From: Longimicrobiales bacterium
Lineage (GTDB): Bacteria > Gemmatimonadota > Gemmatimonadetes > Longimicrobiales > Gaopeijiaceae
DNA length: 64,000 nt
NCBI GenBank assembly: GCA_958295645.1
Contig: OY282361.1
Span: 1,578,501 to 1,642,500, forward strand
Reading direction: 5' to 3'
The number at the start of each line of letters is the position of its first letter. Positions within the stretch are counted from its first letter, which is position 1. Shown here in pieces: positions 1-64,000 of this stretch. The position numbers were made by a program, and so were the translations under genes. The notes below the pieces were generated by a model. That model ran no database searches, had not been told where the DNA came from, and saw nothing but the letters and a program-made list of their open reading frames with translations.

Positions 1-136
1 CGCAACGCAGGCCGCCGGACGCGAGCACCACGCAGAAGTGGTCCGCCGGACCGCCGCCCACGTAGACGAAGTCGGACAAGCCCGCCGGGACGGACAGTTG
101 GCGTCTTGCATCGCGTCGCCTGGACGGTCGGCGCAC
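1..136 (-). CDS. Start of an unidentified protein (partial, runs off the window)
   Basis: An open frame begins with GTG at 136 and runs off the left edge (45 codons seen). The visible N-terminus is arginine-rich and then reads LSDFVYVGGGPADHF. It starts 31 nt after the recN stop on the same strand, so it could be the next gene of that run. I do not recognise the family from this fragment, and the upstream ribosome-binding site is weak (GGCGGG). The reading frame could also be chance in GC-rich DNA. Confidence 0.3.
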   Translation of the reverse strand, partial: MRRPSRRRDARRQLSVPAGLSDFVYVGGGPADHFCVVLASGGLRC

Positions 137-167
137 CCCGCCGCGGACCCTTGTTGCCGCGAAGCCC

Positions 168-1841
168 TTAGGAGCGCCCCTCCCCCAAGAGCGCCCGCGC
201 ATGGTCGCGCGAGGGCGCGGATTCAGGATCGCCGCCCAACATGCGGGCGATCTCGCGCACGCGGTCGCCGCCGCGGACACGGCGGACGGAGGTGGCGGCA
301 GTGCGCCGACAGGCGTCCTTCTCCACCACCAGATGGCAGGAAGCGCGGGCGGCGATGCGCGCGAGGTGGGTGACGACGACGGTTTGCCGTCCCTCGGCCA
401 CGGCCCGCAGCTGGCCGGCCACGCGATTGGCCACGGCTCCGCCGACCCCCGCGTCGATCTCGTCGAAGACCAGGGTCGGCAGGTCGTCGGCGCCGGCGAG
501 CACCGACTTGAGAGCCAGCATCACCCTGGACAGCTCGCCGCCCGAGGCGATGTGGGCCAGCGGACCCAGCGGAAAGCCCGGGTTCATGGTAGCCATGAAG
601 CGGATGCGCTCCCGGCCGTGGGCCGAGGGCGGGTCCAACGCCTCCAACTGCACCGAGAAACGGCCGCCTTCCAGCCCCAATCCGGGGAACAAGGCTTCGG
701 TGCCTGCGGAAATCCGTTTCGCGGCATCGCGGCGGCGCAACGTCAGTCGATCGGCCGCATCGAGCCATGAAGCCTCCGCCTCGGCCAAGCGGCGGCGCAT
801 CTCGCGCAGATCCATCCCGGAGGCGTCCAATTCGTTCAGTTCGCGCTCCAGCGCCCGCCCTCTGGCGACGACCTCCTCGACGGAGCCGCCGTACTTCCGC
901 TTGAGCGCCTGGAGCGCGGCTTGGCGTTCGCGCAGGCGGTCCAGCCGTGCCGGATCGTGATCGACGGCGGCCGCGTAGCTCGCGAGTTCGGAGGCCACGT
1001 CCGCCACGCGGTGGTAGGCTTCCTGGATGGCTCCGGCCAACTCCGACAGGTCCGGATCGGCCTCCGCAAGTCGGTCCAGCCGTTTCTTGGCCGTCGCCAG
1101 CTGGTCGGTCGCGGCGTCGTCTCCGCCGTGCAGGGCTTCGTGGAGGGCTTCGGTCTCGGCGGCCAGGACTTCGGCATTGGCGAGGCGCGCCTCCGCGGCC
1201 TTGAGTTGGGCTTCCTCGCCGACTCGAAGCTCGGCCGCCCGGATCTCGTCCAGGTCTCGTCGAGCCGCCGCGGCGCGGGCCTCCAGCTTGCGGTTGCGCA
1301 CCTCCTTCTCCGCCAGCGCGGCCTTGAGCGCCCCGACCTCGCGAAACAACGCTTCGACCTCCTGCGCCAAGCCGGCCGAATCCCCGTAGGCGTCCAGCAC
1401 CTCTCGCTGGAACCCGGTCGAGAGCAGGCGCTGGTGGTCGTGCTGGCCGTGCAGGTCGACGAGAACCTGGCCGATGCTCCGCAGGTTGCCCGCGGTGGCG
1501 AGGGACCCGTTGATCCAGGCCCGGCTCCGGCCCTCGCTGCGCACCTCGCGGCGGAGAACGACCTGTCCGTCGTCGGTCTCGAAGCCCATGTCGTCCAGTC
1601 GCCGCACCGCCGCCGGAACTTTGCGAACGTCGGCCACGCCCTCGACGAGCGCCCGGTCCTTTCCGCTACGCACCGTCCCGGCGGAGGCTCTCCCGCCCAC
1701 GAGCAGGGCCAGAGCGCGCACGATCACCGACTTGCCCGCTCCCGTTTCGCCGGTAATGGCGTTGAGCCCCGGCGAGAGCGGGATCGTCAGCTCTTCGAGG
1801 ACGGCGAAGTGGCGGATTCGGAGGTCGACCAGCATGGCCAC
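168..1841 (-). CDS. recN: DNA repair protein RecN (SMC-like ATPase)
   Basis: RecN is a cytoplasmic SMC-family ATPase that tethers DNA during double-strand break repair. The 557-residue product has the family's usual length. Walker A GETGAGKS lies at residues 31-38, a long coiled-coil middle follows, then the ABC signature ASGGELSR (432-439) and Walker B TLVFDEIDAG (456-465), with VTHLARIAA after it as the switch His region. The start may be GTG at 1841 or ATG at 1835. Neither has a Shine-Dalgarno sequence, and a TAATCT element sits only a few bases upstream (1845-1850), so a leaderless or near-leaderless message is possible. It follows nadK by 121 nt. Confidence 0.96.
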   Translation of the reverse strand: MAMLVDLRIRHFAVLEELTIPLSPGLNAITGETGAGKSVIVRALALLVGGRASAGTVRSGKDRALVEGVADVRKVPAAVRRLDDMGFETDDGQVVLRREVRSEGRSRAWINGSLATAGNLRSIGQVLVDLHGQHDHQRLLSTGFQREVLDAYGDSAGLAQEVEALFREVGALKAALAEKEVRNRKLEARAAAARRDLDEIRAAELRVGEEAQLKAAEARLANAEVLAAETEALHEALHGGDDAATDQLATAKKRLDRLAEADPDLSELAGAIQEAYHRVADVASELASYAAAVDHDPARLDRLRERQAALQALKRKYGGSVEEVVARGRALERELNELDASGMDLREMRRRLAEAEASWLDAADRLTLRRRDAAKRISAGTEALFPGLGLEGGRFSVQLEALDPPSAHGRERIRFMATMNPGFPLGPLAHIASGGELSRVMLALKSVLAGADDLPTLVFDEIDAGVGGAVANRVAGQLRAVAEGRQTVVVTHLARIAARASCHLVVEKDACRRTAATSVRRVRGGDRVREIARMLGGDPESAPSRDHARALLGEGRS

Positions 1842-1962
1842 GAAAGATTACGGGGCGAGCGGGACGCGAACATGGCCGAACGGGCGCAACGCCCCGGCGC
1901 GGGCGCAAGCGCGGGAACTCGGCAAGCTGGGCGCTGGCGTCGAGCAGGCATTCGGCCCCGAC

Positions 1963-2991
1963 TCAGCTGCCCGTCGCCGGGCGCACCGCCCAGTTCAACT
2001 TCTGCCGCAGCGTCGCGAAGAAGGAGTGCTCGGGAAGGCGAACCAGCCGCGCCTTGGCCTCGCCGATTCTCACCGACACGCGGTCGTGGCTGCCGAAGGA
2101 CGCGCCCTCCTGGCCGTCCACCGTGAGAAACAGGCGGCCGCTCCGGTCGAGCACGGTCACGGCGATGGTCTCGGCGCCCGGCACCACCAGCGGCCGCACG
2201 GCCAGCGTGTGAGGCAGGATCGGAGTGACCAGCAGGCAATCCAGCTCGGGGGCGACGATCGGTCCGCCGGCCGACAGCGAATACGCCGTCGAGCCGGTGG
2301 GCGTCGAGAGAATCACGCCGTCTCCGGAAAAACTGCCGATCTCCGTCTGGCGGCCGTCCGATCCCGCCCAGAGGTCCAGCCGCACGACCCGGGCCGCGCC
2401 CGCCTTGTGCACGACCACGTCGTTCAACGCGGTGAAGCGGCGGGCGGATCCGCCTCCGTGCGGGCGAATCTCGGCTTCCAAGGTGACGCGATCCTCGATC
2501 AGGTGGTCGCCGCCCAGAATCCGCCGAACGCCGTCGCCGATGCCTCCGGGGGACAAGGCAGTGAGGAACCCCAGGCGCCCGAGATTGACGCCGAGGATGG
2601 GCACGTCGCGGTCGAAGACGGCCCGCGCCGCCCGCAGGAGCGTCCCGTCTCCTCCCAGCGAGACCACCAAGTCCACCGGGTCGCTCGCCAAGTCCACGAC
2701 GGGAGCGTCCAGCGCCCGCGGCACGAACGACTCCTCGACCGCCACGACGGAGCCGAACTCCTCGGCGATGCTCGCGATGCGGCGATAGGCCGTCGCAATG
2801 TCGGCGGACGGGGAGGGCGCGGCCGCTGGAGAGGGCGTGGCGGCTGGAGAGGGCACGGCGGTTGGGGAAGGCGCGGCCGCTGGAGACGGGAGGAGGCCCG
2901 GCTGCTCGGCGCTCGTCTCGTCGCTTGGGGCCGCAACCGGGAGGCCCCGGCCCACCACGGCAATGCGCTTGAACGGGGTGGAGCGACTCAC
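1963..2991 (-). CDS. nadK: NAD kinase with a proline/alanine-rich insert
   Basis: Cytoplasmic enzyme that phosphorylates NAD to NADP. The GGDG motif is at residues 113-116, NDVVVHK at 190-196 and the STPTGSTAYSLSAGG segment at 229-243. The GTG start at 2991 overlaps the stop of the upstream prenyl synthase as GTGA, which suggests translational coupling. At 342 residues it is longer than the usual ~290-300. The extra length is a low-complexity stretch (about residues 33-62) of PSPAAA-like units, placed right after the first beta strand (RIAVVGRG) and before the helix AYRRIASIAEEFG. The catalytic core looks intact. Order ispA-nadK-recN fits a housekeeping run. Confidence 0.95.
   Translation of the reverse strand: MSRSTPFKRIAVVGRGLPVAAPSDETSAEQPGLLPSPAAAPSPTAVPSPAATPSPAAAPSPSADIATAYRRIASIAEEFGSVVAVEESFVPRALDAPVVDLASDPVDLVVSLGGDGTLLRAARAVFDRDVPILGVNLGRLGFLTALSPGGIGDGVRRILGGDHLIEDRVTLEAEIRPHGGGSARRFTALNDVVVHKAGAARVVRLDLWAGSDGRQTEIGSFSGDGVILSTPTGSTAYSLSAGGPIVAPELDCLLVTPILPHTLAVRPLVVPGAETIAVTVLDRSGRLFLTVDGQEGASFGSHDRVSVRIGEAKARLVRLPEHSFFATLRQKLNWAVRPATGS
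2809..2890 (-). repeat. 18-bp tandem repeat inside nadK
   Basis: About four and a half copies of an 18-bp unit (plus strand GGAGAGGGCGCGGCCGCT with small changes) lie in frame in nadK and encode repeated PSPAAA hexapeptides. The copies differ at a few positions, mostly silent or conservative, so the array is not brand new. Copy number is likely to vary among strains. Confidence 0.9.
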
Positions 2992-3902
2992 CTTCGCCGA
3001 TCCACGACGAACCGAGAGGCTTGCCGGAGCCGCGGGGCCTCCACGCCCGCGCCGTCGAGCGCCTGCCGCGCCCGCCTTGCCAAGCTCCGCGCCCTCGCCC
3101 GCGCTCCGTCGACGCCGAGCAGCGCGACGTACGTGGACTTGCGCATGTCGGTGTCCGACGGCCGCTTGCCCAGGACCTCCGCGGAAGAGGTGGCGTCCAA
3201 GACGTCGTCCATGACCTGAAACGCAAGCCCGACGTCCCTGCCGTAGCGGGCGACGGCCTCCGTCTGGGCGCTCGGCGCGCCGGCGGCCATCGCTCCCGCG
3301 ACGAGCGAAGCCGCAATGAGGCTTCCGGTCTTGAGCTGATGCAGGGCCGCCAGCTCGGTCTCGTTCAACGCTCGTCCCTCGGCCGCGAGATCCAGCGCCT
3401 GTCCGCCTATCATCCCGCCGGCGCCGGCGGCGGCCAGCAGCTGGGAGGCCACGGCCCGGGCGAGCGCATCGCCGCAACCCGCTCGCTTGGCGCCCTCGTA
3501 GGCGCAGAGGCCCGCCCACGGGATCAGGATGGCGCCGGCTGCGCCCGCGGCGGCCACTCCGTGCAAGGCGTGGCAGGAGGGGCGTCCGCGGCGCAACGGC
3601 GCATCGTCCATGCACGGCAGATCGTCGTGCATGAGCGAGTAGGCGTGGACGAGTTCGGGCGCGCAAGCGAGCTCGTAGACCGCCGCCCCCCCGTCCCGTC
3701 CCCCCAGCTCTTCGTAGGCCGTGACCAGGAACAGCGGACGCAGACGCTTTCCGCCGCCGAGAACCCCGTCCTGCACGGCCGCGGCCAGCCGCTGCGGAAG
3801 CTCGGCGGCGATTCGCGAGACGCAGACGCTCAGCGCCCTGTCGATGCGGTGACCCCGCCGCCGCACGTACGCCCCGAAGTCGTCCGCCGACCCCTCAGCC
3901 AT
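2988..3902 (-). CDS. ispA: Polyprenyl (farnesyl/geranylgeranyl) diphosphate synthase
   Basis: Condenses IPP with allylic diphosphates to make C15 or C20 prenyl diphosphates. Of 304 residues, GGGKRLRP (49-56), the first Asp-rich motif DDLPCMDD (93-100) and the second DDVLD (232-236) are all present. Its ATG overlaps the end of xseB by 8 nt, and its stop overlaps the nadK start. The position beside xseB is classic for ispA. Chain length cannot be fixed from sequence by eye; the residues before the first Asp motif (HAYSLMH) suggest a short product. The product probably feeds the squalene/phytoene synthase encoded at 37520-38599. Confidence 0.94.
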   Translation of the reverse strand: MAEGSADDFGAYVRRRGHRIDRALSVCVSRIAAELPQRLAAAVQDGVLGGGKRLRPLFLVTAYEELGGRDGGAAVYELACAPELVHAYSLMHDDLPCMDDAPLRRGRPSCHALHGVAAAGAAGAILIPWAGLCAYEGAKRAGCGDALARAVASQLLAAAGAGGMIGGQALDLAAEGRALNETELAALHQLKTGSLIAASLVAGAMAAGAPSAQTEAVARYGRDVGLAFQVMDDVLDATSSAEVLGKRPSDTDMRKSTYVALLGVDGARARARSLARRARQALDGAGVEAPRLRQASRFVVDRRR

Positions 3903-4185
3903 CGTCCGGGTCGTCGCCGTCGTCGAAGTCGAGATCGCGAACCTCTTCGCCCTGCGGCCCCGCCAGCTCCTGCACGCGGAGTTCGGCCCGAGCGAGCACT
4001 TCCTCCGCCTTCTTTACGTGCTCCATGCCCTCTTCGAACAGCGTCAGGGCCCGGCTCACCTCCACCGAATCGGAATCCAGGGCCGCGACGATTTCGTCGA
4101 TGCGGGCCAGACGGGCCTCGAGCCCCAGTTCGCCCGAGTCGCCACCCGCACCCTCGGCGCCCCTGCCCCGGTCGCCGCTATCCAT
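3895..4185 (-). CDS. xseB: Exodeoxyribonuclease VII small subunit
   Basis: Small subunit of exonuclease VII, which degrades single-stranded DNA with XseA. The conserved core LARIDEIVAALDSDSVEVSRAL and LFEEGMEHVKKAEEVL forms the expected helical pair, followed by a very acidic tail (DDGDDPDDG). I chose ATG 4185 because GGGAG lies 8 nt before it; a GTG at 4200 in the same frame would add five residues. The start overlaps the xseA stop by 8 nt, and the stop overlaps ispA, so folD, xseA, xseB, ispA and nadK look like one coupled operon. Confidence 0.92.
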   Translation of the reverse strand: MDSGDRGRGAEGAGGDSGELGLEARLARIDEIVAALDSDSVEVSRALTLFEEGMEHVKKAEEVLARAELRVQELAGPQGEEVRDLDFDDGDDPDDG

Positions 4186-5566
4186 CGCGCACTCCCGCAC
4201 TCCTACGCTCGGCCTCGGCGTCCAACACGCGACAGTCCACGCTCCCGTCCACGACCTTCAAGCGAAAGTTCCGGCCGACGGCGAAGTCCCGCAGGCGCCG
4301 CAACACCTCGCCGTCGGGTCCCAGCGGAATCGCGAAGCCGCGCCCCAGCGTCGCCAGCGGCGATCGGGCCTGCAGGGCCGCCGCGGACTTGGCCAGCCAA
4401 GTGGCCCGGTTCCTCGCGACCGCGACGAACAGATTGGTCGCCACGGATCGTCGCACCGCCAGGCGAGCCGTCTCCAGGCCGATCCGTCTGCGAACCGCCT
4501 CTTCCATGCGGCGACGACGACCAGCCAAGCGTTCCCGCTCCAAGGCGACCCGCCGACGAGAGGCCTGCGCCATGCGGAGGCCCTGCTCCGCCACGCGCTC
4601 CCGTTGCCCCGCGCCGATGCGGCGGCCCTGCCGGAGAAGCCCGCGCCGTCCCGCCGACGCCCTCATGCGCGCAACGCCGACCTTCATGCCAAGTCCTCTG
4701 CGCATTCTGCCGGACCGCTCGTCCAACTGCTGCGCGACGGTCTCGCGCTCGGGCACCACGGCCTCCGCCGCGGCGGACGGCGTCGGGGCCCTCACGTCCG
4801 CCACCAAGTCGCAGATCGTCACGTCGGTCTCGTGCCCCACGCCGGACACGACCGGCACCGGACTCGCGGCCACCGCCCTCGCGACCGCCTCCTCGTTGAA
4901 GGCCCACAAGTCCTCCAACGAGCCGCCGCCGCGCGCGACCACGATCACCTCCGGCCGACGACGCGCCATCACGCCCAGCGCCTCCACGATCTCCTCCGCC
5001 GCGCCTTCGCCCTGCACCCTCGTCCCGCGCACAAGGAGCCGCACCCAGGGCGCCCGCCGCGACACCACCGAGGCGATGTCGCGCAATGCCGCGCCCGACA
5101 GCGAGGTCACCACGCCCACGGTGCGCGGGTAGCGCGGCAACGGCCGCCGGCGCTCCGGATCGATCAGCCTCTCCCTTTCGAGCCGGCCCCGCAGCTCTTC
5201 GAAGAGCCGCTTCCACCTGCCCTCCGCCCCTTCGGCCTCCAGCCACCGGACCCGCATCTGGTACCGGCCCTTCGGCTCGTACAACGTGAGCCCGCCGTAG
5301 ACCCGGACGCCGATGCCGTCTTCGGGCGCCCCGGCCTGCCGCTCGGCGTCCCAGCGAAAGAGCACGCAACTGATTTCCGCGGCTTCGTCCTTCAGCGTGA
5401 AGTACCAGTGGCCCGACTGGGCGCGGTAGGCGTTCGTCGTCTCCCCCCGCACCCAGAACCCGCCGGCCTCGCGCTCCAGGAGGCCCCGCGCCGCCTGGTT
5501 GACTTGGCTGACCGTCCAGACAGGCCGTTCCGCCTCGCCGGCCCCCGCCGCCGGCCACGCACTCAT
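4178..5566 (-). CDS. xseA: Exodeoxyribonuclease VII large subunit
   Basis: Catalytic subunit of exonuclease VII, 462 residues, close to the E. coli length. An N-terminal OB-fold (about 17-110, with [15 protein letters not shown] and [19 protein letters not shown]) binds single-stranded DNA. The nuclease core has [34 protein letters not shown] and [21 protein letters not shown], followed by an arginine-rich coiled region of XseB-binding type. It begins with ATG overlapping the folD stop as ATGA. Confidence 0.96.
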
Positions 5567-6456
5567 GCGCCGCCGCCCCGCAACCGAACCGCCGCCTCCA
5601 CCGTGTTCGCCAGCAGCATGGCGATGGTCATCGGGCCCACGCCGCCCGGCACCGGCGTGATCGCGCCCGCCACTTCCTGGACGCCGTCGAAGTCCACGTC
5701 GCCCACAACGCGGTAGCCGCGGTCCACGTCCAAGTCCACCACGCGGTTCGTGCCCACGTCGATCACCACCGCGCCCGGCTTGACCATGTCCGCGGTGACG
5801 GTGCCGGGCCTGCCGACGGCCACCACGAGGATGTCCGCCGTCCGGGTCAGGGCGCCGAGGTCCGCCGTCCGGCTGTGCGCGACGCTGACCGTGGCGTTTC
5901 CTCCGGGAGCCTGGCGAAGGAGCAGGAAGGCCATGGGCTTGCCGACGATGTTGGAGCGGCCCACGACGACGACGTGCTTGCCCGCCGGATCGTGACCGCT
6001 GCGCATCAGCATCTCGACGATTCCACGCGGCGTGCAGGGCGCCAGCACGGCCGGGTCCCCGGTGGCCAGGCGGCCCACGTTCATGGGGTGGAAGCCGTCC
6101 ACGTCCTTGGCCGGATCGACGGCCAGCAGAACCTTGGCTTCGTCGATCTGCTTCGGCAGAGGAAGTTGCACGAGGATGCCGTGCACCTCGGGGTCGGCGT
6201 TGAGCGTGGCGATCAGGTCCAGCAAGCCCGCTTCGCTGGTGTCCTCCGGGAGGGTCGATTGGCGCGAGTGCAGTCCGGCCTCGGCGGCGGCGCGGTTCTT
6301 CATCCCGACGTAGAGCTGGCTCGCCGGGCTGTCGCCGACGAGGATCGTGGCGAGGCCCGGGACGAGGCCTCCGGCGGTCAGTTCGGCCACTTGGCCGTGG
6401 AGTTCCTCGCGAATGGTGCGGGCGATCTTGGCACCCGAGATGATCGTGGCGGACAT
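5563..6456 (-). CDS. folD: Bifunctional methylene-THF dehydrogenase / methenyl-THF cyclohydrolase
   Basis: Interconverts 5,10-methylene-, methenyl- and 10-formyl-tetrahydrofolate using NADP. The 297 residues carry the catalytic YVGMK (Y49, K53), VQLPLP (96-101), [10 protein letters not shown] (115-124) and the Rossmann loop [10 protein letters not shown] (166-175). The C-terminus has [14 protein letters not shown]. It is the first gene of the folD-xseA-xseB-ispA-nadK run, 46 nt after rny, and may share the rny transcript. It complements the folE2 gene at 39.1 kb in folate metabolism. Confidence 0.97.
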
Positions 6457-6502
6457 GATGGATTGAGCCGGGGTTGGGGGAAAGGGGGTTTCGGGGGATG
6501 GT

Positions 6503-8092
6503 TCAGCGCGCGAAGTCGACCGCGCGGGTCTCTCGAATCACCACGACCTTGATTTGGCCGGGGTACTGAAGGTCGTTCTCGATCTTGCGGGCGACGTCTT
6601 CCGAAATGCGGGCCATGGCTTCGTCCGACACTTTCTCCGGCTGCACCATGACCCGGAGCTCCCGGCCCGCCTGGATGGCGAAGGAACGCTCGACGCCGGG
6701 GTGCTCCATGGCGATCTCCTCGAGCTTCTCGAGACGTTCGACGTAGCCCTCGAACATCTCCCTGCGCGCGCCGGGCCGGGATCCGCTGATCGCGTCGGCC
6801 GCAGCGACCAGCCACGCCTCCGGGTAGCGGGGCGGCTCGTCGCCGTGGTGGGACCGGATGGCGTTGAGGACGACGTCGGGCTCCTCGCAGCGCCTGCACA
6901 GACGGTAGCCCAGCTCGACGTGCGTCTGCTCCTGCTCGTGCGTGAGGCCCTTGCCCACGTCGTGGAGGACGCCGGCCCGCTTGGCCATCTGGGCGTCCAG
7001 GCCCATTTCCGCCGCCATGCTGCCGGCCAGGACGGCCACTTCAAGCGAATGGGCGAGCTGGTTCTGGCCGAAGGAAGTGCGGAACTTCAGCCGGCCCAGA
7101 ACCTTGACCACTTCGTCGTGAACGCCGTGGACGCCCAGCCGGTAGAGCACGTCCTCGGCGGCTTCCCTCATCTGCTCCTCCACCTCTTCGCCGGCCTTGG
7201 CGACGACTTCTTCGATGCGGGCGGGGTGGATGCGTCCGTCGTCGACGAGCTTGGCCAGCGCCGTCCGCGCCACTTCGCGCCTGACCGGGTCGTAGCCCGA
7301 CAGCACCACGGCTTCCGGCGTGTCGTCGATCACGACGTTGACGCCCGTGGCCTGCTCGAAGGCTCGAACATTGCGTCCTTCGCGCCCGATGATCCTGCCC
7401 TTCATCTCGTCGGAGGGGAGATGGACCACCGAAACCGTCAGCTGCGCCGTCTCGTTGGCCGCCACGCGCTGGATCGCCATGGCGACGAGCTTCTTGGCCT
7501 CCCGGTCGGCGGTCCGGCGAGCCTCCTCCTTGATGTCGCGGATGCGGTTGGCCGCCTCTGCCCTCGCTTCGTCCTCCATCGCCGCGGACAGGGCCGCCTT
7601 GGCCTCTTCCGAGGACATGCCCGCAACGCCCTCCAGCCGCGCCTGCGTCTCGGTCCGCAGGCGGCCCACTTCCTCCTGCTGCCCGGCGAGCGTCCGGCCG
7701 GCGTCGTCCAAGCTGCGCGCCCGGCGGTCCATCTCGCCTTCGCGTCCCTTCAGCGAGTCCTCGCGGCGGTCGAGCTGCTCGGATCGGCGGCCGGCGCCGC
7801 GCATCTCCTCGCGAAGCTGCCGCTCGGCCTCCTCGACTTTCGACCTGCGGCGAGCTTCCTCCCCCTCCCAGGCCTCCTTGAGGCGAAACGCCTCTTCCTT
7901 GGCCTCCACCGCGGTGGCGCGCCGCAAGTTCGCCGCGTCCGTCTCCGCCTGCTTCCGGATCAGCGAAGCTTCGTCTTCCGCCGCTGCCCTCTCCCTGCGC
8001 CGCCGCGCCCGCTCCCGGCTCCGTCCCAAGAAGAAGCCCAAGACCGCGCCGACGACTGCGCCCACCGCCAGGGAAATTCCCAGCGGGTCCAT
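6503..8092 (-). CDS. rny: Ribonuclease Y
   Basis: Membrane-anchored endoribonuclease that starts mRNA decay. Of 529 residues, 4-23 form a transmembrane helix, 25-200 a charged coiled coil, the KH domain carries [10 protein letters not shown] (232-241), and the HD domain has H348 and the HD pair at 377-378 (VLHDVGKG). The C-terminus ends [19 protein letters not shown], typical of the family. ATG 8092 follows a leader of about 90 nt behind a candidate promoter at 8185-8214. Confidence 0.97.
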
Positions 8093-8184
8093 GTATTTTC
8101 TCCACAGCCGGACGATCTCGCCCGGCCGAAACGATTCGACAGCGGAATCCGCCGGTGGTTCAGCGGCTCCGGGTTGCGCGGGGT

Positions 8185-8214
8185 ACTATACGATTGCGCG
8201 TTGCGGCGGCGCAA
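8185..8214 (-). promoter_or_regulatory. Candidate promoter for rny
   Basis: Read on the minus strand, TTGCGC (8209-8214) and TATAGT (8185-8190) are separated by 18 nt, about 90 nt upstream of the rny start. The -10 is good and the -35 matches only its first three bases. The two flanking genes leave 242 nt here, enough for an independent promoter. Confidence 0.4.
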
Positions 8215-8334
8215 GCGGCGGGAGGGTGCGGGGGCGCACTGCAGGGGACGGACGGGCGCGGCGGCGGAGTCGGCCGGGCGCGTTGCGCCTAGCGGTGCAC
8301 CGTGGGCGCCTCCTAGCGGGCCGGGCGTCGGCGC

Positions 8335-8928
8335 CTAGCGGATTCGGGGGCCGCCGGTTCGGTCGTCCGGGACGAAGCGGTCGCGGGCGGGCATGCGGAC
8401 GGAGGCCAGGGCGGCCGAGTCCATGACGGCCTCGGGCGCCACCAGGCCGTTCAAGCTGAGGACGTACCCGACCACGGCGTACACTTGCTCGTCGGACAGG
8501 GAGCCGGGCGCGTTCTGGGGCATGGCCTTCCGCGTGTAGTCGAAGAGGGTGGTCGCGTAGGGCCAGTAGAGGCCGACGGCTCGGTCGGCGGGCCACTGGT
8601 CCCATGAGCCGCTGGAGACCAGCCGTTCGTTGGGGCCTTCCGTCCCCGAGGGACCATGGCAGGCCGCGCAGTACGTATCGTAGACCTGCCGCCCTTCTTC
8701 GACCGAACCCGCCCCAGGCGGCAGCCCCTCGCCGTTCGGCTTGACGTCGACGTCCCACAGCGCGACGCGTTCGTCGGAAGCCGGCCGGCCGAAGTCGAAC
8801 CGGGCCGGCGCCTCCGGGGGAAGTCCGTCCGACCGCTCGTCGGCGGGCCTCTCCACGACGCATCCTGCCAGCGTCCCGGCGGCGGCGAAGGCAAGGAGCC
8901 CGCACAGGCGCCCGCGCGGCCGGCGCAT
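8335..8928 (-). CDS. c-type cytochrome lipoprotein, partner of the sulfite dehydrogenase
   Basis: Predicted periplasmic lipoprotein of 197 residues. The lipobox LAGC puts the acylated cysteine at 23. A single haem site CAACH lies at 87-91, and a later methionine in KAMPQNAPGSLSDEQV is the likely sixth ligand. The C-terminal helix YAVVGYVLSLNG is typical of class I cytochromes c. Its ATG overlaps the preceding stop by one base (TGATG), so it is translated with the molybdopterin subunit and should accept its electrons. It resembles the SoxD/SorB role, but with one haem. The TAG stop lies within a short repeated motif (8331-8341). Confidence 0.88.
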   Translation of the reverse strand: MRRPRGRLCGLLAFAAAGTLAGCVVERPADERSDGLPPEAPARFDFGRPASDERVALWDVDVKPNGEGLPPGAGSVEEGRQVYDTYCAACHGPSGTEGPNERLVSSGSWDQWPADRAVGLYWPYATTLFDYTRKAMPQNAPGSLSDEQVYAVVGYVLSLNGLVAPEAVMDSAALASVRMPARDRFVPDDRTGGPRIR

Positions 8929-10190
8929 CACAGCAACTCTCCCAGACCGAAGGTGACGGCGCCGTCCCGGCTCACCTTCCACGCTCGCTGGTGGTTCTGG
9001 TGGTAGGCCGTCCGCTCTCCGCGCGCCCGCCACAGGTCGTGAATCGCCGGCTGCACGTATCCCGTCTCGTCGGTCGCGCGGCTGACGATCAAGGTCTCGC
9101 GGCCGTCCCATCGCCACAGGCGCCGGAAGCGGACGGTGGACTTGGAGAGGACCGGACCCTCCAGCTTCGCGTCGGCCCAGGACCGGCCTCCGTCCACGCT
9201 GACCTCCACGCGCGCGATCCGTCCCCGCCCGGACCAGGCCAGTCCCTCGATCTCCCACCACCCCGGCTCCGTCAACGCATACGGATAGGCGGGAAACGTG
9301 ACGATCGACTTGGCGTCCATCACGAAGCTGAACTGCCGGGCGGTGCCGTCCTTGAGCGGGTCGGTGTAGCGGGATGTCTCGTCCCTGGTCATCCCGGGGC
9401 GGTCCGCGACTTCGATGCGGCGCAACCACTTCACCTGCGCGTTGCCCTCCCAGCCGGGCAGCAGCAGCCGCACGGGGTAGCCCTGCTCCGGTCTGACGGC
9501 CTCGCCGTTCTGCCCGTAGGCCAGCATGGCGTCGTCCATGGCCTTGTCCAGGGGAACGCTGCGCGACATCACGGCGGCGTCGCTCCCCTCCGCGAGAATC
9601 CAGCTCGCGCCCGGCCGCACGCCGGCCTCGCGGAGGACCGTCGAGAGCATGACGCCGGTCCATTCGCTGGTGCTCACCAGCCCGTCGAGCTGCTGCGGGG
9701 TGATCCGCTCGGGCATCCGGTCGCGGTCGTAGGCGCCTCCCCCGTTGCCCGAGCACTCGATGAAGCAGATGCGCGACGTGCGAGGGAACCGCTTGAGCGC
9801 CGCCATGTCGAAGACTTGGGGCCTTTCGACCATGCCGTGCACGAGCAGCTCGTGAGCGGAGGCTTCGATTTGCGGAACGCCCGCGTGGTGGCGCTCGAAG
9901 TGCAGGTCCGAAGGCGTGATCACGCCGTACAATTCGTGCAAGGGCGTGCGGGACGAACTGGAGAGCGCCTGGGCGCGCAGGAGACGGCGAGGCTGTTCGC
10001 CCGGTGCGCGCGAACCGATCTCGGAGACGAGCCGGCCCGGCGTCTTCGTGGGATCGGCGAGGCGGGGGGACTCCTCCTGGCCGGCCAGCAAGGCCGCGTC
10101 CGAACGGCCCATGGCCACGCCCGCGGCCGCGGCGGAGGCCGTGGCGACCCAACGCCGTCTCGTCACGCCGAACCCGCCCTTGGAAGCCAT
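8928..10190 (-). CDS. Molybdopterin sulfite dehydrogenase (SoxC/SorA-like), Tat-exported
   Basis: Sulfite oxidase-fold molybdoenzyme, 420 residues. A twin-arginine signal (TRRRWVATASA, residues 10-20) sends it folded to the periplasm. The molybdenum cysteine is C146 in CFIECSGNG. VRLLLPGWEGNAQVKWLRRIEV is the typical oxidoreductase core, and a C-terminal Mo-co dimerisation domain follows (RIARVEVSVDGGRSW). With the cytochrome downstream it should oxidise sulfite or a related sulfur compound. No other sox genes are in the window, so I avoid the name soxC. It sits 35 nt after zapA and probably lies on the infC-pheT transcript. Confidence 0.9.
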   Translation of the reverse strand: MASKGGFGVTRRRWVATASAAAAGVAMGRSDAALLAGQEESPRLADPTKTPGRLVSEIGSRAPGEQPRRLLRAQALSSSSRTPLHELYGVITPSDLHFERHHAGVPQIEASAHELLVHGMVERPQVFDMAALKRFPRTSRICFIECSGNGGGAYDRDRMPERITPQQLDGLVSTSEWTGVMLSTVLREAGVRPGASWILAEGSDAAVMSRSVPLDKAMDDAMLAYGQNGEAVRPEQGYPVRLLLPGWEGNAQVKWLRRIEVADRPGMTRDETSRYTDPLKDGTARQFSFVMDAKSIVTFPAYPYALTEPGWWEIEGLAWSGRGRIARVEVSVDGGRSWADAKLEGPVLSKSTVRFRRLWRWDGRETLIVSRATDETGYVQPAIHDLWRARGERTAYHQNHQRAWKVSRDGAVTFGLGELL

Positions 10191-10225
10191 GGCTGCCGCC
10201 GCCTCTCCTCGCGGGCCGCCCCGCC

Positions 10226-10495
10226 TCAGCCCTTCAGAACTTCGTCGAGACGGGCGGCCAGCGACGCCGCCCCCGTCTGGTGCTTCACGAGGTCGTTGGC
10301 GAGCAACAGGGCCGCCATCACCGCCACCTTGGAGCGGTCCAGTCCCCCCTCGGCCGCCGCCTGCTTCATACGCTCGTCGACGATCGCCGCGCAGCGCTTG
10401 GTGTGGGACTCGTCCTCGCCGGTGCGCAACACGTATTCCTCGCCCGCGATCAAAACCCGTACCGCCCTGCGCCCGCCGCCCGGCGCCTCGCTCAC
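10226..10495 (-). CDS. zapA: Cell division protein ZapA
   Basis: Small FtsZ-ring-associated protein of 89 residues. VRVLIAGEEYVLRTGEDESH is the N-terminal ZapA strand region, and AAIVDERMKQAA and KVAVMAALLLANDLV match the helical part. The GTG start overlaps the stop of the upstream coiled-coil gene as GTGA, so the two are probably made together. Confidence 0.88.
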   Translation of the reverse strand: MSEAPGGGRRAVRVLIAGEEYVLRTGEDESHTKRCAAIVDERMKQAAAEGGLDRSKVAVMAALLLANDLVKHQTGAASLAARLDEVLKG

Positions 10496-10806
10496 TGCCG
10501 CGCCTCCAGAAACCGAATCCGCGCCAGCACGCGGTCGATCTCCTGCCGACCCGCCTGGATCCGGCTCCGCAACAACTCGTTCTCGGCCTCCAGCTCGGAC
10601 AGGCGGCCGGTCAGCGCCACCGGGTCGCGCTTGCCGCCCACGAACTGCCGCAACAACTCGTCGCTTCGCTTCGCGCGCTCCTCCGCCATGGCCGCCCGCC
10701 GCCTGGCGCTGCGCACTTCCTCCGCAACCCGGCCGACGGTCTCCGCCAGCGACTCCATCGCCGAATCGCTCCCTGCCGACGCCGGTTCAGCCCCTTGGCT
10801 CGACAC
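10492..10806 (-). CDS. Short coiled-coil protein, possible ZapB-like partner of ZapA
   Basis: A 104-residue hydrophilic protein made largely of heptad-like helix (LSELEAENELLRSRIQAG). The GTG start at 10806 is supported by a strong AAGGAGG 6 nt upstream; it overlaps the pheT end by 20 nt. A later ATG at 10758 is possible but lacks that site. ZapB of E. coli is a short coiled coil that works with ZapA; here the tight pairing with zapA suggests a similar role, but homology is not shown. Confidence 0.7.
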   Translation of the reverse strand: MSSQGAEPASAGSDSAMESLAETVGRVAEEVRSARRRAAMAEERAKRSDELLRQFVGGKRDPVALTGRLSELEAENELLRSRIQAGRQEIDRVLARIRFLEARQ

Positions 10807-13228
10807 TGGTCTCCTCCTTGGCTCGGGCGACCGCCCGCCGAAATGCCCGTTCGACCTCCCTCTCCGTCAGAGTTCTGCCCCGGGCGCGGAAGCGCAAGCG
10901 CACAGCCACCGACCGCATCCCCGCCGGCAGGTCGTCTCCCTCGTAGACGTCGAACACTTCCGCGTGCTCGACCAGCGGGCCGCCCCCCCTCCTGGCCGCC
11001 TCCAAGACGCGTCCCGCGGGCGTGCCCGTCGGCGCCAAGAAGGCCACGTCGCGCTGCGAGGCCGGGTGGTCCGGCAGGTCTCGGACCGTCGCCTCGGGTC
11101 GTGCCGGCGGCCGCTCCGGCAACACCGCTTCGGCGCCCACGAGCACGCCCGCCCACGGCGGTACGTCCACCTGGTCCGCGGCGACTTCGCCCGCCCGGCC
11201 CACCACCTCGCCGGCCCCGTCCAGCAACTCGAAGCAGCGGCCTGCCGCGAAGGCCCCCGTCTCCGCACCTGGGGGCGCTTGGGCCAGGCGGCCGCCGGGG
11301 TGCGTCTCCTCGGCCACGATCTCCAGCACGCGGGCCGCGTCGAACACGTCGAAGGCCTCCGCCGGGCGGGACCAGTGGGACGGCTGGCGGGCGCCCGCGA
11401 GCAGGACGGCGACCCGCGCGGACTCGGCCGGCGGCTTGCCGTCGCCCGCCGGCGCGAAGGCCGTGCCGATCTCGAAGAGCCGCACGTTCCGTAGGCCGCG
11501 GGCCATGTTGCGCTCCAGGTGTCCCAGGAGTCCCGACAGACGGTCGCGGCGCAGGAACCCCTCGGTCGCGGAGGCCGGGTTCAGCACGGCGACGTCCCCG
11601 TCCTTCGCGGAGCAGAGCGCCGGCGTGTGGGCTTCGCTGAAGCCTTCGGCGGCCAGCCGCGCCCGCAACGCGTCCTCCAAGTCGAACAGGGGGTGGCCGG
11701 GCGTCGTGCCGATCCGGAACGGCTGCAACGTCTCGGGGAAGGCGTCGTAGCCGTGCGCCCGCGCAACCTCCTCGATCAGGTCGGCTTCGCGCAGCGTGTC
11801 GTGGGCGCGGTGGCCGGGAACGCGCACCTGCAGGGCGTCCGCGTCGTCCTCCCGCGGCTCGATTTCGTACCCGAGCGGCTCCAAGAGCCCGGCGACGGCC
11901 TCAGGCGCGAAGTGCACGCCCAGCACCTTCGCGACCCGCGACGGGCGGAGCGCGACGACCGGCGGCTCCCAGGGCGACGGGCAGGCGTCGAGGACGGCCT
12001 CCACGTCACCTCCCGCAACCGCCTGGACCAGGTCGGCGGCGCGAATGGCGGCCACTGCCGCCGAAGCGGGATCGACCCCGCGTTCGAAGCGGTAGCTGGC
12101 GTCGGTGGACATGTCGAGGATCCGCCGGCCCGCCCGGACGCGCTTGGGGTCGAAGAGCGCGCACTCGAGCACGACGTCGGTGGTCTCGGAGGCGACTTCG
12201 GAGTCCCGGCCGCCCATGACGCCGGCCACCGCAACCGGACCCTCGGCGTCGCGAACGGAGAGGATGCGCGGATCGAGGGCGCGGCGGCGGCCGTCGAGGG
12301 TGACGAGGGACTCGCCCGCGCGGGCCGGGCCGACCACGATGGACGGGCCGGCGAGCCGGGCCAGGTCGAATGCGTGCATGGGCTGTCCCAGCTCCAGCAT
12401 CACGTAGTTGGTGGCGTCCACCACGTTGTTGACCGGACGCGCGCCGGCGGCCCGCAACCGGTTCGCGAGCCAGGCGGGCGACGGGCCGACCGTCAGGCCT
12501 CTGATCACGACGGCGAGGTAGCGGGGGCAGAGCGCCGGGTCTTCGATGCGAACGACGACCCCTCCGCCGGAGGCAGTCGCGGCCGGGGCGGCCGAGACCA
12601 ACGCCTCCGCCTTGCGCCCGCCGCCCTCGCCAGAGTCCCCGCCGGGCAATTCCGGCAGGACGATTCCCGCGTCTCCCCGCGGATGCAGCTCTCGCGCCAC
12701 GCCCGCGTGCGAGAGGAGATCGCCCCGATTGGGGGTGACCTCGACTTCCAGCCGCAGGTCGTCCAGCCCCATCGCCCCGGCGAACGAGGCGCCCACCTCC
12801 TGCCGGCCGCCAAGCAGCATGATGCCCTCGTGATCCGTCCCCAGACCCAACTCCCGTTCGGAGCACAGCATCCCTTCGCTGTATTCCCCCCGGATCTTGC
12901 GCCGGCCGATCTTGAAGCCGCCGGGCAGAACCGCGCCCACGGGGGCGAAGGGATAGAAGGCGCCCGCCTGCACGTTGGGCGCTCCGCAGACAACCGGGAC
13001 CTCGCCGTCCGGACCCGCAACCCGGCACAGGACAAGGCGGTCGGCGTTGGGGTGCGGCCCCGCCGACAGCACGCGGCCCACGACCACGTCCTGCAACCCT
13101 TCCGCCAGATCGACCGCGCGCTCCACGGGCGCGCCCCGCATGGCCAGCCGGTCCATGGCATCGCCCGGCGACAGCTCCTCCTCCAGTCCAGGGGCCACGC
13201 TGCAAAGCCAGCGCCAGGAGACGTTCAC
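10787..13228 (-). CDS. pheT: Phenylalanyl-tRNA synthetase beta subunit
   Basis: Beta subunit of the alpha2-beta2 enzyme that charges tRNA-Phe; 813 residues, normal length. The N-terminal tRNA-binding domain spans about 43-155 (VGRVLSAGPHPNADRLVLCRV), then B3/B4 editing (NNVVDATNYVMLELGQPMHA), B5, the catalytic-like core, and the C-terminal FDX-ACB domain (RDVAFLAPTGTPAGRVLEAA). I chose GTG 13228, which begins VNVSWRWLCS and has GGAGGG upstream; an ATG/GTG further up would read into pheS. It lies 16 nt after pheS. Confidence 0.97.
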   Translation of the reverse strand: MNVSWRWLCSVAPGLEEELSPGDAMDRLAMRGAPVERAVDLAEGLQDVVVGRVLSAGPHPNADRLVLCRVAGPDGEVPVVCGAPNVQAGAFYPFAPVGAVLPGGFKIGRRKIRGEYSEGMLCSERELGLGTDHEGIMLLGGRQEVGASFAGAMGLDDLRLEVEVTPNRGDLLSHAGVARELHPRGDAGIVLPELPGGDSGEGGGRKAEALVSAAPAATASGGGVVVRIEDPALCPRYLAVVIRGLTVGPSPAWLANRLRAAGARPVNNVVDATNYVMLELGQPMHAFDLARLAGPSIVVGPARAGESLVTLDGRRRALDPRILSVRDAEGPVAVAGVMGGRDSEVASETTDVVLECALFDPKRVRAGRRILDMSTDASYRFERGVDPASAAVAAIRAADLVQAVAGGDVEAVLDACPSPWEPPVVALRPSRVAKVLGVHFAPEAVAGLLEPLGYEIEPREDDADALQVRVPGHRAHDTLREADLIEEVARAHGYDAFPETLQPFRIGTTPGHPLFDLEDALRARLAAEGFSEAHTPALCSAKDGDVAVLNPASATEGFLRRDRLSGLLGHLERNMARGLRNVRLFEIGTAFAPAGDGKPPAESARVAVLLAGARQPSHWSRPAEAFDVFDAARVLEIVAEETHPGGRLAQAPPGAETGAFAAGRCFELLDGAGEVVGRAGEVAADQVDVPPWAGVLVGAEAVLPERPPARPEATVRDLPDHPASQRDVAFLAPTGTPAGRVLEAARRGGGPLVEHAEVFDVYEGDDLPAGMRSVAVRLRFRARGRTLTEREVERAFRRAVARAKEETSVEPRG

Positions 13229-13244
13229 GTCCGGCCCTCCACGG

Positions 13245-14258
13245 TCAGGCGAACTGCCGCAGGAAGCGCATGTCGTTCTCGAAGAACAGGCGGATGTCCC
13301 GAATCCCGTGGCGGAGCATGGCCACCCGCGCCGGTCCCATGCCGAAGGCCCAGCCGGTGTACCGCTCGGGGTCGCAGCCCACGTTCTCCAGCACGGCCGG
13401 ATCGACCATTCCCGCGCCCATGACTTCAATCCATCCGGTCTCCTCCCGCGAACCGTCCTCCCGGACGACGACGCGCTTCACGTCCACTTCCGCCGAGGGC
13501 TCGGTGAACGGAAAGAAGGACGGACGGAACCGCACCTGGGTGTCCGGCCCCCAGAACCGCCTGGCGAACTCGGCCAGCGTCGCCTTGAAGTCCACGAACG
13601 TGACGCCCTCGTCCACCACCAGGCCCTCGATCTGCGCGAAGGCGGGCGTGTGCGTGGCGTCGTACGTGTCGCGGCGGTACACCATGCCGGGAGCGACGAT
13701 GCGGACCGGCGGGGGATGCCGCTCCAGCGTGCGGATCTGCACCGGCGACGTGTGGCTTCGGAGCAGCAACCCGGGCGCCAGATAGAGCGTGTCCTGCTCG
13801 TCGGCGGCGGGATGGTCGAGCGGCGTGTTGAGGGCGACGAAGTTGTACCATTCGGTCTCCGCCTCGGGGCCGCGGACCCGGGTGAAGCCCAGGCTGCGGA
13901 AGATGGCCCAGACGTCGGCGATCGCCCGGCTCACCGGATGAACCGAGCCCTGCCACCGGCGGCGCGGCGGCAACGAGAGATCGGGTTCTGCGGCACTTCC
14001 CGGGTTGGCCGTCTCCGCCAGGCTCGCGGCGCGTTCGTCCAGCGCCCGGGCCAACGCGGCCTTGATCCGGTTGGCCTCGGCGCCCGCCTTCGGCCGCTCC
14101 TCGGGGGCCATGCGCCCCAGGCCGCGCAGAATGGCGGAAAGCCGACCCTCCTTGCGTCCCAGGTAGCGGACGCGCACCTGCTCCAAGGCGTTCGCCGCGG
14201 AAGCGTCGCGGATCGCGGCGAGAGCTTCCGCTTCGAGCCGCTGGAGTTCCTCGGTCAC
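13245..14258 (-). CDS. pheS: Phenylalanyl-tRNA synthetase alpha subunit
   Basis: Catalytic alpha subunit, 337 residues. An N-terminal coiled coil (about 1-85) binds tRNA. The class II core includes HPVSRAIADVWAIFRSLGF, DTLYLAPGLLLRSHTSPVQIR and the final motif GMGPARVAMLRHGIRDIRLFFEND. It starts with GTG. It follows rplT by 46 nt, the usual order infC-rpmI-rplT-pheS-pheT. Confidence 0.97.
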   Translation of the reverse strand: MTEELQRLEAEALAAIRDASAANALEQVRVRYLGRKEGRLSAILRGLGRMAPEERPKAGAEANRIKAALARALDERAASLAETANPGSAAEPDLSLPPRRRWQGSVHPVSRAIADVWAIFRSLGFTRVRGPEAETEWYNFVALNTPLDHPAADEQDTLYLAPGLLLRSHTSPVQIRTLERHPPPVRIVAPGMVYRRDTYDATHTPAFAQIEGLVVDEGVTFVDFKATLAEFARRFWGPDTQVRFRPSFFPFTEPSAEVDVKRVVVREDGSREETGWIEVMGAGMVDPAVLENVGCDPERYTGWAFGMGPARVAMLRHGIRDIRLFFENDMRFLRQFA

Positions 14259-14304
14259 GGAAGCGCTTGGCGGGGGCGGGCCGAGTTCTGGGGCCGGCCC
14301 CGTC

Positions 14305-14670
14305 CTACCCCTTGTCGCCGAGCGCGCCCTTGGCCCGGTCGACGAGGGAAGCGAAGGCTTCGGGGCTTCTCGCCGCCAAGTCGGCCAGCGCCTTGCGATC
14401 CAACTCGACGCCGGCGGTGCGGAGACCGTTCATGAACCGGGAGTAGGACAAGCCGTGCTCCCTTGCCCCGGCGTTGATGCGGGCGATCCACAGCCGCCTG
14501 AAGTTCCGCTTCTTCTTCTTGCGGTCCCGGTAGGCGTGCTCCCAGCCCTTCTCGACGGCGTCCTTGGCCGTCCGGTACAAGTTCTTGCGCCCGCCGAAGT
14601 ACCCCTTGGCGGCGCCGAGTATCTTCTTCTTCCGCTTGTTGCGGGCTACCGACCGGGTCGAGCGCGGCAT
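14305..14670 (-). CDS. rplT: 50S ribosomal protein L20
   Basis: Early-assembly 23S rRNA-binding protein of 121 residues, with the basic N-terminal tail ([21 protein letters not shown]) and the globular part ([18 protein letters not shown]). It lies 15 nt after rpmI. In other bacteria L20 represses this operon through leader RNA; no such structure was verified here. Confidence 0.97.
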
Positions 14671-14685
14671 CTGGACGTTCTCCCG

Positions 14686-14883
14686 TTACGAGCCTGGAAG
14701 CATTCGCCGCACCCGCGAGACGTCGGCCTGCGACGCCAGCGTGCCCGTGCGAAGCCTGCGCTTGCGCTTCCTGTTCTTCTTCGTGAGGATGTGCGACTTG
14801 TAGGCGCGCATCCTCGTCAGCTTGCCGCGTCCGGTGCGGCGGAAGCGCTTCGCGGCGCCTCGATTCGACTTCATCTTGGGCAT
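14686..14883 (-). CDS. rpmI: 50S ribosomal protein L35
   Basis: Protein of 65 residues beginning [14 protein letters not shown], with the basic [20 protein letters not shown] core of L35. It lies 41 nt after infC and 15 nt before rplT, in the standard order. Confidence 0.97.
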
Positions 14884-14924
14884 CTTGTTCCGTCCGAACG
14901 TTGGTGAGTCCTTCGAGTTCTCGG

Positions 14925-15440
14925 TCAGCTCTTGAGCGGTGAAATGATGGTCGACATCTGGCGGCCTTCGAAGTTCGGGTACTGTTCGACCTTTCCCTGC
15001 TCCTCCAAGTCGCGCGTAAGGCGAGCCAAGACCTGTTGTCCCAGTTCCGGGTGGGCCACTTGGCGACCGCGAAACATGACCGTCAGCTTGACTTTGTTGC
15101 CGTCCTCCAGAAACCGCCGGGCGTGAGACAGCTTGAAGTCGTAGTCGTGGTTCTCGATGCCGGGCCGGAACTTCACCTCCTTGACCTGTACCGTGTGCTG
15201 CTTCCTTCGTGCCTCCCGGGCCGCCCTCGCCGCCTTGTACTTGTACTTTCCGTAATCCATCATGCGAACCACCGGAGGCCTGGAGTCGGGAGCCACTTCC
15301 ACCAAGTCGAGCCCTTGCTCTCCGGCCCGCATGCGAGCCTCGTCCAGGGAAACGATTCCGACCTGCCCTCCGTTTTGGTCGATCAGGCGAATTGGACTGA
15401 TTCGGATCTGCTCGTTCACCCGGACACGTTTTTCTACGAT
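14925..15440 (-). CDS. infC: Translation initiation factor IF-3, predicted ATC start
   Basis: IF-3 binds the 30S subunit and checks start codons and initiator tRNA. The N-domain reads [18 protein letters not shown] and the C-domain carries [20 protein letters not shown] and [11 protein letters not shown]. No ATG or GTG stands at a sensible start. The only canonical start upstream is a TTG at 15497 with no ribosome-binding site. ATC at 15440, with AGGAG 9 nt before it, gives a 171-residue protein of normal length. Non-canonical infC starts (ATT in E. coli) underlie IF-3 autoregulation. A GTG at 15419 (V8) is a weaker alternative, lacking a binding site. Confidence 0.93.
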
Positions 15441-15613
15441 CTTGACACTCTCCTCGCTCCGTGCGGGGCCGATGCCGGCCCGAGAACCGGACGGCAACCG
15501 GGACCCCGGCGCCGTTGCGCCGAACTAGGCAGACCGAGCCGCCCGCAACCTGTCGCGCGCCCCATGCGCCGGACGTCGCCGCACGGCCCGCCGAAAAAAT
15601 GGTGCAGACCTTA

Positions 15614-15642
15614 AGTATCGGCTCTTGCCGGAACAGGGTCAA
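15614..15642 (-). promoter_or_regulatory. Promoter of the infC-rpmI-rplT-pheST operon
   Basis: On the minus strand TTGACC (15637-15642) and GATACT (15614-15619) are spaced by exactly 17 nt. Transcription would begin near 15607, giving a leader of about 165 nt before the infC ATC codon, long enough for regulatory structure. This is one of the best sigma-70-like matches in the window. Confidence 0.65.
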
Positions 15643-15789
15643 CCCCCCACTATTGCCTCGGACGCCGCCGCCGGGTCACGGGCTTCGGGCAGACCCGACC
15701 CGCCGGATCCGTCGCTTCCCGACCACTCCCCGAGTTCCCGGCCCCGGACCTCGCATCGAGCAACGCGCATCGCGGTGAACGAAACGCAC

Positions 15790-15975
15790 ATGGACGGCCG
15801 GCGCACCGAGCGCACCACGGCGCCCGATTGCGGTTCGGACGCCGGCCCCCCTCCGCCCCCGGCATCCGAACCATCCGCCGAGCCCGCCTTCGGCCGGGTC
15901 CTGGCCCAGGTGCTCCTGGTCCAGCTCGCCGCGCTAGGCCTTCTGTGGGCGCTCCAGGCCGCCTACCACCGCTGA
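15790..15975 (+). CDS. Small single-span membrane protein before the symporter
   Basis: A 61-residue product with a proline-rich, charged N-terminal half and one hydrophobic helix near the C-terminus (VLAQVLLVQLAALGLLWALQ). It ends 18 nt before the sodium:solute symporter on the same strand. Several symporters of that family are preceded by a small membrane protein, so an accessory role is plausible. GTG 15775 is an in-frame alternative start. No family was recognised and the ribosome-binding site is weak. Confidence 0.5.
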   Translation: MDGRRTERTTAPDCGSDAGPPPPPASEPSAEPAFGRVLAQVLLVQLAALGLLWALQAAYHR

Positions 15976-15993
15976 CGCCGCGCGGGCAACTCC

Positions 15994-17700
15994 GTGGACC
16001 CCCTAAACTGGATCGTCGTCGCCGCCTACCTGGCCTACGTCGTCGTCGACGGCCTGCGCCGCTCCAAGGGCACGCACCGCATCGAAGGCTACTTTCTGGC
16101 CGGGCGGTCGCTGCCGTGGTGGGCGGTGGGGCTGTCGGTCATGGCCACCCAGCTCTCCGCGATCACGTTGATCGGCACAACCGGCCAGGGCGCCACCGAC
16201 GGCCTCCGCTTCGTGCAGTTCTACTTTGGGCTTCCCCTGGCCATGGCGCTGCTGGGCGTGACCCTGGTGCCACTGTTGCGCGGCGCGAAGGTCTACACCG
16301 CCTACGAGTACCTGGAGCGTCGATTCGGTCCCAGCACGCGGGCCTTGACGGCCTTCCTCTTCCTCGTCTCGCGCGGGTTGGCGGCGGGCACGATCATCAG
16401 CGCGCCGGGCGTCGTGTTCTCGGCCGTCTTCGGGTGGCCGCTGGCTTGGAGCGTAGCCCTCGTCGGGGCGCCCACGGTTCTCTACACCATGGCCGGCGGC
16501 ATTCAGGCGGTGACCTGGACCGACGTCAAGCAAATGTTCTTGATCGTGGCGGCGCTGGTCGCGGTCGTGGCCGTGCTTTTCGTGCAGATGCCCGTGTCGC
16601 CGGGCGACGCGTTTCAGATCGCGGGCGCCACCGGGCGTCTCCAAGTATTCGACTTCTCGTTTTCGTTCAGCGAGAAGTACACGTTCTGGTCCGGGCTCTT
16701 CGGGGGCACGGTCTTGATGATGTCCTACTTCGGCGCCGACCAGAGCCAAGTGCAACGCTACTTGGCGGCCCGGTCCGTCCGCGCGGCCAAGACCTCCCTT
16801 CTCATGAGCGCCTACTGGAAGATTCCCCTCCAGGCCTGCGTGCTGTTGCTGGGCGTGCTGATCTTCGTCTTCTACCAGTTCCAGCGGCCCCCGCTCCTCT
16901 TCAATCCCGCCCACGAGAGAGCCGTCGTCGAGGCGCGGGCGGACGAATACGAGGCTCTCCAGAGCCGCTTCGACGAGGCGTTCGCGTTGCGCGAGACCGC
17001 GGCCCGGCAGGCGGCGGACGCCCCGAACGAGACGGCCGCGGCCCGCGCCCTGGACGCCTTTCAAGCCCGCGAGGCCGCCGCGCAGGAGATCCGCGGCGAA
17101 GCGCTGGCGTTGGCGCAGGAGGTGACCGGCGAGAGGCCCGAAGACGTCAACTACATCGTCCCCCGCTTCGTGCTGGGGAATCTTCCCGTCGGGTTCGCGG
17201 GGCTGTTCGTGGCGGCGATACTGGCCGCGGCCATGTCGAGCGTGTCGTCCGAACTCAACTCGCTCTCGACGGCCACGGTCGTGGACTTCTACCGGCGCTG
17301 GTTCCGCCCCGAGGCCGGCGACGCCCACTACTTGGCGGTGTCGAAGGTCGCGACCGCGTGTTGGGGGCTGTTCGCCTGCGGGGTCGCGGTCTACGCGGCC
17401 AGCTTGGGGTCGCTGATCGAAGTGGTCAACCGGTTCGGCTCGTTCTTCTACGGATCCATTCTCGGGGTGTTCTTGCTGGCGATGATTCCCGGCACGCGCG
17501 AGGTTGGGGCGGTTGCCGGCCTGGTCGCCGGGATGACGGCCGTCGGGCTCGTCAGTCTCTTCGCGCCGGAAGTGGAATTCCTCTGGCACAACGTGATCGG
17601 GGCCGGAGTCGTGGTCGCGGTGGGCACGGCTGCGAGCGGGGCCGCCGCCGTTCGCGCCCGGGCGGACGGTTCGGCCCAGCGACAGGGCCGCGGATCGTAG
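15994..17700 (+). CDS. Sodium:solute symporter (SSS family) with a helical insert
   Basis: Inner-membrane sodium-coupled transporter of 568 residues with about 13 hydrophobic spans. Family features include EGYFLAGRSLPWWAVGLSVMATQLSAIT near the N-terminus and MAGGIQAVTWTDVKQ in the core. AAAMSSVSSELNSLSTATVVDFYRRW near residues 410-435 is the typical SSS motif. Between spans, roughly residues 305-385 form a hydrophilic, glutamate/alanine-rich insert (EARADEYEALQSRFDEAFAL) that most members lack. The substrate is not predictable. GTG start at 15994. Confidence 0.9.
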   Translation: MDPLNWIVVAAYLAYVVVDGLRRSKGTHRIEGYFLAGRSLPWWAVGLSVMATQLSAITLIGTTGQGATDGLRFVQFYFGLPLAMALLGVTLVPLLRGAKVYTAYEYLERRFGPSTRALTAFLFLVSRGLAAGTIISAPGVVFSAVFGWPLAWSVALVGAPTVLYTMAGGIQAVTWTDVKQMFLIVAALVAVVAVLFVQMPVSPGDAFQIAGATGRLQVFDFSFSFSEKYTFWSGLFGGTVLMMSYFGADQSQVQRYLAARSVRAAKTSLLMSAYWKIPLQACVLLLGVLIFVFYQFQRPPLLFNPAHERAVVEARADEYEALQSRFDEAFALRETAARQAADAPNETAAARALDAFQAREAAAQEIRGEALALAQEVTGERPEDVNYIVPRFVLGNLPVGFAGLFVAAILAAAMSSVSSELNSLSTATVVDFYRRWFRPEAGDAHYLAVSKVATACWGLFACGVAVYAASLGSLIEVVNRFGSFFYGSILGVFLLAMIPGTREVGAVAGLVAGMTAVGLVSLFAPEVEFLWHNVIGAGVVVAVGTAASGAAAVRARADGSAQRQGRGS

Positions 17701-17798
17701 ACGTCGCCGGGCGCCGCAGGCATGGCCGCGTTCCGAGTTTCCCGTACCCGATTGCTTCGGCGCGCCGCTTCGGATTATCTTTCGGCGTCTTCTCCCTC

Positions 17799-17816
17799 GC
17801 CCGGACTCGTCCGGGC
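17799..17816 (+). other. Short perfect hairpin between the symporter and potA
   Basis: GCCCGGA and TCCGGGC (7 bp each) flank a 4-nt loop, 55 nt before potA. There is no T-run after it, so it is not a classical terminator. It may be a leader structure of the pot operon or a weak stop after the symporter. The surrounding 170 nt hold no gene. Confidence 0.4.
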
Positions 17817-17870
17817 TCGACGTCCGCCTAGACTGGCGGCCCTCTTTCTGGCCCTGCGAGGACGACCCGC

Positions 17871-18989
17871 ATGGACCAAGACGCGACTCGCTCCAACCGC
17901 CCCTACGTCGAGTTCGCCGGCGTCTGCAAGAGCTACGACGGCCGCTCCATGGTCGTCACCGACTTGGACCTGGAGGTTCGCAAGGGCGAGTTCCTCACGT
18001 TGCTGGGGCCGTCGGGCTCGGGGAAGACGACCTGCCTGATGATGCTTGCCGGATTCGAAACGCCGACCAAAGGCGTCATTCGAATCGGCGGCCGGTCGGT
18101 GCAGGCGTTGCCGCCTCGCAAGCGGGGCATCGGCATGGTCTTTCAGAACTACGCGCTCTTTCCCCACATGACCGTGGGCCGGAACCTCGCCTTCCCCCTC
18201 GAGGTGCGCGGCATCGGCAAGACCGAGCAGCGCGAGCGAGTTCGGCGCGCGCTCAGGCTGGTTCGCCTGCAGGGCCTGGAGGATCGCAATCCGGGACAGC
18301 TTTCCGGCGGGCAGCAGCAACGCGTCGCCATCGCGCGCGCCCTCGTCTTCGAGCCGGGCCTCGTGCTCATGGACGAGCCGCTGGGGGCGCTGGACCGGCA
18401 GTTGCGCGAAGAGATGCAGTACGAGATCCGCCGCATTCACCAGTCGCTGGGCGTCACCATCGTGTACGTGACGCACGACCAGGAAGAGGCGATGGTGCTG
18501 TCCGATCGCGTGGCGGTTCTGCGCGGCGGACAAGTGGAGCAGGTCGCGGAGCCCGAGGCGCTCTACGAGGAGCCGCAACGCTCGTTCGTCGCCCGCTTCA
18601 TCGGCGAGAACAACCGCCTGCACGGGCGCGTAGCCAGCGTGAAGGACGACATCTGCAAAGTGGAGACGGGCGACGAGGTGATCCGGGCGCTGCGGGTGGC
18701 CGACCTGCGCGAAGGGGACGAGACGACGCTCTCGATTCGGCCCGAGCGCGTGGCCGTCCAGCCGGAGCCCGGACTGTATTCCAACGAACTCGACGCCTCG
18801 ATCGAGGACATGACCTTCCTGGGCGACCACCTCCGCATCCGCCTCGGCGTCTGCGGCGGGACGGACTTCATCGCCAAGATACCCAACGTGGTCGGCCACG
18901 GAGCGGTTCTGGAGGGCGACCGCATCCGCATCGGCTGGACACCTACGGACTGCCGCGCCCTCAACGTGGACGACGAGAAAGACGCCTAA
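17871..18989 (+). CDS. potA: Polyamine-type ABC transporter ATPase
   Basis: ATP-binding subunit of a spermidine/putrescine-type importer, 372 residues. Walker A GPSGSGKT (46-53), LSGGQ (143-147) and Walker B VLMDEP (164-169) are intact. A C-terminal TOBE domain (about 290-365, with LSIRPERVAVQ) is typical of PotA/FbpC. Its stop and the potD start share a base (TAATG). The substrate is inferred from the family and from potD. Confidence 0.92.
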   Translation: MDQDATRSNRPYVEFAGVCKSYDGRSMVVTDLDLEVRKGEFLTLLGPSGSGKTTCLMMLAGFETPTKGVIRIGGRSVQALPPRKRGIGMVFQNYALFPHMTVGRNLAFPLEVRGIGKTEQRERVRRALRLVRLQGLEDRNPGQLSGGQQQRVAIARALVFEPGLVLMDEPLGALDRQLREEMQYEIRRIHQSLGVTIVYVTHDQEEAMVLSDRVAVLRGGQVEQVAEPEALYEEPQRSFVARFIGENNRLHGRVASVKDDICKVETGDEVIRALRVADLREGDETTLSIRPERVAVQPEPGLYSNELDASIEDMTFLGDHLRIRLGVCGGTDFIAKIPNVVGHGAVLEGDRIRIGWTPTDCRALNVDDEKDA

Positions 18990-20125
18990 TGAGAAACCCA
19001 CAGCAGACCCTGACGCGCCGAACCGCCGGAACCCGCTGGGCGCTTCGTTCGCTCGCCATCGCCTTCGTTGCGCTCCTCGCCGCCTCTGGATGCGCCCGCG
19101 AAGAAGAGGTCCCGTCCCTGACCATCGTTTCCTTCGGCGGCTCCTACGGACGAGCGTCGACGAAGGCTTGGTTCGAGCCCTTCGAGGCGGCCACCGGCAT
19201 CCGGGTCGACGTTGTCGACTACAACGGAGGCTTGGCGCAGATCCGGGCTCAGGTGGAAGCGGGCCACGTGTTTTGGGACGTCGTGGACATGGACTTGGCG
19301 GACGCCGTCGCCGGATGCGACGAAGGCTTGCTCGAACGGACCGACAAGGCGGCGCTGGCGCCGGCCGACGACGGGACGCCCGCGGTGGAAGACTATCCCG
19401 AAGAGAGCGTGACCGAGTGCAGCGTCGGGAACCTGCGCTACGCGACGGTAGTGGCGTTCAACACGGAGAAGTTCCCCGGCGAGAAGCCGTCCACGCTCAA
19501 CGACTACTTCGACTTGGAGAAGTTCCCGGGCCGACGGGGAATGCGCCGGTTCGCGCAGGAAAACCTGGAGTTCGCGCTGATGGCCGACGGCGTGCCGCCC
19601 AGCGAAGTCTACGCGACGCTGGACACGCCGGAGGGCGTCGACCGGGCGTTCCGCAAGCTGGACACGATCAAGGAGGACGTGGTGTGGTGGGAGACCGGCG
19701 CGCAACCGCCCCAGATGCTGGCCGACGGCGAAGTGCTGATGAGCACGGCCTGGAATGGTCGCATCTTCAACGCCCAAGTCTTGGAGAACCAGCCGTTCGA
19801 AATCATCTGGGACGGCAACGTCGCCGGCGTCGGACAGCACGGCATCGTGGCAGGGACGCCGCACCTGGAAGCCGCGATGGACTACGTAGTGTTCGCCTCC
19901 TCGCCGGAGAACCAAGCCGCCATCAGCCGGTACATCTCCTACGGCCCGCTGCGCTTCTCGGCGTACGAGTACGTGTCCACGCACGAAGAGACGGGCATCG
20001 ACATCCGGCCGCACCTGCCGCCGCCGCCGAGCGACTCGAGCAACTCGCTCTTCACGGACTGGAAGTGGTGGAGCGACAACGCCGACGAGATGAACGAGCG
20101 CTTCAGTTCGTGGCTGGCGCGCTGA
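18989..20125 (+). CDS. potD: Polyamine-type ABC transporter binding lipoprotein
   Basis: Periplasmic solute-binding protein, 378 residues, anchored through lipobox AASGC (Cys35). The mature part begins LTIVSFGGSYGRASTKAWFEPF, the PotD/PotF-like first lobe, and contains STAWNGRIFNA and a late WKWWSDNADEM. Related proteins bind spermidine, putrescine or other cationic amines, so the exact ligand is open. It lies between ATPase and permeases in one operon. Confidence 0.9.
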   Translation: MRNPQQTLTRRTAGTRWALRSLAIAFVALLAASGCAREEEVPSLTIVSFGGSYGRASTKAWFEPFEAATGIRVDVVDYNGGLAQIRAQVEAGHVFWDVVDMDLADAVAGCDEGLLERTDKAALAPADDGTPAVEDYPEESVTECSVGNLRYATVVAFNTEKFPGEKPSTLNDYFDLEKFPGRRGMRRFAQENLEFALMADGVPPSEVYATLDTPEGVDRAFRKLDTIKEDVVWWETGAQPPQMLADGEVLMSTAWNGRIFNAQVLENQPFEIIWDGNVAGVGQHGIVAGTPHLEAAMDYVVFASSPENQAAISRYISYGPLRFSAYEYVSTHEETGIDIRPHLPPPPSDSSNSLFTDWKWWSDNADEMNERFSSWLAR

Positions 20126-20160
20126 GCCGCGCGGCGTAGCGAGCGAGGCGCTCGCGCCCG

Positions 20161-21387
20161 GTGAGCTCCCGAAAGAAGGCAGGCGGCAGGCCGCTCTTGA
20201 GTCCGCGGTTGCGGGCGCTTGCGCTCGTGCTGCCGCTCCTGCTCTTCATCCTGGCGACGTTCGTGGCCCCGCTGGCGGAGATGTTCCGCCGCAGCGTCCA
20301 CGACCCGCTGGTGGCCGACGCCCTTCCCGAGACGGTGGCCGCCCTGCGCGGGTGGGACCAGCTGAGCCCGCCGGGCGACGCCGCCTACGAGGCGCTGGCC
20401 CGCGAGTTGCAAGAAGTCCGAGCGGAGAACCGTGCGCGGGTGGGACAGGTGGGCCGCCGGCTCAACCGCGTGGAAAGTGGAATGGCCACGCTTGTCGCGA
20501 CCACGGCGCGCGAACTCGCGGCCGCCCCGGGCGCGTCGGCTCGCGAGAAACTGATCGGCATCGACGCCGAATGGGGCACGGTGGACAAGTGGTTCGCCAT
20601 CCAGAGCGCGGGCCAGCGCTTTACGACGCGCTACTACCTGAACGCGCTCGACTTGGATCGCCGGCCGGGCCAGGGCGTCGTGAGGCAGGAAGAGAACCGC
20701 CGCATCTACCTGCTCCTCTTGTCGCGCACGCTTTGGGTGAGCTTGGGCATCACGGCGCTGTGCCTGCTACTGGGATACCCGGTGGCGCACTTGATCTCGC
20801 ACGCCCGGCCGGAGCGCCAGAACCTTCTGCTGGCGCTGGTGCTGGTGCCTTTTTGGACGTCCTTGCTGGTGCGCACGACCTCGTGGATCGTCCTGCTTCA
20901 GAACGAGGGCTTGGTCAACGACATGCTGGTGGGGTTCGGGTTGATCGCCGACGACGGGCGCTTGGCGCTCGTGTACAACATGATCGGCACGTTCGTGGCC
21001 ATGACCCATGTGCTCCTGCCCTTCATGGTGTTGCCGTTGTATTCCGTCATGCGCTCCATACCCGCGGTCCACATGAAGGCGGCCGCCAGCCTGGGCGCCA
21101 GCCCGTTCCGGGCGTTCTGGCGCGTGTACTGGCCGCAGACCCTGTCCGGCGTCGGCGCGGGCGGCCTGCTCGTCTTCATCCTGGCGATCGGCTTCTACAT
21201 CACGCCGGCGCTGGTGGGCGGCGCAAGCGGAGAACTCATCTCGAACAAGATCGCCCAGCACATGCAGACGTCGCCGCTCAACCGCGAGCTGGCCTCCGCT
21301 CTGGGAGTCCTCCTGCTCGCGGGGGTCGGCGCGCTCTACGTCGTCTACGACCGTCTCGTCGGCGTGGACAAGATGAAGCTGGGCTGA
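20161..21387 (+). CDS. potB: Polyamine-type ABC transporter permease with a large periplasmic loop
   Basis: Inner-membrane permease, 408 residues, about 100 longer than usual PotB. A first span (LALVLPLLLFILATFVAPLAEMF) is followed by about 140 hydrophilic residues (40-180) before the remaining five spans. The EAA loop AASLGASPFRAFWRVYWPQTL marks ATPase contact. Start is GTG 20161, 35 nt after potD. The extra loop lies on the periplasmic side in the usual topology and may contact the binding protein. Confidence 0.9.
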   Translation: MSSRKKAGGRPLLSPRLRALALVLPLLLFILATFVAPLAEMFRRSVHDPLVADALPETVAALRGWDQLSPPGDAAYEALARELQEVRAENRARVGQVGRRLNRVESGMATLVATTARELAAAPGASAREKLIGIDAEWGTVDKWFAIQSAGQRFTTRYYLNALDLDRRPGQGVVRQEENRRIYLLLLSRTLWVSLGITALCLLLGYPVAHLISHARPERQNLLLALVLVPFWTSLLVRTTSWIVLLQNEGLVNDMLVGFGLIADDGRLALVYNMIGTFVAMTHVLLPFMVLPLYSVMRSIPAVHMKAAASLGASPFRAFWRVYWPQTLSGVGAGGLLVFILAIGFYITPALVGGASGELISNKIAQHMQTSPLNRELASALGVLLLAGVGALYVVYDRLVGVDKMKLG

Positions 21388-21391
21388 ACGG

Positions 21392-22243
21392 GTGAGCGCC
21401 TCTTCGCACGGCAGGGCCGGCAGAATCGTCCACGTGGCGTTCTGCACCGGGGTCTTCGTCTTCCTGATTGCGCCGATCCTGGTGATGATGCCGCTCAGCT
21501 TCAACGCGGAGCCCTACTTCACCTTCACGGACGGGATGCTTCGCCTGGATCCGGAGGCGTACTCGCTGCGTTGGTACCGCGAGATCGTCGGCAACGAAGC
21601 ATGGACGCGCGGGTTCGTGAACAGCATGGTGATCGGCATCGCGGCCACGCTCTTGGCGACGGCCCTGGGAACGCTGGCCGCGCTCGGGCTCTCGAGCCGC
21701 GCCATGCCCGCCCGGCGGCTGGTGACGAGCGTCCTCATCTCGCCCTTGGTGACGCCGGTCATCATCTCGGCCACGGGCATGTTCCTGTTCTACGGGCGCG
21801 TGCTTCCCGATCTGTTCGGGCTCAACCTCGTGCAGACGCATCTCGGCTTGATCCTGGCCCACACGGCCTTGGGGACGCCCTTCGTGGTGGTCACCGTCAC
21901 CGCGACCCTCTCCGGGTTCGACGCCAACCTGACCCGGGCCGCGGCCAGTCTCGGAGCTGCGCCCTGGCGCGTGTTCTGGAAGGTGCAGCTTCCGTTGATC
22001 GCGCCCGGCGTGATCTCGGGGGCGCTATTCGCCTTCGCTACTTCGTTCGAGGAGGTCGTGGTGGTCCTCTTCATGGCCGGCGTGGACCAGCGGACGATCC
22101 CATTGCAGATGTGGTCGGGCATCCGGGAGCAGATCAGTCCCGCCATCCTGGCCGTGGCCACGTTCCTGATCACCTTCGCGGTTCTGCTGCTTCTGACCGT
22201 GGAGTGGCTTCGGCGCCGGGGCGCGGCGCGCGCGACGGCATAG
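21392..22243 (+). CDS. potC: Polyamine-type ABC transporter permease
   Basis: Second permease, 283 residues, six predicted spans, with EAA loop AAASLGAAPWRVFWKVQLPL. It begins with GTG 4 nt after potB. Its last 74 nt overlap the end of the convergent HupE-like gene. Confidence 0.92.
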   Translation: MSASSHGRAGRIVHVAFCTGVFVFLIAPILVMMPLSFNAEPYFTFTDGMLRLDPEAYSLRWYREIVGNEAWTRGFVNSMVIGIAATLLATALGTLAALGLSSRAMPARRLVTSVLISPLVTPVIISATGMFLFYGRVLPDLFGLNLVQTHLGLILAHTALGTPFVVVTVTATLSGFDANLTRAAASLGAAPWRVFWKVQLPLIAPGVISGALFAFATSFEEVVVVLFMAGVDQRTIPLQMWSGIREQISPAILAVATFLITFAVLLLLTVEWLRRRGAARATA

Positions 22244-23618
22244 CGAGCGCCTCGCGGGCGGCGCGCCAAGCAGCCAGCCGCCGGTAGCACCCGGACAGGG
22301 CCCAGGCCGCCGCGCCCACGGCAAGCAGCAGCAACAGCCATCTCAGCGCGGCTGCCGCGAACGCCGCGTCCATCGCGGGGAGTCGGAAGTCGTAGGCGCG
22401 CAAGCGGGTCCAGCCGTCCGCCGTCCAATGCCAGCTCGCGTGCGCCGCCAGCGCGGAGACCACAACCGCGGTCGCGCGTTTCGAGGCCGCCTTCGCCAGC
22501 AACCAACGGAGGCACGGCGCCATCGCCAGCAGCACCGCCACCTGGCCGAGCTCGACTCCCACGTTGAACGCCAGCAACGAGGAGATCGCGTGCGAGCCCG
22601 CGAACTGCAACGTGTCGCGAAGCACGAAGGAGAAGCCGAACCCGTGAACCAGCCCGAAGCCGAAGGCCCAGGCCCAGCGCCGCCGGCCTTTTCCGCCCAC
22701 GATGTTCTCCAGCGCCATGTACAAGATCGACGCCGCAATCAGCATCTCGATGAGCGGCGGGAACCAAAGCGCGTTGGGCGCGAGTCCCAGCGCCGAGGCC
22801 GCCAAGGTGATGGAATGGGCCGCCGTGAACGCCGTGACGACTGGCACGAGGCGCCAAAACCGCCTCGCCGGAATCACCAGGCACAGCAGGAACAGGAGAT
22901 GGTCGACGCCGTCCAGGATGTGCAGGAAGCCGAACTGGACGAAACGCAGGAACGCTTGGCTCCAGCGCGGGTCAAGGCGAATCCGGCCGGGATCTCCGAG
23001 ATACTGGAAGATTCTCTCGGCGCCCGACGGAGTCGTGAAGCCGAGCACGGTCGTCGTGCGCAGGCCGAGGTGGGCCCACGCGGTCTCGACCGAGAACCGG
23101 GATTCCGCCGAGGCCACCGGCGTCCGCAACAGGACGTCGAGGTGCGCCTGCTCGAGCACCAAGTCGGTCTCGGGCGGGAGCGGCGGGCCGGCGACGTGGG
23201 CGCGAGCGCTCTCGAAGGCGCGAAAGGACGGATCGGACGGCAGCGAGATCCGCGCCGCGACCACCTCCGGCGCGGGCAGTCGGCCGTCCTCTTCGTAGAG
23301 GCGCACGTAGTCCGCGATCCACAAGCGCGCCTGCTCCGCCAGCATCGGGGCGGCGCCTTCCAAGTCCACGTAGCCGGGGCCGCGCAGCGGGAACGACACG
23401 TCGCGCATCGAAGCCAAGGGCACCCTGACCGCGATCCACAGGGCCCCGTCCTCCGCCTTGGCGAACGCGCGAACGACGACGCGGGCCGGGACTTCATGGG
23501 GCGGAGAGCGGCTCGCCAAGGCCTCCATGCTCGAGACGGAAGCGCCGCGAACCACCTCTGCGCCGGCGGCCGGAGAAAGCGCTGCCGCGGCCCACAGTCC
23601 TGCCGCCACCGCCCGCAT
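22170..23618 (-). CDS. HupE/UreJ-like membrane protein
   Basis: A 482-residue exported and membrane protein. A cleavable signal (AVAAGLWAAAALSPAAGA) leads into a soluble N-terminal half of about 230 residues. A polytopic C-terminal part carries the HupE/UreJ hallmark HILDGVDHLLFLLCLV and the motif FTAAHSITLAASALGL. Family members are linked to nickel or cobalt handling, but no hydrogenase or urease genes are present, so metal transport is only inferred. ATG 23618 starts the signal peptide; a longer frame upstream reads into promoter-like DNA. The C-terminal end overlaps potC on the other strand. Confidence 0.82.
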   Translation of the reverse strand: MRAVAAGLWAAAALSPAAGAEVVRGASVSSMEALASRSPPHEVPARVVVRAFAKAEDGALWIAVRVPLASMRDVSFPLRGPGYVDLEGAAPMLAEQARLWIADYVRLYEEDGRLPAPEVVAARISLPSDPSFRAFESARAHVAGPPLPPETDLVLEQAHLDVLLRTPVASAESRFSVETAWAHLGLRTTTVLGFTTPSGAERIFQYLGDPGRIRLDPRWSQAFLRFVQFGFLHILDGVDHLLFLLCLVIPARRFWRLVPVVTAFTAAHSITLAASALGLAPNALWFPPLIEMLIAASILYMALENIVGGKGRRRWAWAFGFGLVHGFGFSFVLRDTLQFAGSHAISSLLAFNVGVELGQVAVLLAMAPCLRWLLAKAASKRATAVVVSALAAHASWHWTADGWTRLRAYDFRLPAMDAAFAAAALRWLLLLLAVGAAAWALSGCYRRLAAWRAAREALAMPSRAPRPGAEATPRSEAAEPRR

Positions 23619-23862
23619 CGCCGTCGCGCACAGGCGCCCGGGCCGGGGCGCGCACCGTGCTCCAGGTGACGGACTGATCGCCGTCCCGATTGGGGGGCCG
23701 GGCCCGCGTACGCTTGTCGTCACGCCGTCACCACGTCCTCGCCGGGTCCTCCCTCCGCGCCTGTTTCGAGGCTCGCTTCCCACGCATCCACCGAGCCGCC
23801 GTCATGCCTCGCCGGAGCGAAATCGCCCTCCTCGCCCGCGCTGGAGCCTGCCCCGCGGAAGC

Positions 23863-23891
23863 TGGCAGGCCGGGCGCCACGTCTCTATTAT
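23863..23891 (+). promoter_or_regulatory. Candidate promoter for the exported-protein cluster
   Basis: TATTAT at 23886-23891 is a strong -10 element, about 45 nt before the NHL protein start. The -35 at the right distance (TGGCAG, 23863-23868, 17-nt spacer) is poor. It lies in the 318-nt divergent gap (23619-23936); nothing else recognisable is in that gap. An activator may be needed. Confidence 0.35.
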
Positions 23892-23936
23892 GGTGCACGG
23901 GTCACCCGATGTCTTCCCAACGACGGAGCTACGCGC

Positions 23937-25115
23937 ATGAGACGCACCCTGCTCGCCGGCGCCCTGCTGGCGCTGGCCGCAGCCACGATCTACGTCGCGC
24001 AAGACCGCATCGCGGCGGCGGCCGCGGGCGCGAGCGAGGCGCCGGTCTTCGAGGTCGATCCCTTCTGGCCCCAACCCCTGCCCAACCACTGGGTGATGGG
24101 CGCGGTCGTTGGGGTCGGCGTGGACTCGCGCGACCACGTCTTCGTGATCCACCGGCAAGAGCCGCTCAACGAGCGCACGGAGATCGGCGCGGCCACCGAT
24201 CCGCCGACCGGAGAGTGCTGCCTGCCCGCCCCCTTCGTCCTGGAGTTCGACCCGGACGGCAACTTGGCGGGCAGCTGGGGCGGACCCGGCGACGGCTATA
24301 CGTGGCCGGCGTCCAATCACGGCATCACCCTCGATCACATGGACAACGTCTGGATCGGCGGAAACGGCCCGACCGACTCGCACGTCCTCAAGTTCAGTCG
24401 CGACGGCCAGTTCCTCATGCAGATCGGCGAGCCGGGACGCCCGGTGAACAGCGCCAGCACGGCGCACTTCGGCCGCGTCGCGAAGATATCGTTCGACCCG
24501 CGCGCGAACGAAGCGTACTTGGCGGACGGATACGGCAACAAGCGCGTGGCGGTCCTCGACGCCGCAACCGGCGCGTTCAAGCGCTACTGGGGCGCCTACG
24601 GCAACCCGCCTAGCGACGAGGATCTGGGCCGCTACGACCCCAATGCGCCTCCGGCCCAGCAGTTCCGCAATCCCGTGCACTGCGCCGAACCGTCCAACGA
24701 CGGTCTGGTGTACGTGTGCGACCGCGCCAACGACCGCATCCAGGTGTTCCGTACGGACGGAAGCTTCGTGAAGGAGAAGATCGTCGCGCCCATGACGCTG
24801 GGCGACGGCTCCACATGGGACATCGCCTTCTCGCGCGACCCGGAGCAGACGTACATGTACGTGGCCGACGGCAAGAACATGAAGGTGTACGTGATGGACC
24901 GGCAGTCCTTGGAAATCCTCACGACCTTCGGCGACGGAGGGCGGCAACCCGGGCTCTTCTTCGCGGTGCACAGCATCGCCACGGACTCGCAGGGCAACAT
25001 CTACACGACCGAGACCTACGAAGGAAAGCGGGTTCAGAAGTTCGTCTACATGGGCCTGGGGCCCGTGACCAAGATGAACCAGGGCGCGCCCTGGCCTGGA
25101 CGAAACACGGGCTGA
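23937..25115 (+). CDS. Exported NHL-repeat beta-propeller protein
   Basis: A 392-residue protein with an N-terminal signal or anchor (LLAGALLALAAATIYVA). Repeats of NHL type follow: VGVDSRDHVFVIHR, ITLDHMDNVWIGGNG, ISFDPRANEAYLADGYGNKRVAVLD, LVYVCDRANDRIQVF and IATDSQGNIYTTETYEGKRVQKF. Similar propellers occur in peptidyl-alpha-hydroxyglycine lyase-like proteins, but catalysis is not shown. ATG 23937 has GGAG 9 nt upstream. It is the first gene of five exported-protein genes on the plus strand. Confidence 0.82.
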   Translation: MRRTLLAGALLALAAATIYVAQDRIAAAAAGASEAPVFEVDPFWPQPLPNHWVMGAVVGVGVDSRDHVFVIHRQEPLNERTEIGAATDPPTGECCLPAPFVLEFDPDGNLAGSWGGPGDGYTWPASNHGITLDHMDNVWIGGNGPTDSHVLKFSRDGQFLMQIGEPGRPVNSASTAHFGRVAKISFDPRANEAYLADGYGNKRVAVLDAATGAFKRYWGAYGNPPSDEDLGRYDPNAPPAQQFRNPVHCAEPSNDGLVYVCDRANDRIQVFRTDGSFVKEKIVAPMTLGDGSTWDIAFSRDPEQTYMYVADGKNMKVYVMDRQSLEILTTFGDGGRQPGLFFAVHSIATDSQGNIYTTETYEGKRVQKFVYMGLGPVTKMNQGAPWPGRNTG

Positions 25116-25193
25116 CGGAGGGCGCCGCCGGCCCAGAACGACGACCGAACGCGAGACCACCGAACACCGACAGCCACAAGGAGGCGCTCGGAC

Positions 25194-25850
25194 ATGAGAA
25201 CGAAACCGAATTGCGCGTGCGCGACGGCAATGGCCCTTTTCGCCCTTGCCTTGCCCGCGAGCGGCCAAAGCGTCCAGATGAACTTCTTCATCACCAGCGA
25301 GGGGCCGGGCGACGGGGCGAACCTCGGCGGGCTCGAGGGCGCCGACGCGCACTGCGAGTCGTTGGCTTACGCGCAGGGCGCAGGCGGCCTCGGCTGGAAG
25401 GCGTACCTGAGCACCGTCGACGAGAGCGGCGCGGCCGCGGTGCACGCCCGGGATCGAATCGACAGCGGGCCGTGGCACAACTTCGCCGGGGTCCTGATCG
25501 CGAACTCGGTGGAGGAGCTGCATTCCGAGGCGGCCAACCTCGCCAAGGAGACCATTCTCACCGAGAAGGGCGAACAGGTGAACGGCCGCGGCGACCAGCC
25601 CAACATGCACGACATCCTGACCGGTTCGAACATGGACGGGACCGCGTTCGCGGCCGAAGGCTACGACAACTGCGAGAACTGGACCGGCGCCGGCGAGGGG
25701 AGCGCCCGCGTGGGCCACCACGACCGCACGGGCGGCGGACAGAACCCCACGTCGTGGAACTCCGCCCACTCTTCGCGCGGCTGCAGCCAGGAGAACCTCG
25801 AGGGCACGGGCGGGGCCGGGCTCTTCTACTGCTTCGCGCCGGCCGGCTAG
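25194..25850 (+). CDS. Secreted lectin-like (DUF1554/endostatin-like) protein
   Basis: A 218-residue protein with a signal peptide (MALFALALPASGQS). The mature part starts MNFFITSEGPGDGANLGGLEGADAHC and contains GLGWKAYLSTV, ARDRIDSGPWHNFAG and five cysteines, a layout like the C-type-lectin-related DUF1554 or endostatin-like fold found in secreted bacterial proteins. The family call rests on these motifs alone. It lies 78 nt after the propeller gene, with GGAGG upstream of the ATG. Confidence 0.65.
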   Translation: MRTKPNCACATAMALFALALPASGQSVQMNFFITSEGPGDGANLGGLEGADAHCESLAYAQGAGGLGWKAYLSTVDESGAAAVHARDRIDSGPWHNFAGVLIANSVEELHSEAANLAKETILTEKGEQVNGRGDQPNMHDILTGSNMDGTAFAAEGYDNCENWTGAGEGSARVGHHDRTGGGQNPTSWNSAHSSRGCSQENLEGTGGAGLFYCFAPAG

Positions 25851-25854
25851 CGCC

Positions 25855-26748
25855 GTGAGAAGCGACATCCCCACGCGACGCGGCCGGGGCGGCAGGCGAC
25901 TGCGCGTTCTGCCGCTCCTGGCCGCGGCCGCGATGGCCGGCTGCGGCTACGGCGAGGAGCCGGGCGCCGCCGCCGATTCCGAAGCGTCCAGTCCCGAAGG
26001 CGTTGGCACGCCGAATTCCTCGAGCTCCGTCGTCATCGAAGAAATGACGTGGACCGAGGTTCGCGACGCGATCGCAGGCGGAGCCACCACCGTCGTCCTG
26101 CCCACGGCGGGAACCGAGCAGAACGGCCCGCACATGGTGACGGGCAAGCACAAGTACATCGTCGAGGAAGCCTCCCGCCGAATTGCGCGGGAACTCGGCA
26201 ACGCCCTCGTCGCGCCGGCGGTGACCTACGTGCCGGAGGGAGACGTGGATCCTCCGTCCGGACACATGCGCTACCCCGGGACCATCACCCTGCCCAACGA
26301 GCACTTCATGAAGCTGCTCGAGTACGCGGCCCGGAGCTTTCGCGCGCACGGTTTCACCGACATCGCGTTCATCGGCGACAGCGGAGGAAACCAGCGCGGC
26401 ATGGAAGCGGTCGCGGCCATGCTCAACGAGGAGTGGGGCGGCGAGGGCGCACGCGTCCACTTCATCGGCGACTACTACGCGAACAACGGATACCGCGACT
26501 GGCTGATGGAGCAAGGCGAGACCGAAGAGACCATCGGCCGCCACGCCGGCATCACCGACACGTCGCTTCTGCTCTATCTCGCCCCGCAGCACGTCCGCCT
26601 GGACCAACTGGCGCCGGGCGGGGGCTTCGAGGGAAGCGGCGTCTCCGGGGACCCGACGCGGGCCTCCGCCGAGTACGGCAGCCGCGGGATGGACCTGCGC
26701 GTGGCGGCCGCCGTGCGGCAGATCAGAGCGGCCACGGGAACGCCGTAG
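25855..26748 (+). CDS. Creatininase-family lipoprotein with altered metal site
   Basis: A 297-residue lipoprotein (lipobox MAGC, Cys30). The mature part follows creatininase layout: TAGTEQNGPHM (85-94), SGHMRYPGTITL (136-146) and FIGDSGGNQ (172-180). Against Pseudomonas creatininase, Glu is kept (E88), but the second ligand His is N90, the Asp position is near H99, and the His-x-Glu pair is S176 and G178. Family members hydrolyse cyclic amides; here the reaction is unknown. Most relatives are cytoplasmic, so export is unusual. GTG start lies 4 nt after the preceding stop. Confidence 0.75.
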   Translation: MRSDIPTRRGRGGRRLRVLPLLAAAAMAGCGYGEEPGAAADSEASSPEGVGTPNSSSSVVIEEMTWTEVRDAIAGGATTVVLPTAGTEQNGPHMVTGKHKYIVEEASRRIARELGNALVAPAVTYVPEGDVDPPSGHMRYPGTITLPNEHFMKLLEYAARSFRAHGFTDIAFIGDSGGNQRGMEAVAAMLNEEWGGEGARVHFIGDYYANNGYRDWLMEQGETEETIGRHAGITDTSLLLYLAPQHVRLDQLAPGGGFEGSGVSGDPTRASAEYGSRGMDLRVAAAVRQIRAATGTP

Positions 26749-26833
26749 CAGGCGCGTGCGCTTTGGCACCGGTCCCGCGGCGCGCCGGCAACGCAGCGCT
26801 TTTCTTGCGAGGACGCGCCAGCACGGCCGCCTA

Positions 26834-27619
26834 GTGCACCGGCCCAGGGGCTCCGCCACTTGTCTGGCCGCGACCTTGGCGTGCGCCATGGCTTCCGGCG
26901 CCGACGCGCAGGAGCGCACCGACACGGCGGCCGCGCAGGAACAAACGTTTACGCTCGTCGGCCGAATCGTGGACGCGGCCAGCGGCGAGCCGCTCATCGC
27001 CGCGGTCGTCAAGTTCCCGGAACTCGCGCGCTATGCGTTTGCCGGCCTGGACGGCCAGTTCACGTTCTCGGACTTTCCCGCCGGGACGTGGGAGGTGATC
27101 GTCGAGCAGCTCGGATACCACGCCTCCGAGAGCGCCTTGGACCTCGCCGCCGGCGCCGAACTCTTCGTCCGCTTGAGGCCGGACCCCATCGCCCTCGAGG
27201 GGCTGACCGTGCGCTCGCGGTCGCAACGGCTCCTGGCGGACAGGCGGCGGCGCACGCCGTTCAGGATCGTGACGCTCGGCTCGCGGGAGTTCGCCGAGGC
27301 CGTGGATCCGAATCCGGCGATCGTGCTGAAGCGCTTGGCCCGCGCCCCCGTGGTGGAGTGCTCCTACCGAGCGTCGGGCGGCGCCTTCTCATACGATCTG
27401 TGCGTCTTCCGGCGAGGCCGAAGGGCGCCGATCTCCGTCTTCTTGGACGAGAGCCGGCTGCACGGGGGAACCCAGACGCTGAGCGCCATGAATCACGAGA
27501 CCATCCACTCCATGGATTTCATCCTGCGCCCCAAGTCCGCCGAACTGCGCGTGTACACCATATGGTTCGTCGAGCGTCTCGACGAGACGAAGCTGGGCTT
27601 GGCGCCAATCGTCTGGTAG
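26834..27619 (+). CDS. Exported protein with a CarboxypepD_reg domain
   Basis: The product has a signal peptide (TCLAATLACAMASGADA) and then a carboxypeptidase-regulatory-like beta sandwich (FTLVGRIVDAASGEPLIAAVV to LGYHASE). A plug-like or adaptor C-terminal half follows (RLARAPVVECSYRASGG). This is the N-terminal architecture of TonB receptors without the barrel. GTG 26834 gives a good signal peptide of normal length; GTG 26756 would add 26 basic residues. It ends 6 nt before the next gene, so the two are likely coupled. Function not known. Confidence 0.62.
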   Translation: MHRPRGSATCLAATLACAMASGADAQERTDTAAAQEQTFTLVGRIVDAASGEPLIAAVVKFPELARYAFAGLDGQFTFSDFPAGTWEVIVEQLGYHASESALDLAAGAELFVRLRPDPIALEGLTVRSRSQRLLADRRRRTPFRIVTLGSREFAEAVDPNPAIVLKRLARAPVVECSYRASGGAFSYDLCVFRRGRRAPISVFLDESRLHGGTQTLSAMNHETIHSMDFILRPKSAELRVYTIWFVERLDETKLGLAPIVW

Positions 27620-27625
27620 CCCGCC

Positions 27626-29368
27626 ATGCTCCGCTCCGCCCGCACCGCCGCCCTCGCCTTCTTCTCCCTCTCGCATGTCGTCTTGGCGAGCCTTGCGGCC
27701 GCGGGCTCGGCGACGGCCCAGGACCAGGACCAGTACGACCTGCTGATCGCGGGCGCGCGCGTGCTCGACGGCGCCGGCAATCCCTGGTTCCGCGCCGACA
27801 TCGGGATTCGAGACGGGCGCATCGTTGCCGTGGGGCTCCTGCCTGGAGCGAAGGCTCGCCGGGTGATCGACGCCGCGGACCGCTACGTGTCGCCGGGCTT
27901 CATCGACATCCACTCGCACGCGGACGACGGCAATCGCGAGATCGGCGGAGCGACGATTCGGACGGACTCGCTGCACCGCAAGGCCGCGCCGAACGTGGTC
28001 TCGCAGGGCGTGACGACGATCGTGGTCAACCAGGACGGCCGGTCGCCGTGGCCCATCGCCGAGCAGCGGGCGCTGTTGGAGTCCCAGGGGGTCGGGCCGA
28101 ACGTGATGCTGCTGGCCGGGCACGGCACGATCCGGGGCTTGGTTATGGAGGAGGACTACCGGCGGCCGGCCGCAGAGGCCGAAGTCGAGCGGATGCGGGC
28201 GATGGTTCGGCAGGCCATGGCGGAGGGCGCGGCGGGTCTGTCGGCCGGGCTGGAGTACACGCCGGGCCGTTGGAGCGAGACCGGCGAGATCGTGGCCATG
28301 GCCGCCGAGCTGGTCCCCTACGACGGCGTGTACGTCTCGCACCAGCGCGCGGAAGGCTCCGACCCCATGTGGTACTGGCCCAGCCAAGATCCGGCCGGCC
28401 CGCCGACCCTGCAGGACGCCGTCCTGGAGACCATCGAGATCGGCCGCCGCACGGGAATCCGGGTCGTGGCCTCGCACATCAAGGCCAAGGGCGCGCACTT
28501 CTGGGGGTCGAGCGCCTCCGCGATCCAGCTGATCGAGCGCGCGCGCCAGGAAGGCGTCCGCGTGTGGGCGGATCAATACCCGTACGCGACCAGCGGCACC
28601 GACGGGCGCACCGTCCTGCTGCCGCGCTGGGCTCTCCGGGACCCCGCCGCCGAACGCCCCGAAGACGCCCGCCCGCCCGGCGAGATGTTCCGCTTGGCGC
28701 TCGCCCGGGACGGCGCCGAAGAAAGGATACGGCAGGACGCGGCGCACGAAATCAGCCGTCGCGGCGGCGCGGACCGCATCGTCGTCATGGACTACCCCGA
28801 CGCGAGCTTGGTGGGCAAGTCCCTGGCCGAGGTGGCCGGAGCCTGGGGAGTCGGCTTCGTCCAGGCAGCCATCGACCTGCAGCTCAAGGGAAATCCCGAG
28901 GTTCGGGGAGGCGGCCGCCTGCGGGGCTTCTCCATGTCGGAAGCGGACGTCGAGAACTACGCGGCGCAGCCCTGGGTGGCCACCGCCTCGGACGGCGGCA
29001 TCGCCCAGGCGGCGGACGGCCCCGTGCATCCCCGCTTCTACGGCACGTTCCCGCGCAAGATCCGCCACTACGCGCTCGTTGCCGGCGCTCTCCCTCTCGA
29101 AGCCGCGGTCCGCTCCCAGACTTCGCTCCCTGCGCGCATCATGGGGTTGGCCGACCGAGGGATCGTCCGCGAAGGCGCATGGGCCGACTTGGTGATCTTC
29201 GACTTGGAGGCGCTGGCCGACCGAGCCACCGTCTTCGAGCCGCACCAGCACGCAGCCGGCATCGACCACGTGCTGGTCGCCGGCGAGTTCGTCGTGGAGA
29301 ACGGCGAGATTCTCTACGCGTTGCCGGGTCGGGTTCTGCCGTCGCGCCGCAGGGGCGCCAGCCAGTAG
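27626..29368 (+). CDS. Exported N-acyl-D-amino-acid deacylase-like amidohydrolase
   Basis: A 580-residue amidohydrolase with a signal peptide (LAAAGSATAQ). The first metal motif is GFIDIHSHADDG, with HSH at 96-98. The D-aminoacylase-like features GTIRGLV, SAGLEYTPGRW, VASHIKAKG and SDGGIAQAADGPVHPRFYGTFPRKI follow. Members of the family remove N-acyl groups from D-amino acids or related amides with zinc. Export suggests action on peptidoglycan-derived or environmental D-amino acid amides; the substrate is inferred. A second member is at 63003. Confidence 0.85.
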   Translation: MLRSARTAALAFFSLSHVVLASLAAAGSATAQDQDQYDLLIAGARVLDGAGNPWFRADIGIRDGRIVAVGLLPGAKARRVIDAADRYVSPGFIDIHSHADDGNREIGGATIRTDSLHRKAAPNVVSQGVTTIVVNQDGRSPWPIAEQRALLESQGVGPNVMLLAGHGTIRGLVMEEDYRRPAAEAEVERMRAMVRQAMAEGAAGLSAGLEYTPGRWSETGEIVAMAAELVPYDGVYVSHQRAEGSDPMWYWPSQDPAGPPTLQDAVLETIEIGRRTGIRVVASHIKAKGAHFWGSSASAIQLIERARQEGVRVWADQYPYATSGTDGRTVLLPRWALRDPAAERPEDARPPGEMFRLALARDGAEERIRQDAAHEISRRGGADRIVVMDYPDASLVGKSLAEVAGAWGVGFVQAAIDLQLKGNPEVRGGGRLRGFSMSEADVENYAAQPWVATASDGGIAQAADGPVHPRFYGTFPRKIRHYALVAGALPLEAAVRSQTSLPARIMGLADRGIVREGAWADLVIFDLEALADRATVFEPHQHAAGIDHVLVAGEFVVENGEILYALPGRVLPSRRRGASQ

Positions 29369-29414
29369 GACGGCGGAGGGGTGACGGAAGACGTGCCCGG
29401 GAGCCCTCGGCCGG

Positions 29415-32345
29415 TCAGCCCACGGGCCGCCCGGTCCTGTCCAGAAGCACGGGTTCGCCGAGTCCCAGCGCGGCCAACCGGCCCATTTGCGTTTCGGCGT
29501 CCCCCACGACGAGCCAGATCATGCCCTCGGTGTCGAGGTGCTGCCGCGCAAGTTCGCGGACGCGCGCGATCGTCATGTCGCGCACCACGTTCTCGCGGTC
29601 GAGCAGGTAGTCCGGCTCGAAGCCGTAGAGGCTGACGGCCCGCACGACTCGCAGCTTGGCGCCCAGCGTCTCGAACGCCCCCGCGTTGGCGCGCAGCAGG
29701 AATCCCCGGGTCGCTGCCAGGTCCGCCTCGTCGAACTCGGGGCCGTGGCGCTCCACGATGTCCTTGACGAGCTCGAGCGCCTCCAGCGTCACGTTGGACC
29801 GCACCGAGGAGGAGATCGTGAACGGCCCGGGCCAGTCGCTCCCGGCAAACCTCGACCCGATGCCGTAGGTGTAGCCCTTCCCTTCCCGGAGCACCTGCGT
29901 CAAATCCGACGTGAAGCCGCCGCCCCCGAGGCGGAAGTTCATGACCGTGGCGGGGTAGTATTCGTCGTCGGTCTCGGCCAGCGAGAGGCGTCCAATGTGC
30001 AGCACGGACTGCTTGGCGCCCGGCACGTCGACGAAGTACAGGCCCGCGCGCTCCGGCGTCCACTGCGGCGGCGCGGGAAGCTCGGGCGCATCTTGCGCCG
30101 TCCAGCGAGCGGCCAGGCCGGCCAAGGGCGCGGCCGCCTCCGTCGCAGACACGGCTCCCGCGACATGGAAGGCAGCCGCGGCGGGAACCAGCGCAAGGCC
30201 GTAGTAGGTTTGCAAGTCCTCCAACGTCGTCGCCTGCACGGACTCGACCGTCCCTTCCGGGTTCTCCGCCAGGATGTGGTCTCCGTAAACCAGCCGGCCG
30301 AACGCGGAGGCCGCCACTAGTCCCGGCACCGCCTCCGCGCGCCGCAACTGGTTCGCCACCCGCTGCTTGGCCAGCTCGTACCGGTCCGGATCGAAGCGCG
30401 GCTCCAGGAGAATCTCCTCCAGCAGGGCCATCGCTTCCGCGTAGTTCCGGCGCAGAACGCTCCCCGAGATCGTGAACGAACGCAAGCCCGCCGATGCGCG
30501 GATGGAGGCGCCCAGCATGTCCATCGCCTGCTCCAGCTCTTCGGGCGTCCGGTTCGCCGTCCCCTCCAGCATCGTCTCGGCCAGCAGGTTGGCGACGCCG
30601 GTCCGGCCCCTTTCCTCCAACCGCAGGCCTCCGCGGAAGTGCAGCTCGAAGTTCACCAGGGGAGTCTCCCGATCCTCGATGCCAAGGAGGCGCAGGCCGT
30701 TGCCCAACGTCTCCTCCCAGACCTGCGGCGCCGTCAGGCTCGGGGGCGGCCCGAACGGGGGTTCCACCGAGCGATCGAACGATCCCATCGCCGAGCGTTC
30801 TTCCCCCCAGACGGCCGTGAACTCGGCCTCCGCGCCCTGCAGGATGGGCTCCTCGACCACCTCGGCCGGCTCCGATTCCTCCAGAGCCAGTTCGGCTTCG
30901 CCCTGCGGCACGAAGCTGGCGGCCACGTAGGGTTGGCCGGCCACGTACGTCCGATAGGCCCGCATCACGTCTGCTTCGGTGACGCCGAGCGTCCGTCGCA
31001 GATCCTCGGCCGCGAAGCCCGGATCGCCCGTGAAGATCGCGTACTCGGCCAGCTGAAACGCCTTGCCCAGCACGCTCGACAGACGCCCGTGGAAGGCCGT
31101 CTCCGTCCCCGCCTTGACGCGGCGAAGCTCGGCCTCGCCAACCCCCTGCTCCTCAAATCGCCGAAACGCCGTCTCGACCGCCGCCTGCACGCGATCCAAG
31201 TCCGTCCCGGCGAATGCGCCCACGGCCACCTGGAAGGTCCCGGCAAGCTCGCTGCCGGAGCTGAACGCCAAGACCCCCGGCGCCACCCCTTCCTCCTCCA
31301 CCAGCACCTCGTACAGCGGGGTCGCCTTGCCGTCGGCGAGCAACAGCCCCAGCGCAGCCAGCGGATAGGCGTCCGGGTGATAGCGCGGAGGCGTCGGCCA
31401 GGACAGCGTGAGGCGCGGCAAGCGGGCGAAGGCGTCCTCGTGCATCAGGCGCTTGCTCGCGGCCAACTGGACCACCGGGGGCTCGGCGGCAACGGGCGTC
31501 TCGCGGGCGGGAATCTCGCCGAAGTACTTCTCGACCCACGCCTTCGTCTGCGCCACGTCGATGTCGCCGGCCACCACCAGCGTCGCGTTGTTGGGACCGT
31601 ACCAGCGCGCGTGGAACTCCTTCACGTCTTCCAGCGTCGCCGCGTCCAAGTCCTGCAACGAGCCGATGACCTGCCAGCGATACGGATGGCCCTCCGGATA
31701 CAGGGCACGGTCCACGACGAAGCTGGTGTGGCCGTACGGCCGGTTGTCCACGCGTTGGCGCTTCTCGTTCTTGACGACCTGCTTCTCCTTCGCTACCACC
31801 GACTCCGTCACCGTGTTGATGAAGAAGCCCAGCTTGTCGGACTCCGCCCAAAGCGCCTTCTCCAGCCCATCGACGGGGACGACCTCGAAGTAGTTGGTGC
31901 GGTCGCGGCTGGTGGAGCCGTTCGTCGAGCTCCCGATCCGCGTCATGAGCCGATCCAACCCCCCGGCGCCCAAGTTCTCCGAGTTCAGAAAGAAGAGATG
32001 CTCGAACAGGTGCGCGAAGCCCGTGCGGCCCTCGACCTCGCGCGCCGAACCGACGTGGAAGGTCATCGCCACGGCGGCTACCGGGTCGGACCGGTCCACA
32101 TGGAGGACGACGTCGAGCCCGTTGGCCAGCTCGTAGCGCTCGAAGTCGATGGAGACGGAGCCGCCGGAGTCCGCGGCGGGCGCGCAGGCGGTGGCGGCCA
32201 GGACGGCGAGAGACGCCAAGCCCGAGCAAACCCGAACCGCGTGGGCCGGGAAGACGGCGGCACGGGAGGGCCGGCGGAATCGGATCCGGGCGGCCAGGGC
32301 GGCGCTGACGCGGGCGGCGGGCGAGAACGTGCGGTTGCGTGTCAT
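29415..32345 (-). CDS. M16-family zinc metallopeptidase lipoprotein, two-domain
   Basis: A 976-residue pitrilysin-like lipoprotein (lipobox LAATAC, Cys54). The inverted zinc motif HLFEH is at 112-116 with ENLGAGG after it. The second half (from about 560) repeats the M16 fold but has LLAETMLEG in place of HxxEH, the usual pattern of one active and one inactive half. It includes LGGGGFTSDLTQVLREGKGYTYGIGS. AAGGAGA lies 8 nt before ATG 32345; a longer frame upstream is rejected. It converges with the D-aminoacylase gene. Likely degrades peptides in the periplasm or at the outer membrane. Confidence 0.93.
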   Translation of the reverse strand: MTRNRTFSPAARVSAALAARIRFRRPSRAAVFPAHAVRVCSGLASLAVLAATACAPAADSGGSVSIDFERYELANGLDVVLHVDRSDPVAAVAMTFHVGSAREVEGRTGFAHLFEHLFFLNSENLGAGGLDRLMTRIGSSTNGSTSRDRTNYFEVVPVDGLEKALWAESDKLGFFINTVTESVVAKEKQVVKNEKRQRVDNRPYGHTSFVVDRALYPEGHPYRWQVIGSLQDLDAATLEDVKEFHARWYGPNNATLVVAGDIDVAQTKAWVEKYFGEIPARETPVAAEPPVVQLAASKRLMHEDAFARLPRLTLSWPTPPRYHPDAYPLAALGLLLADGKATPLYEVLVEEEGVAPGVLAFSSGSELAGTFQVAVGAFAGTDLDRVQAAVETAFRRFEEQGVGEAELRRVKAGTETAFHGRLSSVLGKAFQLAEYAIFTGDPGFAAEDLRRTLGVTEADVMRAYRTYVAGQPYVAASFVPQGEAELALEESEPAEVVEEPILQGAEAEFTAVWGEERSAMGSFDRSVEPPFGPPPSLTAPQVWEETLGNGLRLLGIEDRETPLVNFELHFRGGLRLEERGRTGVANLLAETMLEGTANRTPEELEQAMDMLGASIRASAGLRSFTISGSVLRRNYAEAMALLEEILLEPRFDPDRYELAKQRVANQLRRAEAVPGLVAASAFGRLVYGDHILAENPEGTVESVQATTLEDLQTYYGLALVPAAAAFHVAGAVSATEAAAPLAGLAARWTAQDAPELPAPPQWTPERAGLYFVDVPGAKQSVLHIGRLSLAETDDEYYPATVMNFRLGGGGFTSDLTQVLREGKGYTYGIGSRFAGSDWPGPFTISSSVRSNVTLEALELVKDIVERHGPEFDEADLAATRGFLLRANAGAFETLGAKLRVVRAVSLYGFEPDYLLDRENVVRDMTIARVRELARQHLDTEGMIWLVVGDAETQMGRLAALGLGEPVLLDRTGRPVG

Positions 32346-32383
32346 TCGTCGGTCTCCTTGAGCAGCATTGACGACTTTCTCTG

Positions 32384-32412
32384 ATAATACGGTACGCGCG
32401 GGAAGGCCGAAA
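32384..32412 (-). promoter_or_regulatory. Candidate promoter for the M16 peptidase gene
   Basis: TATTAT (32384-32389, minus strand) lies 38 nt before the M16 start. A poor TTTCGG stands 17 nt further up (32407-32412). It lies in the divergent gap with the membrane protein at 32451. Confidence 0.4.
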
Positions 32413-32450
32413 GTTGCGCCCCGGGGCGCTCGGCGGACATTCTGCGATCC

Positions 32451-32969
32451 GTGAACACGTCGCCACGGACATCTCCTCCGCGCCGCCCGCCACCGGACAT
32501 CGAGCCCTGGCGGCGGTTCGTCCTCCTCCTTGTGCTTGCGGGCACGGCCGGAATCGCGGCCGAACTCGGCCTCCTCGGCCACTACGAAGACGCCGCCCAG
32601 TGGATCCCGCTGGTCGTTCTCGGCACGGGCGCCGGCTCTTGCATTTGGGTCGCGTTGCGGCCCAGCCGGCCTTCGGTGCGCGCGTTGCAGGCCGTGATGG
32701 CGGCCTGCGCCCTGGCTGGCCTCTTGGGCGTGTATTTTCACTTGCGCGCCAACTTCGAGTTCGAGATGGAGATGATGCTGGAGACGCTTCCCGCCCGTGC
32801 GGAGGATGCGTCCTTCGCCAGCCTTGGCCTACTTGCCGAGAGCCTGCGGGGCGCCTTGCCTGCGCTCGCGCCCGCGGCGATGGTGCAGTTGGGGTTGCTG
32901 GGCATGCTGGCCGGATGGAGGCATCCGGCGCTCCACGCCGACAGGCGGACGGGACGGGCCGAGACATAG
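32451..32969 (+). CDS. Predicted four-span membrane protein, unknown function
   Basis: 172 residues with about four hydrophobic helices (RFVLLLVLAGTAGIAAELGLL, WIPLVVLGTGAGSCIWVAL, VMAACALAGLLGVYFHL, LAPAAMVQLGLLGMLAG). GTG start; no clear ribosome-binding site. An acidic loop (FEFEMEMMLETLPARAEDA) sits between spans 3 and 4. I do not recognise the family. It precedes the helix-hairpin-helix gene by 61 nt. Confidence 0.6.
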   Translation: MNTSPRTSPPRRPPPDIEPWRRFVLLLVLAGTAGIAAELGLLGHYEDAAQWIPLVVLGTGAGSCIWVALRPSRPSVRALQAVMAACALAGLLGVYFHLRANFEFEMEMMLETLPARAEDASFASLGLLAESLRGALPALAPAAMVQLGLLGMLAGWRHPALHADRRTGRAET

Positions 32970-33030
32970 TCGCGCCGGGGCAGCCGTGCGCAACAATCAA
33001 TCACAACGAAAGCACACGGGAGACATGGAG

Positions 33031-33726
33031 ATGACGGACAAAACGAGGATCGCGGCAACGCGAAGCAGGACGACGACACGTATCTCGGGAGTGCGAGCCT
33101 TGCTGTTGGGGCTTGCCGCAGCCTTGGCCGGTTCGCTGGTTCCCCATCCCGCGAGCGCGCAAGTCGGCGAGGGCCAGGGCCTCGTCAACGCCAACTTGGC
33201 CTCCGCCGAGCAACTCGCCGCCGTGCCGGGCCTGGACGCGGAGGCCGTTGAGGCCATCGTCGCGGCCCGTCCCTTCCTGCGCGCGTCGGCGCTCCACGAA
33301 GTCGTCGCCGCCCACGCGTCCGAAGACCAGTTCGACGCGATCTACGGCGCCGTGTGGGTGCCGATCGACCTGAACGACGCCACCGAAGACGAGATCCTGC
33401 TGATCCCCGGCGTCGGCGCTCGCATGCACCACGAGTTCGAGGAATACCGTCCCTACAGGGCACTCGCCCAGTTCCATCGCGAGATCGGCAAGTACGTGGA
33501 CGACGACGAACTCGCTCGGCTCGCCCAGTACGTCTATGTCCGCATCGACCTCAACACGGCCTCCGAAGAGGCCATTCTGAGCATCCCCGGCGTCGGCGCC
33601 CGCATGCTCCACGAGTTCCAGGAGTACCGCCCCTACAGGACGCTCGGCCAGTTCCGGCGCGAGATCGGCAAGTACGTGGACGACGACGAACTGGAGCGGC
33701 TGGCGAGGTACGTGGAGATGCGGTGA
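33031..33726 (+). CDS. Exported helix-hairpin-helix protein (ComEA-like repeats)
   Basis: A 231-residue protein with a signal peptide (LLLGLAAALAGSLVPHPASA) and three HhH units. The first is degenerate (LVNANLASAEQLAAVPGLDAE); the second and third read IDLNDATEDEILLIPGVGARM and IDLNTASEEAILSIPGVGARM. ComEA-type HhH proteins bind incoming DNA in the periplasm during transformation; such a role is possible but no other competence genes are here. GGGAG lies 8 nt before ATG 33031; ATG 33025 is too close to it. Confidence 0.82.
   Translation: MTDKTRIAATRSRTTTRISGVRALLLGLAAALAGSLVPHPASAQVGEGQGLVNANLASAEQLAAVPGLDAEAVEAIVAARPFLRASALHEVVAAHASEDQFDAIYGAVWVPIDLNDATEDEILLIPGVGARMHHEFEEYRPYRALAQFHREIGKYVDDDELARLAQYVYVRIDLNTASEEAILSIPGVGARMLHEFQEYRPYRTLGQFRREIGKYVDDDELERLARYVEMR
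33361..33720 (+). repeat. 180-bp tandem duplication inside the HhH gene
   Basis: Two exactly in-phase 180-bp units (33361-33540, 33541-33720) encode two 60-residue HhH modules that share most residues, including EYRPYR and REIGKYVDDDEL. The near identity at the DNA level points to a recent duplication of a whole module. Confidence 0.92.
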
Positions 33727-33785
33727 CGGGTTCTGAAGGCGTTCGCGAAGGCTCCTCGGCTTAGCAACGCTCCAGCCGCATCCCG

Positions 33786-33814
33786 TTGACGGGAGACCAT
33801 ATGGGCGATATGGT
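33786..33814 (+). promoter_or_regulatory. Promoter of the antitoxin gene
   Basis: TTGACG (33786-33791) and TATGGT (33809-33814) are separated by 17 nt. The expected transcription start (about 33820-33822) falls on the antitoxin ATG, and no Shine-Dalgarno sequence precedes it. The message is therefore probably leaderless. Confidence 0.6.
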
Positions 33815-33819
33815 CTCCC
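33791..33819 (+). promoter_or_regulatory. Perfect inverted-repeat operator of the toxin-antitoxin locus
   Basis: GGGAGACCATAT and ATATGGTCTCCC form a perfect 12-bp inverted repeat with a 5-nt spacer (GGGCG). It covers the spacer and -10 of the promoter and ends 2 nt before the ATG. Ribbon-helix-helix antitoxins usually bind such palindromes to repress their own operon. Confidence 0.8.
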
Positions 33820-33821
33820 AT

Positions 33822-34055
33822 ATGAAGACCACTCTGAACATCGACGACACCGTGATGCGGCGATTGCGGGTCGAGGTGGCCCGCCGGGACACGACCATGT
33901 CCGCATTGGTCGAGGCGGGCTTGCGGCGCATTCTCGACGAGAGTCCCGAGTCGGCGGCCGACGATCCGTCTTCGTTGCCTTCGTGGAAGATGGGGCCCGA
34001 GTTCGTCGACGTGTCCGACCGGGAAGCGCTGGCTCGCGCAATGGGCGACGAGTAG
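33822..34055 (+). CDS. vapB: Ribbon-helix-helix antitoxin (VapB-type)
   Basis: A 77-residue protein. MKTTLNIDDTVMRRLRVEVA is a typical RHH DNA-binding start, with RRDTTMSALVEAGLRRIL as the helix pair and a C-terminal tail that in the family wraps the toxin. I chose ATG 33822, directly after the operator; earlier in-frame codons lie inside the promoter. It lies 3 nt before the damaged toxin gene. The frame is fully intact, so the regulator may persist without its toxin. Confidence 0.85.
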   Translation: MKTTLNIDDTVMRRLRVEVARRDTTMSALVEAGLRRILDESPESAADDPSSLPSWKMGPEFVDVSDREALARAMGDE

Positions 34056-34058
34056 TCC

Positions 34059-34257
34059 GTGCTGGTCCTGGACACCAACGTACTGCTCTATGCCGCCAAC
34101 GACGACTCGGAGTTCCAAGTCCCCTGCGCTCGTCTTCTGGAAGAATGTCGCCGTGATCCTCATGCGCGAGCACGGGATCGGGCGAATCTGCACTCGCGAC
34201 ACCGACTTTCACCGTTTCCCTTTCCTGGCCGTGGTCGATCCGCTGCGCCGCCGGTGA
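34059..34257 (+). pseudogene. vapC: VapC-type PIN toxin with internal deletion and frame change
   Basis: The N-terminus is a good PIN-domain start (LVLDTNVLLYAANDD, first catalytic Asp), continuing to LLEECR. From about 34147, in the +1 frame, the sequence reads REHGIGRICTRDTDFHRFPF and ends VVDPLRRR, the usual PIN C-terminus. Roughly 65 central residues, including the middle acidic active-site residues, are missing relative to the usual ~135. Read straight, the frame ends in unrelated sequence at 34277. GTG start 34059. The toxin should be inactive. Confidence 0.85.
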
Positions 34258-34393
34258 CCGACGCCTATGGAGCATGAACCGGGAGGGGCGGCCGTTGCTG
34301 GCCGTGCTGTGCGCCCTGGCCCGCGACCCTCGCTGCGTTCGAACGGCGAACGCCAGCGGAAGCTGATGGAGGCATGAGGAAGGAGAGGTGGTG

Positions 34394-34744
34394 GTGAGCA
34401 AGCCAGGATCGAACGACGATCCGGTCCAGGTCGCCGAAGCAGGCGAGCGGGCGCCGACGCGGCCAGCACAGGTTCGGCCATCCACGACTGCGCCAAGTCC
34501 GCGCAAGCGAGCGGCGGCGTTCATCCGCGGGTACGGCTCCCTCTTCGACCTGTGGCCCGTGGCCAAGTACGAAGAAGTCTACCCCTGGAAGGCCGACGAT
34601 CTCCTTCGCCGGAGCATGGCGAACGTCACCGCAGCCTACTGGACTGCGTTTTGCGAGGTGACTGACGAGCAGGAAAAGGGAGAACCGAAAGCTCAAGCGT
34701 CCCATACCCGCCCGAGTCGAGCAGGCAAGCCGGCCGGACGCTGA
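34394..34744 (+). CDS. Small hypothetical protein
   Basis: A 116-residue hydrophilic protein. Its middle (RGYGSLFDLWPVAKYEEVYPW, then DDLLRRSMANVTAAYWTAF) has an ordinary, non-repetitive composition with aromatic residues, unlike chance frames here. GGAG lies about 8 nt before GTG 34394. No family recognised. The gap before it (34258-34393) and the one after (34745-34919) hold nothing recognisable. Confidence 0.5.
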   Translation: MSKPGSNDDPVQVAEAGERAPTRPAQVRPSTTAPSPRKRAAAFIRGYGSLFDLWPVAKYEEVYPWKADDLLRRSMANVTAAYWTAFCEVTDEQEKGEPKAQASHTRPSRAGKPAGR

Positions 34745-34919
34745 TCGCGATCTTCGTGCTGGGCCGCCTCCCAGGGTGGCTCAAGTCCTTCGGTCCATCG
34801 GCGAACAGCTTGGCCGGCTCGGGGTCGACGGCGTAGTCGGGCGGCTGTCTACCGGGACAGGTCCGACGCGGCATTCCAAGCGCTGGAATAGGGCGCCCGA
34901 ACACGCGCCGCGCCCGAAA

Positions 34920-34992
34920 TGGAGCCAACCGGGATCGAACCGGTGACCTCTGGCTTGCAAAGCCAGCGCTCTCCCAGCTGAGCTATGGCCCC
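34920..34992 (-). tRNA. tRNA-Ala (anticodon TGC)
   Basis: On the minus strand the 73-nt sequence folds into a full cloverleaf. The acceptor stem pairs GGGGCCA with TGGCTCC and includes the G3:U70 pair that marks alanine tRNAs. The anticodon arm is CTGGC-TTTGCAA-GCCAG, and the T loop is GGTTCGATCCC. The CCA end is not encoded. Confidence 0.97.
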
Positions 34993-35067
34993 TGGACCAA
35001 CGGGCGCCCAGCCAGACGGCCGGGCGACGCCCTTGCGGCTTGCCAGGCCGCCCGCGTCGTCGTCCCC

Positions 35068-35095
35068 AAGATAGCGACGGGCATCGGCCGCACAA
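35068..35095 (-). promoter_or_regulatory. Candidate promoter for tRNA-Ala
   Basis: TTGTGC (35090-35095) and TATCTT (35068-35073) lie on the minus strand with a 16-nt spacer, about 75 nt before the tRNA. They lie just upstream of the divergent gene at 35109. The match is moderate. Confidence 0.35.
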
Positions 35096-35108
35096 GTTAT
35101 CTTTCGCG

Positions 35109-36578
35109 ATGCCCTCGTTGCTCCCCGTCCTCCTCGCGGTTCTTCCCTCTCTCCCCGTCGGCTTGGCCGCTAGGCCGCCCGCCAGCGCAACGGCCCAGGA
35201 GCCGTCCACCGCCGAGGCCCCGGTCCGACCCCAGTTCACCCGTCCGGAGCACGTCCGCGGCCTCTACGTCAATGCCTGGTCGGCGGGGTCGCGACGACGG
35301 TTGGCTGCGCTCGTCCGGCTGGCCGACAGCACCGAGATCAACACGTTCGTCATCGACGTGAAGGACGCGACGGGATACGTCAGCCACCGTTCGCAGATCC
35401 CGGAGGCGACTGCGGTGGGGGCGACGGGAGAGATTCGCATCGGCAACCTTCGGGGCCTGCTGGAGAAGCTTGCGGAGGCGGGCGTGTACCCGGTGGCGCG
35501 CATCGTGATCGTGAAGGACCCGCTTCTCGCCGCGGCCAGGCCGGAGTTGGCGGTGCAGGACTCGAGCGGGGGCGTTTGGGTCGACGACAAGGGCTTGGTC
35601 TGGCTGAATCCGTACAAGCGGGAAGTGTGGAACTACCATGTGGCCATCGCGCGGGAAGTGGCGGAGATGGGGTTTCCCGAGATTCAGTGGGACTACGTGC
35701 GCTTTCCGGACGCGCCTCGGTCGGCGTTGGCCCGAGCCCGGTTTCCGGACCAGGGCGGCACGACGAAGGCGGAGGCCATTCGGGCCTTTCTGGCGCACAG
35801 CCGCGAGGCCCTTTCCGACTTGGACGTGCGAGTGACCGCCGACGTGTTCGGGGTCACGACCTCCGCGTACCAGGACGTGGGCATCGGGCAAGTGTGGGAG
35901 TCCTTCATCGACGTGGTGGACGTGGCGTTGCCGATGGTGTATCCCAGCCACTACTGGCGGGGCAGCTTCGGGTTCGACGCGCCCAACGCGCATCCTTACG
36001 AGATCGTGCACGCCGCCCTCGCCGAAGCGCTGAAGCGGTCGGCCCCGGTTCCCGGCGCGGGCGCCACGCGGCCTTGGCTGCAGGACTTCTCGCTGGGGAA
36101 ACCTCGGTACGGTGCGCCTGAAGTGCGGGCGCAAATCCAGGCGACCTACGACACCGGCATCCGAGAGTGGGTCCTGTGGAACCCGGGCAGCCGCTACACG
36201 GAAGAGGCGCTGGCCACGGCGGGCGACCCCTACAACGACCCTCCGTTGAGGATCGCGGGGCGGATCGTCCCGGCTTCGCAACGCTTCAGGGCGCTGGACT
36301 CGGCCACGGCTGCGCGAGAGGCCGCAAAGGCGGCCAAGGAAGCGGCAGACGACACAACCCGCCAAGCCACGGACACGCTCTCCCACACCGGCGATGCGCC
36401 CCCGCCGACGGGACCGGCTCCCGCCACCGACCGCCCCACTCGGTCAGAGCGACCTGCGGACGCCTACCAGGACGACTTGCGGACGCCCGGAATCAGGCCG
36501 TGGAGGGACATGTCCCGGAACGCGATCCGGGAAAGGCCGAACTTGCGAATGAACCCGCGGGGCCGGCCCGACATCTGA
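35109..36578 (+). CDS. Exported putative glycoside hydrolase (DUF4015/GHL-like)
   Basis: A 489-residue protein with a signal peptide ([20 protein letters not shown]). The TIM-barrel-like core begins [20 protein letters not shown] and carries [54 protein letters not shown] and [10 protein letters not shown]. These are typical of DUF4015, related to glycoside hydrolases. The C-terminal 90 residues are low complexity and the last 38 codons run antisense to rpsN. ATG 35109 is chosen because it starts the signal peptide; a GTG further up would lie next to the tRNA. Confidence 0.85.
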
Positions 36579-36769
36579 CACCGGTTGCGGTAGCGCGCGG
36601 CCGCGGAATCTCGTGGCATCGTCTGGAGCGCGGCCATCGCTTGGCGCTTCTCTCCCGGGGTGGCCTCGGGATCCCGCACCACGGCTCCCAACTCCTTGCG
36701 CTTCGCGGCGTGCTTGTCGATCAAGCGGGCCCGTCGCTCGTTCTTCTCCAGTTTGCCCTTCTTGGCCAT
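36464..36769 (-). CDS. rpsN: 30S ribosomal protein S14, zinc-independent type
   Basis: A 101-residue S14 beginning [16 protein letters not shown] and ending RKSSW. It has the long form with the insert [12 protein letters not shown] and lacks the CxxC pairs of the short zinc-binding form; only C64 remains. It is not in a ribosomal protein operon. The gene overlaps the end of the DUF4015 gene by 115 nt on the opposite strand. See the finding on zinc-independent proteins. Confidence 0.96.
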
Positions 36770-36903
36770 GATTCTCGGTCGAATGAGGAACCCAAAGGCG
36801 CGCCGCGCCATGTCCAGCCCTCCAACGTCGCTTGCCGTCGGACGAAAGTCAATCCTTTGCCTGGCAGGCGGACGGCACGGGGAACGACGGACCGACGGAG
36901 GAG

Positions 36904-37476
36904 CTAGTCGTGGGGACGGTACGCCTTCACACGGTCCGGGACCGTCTCCAGACGAGGGCCGCCTACGAGGTCGATGCAGTCGGGGACGGCGGCAAACACG
37001 GCGTCGAGGCATTCCGCCACGGCTCTCGGCGATCCGGGCAGGTTGAGGATGAGCGCGCGGCCCCGGGTGCCCGCAGTCTGGCGGGACAGCACGGCCGTGG
37101 GAACGCGGGGAAGAGAGACGGCGCGCATCGCCTCGCCGAAGCCGGGCAGCTCCTTGTCCAGGACGGCCACGGTGGCTTCGGGCGTCACGTCGCGCGGAGC
37201 CGGGCCGGTGCCGCCGGTCGTGATCACCAGAGAGCAACCTGCTTCGTCGACCAGCTCCACCAACGTGGCCCGCACGACGTCCGCCTCGTCGGGGACCACT
37301 CTGGAGACGGCCTGCCAGGGACAGGCCAGCGCCGCGGACAGATAGGCAAGGACGGCCGGCCCTCCCCTGTCTTCGCGCTCCCCGCGCGAGGAGCGGTCCG
37401 AAACCACCAGCACGCCCACGCGAACGGCGCTTGCCGAATCGGCCTGCCCGCTCGCGCTCCGGTTCGCCGGGCTCAC
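36904..37476 (-). CDS. mogA: Molybdopterin adenylyltransferase (MogA/MoaB-like)
   Basis: A 190-residue protein of the MoCF-binding fold. [20 protein letters not shown], the [17 protein letters not shown] loop and the PGSPRAV segment are diagnostic. It adenylates molybdopterin before molybdenum insertion, so it supports the sulfite dehydrogenase at 8928. GTG 37476 was chosen, 43 nt after the upstream stop; a GTG in RVGVLV would remove about 17 residues and is possible. Confidence 0.88.
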
Positions 37477-37519
37477 AGTGCGGCCGTCCCGAGCGGCGGC
37501 GCCCCGCCCTGCCCGGCCG

Positions 37520-38599
37520 TCATTGCGCGGCAACCCCGCTGGGCGCGGCAACGGTCCCGCCGCCCGGCGCAGAGGCCAAGCGGCCGCAGTACCAGCGCAC
37601 CCAAGCGTTGGACGTCCCGAACAGCGTCGCCCGGCGCTTGATCGCCCGAACGTCCCGGCGCGCGATCTTCACTTCCCCGGACAGCACCTCCGGATTGGCG
37701 CGGCTCGCCGCCAGGGTGCGCACGCCGAAGAACAGCGGCAGGAGGCAGAACAGACGGACGCGCGGCAGGCTTCGAGGCAAGAGGCGAACGTACGTCCGGG
37801 CCGCCTCGAAGTGACGGTCGGCCTTGGCGGCCAGGAGAGCGACCGCGGTCATGGCCGCCGCCTGGTTCTCGGCGTCGAAGATCGCGGCGGGCTCCAGCCC
37901 CGGCGGCAGGAAGGATCGGGGCACGAAGACCCATCCCCGCTCCCGGTCGGTGGGCAGGCCGCGAATGACGTTGACGGTCTGCAGGGCCAAGCCGAACTGC
38001 CGCGCCGGCTCCATCATGCGATCCCTGCGTCGGCGGACGCGGGCCGACCGCAACGCGAAGAGACCGGTGAGGAGGTGGCCCACCCGTCCCGCCACTTCGT
38101 GCATGTAGTCGTCCAGGTCGGCTTCGTCTTCGAACCGGGGTCCGCGCTCGGCCCAGCGGGCCATGCCCATGGTCGAACGGGAGGCGTGCGTCGCGATCAC
38201 GTCGCGGGCCTCCTCGCCCAAAGCGTCCAGCCCGCGGACGATGTCCGAAGCCGCGTAGGCCGCTTCGGCGTCCGGAATGGGATCTCGTCGGCCGTCTCCC
38301 GCCAGCGCCTCCATGAAGTCGTCCACGTCCGCGCGACGGAGCAGCACGTCGTGCCAGAGTCGCAGCGCCATCGCCTTGCGCCCAGTGGCCATCACGCGGT
38401 TGTCCTCCAGGTAGTCGGACACGCGGAGCGCCAGGTAGGCCAAGCGCACCTCCTCTCGTAGCGGACGGCTCAGCATTTCGATGCCCAACGCGAACGTGCG
38501 GCTGGTCGCCCTCAGGAGGCGAGAAAGGTCGGCCTCGGTAGCGGTGCGCGTCTCGCCGGAGGCTCGCGAATCCGGCTTCGGCAGTCTGGAAGTGCCCAT
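37520..38599 (-). CDS. Squalene/phytoene synthase family protein
   Basis: A 359-residue head-to-head prenyl synthase. The first Asp-rich motif is RVSDYLEDN, closer to the squalene-synthase DTxED form than to phytoene synthases. SRSTMGMARWAE and QTVNVIRGLPTDRERGWVFVPRS give the second substrate region. It joins two farnesyl diphosphates (or GGPP) into squalene-type or carotenoid precursors, using the product of the prenyl synthase at 2988. It starts ATG 38599 and is divergent from the MazG-like gene. Confidence 0.88.
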   Translation of the reverse strand: MGTSRLPKPDSRASGETRTATEADLSRLLRATSRTFALGIEMLSRPLREEVRLAYLALRVSDYLEDNRVMATGRKAMALRLWHDVLLRRADVDDFMEALAGDGRRDPIPDAEAAYAASDIVRGLDALGEEARDVIATHASRSTMGMARWAERGPRFEDEADLDDYMHEVAGRVGHLLTGLFALRSARVRRRRDRMMEPARQFGLALQTVNVIRGLPTDRERGWVFVPRSFLPPGLEPAAIFDAENQAAAMTAVALLAAKADRHFEAARTYVRLLPRSLPRVRLFCLLPLFFGVRTLAASRANPEVLSGEVKIARRDVRAIKRRATLFGTSNAWVRWYCGRLASAPGGGTVAAPSGVAAQ

Positions 38600-38742
38600 G
38601 TCGAAAAGAAAATCGCTCAGCCGTTAGTTTTTTGCATGGGGTCCGTCCATTACGCGACCCTTCCTCTCTTGTCCGCCGCGGCCCGGCTCCGTCCCGGAGA
38701 AGCGATTTCGGCGCGGCGCACCCGAACGCTGGACGATCACCC

Positions 38743-39117
38743 ATGAACAGCTCCGCAGAGGACCGAACCGCGGACGCGCTCCCGGCGGACTACGAGGGCC
38801 TCCGCGCGTTGCAGGCCGAGTTCCGCCGCTACCAGAACGCCGCCTTCCCCTACCGTTCGCCCCGCTTCTTCGCCCTGGAGCTGGCCGGCGAGACCGGCGA
38901 GCTGGCCAACCTCGAAAAGAAGGCGTGGAAGGGGCGCAAGGTGCGCGACGAGGACTTCGCCGACGAATCGGCGGACGTGTGCATAGCGTTGCTGAACTTT
39001 GCGAACAGCCGCGCCATCGACTTGGCGGCCGCGGTGGGCAAGAAGATGAAGAAGATCGACGACCGACGGCGCGAAGAAATGGACGCGGCTCGCTTGCCGG
39101 AGGATGCCGCCCCGTGA
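38743..39117 (+). CDS. MazG-like nucleotide pyrophosphohydrolase
   Basis: A 124-residue all-alpha NTP pyrophosphatase. The metal-binding pattern is ELAGETGELAN, then a spacer, then DESADVCIALLNFA. These enzymes hydrolyse (d)NTPs to monophosphates, for house-cleaning or signalling. It overlaps folE2 by GTGA, so the two are coupled; the link may be nucleotide balance around GTP use. ATG 38743 is preferred over longer frames. Confidence 0.82.
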   Translation: MNSSAEDRTADALPADYEGLRALQAEFRRYQNAAFPYRSPRFFALELAGETGELANLEKKAWKGRKVRDEDFADESADVCIALLNFANSRAIDLAAAVGKKMKKIDDRRREEMDAARLPEDAAP

Positions 39118-39914
39118 ACGCGCCCAGTTCCGCCGACCTGGTCGACGTGCAGGCGCATCCCGACAGCCGACAGGTCCCCATCGCCAAGGTCGGGGTCAAG
39201 AACATCCGCTTCCCCATCGCGGTGCGGGAGCGCGGCGGAACCGTCCAGCACACCGTCGCGAACATCGACATGTCCGTGGACCTCCCGCACCACTTCAAGG
39301 GCACCCACATGAGCCGGTTCCTGGAGATCCTCAACGCCTACGACGGCGAGATCTCCGTCGAGGCCTTGCCCGGCGTGCTCCGCCGGATGCGAGGCCGGCT
39401 CGACGCCCGGACGGCCTACCTGCGCGTCTCGTTCCCCTATTTCATCGCCAAGCGGGCCCCCGTGACCGGGGCCGAAGGACGGCTTTCGTACGACTGCGCG
39501 TTCGAGGCGGCCAGCGGCGAAGCGAACGACTTCGTGCTGACCGTGAAGACTCCGGTCACCACGCTGTGCCCGTGCTCGCGCGAGATCAGCGCCCGCGGCG
39601 CCCACAACCAGCGGAGCATGGTGACCGTCCAGGCCCGGTTCTCCGGGGAGCTGTGGATCGAGGAGGTCGTGAGCCTAGTGGAGGCGTCGGCGTCCTGCGG
39701 CCTGTACCCCGTCCTCAAGCGAACGGACGAGAAATGGGTCACCGAACGCGCCTACGACAACCCGCGCTTCGTCGAAGACTTGGTGCGCGAGGCGACCGTG
39801 CGATTGCGCGCCCTCCCGCAGGTGTCCTGGTTCCGCGTCCACGTGGTCAACTTCGAGTCGATCCACGAGCACGACGCCTACGCCGAGGTCGAAGAGGGGC
39901 AGTCGGAAGACTGA
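39114..39914 (+). CDS. folE2: GTP cyclohydrolase FolE2 (type IB)
   Basis: Converts GTP to dihydroneopterin triphosphate, first step of folate synthesis. The 266-residue protein has FKGTHMSRF (61-69), LCPCSREIS (151-159) and HNQRS (164-168), all typical of type IB. Type IB enzymes accept several metals and replace zinc-dependent FolE when zinc is scarce; many folE2 genes are controlled by Zur. No folE is in the window. It is coupled to the MazG-like gene and convergent with rpmE2. Confidence 0.95.
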   Translation: MNAPSSADLVDVQAHPDSRQVPIAKVGVKNIRFPIAVRERGGTVQHTVANIDMSVDLPHHFKGTHMSRFLEILNAYDGEISVEALPGVLRRMRGRLDARTAYLRVSFPYFIAKRAPVTGAEGRLSYDCAFEAASGEANDFVLTVKTPVTTLCPCSREISARGAHNQRSMVTVQARFSGELWIEEVVSLVEASASCGLYPVLKRTDEKWVTERAYDNPRFVEDLVREATVRLRALPQVSWFRVHVVNFESIHEHDAYAEVEEGQSED

Positions 39915-39929
39915 ATCGGGCCGAACTGT

Positions 39930-40178
39930 TCAGTCGCCTCCGCTGTAGCGCCGCTGGAAGCGCTCCACGCGTCCGGCGCTGTCGAGCAGGCGTTGCGTGC
40001 CGGTATAGAAGGGATGCGACGAGGACGACACTTCGAGCGTGAGCAACGGATACTCCTTGCCGTCTTCCCATTCGATCGTGCGCTTGGTGGGGACGGTCGA
40101 GCGGGTCAGGAACGCGTAGCCGGTCGCGACGTCCTGGAAGACGACGGGCCGGTAGTCGGGATGGATGCCTTTCTTCAT
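39930..40178 (-). CDS. rpmE2: 50S ribosomal protein L31, type B (zinc-independent)
   Basis: An 82-residue L31 starting [16 protein letters not shown] and ending RYSGGD. It has no cysteine and contains the type-B signature [27 protein letters not shown] 40178 is the only start that gives the family N-terminus. It is divergent from rpmG with overlapping promoters, and convergent with folE2 15 nt away. Confidence 0.96.
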
Positions 40179-40235
40179 GGGGCGCTCGGCTCGGGGCCCG
40201 GCAACGGGCGGCGGAAGGATCGAGAACAGCCTTGA

Positions 40236-40265
40236 AAGGTAGTCCCACTGGACGGGTGCCGTCAA
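40236..40265 (-). promoter_or_regulatory. Candidate promoter for rpmE2
   Basis: On the minus strand TTGACG (40260-40265) and TACCTT (40236-40241) are separated by 18 nt, about 60 nt before rpmE2. The -35 is strong, the -10 has the key T, A and final T. Confidence 0.45.
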
Positions 40266-40277
40266 CGGGACTATTCT
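40249..40277 (+). promoter_or_regulatory. Candidate promoter for rpmG-rpmB
   Basis: TGGACG (40249-40254) and TATTCT (40272-40277) are separated by 17 nt, giving a leader of about 50 nt before rpmG. It overlaps the divergent rpmE2 promoter, so the two may exclude each other. Confidence 0.5.
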
Positions 40278-40330
40278 TGAAGGCTCGCAACGGCAAGACC
40301 AGCAACGGCAGACCCAGCAAGGAGCGGATC

Positions 40331-40501
40331 GTGGCCAAGACCGGCAAGGGCGGTCCCCGCGTCACCGTCAAGATGTGCAGTACGGAGAGCCCGTACCGCT
40401 TCACCACGACCAAGAACAAGCGCAACACGCCCAAGCGGCTCGAGCTCAAGCGCTACGACCCGGTGATCCGCGGCCACGCGTTGTTCCGGGAAGAGAAGTA
40501 G
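40331..40501 (+). CDS. rpmG: 50S ribosomal protein L33 (zinc-independent type)
   Basis: A 56-residue L33: [20 protein letters not shown], then [20 protein letters not shown]. The two CxxC pairs of zinc-binding L33 are missing (one Cys only; YDPV in place of YCP). GTG 40331 gives the normal MAK-type start and has AAGGAG 6 nt upstream; a TTG further up would add an unusual extension. rpmB follows by 65 nt. Confidence 0.94.
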
Positions 40502-40566
40502 CCGCCCGGAGTCGAGCCGAACGCCGGAGCGGAACGGAGCGCCGGGGCGAGACCCAAGGAGACCAA

Positions 40567-40806
40567 ATGTCCAGGAAGTGCGATATCACGGGAAAGCGGC
40601 CGCTCACGGGGTGCAACGTCTCCCACGCTCACAACAAGACCAAGCGGCGCCAGCTGCCCAATCTCCAGAAGAAGCGGATTTTCGTCCCCGAGCTGGGCAA
40701 GTCGATCCGCATCAAGGTGTCGGCGTCGACGTTGAGGTCGATCGACAAGGTCGGACTGTCCGCATTCTTGAAGAAGAACGGGCTCGCGCTCAAAGACGTC
40801 ATGTGA
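40567..40806 (+). CDS. rpmB: 50S ribosomal protein L28
   Basis: A 79-residue L28 starting MSRKCDITGKRPLTGCNVSH. Only two cysteines (5, 16) occur and the second CxxC is replaced by KVSASTLRSIDKV, so a four-cysteine zinc site is not possible. AAGGAGA lies before ATG 40567. Its stop overlaps the next GTG as GTGA. Confidence 0.96.
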   Translation: MSRKCDITGKRPLTGCNVSHAHNKTKRRQLPNLQKKRIFVPELGKSIRIKVSASTLRSIDKVGLSAFLKKNGLALKDVM

Positions 40807-42890
40807 CCAAGCCACGCCGGGGAGCCCTTCCCGGCGCGCTGTCCCTGCTGGCGGTTCTCGCCGGCACCGCCGTTCCCGCCGCCAGCTTGGCGTCCCAGCA
40901 GGCTCCCTTCGACGACCCGGCCGTGCTCGCCTTGGTCGCGCGCGCCTCCGCTCTGTGGCGCAATCCGCCGCCCGTCGCCTACAGCGCCCGCGCCCAAAGC
41001 CGCATCTACTTCTACCTGGACCGCGAAGGCGGCGGCGCGCCCGTCCCTCTGCGCGTGGACCAGGCGGCCGTGGACGTGTACAGGGGCGAAGAGGGCCGAA
41101 CCCGCCAGATCGTCCGCGCGCACCGCCGTCGCGAGCTGCTCCCCGTCCGCGACTTCGAGTACTACCTGGACCGGCTGACGATCGTCCAGGACGGGTACGG
41201 CGAGCAGATCGAGATCGGCCAGGGTCTCGACGTGCGGAGCGTCCCCCATCCGCTCGGAAGCGACGCGAGCACGGTCTACCGGTACCGATTGGCCGACTCG
41301 CTGACGATGCTGCTGCCCCGCGCCGCCGCGCCCGTTCGCGTCTACGAAGTCGAGGTCGAGCCCCGTCGCTCCGACCAGCCCGCGTTCCTCGGAAGCCTGT
41401 TCGTGGAGGGCGAGACGGGCGCGCTGGCGCGGCTGGAGTTCAGCTTCACGGCGGCGGCCTACGTGGACCCCCGCTCGGACTACGTGCGGGTCGTTCTGGA
41501 GCACGCGCTCTGGGACGAGGGCTACTGGCTCCCCTACCGCCAGCAGATCGAGGTGCGCCGGGAGCGGCCTGAACTCGATCTCCCCTTCGGGACGGTGATC
41601 CGCGCCGTCCTCCAGGTGGCGTCCTACGACTTCGAGCCGGAGCTTGCGGAGGACTTCTTCCTCGGCCCTCGCGTGACGTTCGCGTCGCCGGAGGAGGGCG
41701 GCGGCGAGTTCGACGGCGGGTTGCTGGACGAACTCGCCGAAGAGGGGCTGGCTCCCGTGAGCATGGCGCGACTGGACGCGGAAGCGCGAGCGGCGGCGCG
41801 AACTCGTCTGGCGGGACGGCTCCCGAGGCTTCGGCTTCACGCAGACCGCTTCTCGTCGGTGCTCCGGGCCAACCGCGCCGAGGGACTGTTCCTGGGAGGG
41901 GGCGCGTCGTTCTCGCCCTCGCCGCCGTGGCCGAAGCTGGAGGCGCTGGCTGGGGTCGGCGGACTGGCGGGCGCGGGCGAGCGACGGGGCTCCGCCACGT
42001 GGCGCGCGGCTTGGCGGGCGGGCGGCGCGGATTTCCGCATGGAGGCGTTCGTGCGGCAGCTGCGCGACTTGGGCCCGCTGCCGGGCGCGGCGGGCGCAGT
42101 GAACACGGTGGCGACGCTTTTCGGTCGCGACTACACGGACCCCTGGTTCGCCCGCGGGGGGAGGGCGACGGTCGAGTTCGGGGCCGGCGAGGAGTCGTCG
42201 GTGCGCCTCTCGTTGTTCCGCGAACGGCATGACGCCACAGGCCAAGCGCTGGTCGAGGCCGCCGTCGGTCAAGCGGTCTTCCGGCCCGTGCGCGCGGTGG
42301 AAGAAGGCGTGCTTGCCGGCGCCGAGGCCGAATACGCGCGCCGCTGGGGCGGGCGCGGCTCGTGGGGAGCCCAGACGGCGGCCTCGGCGGGGGCGGCTCG
42401 CTGGAACGGCGTCCGTCTAGGCAAGCTGGGGGTCCGGGCGGAGGTGCAGCTGGCCAGCCAAGACCTGGACCGCAGGGCGATGGCGAAGTTCGCCGCTGGT
42501 GCGACGTCCAGCAGTGCGCCCGCCCACCTCCTGCACTTTCTCGGCGGGGCCGGCACCCTGCCCGGACACCCGTTTCGCGACTACGCGGGCTCGCGCTACT
42601 GGCTGGCCCGGGGGGAGGCGTCTGTCGGTCTCGTGCCCGGCTGGGTCTCCGCGAGGCTGATCGCCGGAGCGGGTGCGGTCTCCGGCCTCCCGGCGAAGTT
42701 GCGGGCGGAGGCGATGCCGGAGTCTCGGGGCGGCTGGCGCCTGCAACCGAGCCGGGGACCGAAAGGCTACGCCGGCGTCGGACTAGGCTTGCTTCGCGGA
42801 CTGCTGCGCGCCGACGTCGCATGGGGCCTGCCAGGCGGGCGGATGGAGCTGGTCGTCTCGGCGGCCCCGGTCGTCGCCGGCGGCCTCTGA
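40803..42890 (+). CDS. Predicted outer-membrane beta-barrel protein
   Basis: A 695-residue exported protein (signal LPGALSLLAVLAGTAVPAASLA). The first half (about 30-330) is a soluble domain reminiscent of periplasmic or DUF5686-type regions (VDVYRGEEGRTRQIVRAHRR, ASYDFEPELAEDFFLGPRV). The second half alternates short beta strands rich in glycine and arginine and ends with strands such as LRADVAWGLPGGRMELVVSA, as barrels do. GTG start overlaps rpmB. The function is unknown, and its coupling to a ribosomal gene may be incidental. Confidence 0.62.
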   Translation: MTKPRRGALPGALSLLAVLAGTAVPAASLASQQAPFDDPAVLALVARASALWRNPPPVAYSARAQSRIYFYLDREGGGAPVPLRVDQAAVDVYRGEEGRTRQIVRAHRRRELLPVRDFEYYLDRLTIVQDGYGEQIEIGQGLDVRSVPHPLGSDASTVYRYRLADSLTMLLPRAAAPVRVYEVEVEPRRSDQPAFLGSLFVEGETGALARLEFSFTAAAYVDPRSDYVRVVLEHALWDEGYWLPYRQQIEVRRERPELDLPFGTVIRAVLQVASYDFEPELAEDFFLGPRVTFASPEEGGGEFDGGLLDELAEEGLAPVSMARLDAEARAAARTRLAGRLPRLRLHADRFSSVLRANRAEGLFLGGGASFSPSPPWPKLEALAGVGGLAGAGERRGSATWRAAWRAGGADFRMEAFVRQLRDLGPLPGAAGAVNTVATLFGRDYTDPWFARGGRATVEFGAGEESSVRLSLFRERHDATGQALVEAAVGQAVFRPVRAVEEGVLAGAEAEYARRWGGRGSWGAQTAASAGAARWNGVRLGKLGVRAEVQLASQDLDRRAMAKFAAGATSSSAPAHLLHFLGGAGTLPGHPFRDYAGSRYWLARGEASVGLVPGWVSARLIAGAGAVSGLPAKLRAEAMPESRGGWRLQPSRGPKGYAGVGLGLLRGLLRADVAWGLPGGRMELVVSAAPVVAGGL

Positions 42891-42990
42891 TCTCGACCGG
42901 TGCGCGAACCTCGACCCGTGCGCGGAGGCTACGCCCGTCCCGTAGACCCAGCGGCTGCCTGACCGCGGACGTCGACCCTTGGGCGGAGGG

Positions 42991-43383
42991 CTACGCCCCC
43001 TCCACATCCCGGCGGGCGGCCTCGACGATCGCTTCCATCTGGGACAGATACGCTTGCAGGGCATCCCGGCCGATGCGAGTCAAGCGGTAGCGGGAGACGG
43101 CGACGAGGCTGGGCTTCTTCAATGTCTTCTCGCAGGAGACGTAGCCGGCCTTCTCCAGTTTTTGCAGGTGCACGCTCAGGTTGCCGTCGGTGAGGCCCAA
43201 GAGGTCCTTGAGGCGGGTGAAGCTGAGCGCCTCGCCGGCCGCGAGCGCCGACGCGATGCCCAGTCTGACTCGCTGGTGGATGACGTTGTCCAGCCCGCGG
43301 GCCGACCCGGCTACGCCCGCGGCACGCAGGGGCGGGCCCGTGGCGGCGGGATCGTCGCGGTGCGTCTCGCTCGCGCTACCCAC
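42991..43383 (-). CDS. Winged-helix transcriptional regulator
   Basis: A 130-residue protein with a MarR/ArsR-like winged helix: NVIHQRVRLGIASAL, LSFTRLKDLLGLTDGNLSVHL (recognition region) and LEKAGYVSCEK. The pattern fits the HTH_34 family often paired with a membrane protein. GTG 43383 overlaps the end of that membrane protein gene by 8 nt, so the pair is one unit. DNA target is probably its own promoter upstream of 43984. Confidence 0.82.
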   Translation of the reverse strand: MGSASETHRDDPAATGPPLRAAGVAGSARGLDNVIHQRVRLGIASALAAGEALSFTRLKDLLGLTDGNLSVHLQKLEKAGYVSCEKTLKKPSLVAVSRYRLTRIGRDALQAYLSQMEAIVEAARRDVEGA

Positions 43384-43984
43384 CGTGCCTCCGCAGCACC
43401 ACGAGGCCTCCAACCAAGTTGACCCCGCCGAAGCCCGCTGCCATGAAGTGGTCTCCCCAAGCGGATCCGGCTTGGAGCGCCGCCGCTCCGAGGACCAAGA
43501 ACGCGCAACCCATGGCAGGGATCGCAGCAACCGTGTAGGAGCCGGCCGTCGTCAAGGCGGTCCCGTACACGAGCAACCACATCGGGGGGAGCAACGCCAC
43601 CTGCCCAGCGTTCCAAAGGGCGACCGTCAGCAACGCGCCCAGCAGCAACGGGGGACCCAGCCCGAAGACGAAGCGCCGACCCGCGCCGGCCGCCACGGAC
43701 TGCCCCGTCCGCTTCGCTTTCGCGGCGACGGCCCCAACGCTGACGATCAGGCCCGCGCCGGCCGCCGCCAGCCACACGAACAGCCACCCGGCGGAGTCGG
43801 CGCGGGCGCCGGCCAGGGGCGCCGCGGCGAACGCAACTGCGGCCATGCCGATCCCGCCCCAGCCGGAGACGGCCGTGAACCGCATCGAACCGTCCATCGT
43901 CCGGCGAATGTAGGCCAAGTCGCTGGCGGCCTTGCCGTGAATGGAAAGGTCGCGGCTCGCAACCCGGTCCTTCAGTCCGCCCAT
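43376..43984 (-). CDS. Five- to six-span membrane protein paired with the regulator
   Basis: 202 residues. A cytoplasmic N-terminus (RDLSIHGKAASDLAYIRRTMD) precedes hydrophobic spans such as GGIGMAAVAFAAAPLAGA, WLFVWLAAAGAGLIVSVGAV, LLLGALLTVALWNAGQVAL and GFGGVNLVGGLVVL. A basic loop AKAKRTGQS splits them. I do not recognise a function. Gene order membrane protein then winged-helix regulator is often seen in related phyla. Confidence 0.7.
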   Translation of the reverse strand: MGGLKDRVASRDLSIHGKAASDLAYIRRTMDGSMRFTAVSGWGGIGMAAVAFAAAPLAGARADSAGWLFVWLAAAGAGLIVSVGAVAAKAKRTGQSVAAGAGRRFVFGLGPPLLLGALLTVALWNAGQVALLPPMWLLVYGTALTTAGSYTVAAIPAMGCAFLVLGAAALQAGSAWGDHFMAAGFGGVNLVGGLVVLRRHGG

Positions 43985-44003
43985 CGGGCTCGTCGCCGCC
44001 TTC

Positions 44004-44966
44004 TTACGCGACCCGGCCCTCTTGGCGGGCCTTCTCGTACGTGTGGAGGAAGTTGGTGAACCCCAGGTCGTAGTCGGAGAGGCCGTTTTGGCCCGTGAGC
44101 TTCATGCGCGAGTCGTAGAGGTCCCTCATCGCCCCGGTCAACCAGCCTTCGCGGGCGTCCGGCGGCCGCAGGCGCACGAAGTCCTCCAGCACCGGACCCG
44201 AAAGCGGAGTCTCGTCCAACAGGCGGCCGAAGCGCCGCGGGTCGCCGTCGTCCAGCACGCGCAGGTTGCGGTACGTGCGCTCGGCCAACGCGGCTTGGCG
44301 AAGGCGGGCGTCCTGCGAAGCGGAGAGCGCCAAGTAGGCCAGAGCCTGGGCCTCCAGCTCTTTGTAGTAGCCCTTCCTGTGGCAGAACTCGTGCGCCAGG
44401 AGATGGGCATCGAAGACGCCCGTGCTGCGGAAAACGGCGATGTCGCCCGAGAGCACGTCGCAGCTGCCGGCGGCGAAGGGAACCAGGAATCGCGCCAGCG
44501 TGAGTTCCCGCACCTCGCTGCTCGTCTCCACGCGCTGGCCCGTGATTCCCGCGATGTAAGAGGTCAGCCGCTCGTTCACATCGGCCGCCAGTTCGCTCCG
44601 CCGTGCTTCGACCGGTTCGTAGACGTCCATCAGCTCTTCCGCGCAACGCATTGCGTCCGCACGCCTCTCGGACTCGGACATTTCGTCCATGTGGTCCACG
44701 CCGGCCGCGAAGGTCGCCAAGAAGTCGATCTTCCTGACGCCCCGCCGCGCCGCCCAGTCGCCCGCTGCGCTGCCCAGGTACGCCCCCGCCGCAACGGCCT
44801 GAAGCACGCGCCCCGGCAACGTCGCCCCCATCAACAGCCGCGACGCCAGAGGCGCCGCGAACATCACGTCGGTCAGCGACACTGGCGAGTAGGTCGCGCT
44901 GTTGGGTATGCGGATGGTCTCCATGTCTCCGATCTCGTGTCCCCAATATGACGTGTCCACACGCAC
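44004..44966 (-). CDS. Predicted HExxH zinc metalloprotease, membrane-associated
   Basis: A 320-residue protein. Near the N-terminus a hydrophobic stretch (LPGRVLQAVAAGAYLGSAAG) may bind membrane. The zinc motif HEFCH (in AHEFCHRKGYYKELEAQALAYL) has a following glutamate that could be the third ligand. This layout resembles DUF3810-type metallopeptidases. GTG 44966 has GAGGA about 9 nt upstream; ATG 44924 (METIRIPN) is an alternative. Substrate unknown. It lies 19 nt before the membrane protein, so it may share its transcript. Confidence 0.68.
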   Translation of the reverse strand: MRVDTSYWGHEIGDMETIRIPNSATYSPVSLTDVMFAAPLASRLLMGATLPGRVLQAVAAGAYLGSAAGDWAARRGVRKIDFLATFAAGVDHMDEMSESERRADAMRCAEELMDVYEPVEARRSELAADVNERLTSYIAGITGQRVETSSEVRELTLARFLVPFAAGSCDVLSGDIAVFRSTGVFDAHLLAHEFCHRKGYYKELEAQALAYLALSASQDARLRQAALAERTYRNLRVLDDGDPRRFGRLLDETPLSGPVLEDFVRLRPPDAREGWLTGAMRDLYDSRMKLTGQNGLSDYDLGFTNFLHTYEKARQEGRVA

Positions 44967-45558
44967 GCGGGTTTCCTCACAGGCGCTTCAGTACGCCCCG
45001 GCCTGGCGACGAACGAACAGGCAACCAAAGACCAAGAGAAGCAACGATGGGAAACCTAACCACGGTGCGACCAACCGGACGGCGATGCAGATGAACGGAC
45101 GGCCGGCACCTGACGGAGGCGGACGCGGACGCGCCGGAGAACACACCGTCCGATGCGGCAAGACAGGTCAAGCAGTCTCCCTTCCGCCGACGCGGCGCCA
45201 CCATGCATGATGCGCTGGGGCCCATCGCCAAACGCGGCGACTGGTGGCTCCGGAATGGGATCGGGGCCTGCCAGGGGGCCGGATTCTCGAAGTCATGGCG
45301 GGAAGTCGTGGCGGGAGCGACTGGCGGCACTACCTTGAGGAGGGTTCGGAGGAGGTTCGGGCTAGGAGGGCTTCGGCCTCTGCGCCAGGAGGGCTTCGGC
45401 GAGACTCTGGAACGCCGACAGCGCCTGCGAGAAACCTTGCGCCCGTTTGGACGTAAGGTGTTGGAAGGGTCGGGAGTTGCGCCCCGGCGCCGGGAGAGCC
45501 GCGCCAAGGGTGGAGTCGCCCACCCTCGGCGGGAACGCCGCGGAAGGAGGAGGCGGGA
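44967..45558. other. 592-nt stretch without a convincing gene
   Basis: No frame here has a recognisable domain or a good start. A 14-bp direct repeat (AGGAGGGCTTCGGC) occurs at 45364-45377 and 45387-45400, and the segment from 45280 on is rich in GGCGGGA/GGAGG strings. It must hold promoters for the genes on either side, but none could be placed with confidence. Confidence 0.6.
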
Positions 45559-46656
45559 ATGGGCAACCCACGACAGGCGCGTCAGGTGGACGTGGCACGC
45601 GAGCCGGGGCGGGCGGGTGGAAGGCGCTGGGTTCGGGCGGCGACGCTGGCTCTCGCGGCGGCATTGGACGTTCTCGGCGTCGGGCCGGGCGAGGCGCCGT
45701 GGTGGGAGAACGGGACGGCCGAACCAGGCCACGGGGACCTCCTCGCGGCCATGGCCGTTCAGGAAAGGCACAATCAGGATCTGCTGGGCCTTCCGGGCGT
45801 GGCAGGCACGGCGGTCGCCTTCGGGCCCAGCGGGCGCCCGGTCCTCAAGGTGTTCCTTGCGGCGCCCGGCGCGGCGGCGATTCCCGCGAGCTTCGACGGA
45901 TATGCCGTGATCACGGAGGTCACGGGGCCGTTTCGCTCGCTGGACGGCGGCGAGGCCGAATCCACCGATCCAAGACAGTCCTTCCCCCGTCCGGTGCCGA
46001 TCGGCGTGTCGGCGGGCCAAGTGGACGTGACCGCCGGCACCATCGGTGCGCGGGTGCGGTCCGGCGGCGAGGTCTTCGCTCTCAGCAACAACCACGTCTT
46101 CGCCAACAAGAACGCGGCAACTCGGGGCGACCCCATAGTCCAACCGGGCCGAATCGACGGCGGCGCCGCCCCCGCCGACGCCATCGGACGCCTCCACGAC
46201 TTCGAGCCGATCCGGTTCTGCCGACCGTTTCCGGCCTGCCCCGACAATCGCATCGACGCGGCCGTCGCGACCACGACGACGGCCCAGTTGGGCAACAGCA
46301 CTCCGCCCGAGGGATACGGCGTCCCACGAACCGAGACCGCGGTTCCCAGAATCGGCATGGAGGTCCAGAAGTACGGCCGCACTACGGGCCACACCACGGC
46401 GCGGATCACCGGCCTCAACGCCACCATCAACGTCGGCTTCCGCGACGGCACGGCGCGCTTCTCGGGGCAGATCGTCATCGGGCGAGGCGGCTTCTCCGGC
46501 CCGGGCGACTCGGGATCGCTCATCGTGACCGCAGGCCCCGCCGGACAAAGCCGGCGTCCGGTGGGCCTTCTGTTCGCCGGAAGCGACACGAGCACGCTCG
46601 CCAATCCCATCGGGGCCGTGCTGGATCGCTTCGGCGTGGCGATCGACGGCAACTGA
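45559..46656 (+). CDS. Trypsin-fold serine protease with N-terminal domain
   Basis: A 365-residue protein. A hydrophobic stretch (VRAATLALAAALDVLGV, 25-41) may be a signal or anchor. Residues 65-125 form a small domain (GLPGVAGTAVAFG to VITEVTGPF). The protease domain has H179 in LSNNHVF, D233 in NRIDAAVA and S318 in GPGDSGSL, in the order of the chymotrypsin triad. The spacing and the NNHVF/GDSGS pattern resemble Nal1-type and related bacterial S1-like peptidases. AAGGAGG lies 8 nt before ATG 45559. The following gene is a solo copy of its N-terminal domain. Confidence 0.82.
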   Translation: MGNPRQARQVDVAREPGRAGGRRWVRAATLALAAALDVLGVGPGEAPWWENGTAEPGHGDLLAAMAVQERHNQDLLGLPGVAGTAVAFGPSGRPVLKVFLAAPGAAAIPASFDGYAVITEVTGPFRSLDGGEAESTDPRQSFPRPVPIGVSAGQVDVTAGTIGARVRSGGEVFALSNNHVFANKNAATRGDPIVQPGRIDGGAAPADAIGRLHDFEPIRFCRPFPACPDNRIDAAVATTTTAQLGNSTPPEGYGVPRTETAVPRIGMEVQKYGRTTGHTTARITGLNATINVGFRDGTARFSGQIVIGRGGFSGPGDSGSLIVTAGPAGQSRRPVGLLFAGSDTSTLANPIGAVLDRFGVAIDGN

Positions 46657-46668
46657 GGCGGTCTGCCC

Positions 46669-46884
46669 GTGTCCGTGTCCGTCGAGCAGGCTCAGGCCCG
46701 TGTCACGCGGGCGGTGATCGGCCTACCCGGCGTGGCGGGCACTGCCGTCGGCCTGTCGGAAGGCAAGCCTTGCGTCACGATTCTGATTGAGAGCGACGAC
46801 CCGGCTCTGCGTGCGAGACTGCCGCGCTCCGAGGCCGGCTTCGCCGTGCGGGTCGAGGTGACCGGGCCATTCGGCTCGAGGTGA
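46669..46884 (+). CDS. Stand-alone copy of the protease N-terminal domain
   Basis: A 71-residue protein, GTG start 12 nt after the protease stop. It carries GLPGVAGTAVGLSEGKPCV and ends VRVEVTGPFGSR, matching residues about 77-125 of the protease just upstream, both in the first strand and in the VEVTGPF strand. It has no signal peptide. Stand-alone copies of protease pro-regions often act as inhibitors or folding helpers; that role is a guess here. Confidence 0.72.
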   Translation: MSVSVEQAQARVTRAVIGLPGVAGTAVGLSEGKPCVTILIESDDPALRARLPRSEAGFAVRVEVTGPFGSR

Positions 46885-47018
46885 CCACGAGACCCGAAGC
46901 GACCACGAGGCCCGAGGCGGCGACCGCCAGCCGCCCCGCCAAGCCTAGCCCGCCAACCGGCTTTACCTTAGGTGATACGTTGCCGGTCCAGTAGTCCCAC
47001 CAGTCCAGGAAGTCCAAA

Positions 47019-49472
47019 ATGTCTGTTGCCCGTCGTCGAACCGCCAACTCGATCCTCTGCGTCGCCGGCGCTCTTGCCGCCTTCTCCGCCGCTGCCGAGG
47101 CGCAGACGATCTCGCGCCCCAGCCAGCAGGCGTTCGTTTCCAGTGCGCGCGCCGCCTTCGGAACGAGCATCGCCGTGGACGGCAGCCGGCTCTTCGTGGG
47201 AAGGCCGGGCGACGTGGCGCTGTTCCCCATGCCGCTGAACCGCCAGGGCGCGGTGCACGTCTTCGAGCTGGACGGCGATGGTGCGTGGGCGTGGGCGGGA
47301 AGGCTCGCGGAGGAGACCGCGGGACCGGGGTCCGGCTTCGGGAGCGCGCTGGCGGCCGCCGAAGGGGTGTTGGTGGTCGGGGCGCCGCAAGAGGGGCCGG
47401 GGGTGGCGTACGCCTACGATGGAGGCGGCGGAGAGGCCGGGTCGCAGGGGCCGGTCCAGCGCCTCGAGTGGAGCGGCGCGGAAGCTGGAGCGCGATTCGG
47501 AGCGTCCGTGGCCACGGACGGCGCCGTCGTGCTGGTCGGAGCGCCGGGGGCTGGCAGCGGGGCCGGCGCCGTGGTCTGGTTCGAGCGAACGGAAGGCGGC
47601 GAGTGGATGGAAGCGGGCGTCCTGGAGGGCGCTGGCGACGCCTTCGGCTCCTCCGTGGCCGTCGAGGGCGGCTTGGCGGTCGTGGGCGCGCCCGGCATGA
47701 GCCTCTTCGACCTGCAGAACTCCGGAGGGCCGCCGCCGCCGGGATCGGCCCGCCTCTTCCGCCGGGCGGACGGCAGTTGGACTCCGGCCGGAGACTTGGC
47801 GCCGCCGACTCCGGCTCCCGCGCTCATGGGGTCGGCGGTCGCGGTTTCGGGCGGCACGGCCTTCGTGGGCGCGCCGCTCGCGGAACAGTTCGCGGGAGCC
47901 GTCTACGCGTTCAGCGAGACAGCCGAAGAGTGGACGCTCGCCGGCACGATCAAGCCGTCCGCGCCCGAGCAGGGATCGATGTTCGGCCTGGCCTTGGCCG
48001 CCGCCGGGGCGGAAGTCGTGGTCGGCGCACCGCTGGCCAAGGGACAACTCGGCGAGGGCTACGCGTTCCGCCGCGACGATATGGGCGAATGGAGCCAGAC
48101 GGCGACCTTCGGACCCGGATCCCAGTTCTACTTCTACGGCATGGCGGTGGCCGTGGAGGAGGACTTTGCGTTTCTGGGCGCGCCCGGCGCCGCGTTCTTC
48201 GAGGGAGCCGGGTTCGTGTTCCGGCGCAGCGCCGACGGATGGGATCTCCAAGGCGAGATCGTCGACGAGGGCGAAGAGGCGGTGGCGTTGACCGGCGGCG
48301 AGCGCGAGTGCGAGGGCGGCGCCGTGGAGGGATTCGGCTGCAGCGAGGTGGACTTGGTGTCGTTCATGCCGGTTGGGGCGCTCGGGGGCGACCGGGGGAT
48401 GGTCGCCAACGACCTCTGGGGCTGGACCGATTCGCAGACCGGCCGCGAGTACGCGGTGATCGGGCGGGCCGACGCCACGGCCTTCGTCGACTTGGGCGAT
48501 CCGGCCAATCCCGTCTACCTGGGCGAGCTGCCCCATGCCGAGGCCGGGACCGCCAGCCTCTGGCGGGACGTGAAGGTCTACGCCGACCACGCCTTCATTG
48601 TGTCGGACAACGCGGGGGCGCACGGAATGCAGGTGTTCGACCTGACCCAGCTGCGCGACGTCGAGTCGCCACCCGTGGAGTTCGAGCAGACGTCGCACTA
48701 CGACGGCATCAACTCGGCGCACAACGTCGTGATCAACGAGGAAACCGGCTTCGCCTACGCCGTCGGCAGCTCGGGCGGAGGCGAGACCTGCGGCGGCGGA
48801 CTCCACATGATCGACGTGCGCGACCCGGCGAATCCGACTTTCGCGGGTTGCTTCGCGGACGAAGGCACGGGCCGAACGGGCACCGGCTACAGCCACGACG
48901 CGCAGTGCGTCGACTACCAAGGACCCGACGAAGAACACCGGGGGCGCGAGATATGCTTCGGCGCCAACGAAACCGCCTTGTCGGTCGCCGACGTGACCGA
49001 CAAGGAGAATCCCGTCTCCCTCGCCACGGCTTCCTATCCCAACATCGGCTACGTCCACCAGGGATGGCTCACCGACGACCAGAGCTACTTCTACGTGAAC
49101 GACGAGCTGGACGAACTCGGCGGCGAAGTCTCCAAGACCCGCACGCTGGTCTGGGACGTTCGCGACTTGGACGACCCCGTGCTGGTCAAGGAGCACTTCG
49201 GCGTTACCGCTTCGTCGGACCACAACCTGTACGTGCGCGGCGACTTCATGTACCAGGCCAACTACACGAGCGGCCTGCGCGTCCTGGACATCTCGAACCC
49301 GGAGGAGCCGGAGGAAGTCGGCTACTTCGACACGGTGTCCCAAGGCGAGGACGGACCGGGATTCGCCGGCGCCTGGAGCGTCTATCCCTACTTCGAGAGC
49401 GGCATCCTCATCGTGTCGAGCATGAAGGAAGGCCTCTTCGTGCTGCGGAAGAGCCCGCCGCGGGTGTCTTGA
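47019..49472 (+). CDS. Secreted choice-of-anchor B propeller protein
   Basis: An 817-residue exported protein (signal SILCVAGALAAFSAAAEAQ). The first half has FG-GAP-like repeats (ASVATDGAVVLVGAPGAGSG, SAVAVSGGTAFVGAPLAEQ, LALAAAGAEVVVGAPLAKG). The second half, from about residue 445, is the choice-of-anchor B domain (ANDLWGWTDSQTGREYAVIG, HNVVINEETGFAYAVGSSG, GYSHDAQCVDYQGPDEEH). Such proteins are surface-exposed in related phyla; function unknown. AGGAA precedes the ATG. Confidence 0.88.
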   Translation: MSVARRRTANSILCVAGALAAFSAAAEAQTISRPSQQAFVSSARAAFGTSIAVDGSRLFVGRPGDVALFPMPLNRQGAVHVFELDGDGAWAWAGRLAEETAGPGSGFGSALAAAEGVLVVGAPQEGPGVAYAYDGGGGEAGSQGPVQRLEWSGAEAGARFGASVATDGAVVLVGAPGAGSGAGAVVWFERTEGGEWMEAGVLEGAGDAFGSSVAVEGGLAVVGAPGMSLFDLQNSGGPPPPGSARLFRRADGSWTPAGDLAPPTPAPALMGSAVAVSGGTAFVGAPLAEQFAGAVYAFSETAEEWTLAGTIKPSAPEQGSMFGLALAAAGAEVVVGAPLAKGQLGEGYAFRRDDMGEWSQTATFGPGSQFYFYGMAVAVEEDFAFLGAPGAAFFEGAGFVFRRSADGWDLQGEIVDEGEEAVALTGGERECEGGAVEGFGCSEVDLVSFMPVGALGGDRGMVANDLWGWTDSQTGREYAVIGRADATAFVDLGDPANPVYLGELPHAEAGTASLWRDVKVYADHAFIVSDNAGAHGMQVFDLTQLRDVESPPVEFEQTSHYDGINSAHNVVINEETGFAYAVGSSGGGETCGGGLHMIDVRDPANPTFAGCFADEGTGRTGTGYSHDAQCVDYQGPDEEHRGREICFGANETALSVADVTDKENPVSLATASYPNIGYVHQGWLTDDQSYFYVNDELDELGGEVSKTRTLVWDVRDLDDPVLVKEHFGVTASSDHNLYVRGDFMYQANYTSGLRVLDISNPEEPEEVGYFDTVSQGEDGPGFAGAWSVYPYFESGILIVSSMKEGLFVLRKSPPRVS

Positions 49473-49488
49473 GCCTCCGCGAGGAAGG

Positions 49489-50349
49489 TCACCCAGGGGC
49501 GACTTGGGGGGCCTTGCCTTCTCGAAAGGACTGCGTGGCGACGGTCACGGGCCAGTCGTAGGCGCGAGAGATGTTGGCGGCTGTGACGACTTCGGCCGGC
49601 GGCCCTTCGGCGGTCTCCGCACCGTCCTTCAGGAGCAGGATTCGGTCGCCGAAGCGGGTCGCGAGATTGAGATTGTGGGTCACGATCAGGACGGCCACGC
49701 GGTCGTCGTCGGCCAGGGCGCGGAGGAGGCGAAAGATCGCCATCTCGTAGCGCATGTCGAGCGCGGCGGTCGGCTCGTCGACGACGAGGACCTTGGGTTG
49801 CTGGGCCAGGGCGCGGGCGATTCGCGTGCGTTGCTGCTCACCGCCCGACAGGGTCTGGAAGGGGCGGTCGGCGAAAGCCTCCAAGCCGCATCGCGAGAGA
49901 GCGACGGCAATGGCCTGGGCGTCTTCAGGGCGTTCGCGCCGCCAGGGTCCCAGATGCGGATAGCGTCCCATCGACACCAAGCTGCGGACGGTCATCGGAA
50001 ACGGGACGTGCTCGCTCTGGGGCACGACGGCCAGTCGCCGAGCCAGGTCGCGCGGGCTCCATTGGCTCAACGGCACGCCCTCGTAGGAGACGCTTCCCGA
50101 GTCCGGCGCCAAGCTGCCGGCGAGCAGCTTGACCAGGGTGGACTTGCCGGATCCGTTGGGTCCGATGAGGGCGCACACGGAAGCCGGGCCGACTCGAACG
50201 GAGACGTGGCGGATCGCGTCGCGCGTCGCCCCCTTGTAGCGACAGACGAGCCCGGTTCCCTCGAGGAGGACGCGATCCGCCTCGCCCGACGAGCGGCCGA
50301 GAGAACCGGAGGAGCCGACCGCGTGGCCCGGCGGCGGCGGCTCTGTCAC
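49489..50349 (-). CDS. ABC transporter ATPase (FecE/BtuD-like)
   Basis: A 286-residue ATPase. Walker A GPNGSGKS (63-70), LSGGEQQRTRIARAL and VLVVDEPTAALD are intact, with the Q-loop region PQSEHVPFPMTV typical of siderophore, haem or cobalamin importers. The GTG start overlaps the permease stop as GTGA. Last gene of the metal-uptake operon. Confidence 0.92.
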   Translation of the reverse strand: MTEPPPPGHAVGSSGSLGRSSGEADRVLLEGTGLVCRYKGATRDAIRHVSVRVGPASVCALIGPNGSGKSTLVKLLAGSLAPDSGSVSYEGVPLSQWSPRDLARRLAVVPQSEHVPFPMTVRSLVSMGRYPHLGPWRRERPEDAQAIAVALSRCGLEAFADRPFQTLSGGEQQRTRIARALAQQPKVLVVDEPTAALDMRYEMAIFRLLRALADDDRVAVLIVTHNLNLATRFGDRILLLKDGAETAEGPPAEVVTAANISRAYDWPVTVATQSFREGKAPQVAPG

Positions 50350-51332
50350 TTGCTGCTCCGGACCAGCAGGACGGCGAAGAGAGGGACGCCGATCAAGGCG
50401 GTGACGACGCCCGTCGGCAGCTCCGCGGGGGCAGCCACTGTGCGGGCGGCCGTGTCGGCCAGCACGAGAAAGGCGCCGCCCGCGAGCACGGAAGCCGGAA
50501 GGAGGAGCCGATGATCCGCGCCCCAGAGCATTCGCACGGCGTGCGGCACGATCAGCCCGACGAATCCGATCACGCCGGCGACGGACACCGACACGGCCAC
50601 GGCCAGCGAGGCCACCAAATAGCCCGCCAGCTTGATTCGGTGCACGGGCACCCCGAGGTAGCCCGCCGTCTCCTCGCCCGCCGCCACAAGGTCGAGCGGT
50701 CTGGACAACAATCCCAGCGCCAGCAGGCACGGCCCGAGGAACAGAGCGAGGCCGGCGATCTCGGCCAGGTCGGCCCGCGCTAGGCTGCCCATCGTCCAGA
50801 AGACGGCCGATCGGAAGGTCTCGGCGTCGGCCTCCATCGTCAGGAGCAACAGGATGACGGCGTTGAAGAACGCGCCGACGACGACCCCCGCGAGAAGAAG
50901 GACTCTCGTGTCCAGCGTGCGGCCGGCGGCCAGCGCGACGCGCAGCACGACGACCATCGCGACCAGTGCGCCCGCGAGCGCCCCCGCTTCCACGCCGACC
51001 GCGAAGGCTCCGGCGCCGAACACCATCATCCCCACCGCGCCCAACGCCGCCCCGGACGAAACCCCCAAGACGTACGGATCGGCCAGCGGGTTGCGGAGCA
51101 GCGCCTGAAACACGGCGCCCGCCGCCGCGAGCGCGCCGCCCACCAGCAACGCCAGCAAGACGCGCGGCAGACGAATGCCCAGTACCACCGCTCGTTGCGC
51201 CGGCTCGCCCTCGCCGAACGCGACCGCCACCGCGTCGGCGAACCCGACCGGCGCGGCGCCCACGCCCAGAGCGAACAGCGCCGAGGCGGCCGCAAGTCCC
51301 AGCAACAGCCCGAGGACGACGATCCGGCTCAC
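50346..51332 (-). CDS. ABC transporter permease (FecCD/BtuC family)
   Basis: A 328-residue polytopic protein of the FecCD fold. GIRLPRVLLALLVGGALAAAG, QALLRNPLADPYVLGVSSGA and VIGFVGLIVPHAVRMLWGADH are typical. One gene presumably forms the homodimer. It lies 87 nt after the binding-protein gene. Confidence 0.94.
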   Translation of the reverse strand: MSRIVVLGLLLGLAAASALFALGVGAAPVGFADAVAVAFGEGEPAQRAVVLGIRLPRVLLALLVGGALAAAGAVFQALLRNPLADPYVLGVSSGAALGAVGMMVFGAGAFAVGVEAGALAGALVAMVVVLRVALAAGRTLDTRVLLLAGVVVGAFFNAVILLLLTMEADAETFRSAVFWTMGSLARADLAEIAGLALFLGPCLLALGLLSRPLDLVAAGEETAGYLGVPVHRIKLAGYLVASLAVAVSVSVAGVIGFVGLIVPHAVRMLWGADHRLLLPASVLAGGAFLVLADTAARTVAAPAELPTGVVTALIGVPLFAVLLVRSSK

Positions 51333-51419
51333 CAGCGCCGCTCTTCGTGGGCCGGCGCGGCCCGCACGGGCTCGACCGGAAGTCGCAAGAGGACGCCTGG
51401 GTTCATCGACGCGGCCCCG

Positions 51420-52403
51420 TCAGCGCAACCGTTCGGCCAAGCGAACGGCCGCCTCTCCCATCCGGGGGCCGGGCCGCCCGAACAGGCTTGCGTCGACCGG
51501 CACGATTCGCCCGGCCAAGACCGCCGGCACCTCCGCCCAGCCCGCCTGCGCGGCGAAGTCGGCCCCCAGCCCCATGGCGCCTCCCCCCGCGGAGGGCACG
51601 ATCAGATAGCGCGGGTCGCGCCACACGACCTCTTCGAGGCTGACCTGGGGCCATTCGGCCTCCATGTCGCCGAACACGTTGGCCGCCCCCGCCGCCGCCA
51701 TGATCGAGTCCAGGAACGTGCCTCCTCCGGCGGTGACGGCGGGCGCACGCGACACTACGTACATGGCGGCGACGGGCTGTCGGCCGTCCCAGGACGCACG
51801 CGCCCGGGCCATCTGCGCGTCCACGGCCGAGATCACCGAGTCCGCCGCCCGCTCGAGACCCAGAAGCCGGCCCAGGTTGCGTGTCAAGCGCCGGAAGTCC
51901 GTGATCGTCTGGATGGCGGCCGCGTACGTCTCGATGCCGAGGTCGTCCAGGCGAGCCTCCAATCCCCCCCCTCCAGCGCTGGGCCAAAGGACGACCAAGC
52001 CGGGGTCGAGCTGCACAAGGAACTCCAAGCTGGGGTCGAGTCCGCCGCCGACGGATGGGAGACGGGCCAGTTCGGGTTGCTCGTCGTAGTCGGTGCGCGC
52101 CGCCAAGCGGCCGGATGCGCCCAGCGCCACCAGGGTCTCCGTGACCGACGGAATCAGGGAGACGATTCGGCTCCTGGGGACGGCGGGATCCAGCGCCCAG
52201 CCTCTGTCGTCCACCACGCCAGGGCCGACCGCATCATCCGCCTTGGGCTGGCCGGCGCTCGCGGTGCGGCCGCCTTGCTCGGTATTCGCGGCCTGCCCGG
52301 CGTCCCCGCTCTGCTCGGGGCCGCCGCCTTCCCCGGCACCGCAGGCTCCAGCCAGCAGGCAGAGGCCCAGGAAGACTCCGCCATGGCGCCGACGCCGGCT
52401 CAC
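51420..52403 (-). CDS. BtuF/FepB-like substrate-binding lipoprotein
   Basis: A 327-residue lipoprotein (lipobox LAGAC). A glycine/glutamate-rich linker is followed by the TroA-type fold: RIVSLIPSVTETLVALGASGRL, DPSLEFLVQLDPGLVVLWPSA and GTFLDSIMAAAGAANVFGD. The GTG start overlaps the feoB stop as GTGA. Ligand may be a siderophore-iron complex, haem or a corrinoid. Placement after feoAB favours iron, but that is inference. Confidence 0.88.
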   Translation of the reverse strand: MSRRRRHGGVFLGLCLLAGACGAGEGGGPEQSGDAGQAANTEQGGRTASAGQPKADDAVGPGVVDDRGWALDPAVPRSRIVSLIPSVTETLVALGASGRLAARTDYDEQPELARLPSVGGGLDPSLEFLVQLDPGLVVLWPSAGGGGLEARLDDLGIETYAAAIQTITDFRRLTRNLGRLLGLERAADSVISAVDAQMARARASWDGRQPVAAMYVVSRAPAVTAGGGTFLDSIMAAAGAANVFGDMEAEWPQVSLEEVVWRDPRYLIVPSAGGGAMGLGADFAAQAGWAEVPAVLAGRIVPVDASLFGRPGPRMGEAAVRLAERLR

Positions 52404-54316
52404 AGGAGCACGTTGGCGACCCAGGCGCCGCCGTACGCCAGGGCCAGCATGTAGCCGAACTGAAGCGCGGGCCATCGCCAGCCTCCCGTCTCTCGCCTCA
52501 TCACAGCAACTGTGGACATGCACTGGAGCGCGAAGGCGAAGAAGACCAGCAACGCGACGGCCGCGCCCACGTCCAGGCTGCCCTGCAACGCCTCTTGCAG
52601 CTCCAGCGAACTCTCGTCCGCCGACTCGACGCCGTAGATCGTCCCCAGCGTGCCGACGATCACCTCCCGCGCGGCCAGCGACGTCACCAGGCCGATGCCG
52701 ATCCGCCAGTCGAAGCCCAACGGCTCCACCGCCGGTTCGATGAAGCGCCCGACCGCGCCCAGCGCACTGTCCTCGACCGTCGGCGCCGCGCCCTCGGGTC
52801 CCGCCGGGAACCGCGCCAGCAGCCACAGCACGACGCTCACGGTCATGATGATCTTGCCCACGCGCAACAGGAAGACCTTCGCGCGGCCCATCAGCCGGGC
52901 GCCCACGGAACGCAGCGTGGGCAGGCGGTAGGGCGGAAGCTCCATGACGAACGGCGCCGTGGGGTTCCGAAGTAGGCTGCGTTTGAGGAGGAACGCGGTC
53001 AGGACGGCGCCGCCCAGGCCGAGGGCGTAGAGGCCCAGCAGGGTGGCCGCGCGCTGCCCGAGGAATGGGCCGAGCAATGGTCCTTCGGGAATGAACGCGG
53101 CGATCAGGAGCGCGTAGACGGGCAGGCGGGCCGAGCAGGTCATGAACGGCGTCACGAAGATCGTGGCGATCCGGTCCTTCTCGTCTTCCACTGTGCGCGC
53201 GGCCATGATCGCGGGCACCGCGCAGGCGTATCCGGAGAGCAGCGGAAGGAAGGACTGGCCTTGCAGTCCCGCGCGTTGCATGAGCCGGTCCGCCACGACG
53301 GCGGCGCGCACCATGTACCCCGAGTCCTCCATGAGCGCGATGAAGAGGAACAGCGTAAGGATCTGCGGCAGGAACACGACCACCGACCCGACGCCCGCCC
53401 ATATCCCCTCGATCAGGAGCGAGCGGAACCACCCGTCCGGCAACACCGACCCGACCAGATCGCCCGCGCCGGCCACGACGGCCTCGGTTCCGTCGATGAG
53501 CGGGACCGCCCCCTTGAAGATGGCCTGGAAGACGACGAGCACCACGGCCAGGAAGACGACCGGACCCCAGAGGCGGTGAAGCACGAAGGCGTCGATGCGC
53601 TGGGTGGCCTTGGACGGAGCCGGCGGGCGGAAGGCGGCGGCCCGGCCGATGCCCTGGACGCGCTGGCGGCGGGCCTTGAACTGATCGACCAAGGGCAGCG
53701 GGCGGCCGCGCCGGTCCGAGGGCTCCATCGCGGCCACGACAGGGCACTCCTGGGTCTCCGGGCGAGCCGCGAGCACGGCGGCGAGGAAGTCGCGCACTGG
53801 AGCCAGGCTGGAGGCGTCGCGGGCGTTCACCAGCACCGCTTCGACTCCGAGTTTTTCGGCCAGGCCCGCCACGTCCAGCCCCCCGCCCCGCTCGTCCAGC
53901 TCGTCCGCCATCGTCAGCACGACGAGCGTCCGCAGGCCGAGCGCGAGCACCGGCTCCGCGATCATCAAGTGCGTCTCGAGACGGGTTGCGTCGAGCACCA
54001 TGACCACTGCGTCCGGGGGACGGCCGTCCTCCATCATCCCCAGTAGCACGTCGCGCGTCACCGTCTGGTCGGGACTGCGCGGAGACAGCCCGTGGATGCC
54101 GGGGAGATCGATCACATCGACAAGTCCCCCGGCCACCGAGGCCGCGCCCGAACGGCGCTCGACCGTCACCCCCGGGTAGTTCGCGACGCGCTGTCGCAAC
54201 CCCGTGAGCTGGTTGAAGAGCGTGGACTTGCCCGCATTGGGCGGCCCGACCAAGGCCACGCGAAGAGGGAGGCCTGCCAGGGAGGGGACGCTCGCCACGG
54301 AAGGGACGCCTGCCAC
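52400..54316 (-). CDS. feoB: Ferrous iron transporter FeoB
   Basis: A 638-residue GTPase-permease for Fe2+. G1 is GPPNAGKS (24-31), G3 DLPG (70-73). The membrane part has the two gate regions (EDSGYMVRAAVVADRLMQRAGL with PLLSGYACAVPAIMAAR, and TPFMTCSARLPVYALLIAAF). GTG 54316 is the chosen start; the first 18 codons come from a tandem repeat (see repeat), and GTG 54298 is an alternative. It lies 25 nt after feoA. Confidence 0.95.
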   Translation of the reverse strand: MAGVPSVASVPSLAGLPLRVALVGPPNAGKSTLFNQLTGLRQRVANYPGVTVERRSGAASVAGGLVDVIDLPGIHGLSPRSPDQTVTRDVLLGMMEDGRPPDAVVMVLDATRLETHLMIAEPVLALGLRTLVVLTMADELDERGGGLDVAGLAEKLGVEAVLVNARDASSLAPVRDFLAAVLAARPETQECPVVAAMEPSDRRGRPLPLVDQFKARRQRVQGIGRAAAFRPPAPSKATQRIDAFVLHRLWGPVVFLAVVLVVFQAIFKGAVPLIDGTEAVVAGAGDLVGSVLPDGWFRSLLIEGIWAGVGSVVVFLPQILTLFLFIALMEDSGYMVRAAVVADRLMQRAGLQGQSFLPLLSGYACAVPAIMAARTVEDEKDRIATIFVTPFMTCSARLPVYALLIAAFIPEGPLLGPFLGQRAATLLGLYALGLGGAVLTAFLLKRSLLRNPTAPFVMELPPYRLPTLRSVGARLMGRAKVFLLRVGKIIMTVSVVLWLLARFPAGPEGAAPTVEDSALGAVGRFIEPAVEPLGFDWRIGIGLVTSLAAREVIVGTLGTIYGVESADESSLELQEALQGSLDVGAAVALLVFFAFALQCMSTVAVMRRETGGWRWPALQFGYMLALAYGGAWVANVLL

Positions 54317-54322
54317 GGAGGA
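54272..54322 (-). repeat. 18-bp tandem repeat at the feoB start
   Basis: Three imperfect 18-bp units (plus-strand pattern GCCTGCCACGGAGGGGAC) encode VAGVPS, VASVPS and LAGLPL at the very N-terminus of FeoB. The start codon falls inside the array, so unit number would alter the N-terminus. Confidence 0.75.
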
Positions 54323-54341
54323 GCGGCGTTCTACTTGAAGC

Positions 54342-54788
54342 CTAGTTCGCGTCCAGGAGCCCCATGGCTTCTTGAGCGCTGCGCACGCACAAGCATGTGG
54401 CCGTCTCTCTTCGCAACGCGACTAGGGAGCCGTCCACGCGGCACACGAGCGGCCCGTCCCCGGGAGCGTAGTGGAGCGGACAGAGCCGGCACCCGGGCAC
54501 GATGCCCCTTTCCAGCAACGGTTCCACCTCGTCGCCGGCCAAGTCGATCCGCACGAGAACCACCTCTTCCTCGAGCGGGACGTTGGCCAACATCCGCACG
54601 GAGGCCTCGGGAGCCAGCGGTTCCTCGGCGGCAAGCAACGCCTCGCCGGCGGCCCGCCTATTGGCCGAGCCCGGCCGCTCGGCCGAAACCCGCTCCTCGG
54701 CGGCGTCCGGCTTGAGTCTTTCTTCCACGCTGTCCTCCGGGAGGTCGCCCGAACGCGGCTCTGCGCTGGCTGGGCTGGGACCGGCCAC
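54342..54788 (-). CDS. feoA: FeoA-domain protein
   Basis: A 148-residue protein. The C-terminal part (about 64-140) is an SH3-like FeoA domain (VPLEEEVVLVRIDLAGDEV, LLERGIVPGCRLCPLHY, VDGSLVALRRETATCLCV). The first 60 residues are charged, low-complexity and not part of the family. FeoA assists FeoB. GTG 54788 start; the real start could be further in. First gene of the feoA-feoB-binding protein-permease-ATPase run. Confidence 0.82.
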   Translation of the reverse strand: MAGPSPASAEPRSGDLPEDSVEERLKPDAAEERVSAERPGSANRRAAGEALLAAEEPLAPEASVRMLANVPLEEEVVLVRIDLAGDEVEPLLERGIVPGCRLCPLHYAPGDGPLVCRVDGSLVALRRETATCLCVRSAQEAMGLLDAN

Positions 54789-54930
54789 GACCGCGGGCCT
54801 AGTCCGGAACGTTGCCGCGACCGATGCAACTATGGTAAAGCCCAGCCGCCGAAACGGAAAGGCCGCCGTGTTCCGGCCGGCCTGCCTCTCGCCCCGGCCC
54901 TCCAGCCCGAAGTCCTCGGCGCCGGCGCCG

Positions 54931-55536
54931 TCATGCCGCAGCGCCGAGCCCCACTACCGCCAACGCGAAGGCCGTGGCCAGCGGGACGACCAAGTTGTCG
55001 TCCAGGCCGGTCGGAGACACCTCCAGGATTGCGACGGCGGCCGCGACCGGGAAAGCTACGAGGCCGACGAACGGGGCCAGCACGGCGGCAGCCGCGAGAA
55101 AGAAGACGCCGGCGCCCTCCCACGTTCCGGTTCCCACGGGGCGCTTGCCCCATAGGCGCCCCGCGACGCCGGCGGCCGGATCGGCGACGGCGAGCACCAG
55201 GAGGGACGGGACGAACACGGGCGCCGGGGCCAAGAGGGACAGGACCAGAGCGCTCGCCAAGTACCAGGTGGAGGATGCGATCCTGCGCGCCTCGCGGGGA
55301 GAGGCCAGCGCAGAGAGCCGTCGGAAGAAGGCGGTGTTGGCCGCCGGGTGGATCAACCGGACGACGTCCAGAGTCGCGGCCGCCAGCGCCAAGGCGGCAA
55401 ACGTCCAGCGCACCGGAGACGAGTTGGGGCCGGCGACCCCGGCGAATCCGGCCATGGCCACGCCCCCGGCGGCGTGAAACACCCGTCGCCAGGGTTGCAG
55501 GCCGCGGGTCCGGCGAACCAGAGCGTCGAACTCCAT
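54931..55536 (-). CDS. Dolichol/phytol kinase-like membrane protein
   Basis: A 201-residue membrane protein of the CTP-dependent lipid kinase fold. The hallmark is LVLAVADPAAGVAGRLWGKR followed by GTGTWEGAGVFFLAAAAV and EVSPTGLDDNLVVPLATA. It would phosphorylate a polyprenol, phytol or diacylglycerol with CTP; the exact lipid is unknown. ATG 55536 gives the expected start (MEFDALVRRTRG). Divergent from the TonB receptor. Confidence 0.8.
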   Translation of the reverse strand: MEFDALVRRTRGLQPWRRVFHAAGGVAMAGFAGVAGPNSSPVRWTFAALALAAATLDVVRLIHPAANTAFFRRLSALASPREARRIASSTWYLASALVLSLLAPAPVFVPSLLVLAVADPAAGVAGRLWGKRPVGTGTWEGAGVFFLAAAAVLAPFVGLVAFPVAAAVAILEVSPTGLDDNLVVPLATAFALAVVGLGAAA

Positions 55537-55714
55537 GCGGCAATCTAGCGCGTCTCGCACCAAGACCGTTGCCGATCGGTTGCCAAGCCGCTTCGCGGAT
55601 CCGTTACACAACCGGGGCATGGGCCGTTACCTCGCCCGTCCAAGTTCTCCTCGGCAACCCTGCGTCCCCGGAAGGAAGAGGACGCCCGTCCAGCGAAGGA
55701 GACGAAGGAATTCG

Positions 55715-58519
55715 ATGAAGAACCAAGCCCCAGCGCGCCTCCTCCCGTTCGCGGCCCTCGCCGTTGCGGCGGCTTGGACGCTTCCCGCAGCCGCGCAGAC
55801 GGGCAAGATCGTGGGGCGCGTCGTGGACGGGCAGACCGCGCAGCCCATCGCCTCCGCGCAAGTCTCGCTGAGCGACCAGTCGGCCGGGTACGTCTCGGGC
55901 ATCGACGGACGCTTCGTGCTGCGGGAGGTGCCGCCGGGGGACCACTCCCTCGTCGTGCAGATGATCGGATACGCGCCCAAGACGGTCACGGGCGTGGCCG
56001 TGCAGCCGGACGAAGTCGTCACCTTGGACGTGTCGCTGTCGCTCCAAGCGGCGGCGCTGGAGCTCGAGGGCATCACCGTCTCCTCGGCGATCGAGGCCGG
56101 GACGACGGTCGCCCTGCTGGCGGAACGCGCGTCCGAGTCCTTCGTGGTGGACGCCATCGGCGCCGACCAGATCGCCAGGTCGCCGGACGGAGACGCCGCG
56201 GCGGCGCTCAAGCGCGTTCCGGGGCTGTCGGTGGTGGACGGAAAGTTCGCCTACGTGCGGGGCCTGGGCGAGCGCTACAGCGCCACCACTCTCAACGGCG
56301 CTCCGCTGGCCTCGCCCATGCCCGACCGCAAGGCGGCGCCCCTGGACATCGTGCCGTCGGGCCTGCTGGAGTCCATCGTCACGGCCAAGAGCTACTCGCC
56401 GGACCAGCCGGGCGACTACGCCGGCGGCTTGGTCGATCTGCGCACCAAGAACTTCCCGGCGCGCCGGCTGTTCAAGGTCGAGGCGTCGACCAGCTACAAC
56501 ACCGTCGCCTCCTTCCAAGAGGGGCTTCGCTATGCCGGCGGCGGGCTGGACTTCCTGGGCTTCGACGACGGTTCGCGCGCGCTTCCGGCCTTGGTGCCGA
56601 CCAACCAGCGAGTGATCTATCCCAACTTCTCCCGGGGCGACCTGGAGCGTTTTGGCGAGTCGTTCGGCGGCAACTGGGGACCCGTCTCCAGCAACCTGCC
56701 TCCGAACGGATCGCTCGGCGTCTCCTACGGCGACGACTTGGAGGTGTTCGGACGCTCCCTGGGATTGCTGGCCTCGGCCAGCTACGCCAACTCGTTCAGC
56801 CAGCGGGACGGCATCGTCGAGAGGGTGTTCGCGGCGGCGGGCGCGGCCGACCCGGAAGTGGACTACGGCGGCGAGGCCACGACCCGGTCCGTCTCGCTGG
56901 GCGGCCTGGCCAACCTCTCCTACGAACTCACGCCCACAGACCGCATCACGGCCAACTTCGTCTACAACCGCCTCATGGACGACGAGGCGAGGCGCTACCA
57001 GGGCTTCAACCTGGACGCCAACGCCAACCTGCGGAACTACCGTCTCCGCTTCCTGGCCCAGACGCTTGCGAACTCGCAGCTGAAGGGCGAGCACCTGCTC
57101 GGCTTTCTCGCGAACGCCAAGGTGGACTGGACCGCCGCTTGGTCGCGCGCCAGCCGCGAGGAGCCGAACACGAGGGAGGTTCTCTACCGCGAACAGGACG
57201 ACCAGTTCCTGTTCGAGAACTTCGTTTCGTCCGGGTCCATCTTCCACCAGAACTTGGTGGACGACACCTACAGCGGATCCGCCGACCTCGCCGTCCCCTT
57301 CAAGTTGGGAGGAGACAGGAGCGGCTCCATAGCTCTGGGGGGGCGAGTCAGCGCGAAGCGGCGCGACGCCTTCACACGCCGCTTCCGGTTCCTGCTCGTC
57401 TCCGACGCCTCCATCGATCGCGCCTGGGGACCCAACGACCTCTTCACGGCCGCCACGATCGGCTCGGACGGGTTCGAGTTGCAGGAGGCCACGTTCCGTC
57501 CCGACAACTACGAGGCGATCGAGGACGTCGCTGCCGGCTACGTCAAGCTGGTAGCTCAACTCGCGCAGTCGCTCAAGCTGATGACGGGAGTTCGCATGGA
57601 GTCGGTCGTGCAAGAGGTGACGCCCCTCGATCTCTTCGATGTCGGCCGGCCTCCCTTGGACGGCGCGCAGCTGGACAACACCGACTTCCTGCCCGTGCTG
57701 AGCCTCACGTTCGGACTGCGCGAGAACATGAACTTGCGCCTGAGCGGCTCGCAGACGCTGGCGCGCCCACAACTCCGCGAACTGGCGCCGTTCGCTTACG
57801 CGGACTACGCCGGGGGCCATCTCACGGTGGGCAACCCCCAACTGGTGCGCTCGACGATTCGCAACTTCGACACGCGTTGGGAGGCCTTCCTCGGCAACGG
57901 CGGGCTGATCGCCGCCAGTGCTTTCTACAAGACGTTCGACAACCCCATCGAGGTCTCCGTCCTGCCCAGCTCCGAGCTCCTGAAGACCTGGGTGAACGGA
58001 GGCGCCGCCAACAACTACGGCGTCGAGCTGGAACTCAAGACCGATCTCGGCTTCATCTCGTCCGGACTGCAATCGCTGACGCTCAACAGCAACGTGACCC
58101 TCGTTCGGTCCCAGGTGAACATGCCGGACGTAATCCGCATCTACGTGCCCGGCGAGGGCGGCACCGACTTGCCCGTGGTGCCCAAGAACCGGGCGTTGCA
58201 GGGCCAGTCCCCCTATGTGGCGAACGTCGATGTCGGGTACCAGTCCGAGTCCGGCCGATCCCGGGTCACCTTGTTGTTCAACCGCTTCGGCCGCCGAATC
58301 GATGCTGTGGGAGGCCAATCCACGCCGGAGGTCTTCGAAGAGCCGCGGACGCAGCTCGACTTGGTGCTCGAACACGTTCTGCTCAACGGCATGAGCCTGA
58401 AGCTCTCGGCGAGCCGTCTCGTCGGCCACGTCGTCGAATTCACGCAGGGCGACGGCGTGCTTCGCAGGTGGGACTCCGGACGCACCGTCTCTTTTTCGAT
58501 CAGCTGGGAGGCACGATGA
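55715..58519 (+). CDS. TonB-dependent receptor with CarboxypepD_reg domain
   Basis: A 934-residue outer-membrane receptor. The signal peptide is LLPFAALAVAAAWTLPAAAQ. A CarboxypepD_reg sandwich (GKIVGRVVDGQTAQPIASAQ to IGYAPKTV) precedes the plug domain (DAAAALKRVPGLSVVDGKFA, YVRGLGERYSATTLNG). The barrel runs to the C-terminal strand ending SFSISWEAR. AAGGAG-type bases lie 10-20 nt before ATG 55715. The stop overlaps the next gene as ATGA. The ligand is unknown; see the finding on the four-gene cluster. Confidence 0.93.
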   Translation: MKNQAPARLLPFAALAVAAAWTLPAAAQTGKIVGRVVDGQTAQPIASAQVSLSDQSAGYVSGIDGRFVLREVPPGDHSLVVQMIGYAPKTVTGVAVQPDEVVTLDVSLSLQAAALELEGITVSSAIEAGTTVALLAERASESFVVDAIGADQIARSPDGDAAAALKRVPGLSVVDGKFAYVRGLGERYSATTLNGAPLASPMPDRKAAPLDIVPSGLLESIVTAKSYSPDQPGDYAGGLVDLRTKNFPARRLFKVEASTSYNTVASFQEGLRYAGGGLDFLGFDDGSRALPALVPTNQRVIYPNFSRGDLERFGESFGGNWGPVSSNLPPNGSLGVSYGDDLEVFGRSLGLLASASYANSFSQRDGIVERVFAAAGAADPEVDYGGEATTRSVSLGGLANLSYELTPTDRITANFVYNRLMDDEARRYQGFNLDANANLRNYRLRFLAQTLANSQLKGEHLLGFLANAKVDWTAAWSRASREEPNTREVLYREQDDQFLFENFVSSGSIFHQNLVDDTYSGSADLAVPFKLGGDRSGSIALGGRVSAKRRDAFTRRFRFLLVSDASIDRAWGPNDLFTAATIGSDGFELQEATFRPDNYEAIEDVAAGYVKLVAQLAQSLKLMTGVRMESVVQEVTPLDLFDVGRPPLDGAQLDNTDFLPVLSLTFGLRENMNLRLSGSQTLARPQLRELAPFAYADYAGGHLTVGNPQLVRSTIRNFDTRWEAFLGNGGLIAASAFYKTFDNPIEVSVLPSSELLKTWVNGGAANNYGVELELKTDLGFISSGLQSLTLNSNVTLVRSQVNMPDVIRIYVPGEGGTDLPVVPKNRALQGQSPYVANVDVGYQSESGRSRVTLLFNRFGRRIDAVGGQSTPEVFEEPRTQLDLVLEHVLLNGMSLKLSASRLVGHVVEFTQGDGVLRRWDSGRTVSFSISWEAR

Positions 58520-59820
58520 TTCGCGCGACCCGCATGGCGCTTGGAGCGCTCGTTGCAGCCGGAACGGCGGCGGCCGCCTGCGGCAGCCCCACGACGCGCC
58601 CCGAGGCGACCCGGCCGCTGGAGGAACAAGTTCTCGGAGCCAGCCTTCGCGGCGTGATCACGGGGACACGCACGCTTCACGCCGACACGACCTATCTGCT
58701 CCAAGGCGTCGTGACGGTGGCCGACGGCGGCGAGCTTCGCATTCCGGCAGGCACCGTCGTCAAGGGCGACGTGTCGGTGCAGCCCACCGCCCTGATCGTG
58801 CGGACGGGCGGCAAGCTGTTCTCGGAAGGCGCCGCCGACGCGCCGGTCGTGTTCACCAGCAGTTCCCCGGCTGGCGAGCGGCGTCCCGGCGACTGGGGCG
58901 GGGTGGTGATCAACGGGAAGTCGCTGTGCAACTTCCCCGCCAAAGCCTGCGTGGGCGAAGGATCTTCGGGCACGTACGGCGGCGGCGACCGCGACGACGA
59001 CAGCGGAGTCGTCACGTATACCCGCATCGAGTTCGCGGGCTACGAGATCTCGCTCGGCAACGAACTCAATGCCCTGACCCTGAACGGCGTCGGCGCCGGC
59101 ACCCAGATCAGCCATGTGCAGACCAACGTCGGCTTGGACGACGGCATCGAGTTCTTCGGGGGGACGGTCGATCTCAAGTACGCGCTCGTCACCAACGCAT
59201 CCGACGACAGCTTCGACTACTCGACCGGCTGGCAGGGCCGGGGGCAGTTCTGGATCGCGCAACAGGACCCCGACGACGCGAACAACGGCATCGAGGTGGA
59301 CGGCAACGAAGACGACTACAACGCCACGCCGTTCACCGCCCCCGTCATCTACAACATCACGCTCGTGGGCAACGGTTCCGGCGGGGAGGGCGGGACGGAG
59401 TCCGACGTGGGGCTGCACCTCCGGCGCGGCGCAGCGGGCGCTCTCTACAACGCGGTCGTGCTCGGCTTCGGCGACACGGGTCTGGACGTGGACAATCAGG
59501 AGACTCTGGACAACGGACTCGAGCTGCGCAATTCGGTGCTGGCCGACAACAAGACTGCGTTCTCGGCGGACGACGACGGGTTCGAGGACGCCTTCTTCAA
59601 CACGTCGGACTGGGGCAACCGAATCGTGGAGGACGCGATGCTGGCCGATCCGTACAACCGCGACGCCCCGGACTTCACGCCGCAGGCGGGTTCGCCGCTG
59701 CTCACGGGCGCGGCCACGCCGCCGAACGACGACTTCTTCACCGCGACGGACTACATCGGCGCCGCGGATCCGGACGGTCCGAAGTGGTGGACCGGATGGA
59801 CGTCCTTCGTGCGCAACTAG
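58516..59820 (+). CDS. Parallel beta-helix lipoprotein next to the receptor
   Basis: A 434-residue lipoprotein (AAAAC near residue 22). It has repeats such as TLNGVGAGTQISHVQTNVG and LKYALVTNASDDSFDYSTGW, and ends FTATDYIGAADPDGPKWWTG, a layout of right-handed beta-helix proteins that often follow TonB receptors. The N-terminal strand pattern LLQGVVTVADGGELRIPAGT is the typical start. ATG overlaps the receptor stop, so the two are coupled. A role in ligand capture at the surface is inferred. Confidence 0.85.
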   Translation: MIRATRMALGALVAAGTAAAACGSPTTRPEATRPLEEQVLGASLRGVITGTRTLHADTTYLLQGVVTVADGGELRIPAGTVVKGDVSVQPTALIVRTGGKLFSEGAADAPVVFTSSSPAGERRPGDWGGVVINGKSLCNFPAKACVGEGSSGTYGGGDRDDDSGVVTYTRIEFAGYEISLGNELNALTLNGVGAGTQISHVQTNVGLDDGIEFFGGTVDLKYALVTNASDDSFDYSTGWQGRGQFWIAQQDPDDANNGIEVDGNEDDYNATPFTAPVIYNITLVGNGSGGEGGTESDVGLHLRRGAAGALYNAVVLGFGDTGLDVDNQETLDNGLELRNSVLADNKTAFSADDDGFEDAFFNTSDWGNRIVEDAMLADPYNRDAPDFTPQAGSPLLTGAATPPNDDFFTATDYIGAADPDGPKWWTGWTSFVRN

Positions 59821-59859
59821 GCCGACCCGGATCAACACGAGAATCGACGCGTTCGGCCC

Positions 59860-60453
59860 GTGAGACTTCTCTTCGCCGGAGTTGGCGAAGCCCCTTGCCT
59901 GCGCGGCCCTCTTGGGCTGGCCGGGCGCCGGGTCCAAACCGCGTTTCTGGGCTGTGTCGCCGTGCTCGCCGGCAGCTGCGGCGGCCAGCCCTTTCCAGGT
60001 TCCGCGAAGAGCCTGGACGATCTGGGGCGGGGCGTGATGGACGCCTTCGAGCGCGAGGACAGGCACGCCTTGGAGCGCTACCGTCTCACCGAGAGCGAGC
60101 ACAACGAGGTCGTGTGGCCGGAATTTCCGGCTGCGCAGGCGGAGCACCCGTTTCCGGTCGACCTGGCTTGGCGCAACATCCAGTTGCGCAACCAACAAGC
60201 CGTTCGCAGGGCGTCCTCGGCGTTGGCGACGGCCCGGCGCATGGGGCCGGTCGAAACTCGGGGCGTGGACTGCGAAGGCGAGACGGCGTCGTTCGGGACG
60301 TTCGCGGTCCACACGGACTGTTACGTTCGTTTCGGGGTCGCGGGAAGGCCCTACAAGATGCAGTTGTTCAAGGACGTGCTCGTCCGGCAGGGAGGATACA
60401 AGATCTTTCGCTACTACGACGAAGAGCCCGAGGCCGCGACGACCGGACGGTGA
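59860..60453 (+). CDS. Small exported lipoprotein, unknown function
   Basis: A 197-residue product with a hydrophobic signal (FLGCVAVLAGSC, lipid Cys40) and an ordinary soluble domain (VMDAFEREDRHALERYRLT, CYVRFGVAGRPYKMQLFKD, GYKIFRYYD). GTG start 39 nt after the beta-helix gene. No family was recognised. It lies between the receptor cluster and a response regulator, so it may belong to the same unit. Confidence 0.65.
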   Translation: MRLLFAGVGEAPCLRGPLGLAGRRVQTAFLGCVAVLAGSCGGQPFPGSAKSLDDLGRGVMDAFEREDRHALERYRLTESEHNEVVWPEFPAAQAEHPFPVDLAWRNIQLRNQQAVRRASSALATARRMGPVETRGVDCEGETASFGTFAVHTDCYVRFGVAGRPYKMQLFKDVLVRQGGYKIFRYYDEEPEAATTGR

Positions 60454-60455
60454 CT

Positions 60456-61256
<801 letters not shown>

Positions 61257-61291
61257 CGGCGCGGAACTCCCCCCGGCCCGGCCTCCGGCGA

Positions 61292-62662
61292 CTACCTCAA
61301 TTCCGGCGGCAGCCTCTTGAGCGCCAACGTCGGCTGGTCCAAGGCGTCGATCTCGACATACGCCGCCAAGCCGTCCGGGCCCAGCGCCAGGGGCAACGCT
61401 TCGTCTTCGGCGGCGAACGTGCCGGCATACCGGCCGTCCCGGGTCAACACGTCCACGAGGCCGCGCGCGTCTTCGTCCCAGGGCGTGTCTTCGCTGGTGC
61501 GCTCCACCCATATGGCGTCGCCCCAACCGGCCTTCACCTGCCTGACCGCCGAAATCTCCTCATAGAACCTCATGTCGTCGATCTGATCCTCGAGCATCTG
61601 CCTCATCTGCGCCATCATCTCCGCTCGGAGGCCGCCCGTCGCCGCCTCCTCTTCCAGTCGTTCGCGCATTGCCTCCCTGGTCCGCTGGCGAATTCGGCGG
61701 TTCACCGGAATGGCCTCGAACGGGCGACGCAGAATCATGTCCACCTCCCCGCCGGCGGAGACGACCTTGATCGCATACGCCGTGGAATCCGAAAACACGA
61801 TGGTTCCGTCCGCGGCGACGTCGTAGCGAACCTGAGGGGCGAACGTACGTGCCACGCTAACCGACATGCCTCCCATTTCGACTTCCGACTCGTTCCCGGG
61901 CGGAGGGCGCCAAACGGCCAACATGGTGTCCGCCGTGGCAACCTCTCCATCGAGTCCGATGCGTTCAAGAACGGCCCCCGCCGACGTCCGCATCTCGCCT
62001 TCCTCGATCCTCGAAACATCCAAGACGACTTCTCGCACGGAGATCAAGTCGTCGCCCCTTCGGCCGGGCCGAGCGCTCCGTCCCACATGGGCGAGCATCG
62101 CCATCCCGGCGGCGGCTTCGCCGTCCCCCATTTTCACTAGGCGCTCGAAAGTCCCGTCCCGGCCGAATATCTGGTAGGCGCCGTGGAAGACGTCGAACGC
62201 GGCAACCCGGCCGCCAGAAATGGGCGCAACGTGACCAAGCCCCGTGAACTCTCCCGGCCCCTGCCCCGGGCGACCGATTTCGTGGACGGTTCCGTCCTCC
62301 CACACGGCCAGGAGGCGGCTCGCCAAGTCCAGCCCTTGGTCGATCACGTACAGGGTTCCGTCGTCGCCGAAGTGGCCCGCAACAATGTCGGTGAAGAGCG
62401 CGTCGGATCCGCCGATGCGCCGGACCTCCTCGAAGTCGAACGTCAGGGAGACGTCCTTCGCGGGCAGGTCCAGGGTGGATTGCGCCGGGAGCGGCGCAGC
62501 GGCGCGAGGCATGGCGGCGAGAGCAGGCGACGGCGCGACGGACGGGGGCTCGGCAACCAGCGGCGCGGCGAGCAGGGCCAGAGCGGCTGCGATGCCGAGG
62601 ACGGAGGCGGCCCGGATCACGCCGGGGCTGGAGGGGCGGGTCGATTGGTGGGGCATCGTCAT
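61292..62662 (-). CDS. Exported six-bladed beta-propeller protein
   Basis: A 456-residue protein with a signal peptide (VLGIAAALALLAAPLVAEPP). The propeller pattern begins FTDIVAGHFGDDGTLYVIDQ and continues with GQGPGEFTGLGHVAPI and VAAFDVFHGAYQIFGRDGTF; late, AVRQVKAGWGDAIWVER. A helical insert (TREAMRERLEEEAATGG, MAQMRQMLEDQIDDM) interrupts the blades. Common in related phyla, function unknown. ATG 62662 starts the signal; ATG 62656 is also possible. Confidence 0.75.
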   Translation of the reverse strand: MTMPHQSTRPSSPGVIRAASVLGIAAALALLAAPLVAEPPSVAPSPALAAMPRAAAPLPAQSTLDLPAKDVSLTFDFEEVRRIGGSDALFTDIVAGHFGDDGTLYVIDQGLDLASRLLAVWEDGTVHEIGRPGQGPGEFTGLGHVAPISGGRVAAFDVFHGAYQIFGRDGTFERLVKMGDGEAAAGMAMLAHVGRSARPGRRGDDLISVREVVLDVSRIEEGEMRTSAGAVLERIGLDGEVATADTMLAVWRPPPGNESEVEMGGMSVSVARTFAPQVRYDVAADGTIVFSDSTAYAIKVVSAGGEVDMILRRPFEAIPVNRRIRQRTREAMRERLEEEAATGGLRAEMMAQMRQMLEDQIDDMRFYEEISAVRQVKAGWGDAIWVERTSEDTPWDEDARGLVDVLTRDGRYAGTFAAEDEALPLALGPDGLAAYVEIDALDQPTLALKRLPPELR

Positions 62663-62788
62663 GTTATCGTGGGGCGGATGGATTGGATGGTCCTTCGGGA
62701 GCGCCGGACGAAGGAAAGACAGGAGCGCCGAAGGATGGCAAAACATGGCGGAAGAGTCGCGCCCGGTCGTCATCAGGCGGTCATGACG

Positions 62789-62889
62789 GCCTCTCTCCAG
62801 CGGGATCGACAGCGACGCGGCGACCCGCCGACATCGTCTACCAAGACGACCTCGTGGCCGCGTTTCGCGACATCCACCCGCAGGCGCCC
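62789..62889 (+). pseudogene. Decayed HIT-family gene fragment
   Basis: RPADIVYQDDLVAAFRDIHP followed by QAP is the N-terminal motif of histidine-triad proteins (usual form: IPAD then VYEDD then AFRDI then P-QAP). The codons before it resemble a damaged CxFC-R-I-A start. The frame changes or degrades on both sides and no HxHxH follows, so only a remnant is left. The rest of 62663-63002 holds nothing else recognisable. Confidence 0.7.
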
Positions 62890-63002
62890 GCCCTCGCCGT
62901 TCCGTCTGGTTTCGTCGGCCTCCGGGCCGCTTTGCGCGCGTCGTCCATTCCCTCTAGCCTAGTTTTCATCGGCCGACTTCGTTCCTCCAGCCCTGCCCGT
63001 CA

Positions 63003-64000
63003 ATGCGTCGTCCTCGCCCTCGGTTGCGTCCTCCCTCCGCCGGTTGCGCCACGCCCGCCGAAGCGTTCCTCGGCGTTCTGCCCTCGCGCCGCCGCCGGCA
63101 TCGCTGGCCCTCGCGCCGCCGCCGGCATCGCTGGCTGGGCTCCGCGGCTTTCGTCCTCTTCGCTTTGCCGGCCTGCGCGCCGCGCGACTCCGGTCCCGCC
63201 GACCTGTTGCTCACGGGCGGCTCGGTTCTGGACGGCTCGGGGGCCGAGCCGTTCGTGGCGGACGTTGCGGTGGCGGAGGGGCGCATCCAGTTCGTGGGGG
63301 ACGCGGCGGGCCAGGGAACAGCGGCCCGGGACACGGTGAGCGCGGAGGGCTTGGTCGTCGTGCCGGGCTTCATCGACATGCATTCGCACGCGGAGTTGGA
63401 GGCGGACCACGGCAGGGACGCGCGGGCGTTTCTGTTTCAGGGGATCACGACCGTGGCGCTGGGGATGGACGGCGGGGGCAGCGCCGACGCGAGGGACAGG
63501 TTCGCGGAGTGGACGGCGGCCGGGGTCGGGGTGAACGCATTCCATTTCGTGGGCCACAACTGGGTGCGCCGCCAAGTCATGGGAATGGCGGACCGGGCGC
63601 CCACGGAGAGCGAGATGGACGCCATGCGCGCTCTGGTCCGCCGGGGAATGGACGAGGGCGCCCACGGGCTCTCCAGCGGGCTGTTCTACTTGCCGGGCAA
63701 CTACGCCGAGACCGAAGAGGTCGTCGAGCTGAACCGGGTCGCCGCCGAGTACGAGGGCGCCATCTACGACACGCACGACCGCGACCTGGGCGCCGCGTAT
63801 CCGCCCTTCGGGTACCTGGAGTCCATCGCCGAGGCCATCCGCATCGGCGAGGAGGCGGGCACGAAGGTGATCTTCAGCCATTTCAACGCCCAGGGCGTCC
63901 ACAACTACGGGCGAGCCCCCGAAGGAGCGGCTCTGGTGGAGGCGGCCCGGAGGCGAGGGGTCGAAGTCGCGGGCGCGCACCACTCCTACACGGCGACCCA
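63003..64000 (+). CDS. N-acyl-D-amino-acid deacylase-like lipoprotein (cut by window end)
   Basis: The frame opens at ATG 63003 and runs to the edge (332 codons seen). A long basic N-terminus, including a repeated PSRRRRHRW nonapeptide, leads to a hydrophobic stretch and lipobox LPAC (Cys58). The amidohydrolase core has ADLLLTGGSVLDGSG, FIDMHSHAELEA (HSH 127-129), GITTVALGMDGGGSA, GHNWVRRQVMG and SSGLFYLPGNYAE, the family of the gene at 27626. The substrate is likely an N-acylated D-amino acid. The catalytic end is outside the window. Confidence 0.82.
   Translation, partial: MRRPRPRLRPPSAGCATPAEAFLGVLPSRRRRHRWPSRRRRHRWLGSAAFVLFALPACAPRDSGPADLLLTGGSVLDGSGAEPFVADVAVAEGRIQFVGDAAGQGTAARDTVSAEGLVVVPGFIDMHSHAELEADHGRDARAFLFQGITTVALGMDGGGSADARDRFAEWTAAGVGVNAFHFVGHNWVRRQVMGMADRAPTESEMDAMRALVRRGMDEGAHGLSSGLFYLPGNYAETEEVVELNRVAAEYEGAIYDTHDRDLGAAYPPFGYLESIAEAIRIGEEAGTKVIFSHFNAQGVHNYGRAPEGAALVEAARRRGVEVAGAHHSYTAT
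63081..63134 (+). repeat. 27-bp direct repeat in the lipoprotein N-terminus
   Basis: Two adjacent 27-bp units (63081-63107 and 63108-63134), nearly identical, encode PSRRRRHRW twice, just before the signal hydrophobic segment. The duplication may have moved the true start or shortened the useful signal region. Confidence 0.85.

What the first reader, a model, noticed from the sequence alone, without database searches (positions are those of the whole stretch)
45559..46884. Protease followed by a free copy of its own N-terminal domain
The small protein at 46669 shares GLPGVAGTAV and VEVTGPF strands with residues 77-125 of the serine protease 12 nt upstream. A protease with a built-in domain plus a solo copy looks like a regulatory pair: the solo protein could inhibit the enzyme, help it fold, or compete for the same site. 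I know of no description of this pairing.
Basis: partly seen in the sequence, partly recalled or inferred. Interest (0 to 1): 0.6.

Follow-up and report, generated by a model that had tools for sequence, protein, structure and literature searches.

The report
Protease paired with free N-domain copy
A bacterial protein-cutting enzyme is almost always encoded right beside a tiny protein that copies the enzyme's own front domain, most likely a dedicated guard that keeps the enzyme in check; the pairing is ancient and I found no description of it.

Summary
The 71-aa protein (46669-46884) is homologous to residues 68-125 of the serine protease 12 nt upstream (43% identity, E 6e-11). Only its 'VEVTGPF' is off by one residue (protease: TEVTGPF). 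The enzyme is a NAL1-like S1 protease with an intact triad, and its built-in domain is of the NAL1_N type.

All 67 assessable protease loci in the genome family carry the solo immediately downstream. The pair recurs across the phylum, once with gene order swapped, and in a Rubrobacter plasmid and IMG/VR contigs. Solo and built-in domain come from one ancient duplication. The solo is under purifying selection and matches no Pfam, NCBIfam, PHROG, PADLOC or PDB entry.

Location co-varies. Lipoprotein proteases have exported solos with a C-x4-C pair; membrane-anchored proteases, as here, have leaderless solos with one Cys.

Best explanation: a dedicated guard/inhibitor that mimics the enzyme's own domain, cytosolic in this lineage, analogous to Spi/SpeB and staphostatin. 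Binding and inhibition are inferred; the read-through structure model was inconclusive. Rivals are a folding or export partner and a mixed-oligomer subunit. Verdict: new variant of a known kind, interest 0.62.

The parts
45559..46656 (+). NAL1-like S1 serine protease, 365 aa
   Evidence: Pfam Nal1_C 27.4 bits over cut-off 26.1; PDB NAL1 E 1.4e-7
45628..45684 (+). N-terminal hydrophobic segment (residues 24-42) with basic N-flank and a central Asp; predicted signal anchor (N-in, C-out by the positive-inside rule)
   Evidence: hydropathy 1.99, same type in the family; topology is inference
45742..45942 (+). built-in NAL1_N-type domain (residues 62-128)
45988..46653 (+). catalytic domain (residues 144-365); His179 at 46093-46095, Asp233 at 46255-46257, Ser318 at 46510-46512
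   Evidence: H179, D233 and S318 invariant in 30 proteases; Foldseek to NAL1 and streptogrisin
46219..46239 (+). Cys221/Cys227 pair before the catalytic Asp, a likely disulfide; exactly two Cys from the N-domain onward in 60 of 60 family proteases
46655..46658 (+). GAGG ribosome-binding-site-like motif overlapping the protease stop codon
   Evidence: sequence
46669..46884 (+). solo domain protein, 71 aa, GTG start, no leader peptide; predicted alpha-beta-beta-alpha-beta fold
46771..46773 (+). Cys35, present in nearly all solos, replaced by Val in the protease's own domain
46867..46881 (+). C-terminal tail PFGSR, ending exactly five residues after the TG motif as in 46 of 60 family solos

Best explanation
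The pair is a NAL1-like serine protease and its dedicated partner, an orthologous family of free-standing NAL1_N-type domains. The partner most likely binds the protease by mimicking the enzyme's own N-domain and holds it inactive. In the window's lineage the protease is membrane-anchored with its catalytic domain outside the cytoplasm, while the partner has no leader and stays in the cytosol. There it would neutralise copies that fold before export, as Spi does for SpeB and staphostatins for staphopains. In lineages where the protease is a lipoprotein, the partner is exported too and would act in the same compartment, as proposed for Bacteroides Bti. Shown: homology, adjacency, conservation, purifying selection, and the leader/Cys pattern. 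Inferred: topology, disulfides, binding, inhibition, and the role of the conserved C-terminal tail.
For: Homology of solo and built-in domain. 67/67 assessable family loci have the solo directly downstream, with start codons mostly within -4 to +8 nt of the protease stop, which fits coupled and roughly stoichiometric synthesis. The pair spans the class, with order swapped in one family, and occurs in Actinomycetota and in IMG/VR contigs. N and S domains form two old groups, so this is not repeated recent duplication. dN/dS well below 1 in nearly all pairs. Leaderless solos have one Cys (65 of 69); solos with a signal have C-x4-C (32 of 34). Family proteases have exactly one Cys pair (60/60), which fits an exported enzyme. 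46 of 60 family solos end exactly five residues past TG in Leu, Arg, Trp, Phe or Tyr, at the site aligned with the TG-x-F-x-A-L exit of the N-domain. Two solos are fused to a PEBP domain, a family with known protease-inhibitor members (own knowledge). Precedents read.
Against: No interaction or inhibition was shown. The read-through chain gave pTM 0.75, consistent with one of the two small domains not being placed. The NAL1_N-type domain is present in the NAL1 structures matched, so it may be a permanent module rather than a removable prodomain. Some second-copy proteases have no adjacent solo (L179, L184-L188, L190, L191). Some solo-type domains lie away from any protease (L155, L161-L165).
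Confidence: 0.47

Rival explanations
1. The solo is a folding or export helper: it acts in trans like a prodomain or secretion chaperone, templating or delaying folding of the protease, without regulating mature activity.
For: Tight gene coupling; a cytosolic solo with an exported protease in the window lineage; prodomains of alpha-lytic-type S1 proteases act as foldases (own knowledge), and the catalytic domain resembles streptogrisin and alpha-lytic protease.
Against: The protease keeps its own copy of the domain; some paralogous proteases do without a solo; no test of folding was possible.
Confidence: 0.22
2. The solo is a stoichiometric subunit: NAL1_N-type domains mediate oligomerisation, and the free copy caps or completes an oligomer of the protease.
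For: NAL1 entries in the PDB hold multiples of three or six chains (chain counts); solo and N-domain share nearly all conserved core positions, so hetero-association is plausible.
Against: In this lineage leader and Cys patterns place the two proteins in different compartments; the N-domain's role in bacterial oligomers is unknown.
Confidence: 0.14
3. The solo is a small ligand-, redox- or metal-sensing domain that happens to be kept in the operon and tunes the protease indirectly or serves another process.
For: A Cys that the N-domain lacks is nearly universal in solos; weak fold resemblance to MamM C-terminal metal-binding domains (best E 7e-3); the domain also occurs fused to PEBP and to a 6-bladed propeller.
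Against: A few solos have no Cys (L158-L160); no significant structural match (none at E<=0.001); linkage with the protease persists even when the gene order changes.
Confidence: 0.1
4. The solo is a neutral leftover of a domain duplication with no function tied to the protease.
For: It derives from a duplication of the same domain.
Against: Purifying selection, 67/67 retention, linkage across the class and beyond the phylum.
Confidence: 0.02

Closest known systems
NAL1 (NARROW LEAF 1) serine proteases, Pfam PF25608 NAL1_N + PF25819 Nal1_C
   Same: Catalytic domain over the Nal1_C cut-off; Foldseek match to rice NAL1 over about 360 columns, E 1e-14; N-domain related to NAL1_N-type domains.
   Different: Bacterial, exported, and accompanied by a separately encoded free copy of the N-domain; none of the NAL1 papers found here describes such a partner.
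Stand-alone propeptide-like inhibitors (SUB1-ProM of Plasmodium, PMC6993865; subtilisin propeptide-like inhibitors)
   Same: A small protein homologous to the N-terminal domain of a serine protease, encoded by a conserved gene next to it.
   Different: Target there is a subtilase; here an S1/NAL1-like protease with an unrelated N-domain. Inhibition is shown there, not here.
Spi (SpeB), staphostatins (staphopains), Bacteroides Bfi/Bti (C10 proteases), PMC3462683
   Same: Small protein gene contiguous with the protease gene, up- or downstream; leaderless and thought cytosolic for Spi/staphostatins, lipoprotein in BtiA/BtiB with lipoprotein proteases. The same two location patterns are seen here.
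   Different: Cysteine proteases; staphostatins are not copies of the enzyme's domain.
Ssy5 (peptidase family S64, SPS sensor of yeast)
   Same: Chymotrypsin-like protease whose N-terminal prodomain stays with the catalytic domain and keeps it inactive (PMC12958826); weak S64 signal in these proteases.
   Different: Prodomain in the same precursor, removed by ubiquitin-proteasome; no free copy known to me.

Membership tests
NAL1-like S1 serine protease (for the 365-aa protein) | Nal1_C domain above Pfam's gathering score | tested here: met
   27.4 bits, cut-off 26.1
NAL1-like S1 serine protease (for the 365-aa protein) | Ser/His/Asp triad in chymotrypsin order | tested here: met
   H179, D233, S318 invariant among 30 homologues; activity not tested
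NAL1-like S1 serine protease (for the 365-aa protein) | NAL1_N domain above Pfam's gathering score | tested here: not met
   No PF25608 hit for P0001; only remote profile similarity to NAL1_N-type domains (81.6%, E 1e-5). NAL1-like by catalytic domain and fold, not a strict NAL1
PF25608 NAL1_N (for the solo) | Match above gathering score | tested here: not met
   None of 44 solos hits it; profile-profile with NAL1_N-type domains 97.8%, E 9e-13, controls at most 2%. Related, but a separate unlisted family
Stand-alone propeptide-like protease inhibitor | Homologous to the N-terminal domain of the neighbouring protease | tested here: met
Stand-alone propeptide-like protease inhibitor | Conserved gene neighbourhood with the protease | tested here: met
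   67/67 assessable loci
Stand-alone propeptide-like protease inhibitor | Built-in counterpart is a cleaved prodomain | not testable with these tools
   No processing data; NAL1-type N-domain appears intact in solved NAL1 structures
Stand-alone propeptide-like protease inhibitor | Inhibits the protease | not testable with these tools
   needs an assay
Subtilisin propeptide (I9) type | I9-like fold or sequence | tested here: not met
   no Pfam hit; no subtilisin propeptide among the Foldseek matches listed and none at E<=0.001
Spi/staphostatin-type guard system | Leaderless small protein encoded with an exported protease | tested here: met
   leader and Cys patterns, (sequence-based only)
Spi/staphostatin-type guard system | Target is a papain-like cysteine protease | tested here: not met
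   Target is an S1 serine protease
Anti-phage defence system (PADLOC) | Match to any PADLOC model | tested here: not met
   none for protease or solo

The most novel reading that the evidence does not exclude
Free-standing NAL1_N-type domains form an undescribed, widespread family of dedicated protease guards. One domain duplication produced a built-in regulator and a trans-acting one that have co-existed since before the radiation of the phylum. The trans copy moved between cytosol and envelope as the protease's own anchoring changed, gaining or losing a disulfide on the way. The same logic operates for NAL1-like proteases in Actinomycetota and in contigs classed as viral.
Probability: 0.38. 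Interest if true: 0.76.

Novelty: new variant of a known kind. Interest (0 to 1): 0.62.

Why it matters
NAL1 controls leaf and grain traits in cereals, but what its N-terminal domain does is not settled in the papers I could read. A bacterial system where the same type of domain exists both built-in and free is a natural experiment that makes that role testable with small, expressible proteins. If the solo inhibits, it is a new genetically encoded inhibitor family for S1 proteases and gives an annotation to a conserved family of 70-120-aa proteins for which no model exists in Pfam, NCBIfam, PHROGs or PADLOC.

Tried and rejected
Anti-phage defence: rejected, no PADLOC match. Metallochaperone reading (weak CopZ hit, E 0.034): not supported, since a few solos lack Cys and Foldseek hits are non-significant. 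Stop-codon read-through (the window pair is in frame): rejected as a general mechanism, because the phase varies 0/1/2 among relatives and many starts overlap the protease stop. Recent duplication in each lineage: rejected by the tree (the row L096_S there is a mislabelled second N-domain of a tandem protease). Docking by structure prediction: the TGA=W read-through chain gave pTM 0.75, and no inter-domain error is reported, so inconclusive. Searches with a Rubrobacter-type and an f3-type solo found no further plasmid relatives. The 13 partners in alignment A6 were picked because they lie next to a protease, so their homology rests on the profile comparison with reversed and shuffled controls, and A5 versus A6 directly is weak (18%).

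Full report
What is there. The window carries a 365-aa serine protease (45559-46656, +) and, 12 nt further, a 71-aa protein (46669-46884, +, GTG start with a GAGG over the protease stop). The small protein aligns with protease residues 68-125 at 43% identity, E 6e-11. GLPGVAGTAV is shared exactly, and the other block is EVTGPF. The genome holds no further copy.

The protease. It matches Pfam Nal1_C and rice NAL1 in the PDB. His179, Asp233 and Ser318 are invariant in 30 relatives. The built-in domain (about residues 62-128) scores nothing in Pfam by itself. Related bacterial proteases score over the cut-off for PF25608 NAL1_N at the same place (L195, E 3.5e-8). Profile-profile comparison links those domains to the solo family (97.8%, E 9e-13; reversed and column-shuffled controls at most 2%) and to the protease alignment (81.6%, E 1e-5). 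Foldseek of the model aligns about 360 columns to NAL1 chains, E 1e-14, TM 0.55-0.62. So the enzyme has NAL1-type architecture, remote in sequence.

Conserved pairing. In 121 genomes of the same family, 76 have a protease match. Of 70 retrieved loci, 67 have at least 300 nt downstream of the protease, and all 67 carry the solo directly downstream on the same strand. The three others run off their contigs. The first start codon of the solo usually lies between -4 and +8 nt of the protease stop. Across the phylum, solos and proteases occur in other families, and retrieved loci with both show the solo adjacent and downstream. In family f7 (L147, L148, L151, L160) it is adjacent and upstream instead, so linkage survives a change of order. 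These outside-family loci were chosen by solo hits and are biased. An unbiased look at proteases shows exceptions, mostly second copies in genomes that also have a paired one: L179, L184-L188, L190, L191. More divergent proteases also have solos (L181, L182).

Beyond the phylum. In Rubrobacter radiotolerans plasmid NZ_CP007516.1 a NAL1-like protease (WP_051590075.1) is followed 88 nt downstream by a 77-aa 'hypothetical protein' (WP_041339327.1) that is plainly the same domain (profile E 3e-16). In IMG/VR contigs, proteases of this fold are followed by 61-86-aa ORFs, many overlapping the protease stop, for example L202, L204, L206, L207, L209-L211, L213, L215, L216, L218-L220. As a set they match the solo profile (97.5%, E 6e-12). 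Whether these contigs are truly viral was not checked, and searching annotated phages with one of these proteases found nothing. Other NAL1_N-type proteases (L195-L201, L223) have no such neighbour.

The solo as a family. It has no match in Pfam, NCBIfam, PHROGs, PADLOC or the PDB by sequence. AlphaFold predicts alpha-beta-beta-alpha-beta with mean pLDDT 89; Foldseek finds nothing at E 0.001 or better. Protease domains and solos fall into two separate groups on the tree, so the duplication predates the lineages sampled (only 79 columns, weak inner support, one mislabelled row). dN/dS is well below 1 in nearly all close pairs; two pairs with very low dS give 0.6 and 0.9. Conserved core positions are shared with the built-in domain, but solos carry a Cys in G-K-P-C where the protease has Val.

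Location. Outside the window's clade the proteases are mostly lipoproteins and so are the solos; in the window's clade the protease has an N-terminal hydrophobic anchor and the solo has no leader. Among 103 solos, 65 are leaderless with one Cys and 32 have a signal plus C-x4-5-C; six depart from this, and two of those six (L156, L157) do look like signal sequences just under the threshold. All 60 anchored proteases examined have exactly two Cys from the N-domain onward, a close pair next to the catalytic Asp. The simplest reading is that the protease is exported with one disulfide, exported solos have a disulfide, and leaderless solos are cytosolic. This is inference from sequence.

How it may work. 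The closest working precedents are Spi/SpeB and staphostatin/staphopain, small proteins thought to catch prematurely active protease in the cytosol, and Bacteroides lipoprotein proteases with lipoprotein inhibitors encoded up- or downstream (PMC3462683). SUB1-ProM is a free propeptide-like inhibitor encoded beside subtilases (PMC6993865), and Ssy5 keeps an inhibitory prodomain bound (PMC12958826). A solo that copies the protease's own domain fits this logic. Its C-terminus is nearly fixed: 46 of 60 family solos end exactly five residues after TG in Leu, Arg, Trp, Phe or Tyr, where the built-in domain continues TG-x-F-x-A-L into the linker. A product-like tail in the cleft would explain that, but this is a guess. 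Two solos are fused to a PEBP domain, a family with some protease inhibitors (own knowledge). The one structural test available, a read-through chain of both proteins, returned pTM 0.75 with a floppy linker; by a rough estimate this is what one unplaced small domain would give, and it decides nothing.

Verdict. The pair is real, old, widespread and, as far as the literature held here shows, undescribed. The guard/inhibitor reading leads at about 0.47, ahead of a folding/export helper and an oligomer subunit. It is best classed as a new variant of a known kind: a co-encoded small partner built from the protease's own domain, here for the NAL1-like S1 family.

Noticed in passing
window 45628-45684 and the same place in L004-L032, L064-L089: The hydrophobic anchor of the family proteases carries a conserved acidic residue in its middle (for example LALAADLL, AAAIVLDALFF, LLLVVEALWL), unusual for a plain membrane anchor.
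   Followed up: no
L157 3485-4270 (+), L156 1048-1836 (-): Solo domain in one open frame with a PEBP domain (PF01161, E 6e-45 and 4e-41); in L157 it directly follows the protease. An in-frame ATG at the junction means a separate start is possible.
   Followed up: partly
L161-L164: A second solo-type domain with C-x4-C sits at the C-terminus of 6-bladed propeller proteins (DUF5128/NHL in L163) in genus g3 genomes, away from any protease.
   Followed up: partly
L158, L159, L160: Solos with no cysteine at all, showing that the otherwise near-universal Cys is dispensable.
   Followed up: no
L096 1502-2237 and 3185-4949: Tandem protease genes, the first apparently broken in its catalytic part, with one solo after the second copy.
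   Followed up: no
L224, L225: Rhizobium and Streptomyces plasmid proteins annotated 'DNA/RNA non-specific endonuclease' contain a NAL1-like protease stretch at their N-terminal half.
   Followed up: no
window 47019-49472: Large secreted-looking protein with beta-propeller-like repeats directly downstream on the same strand; whether it shares a transcript with the pair is unknown, and no sigma-70-type promoter or terminator was found between 45000 and 47300.
   Followed up: no
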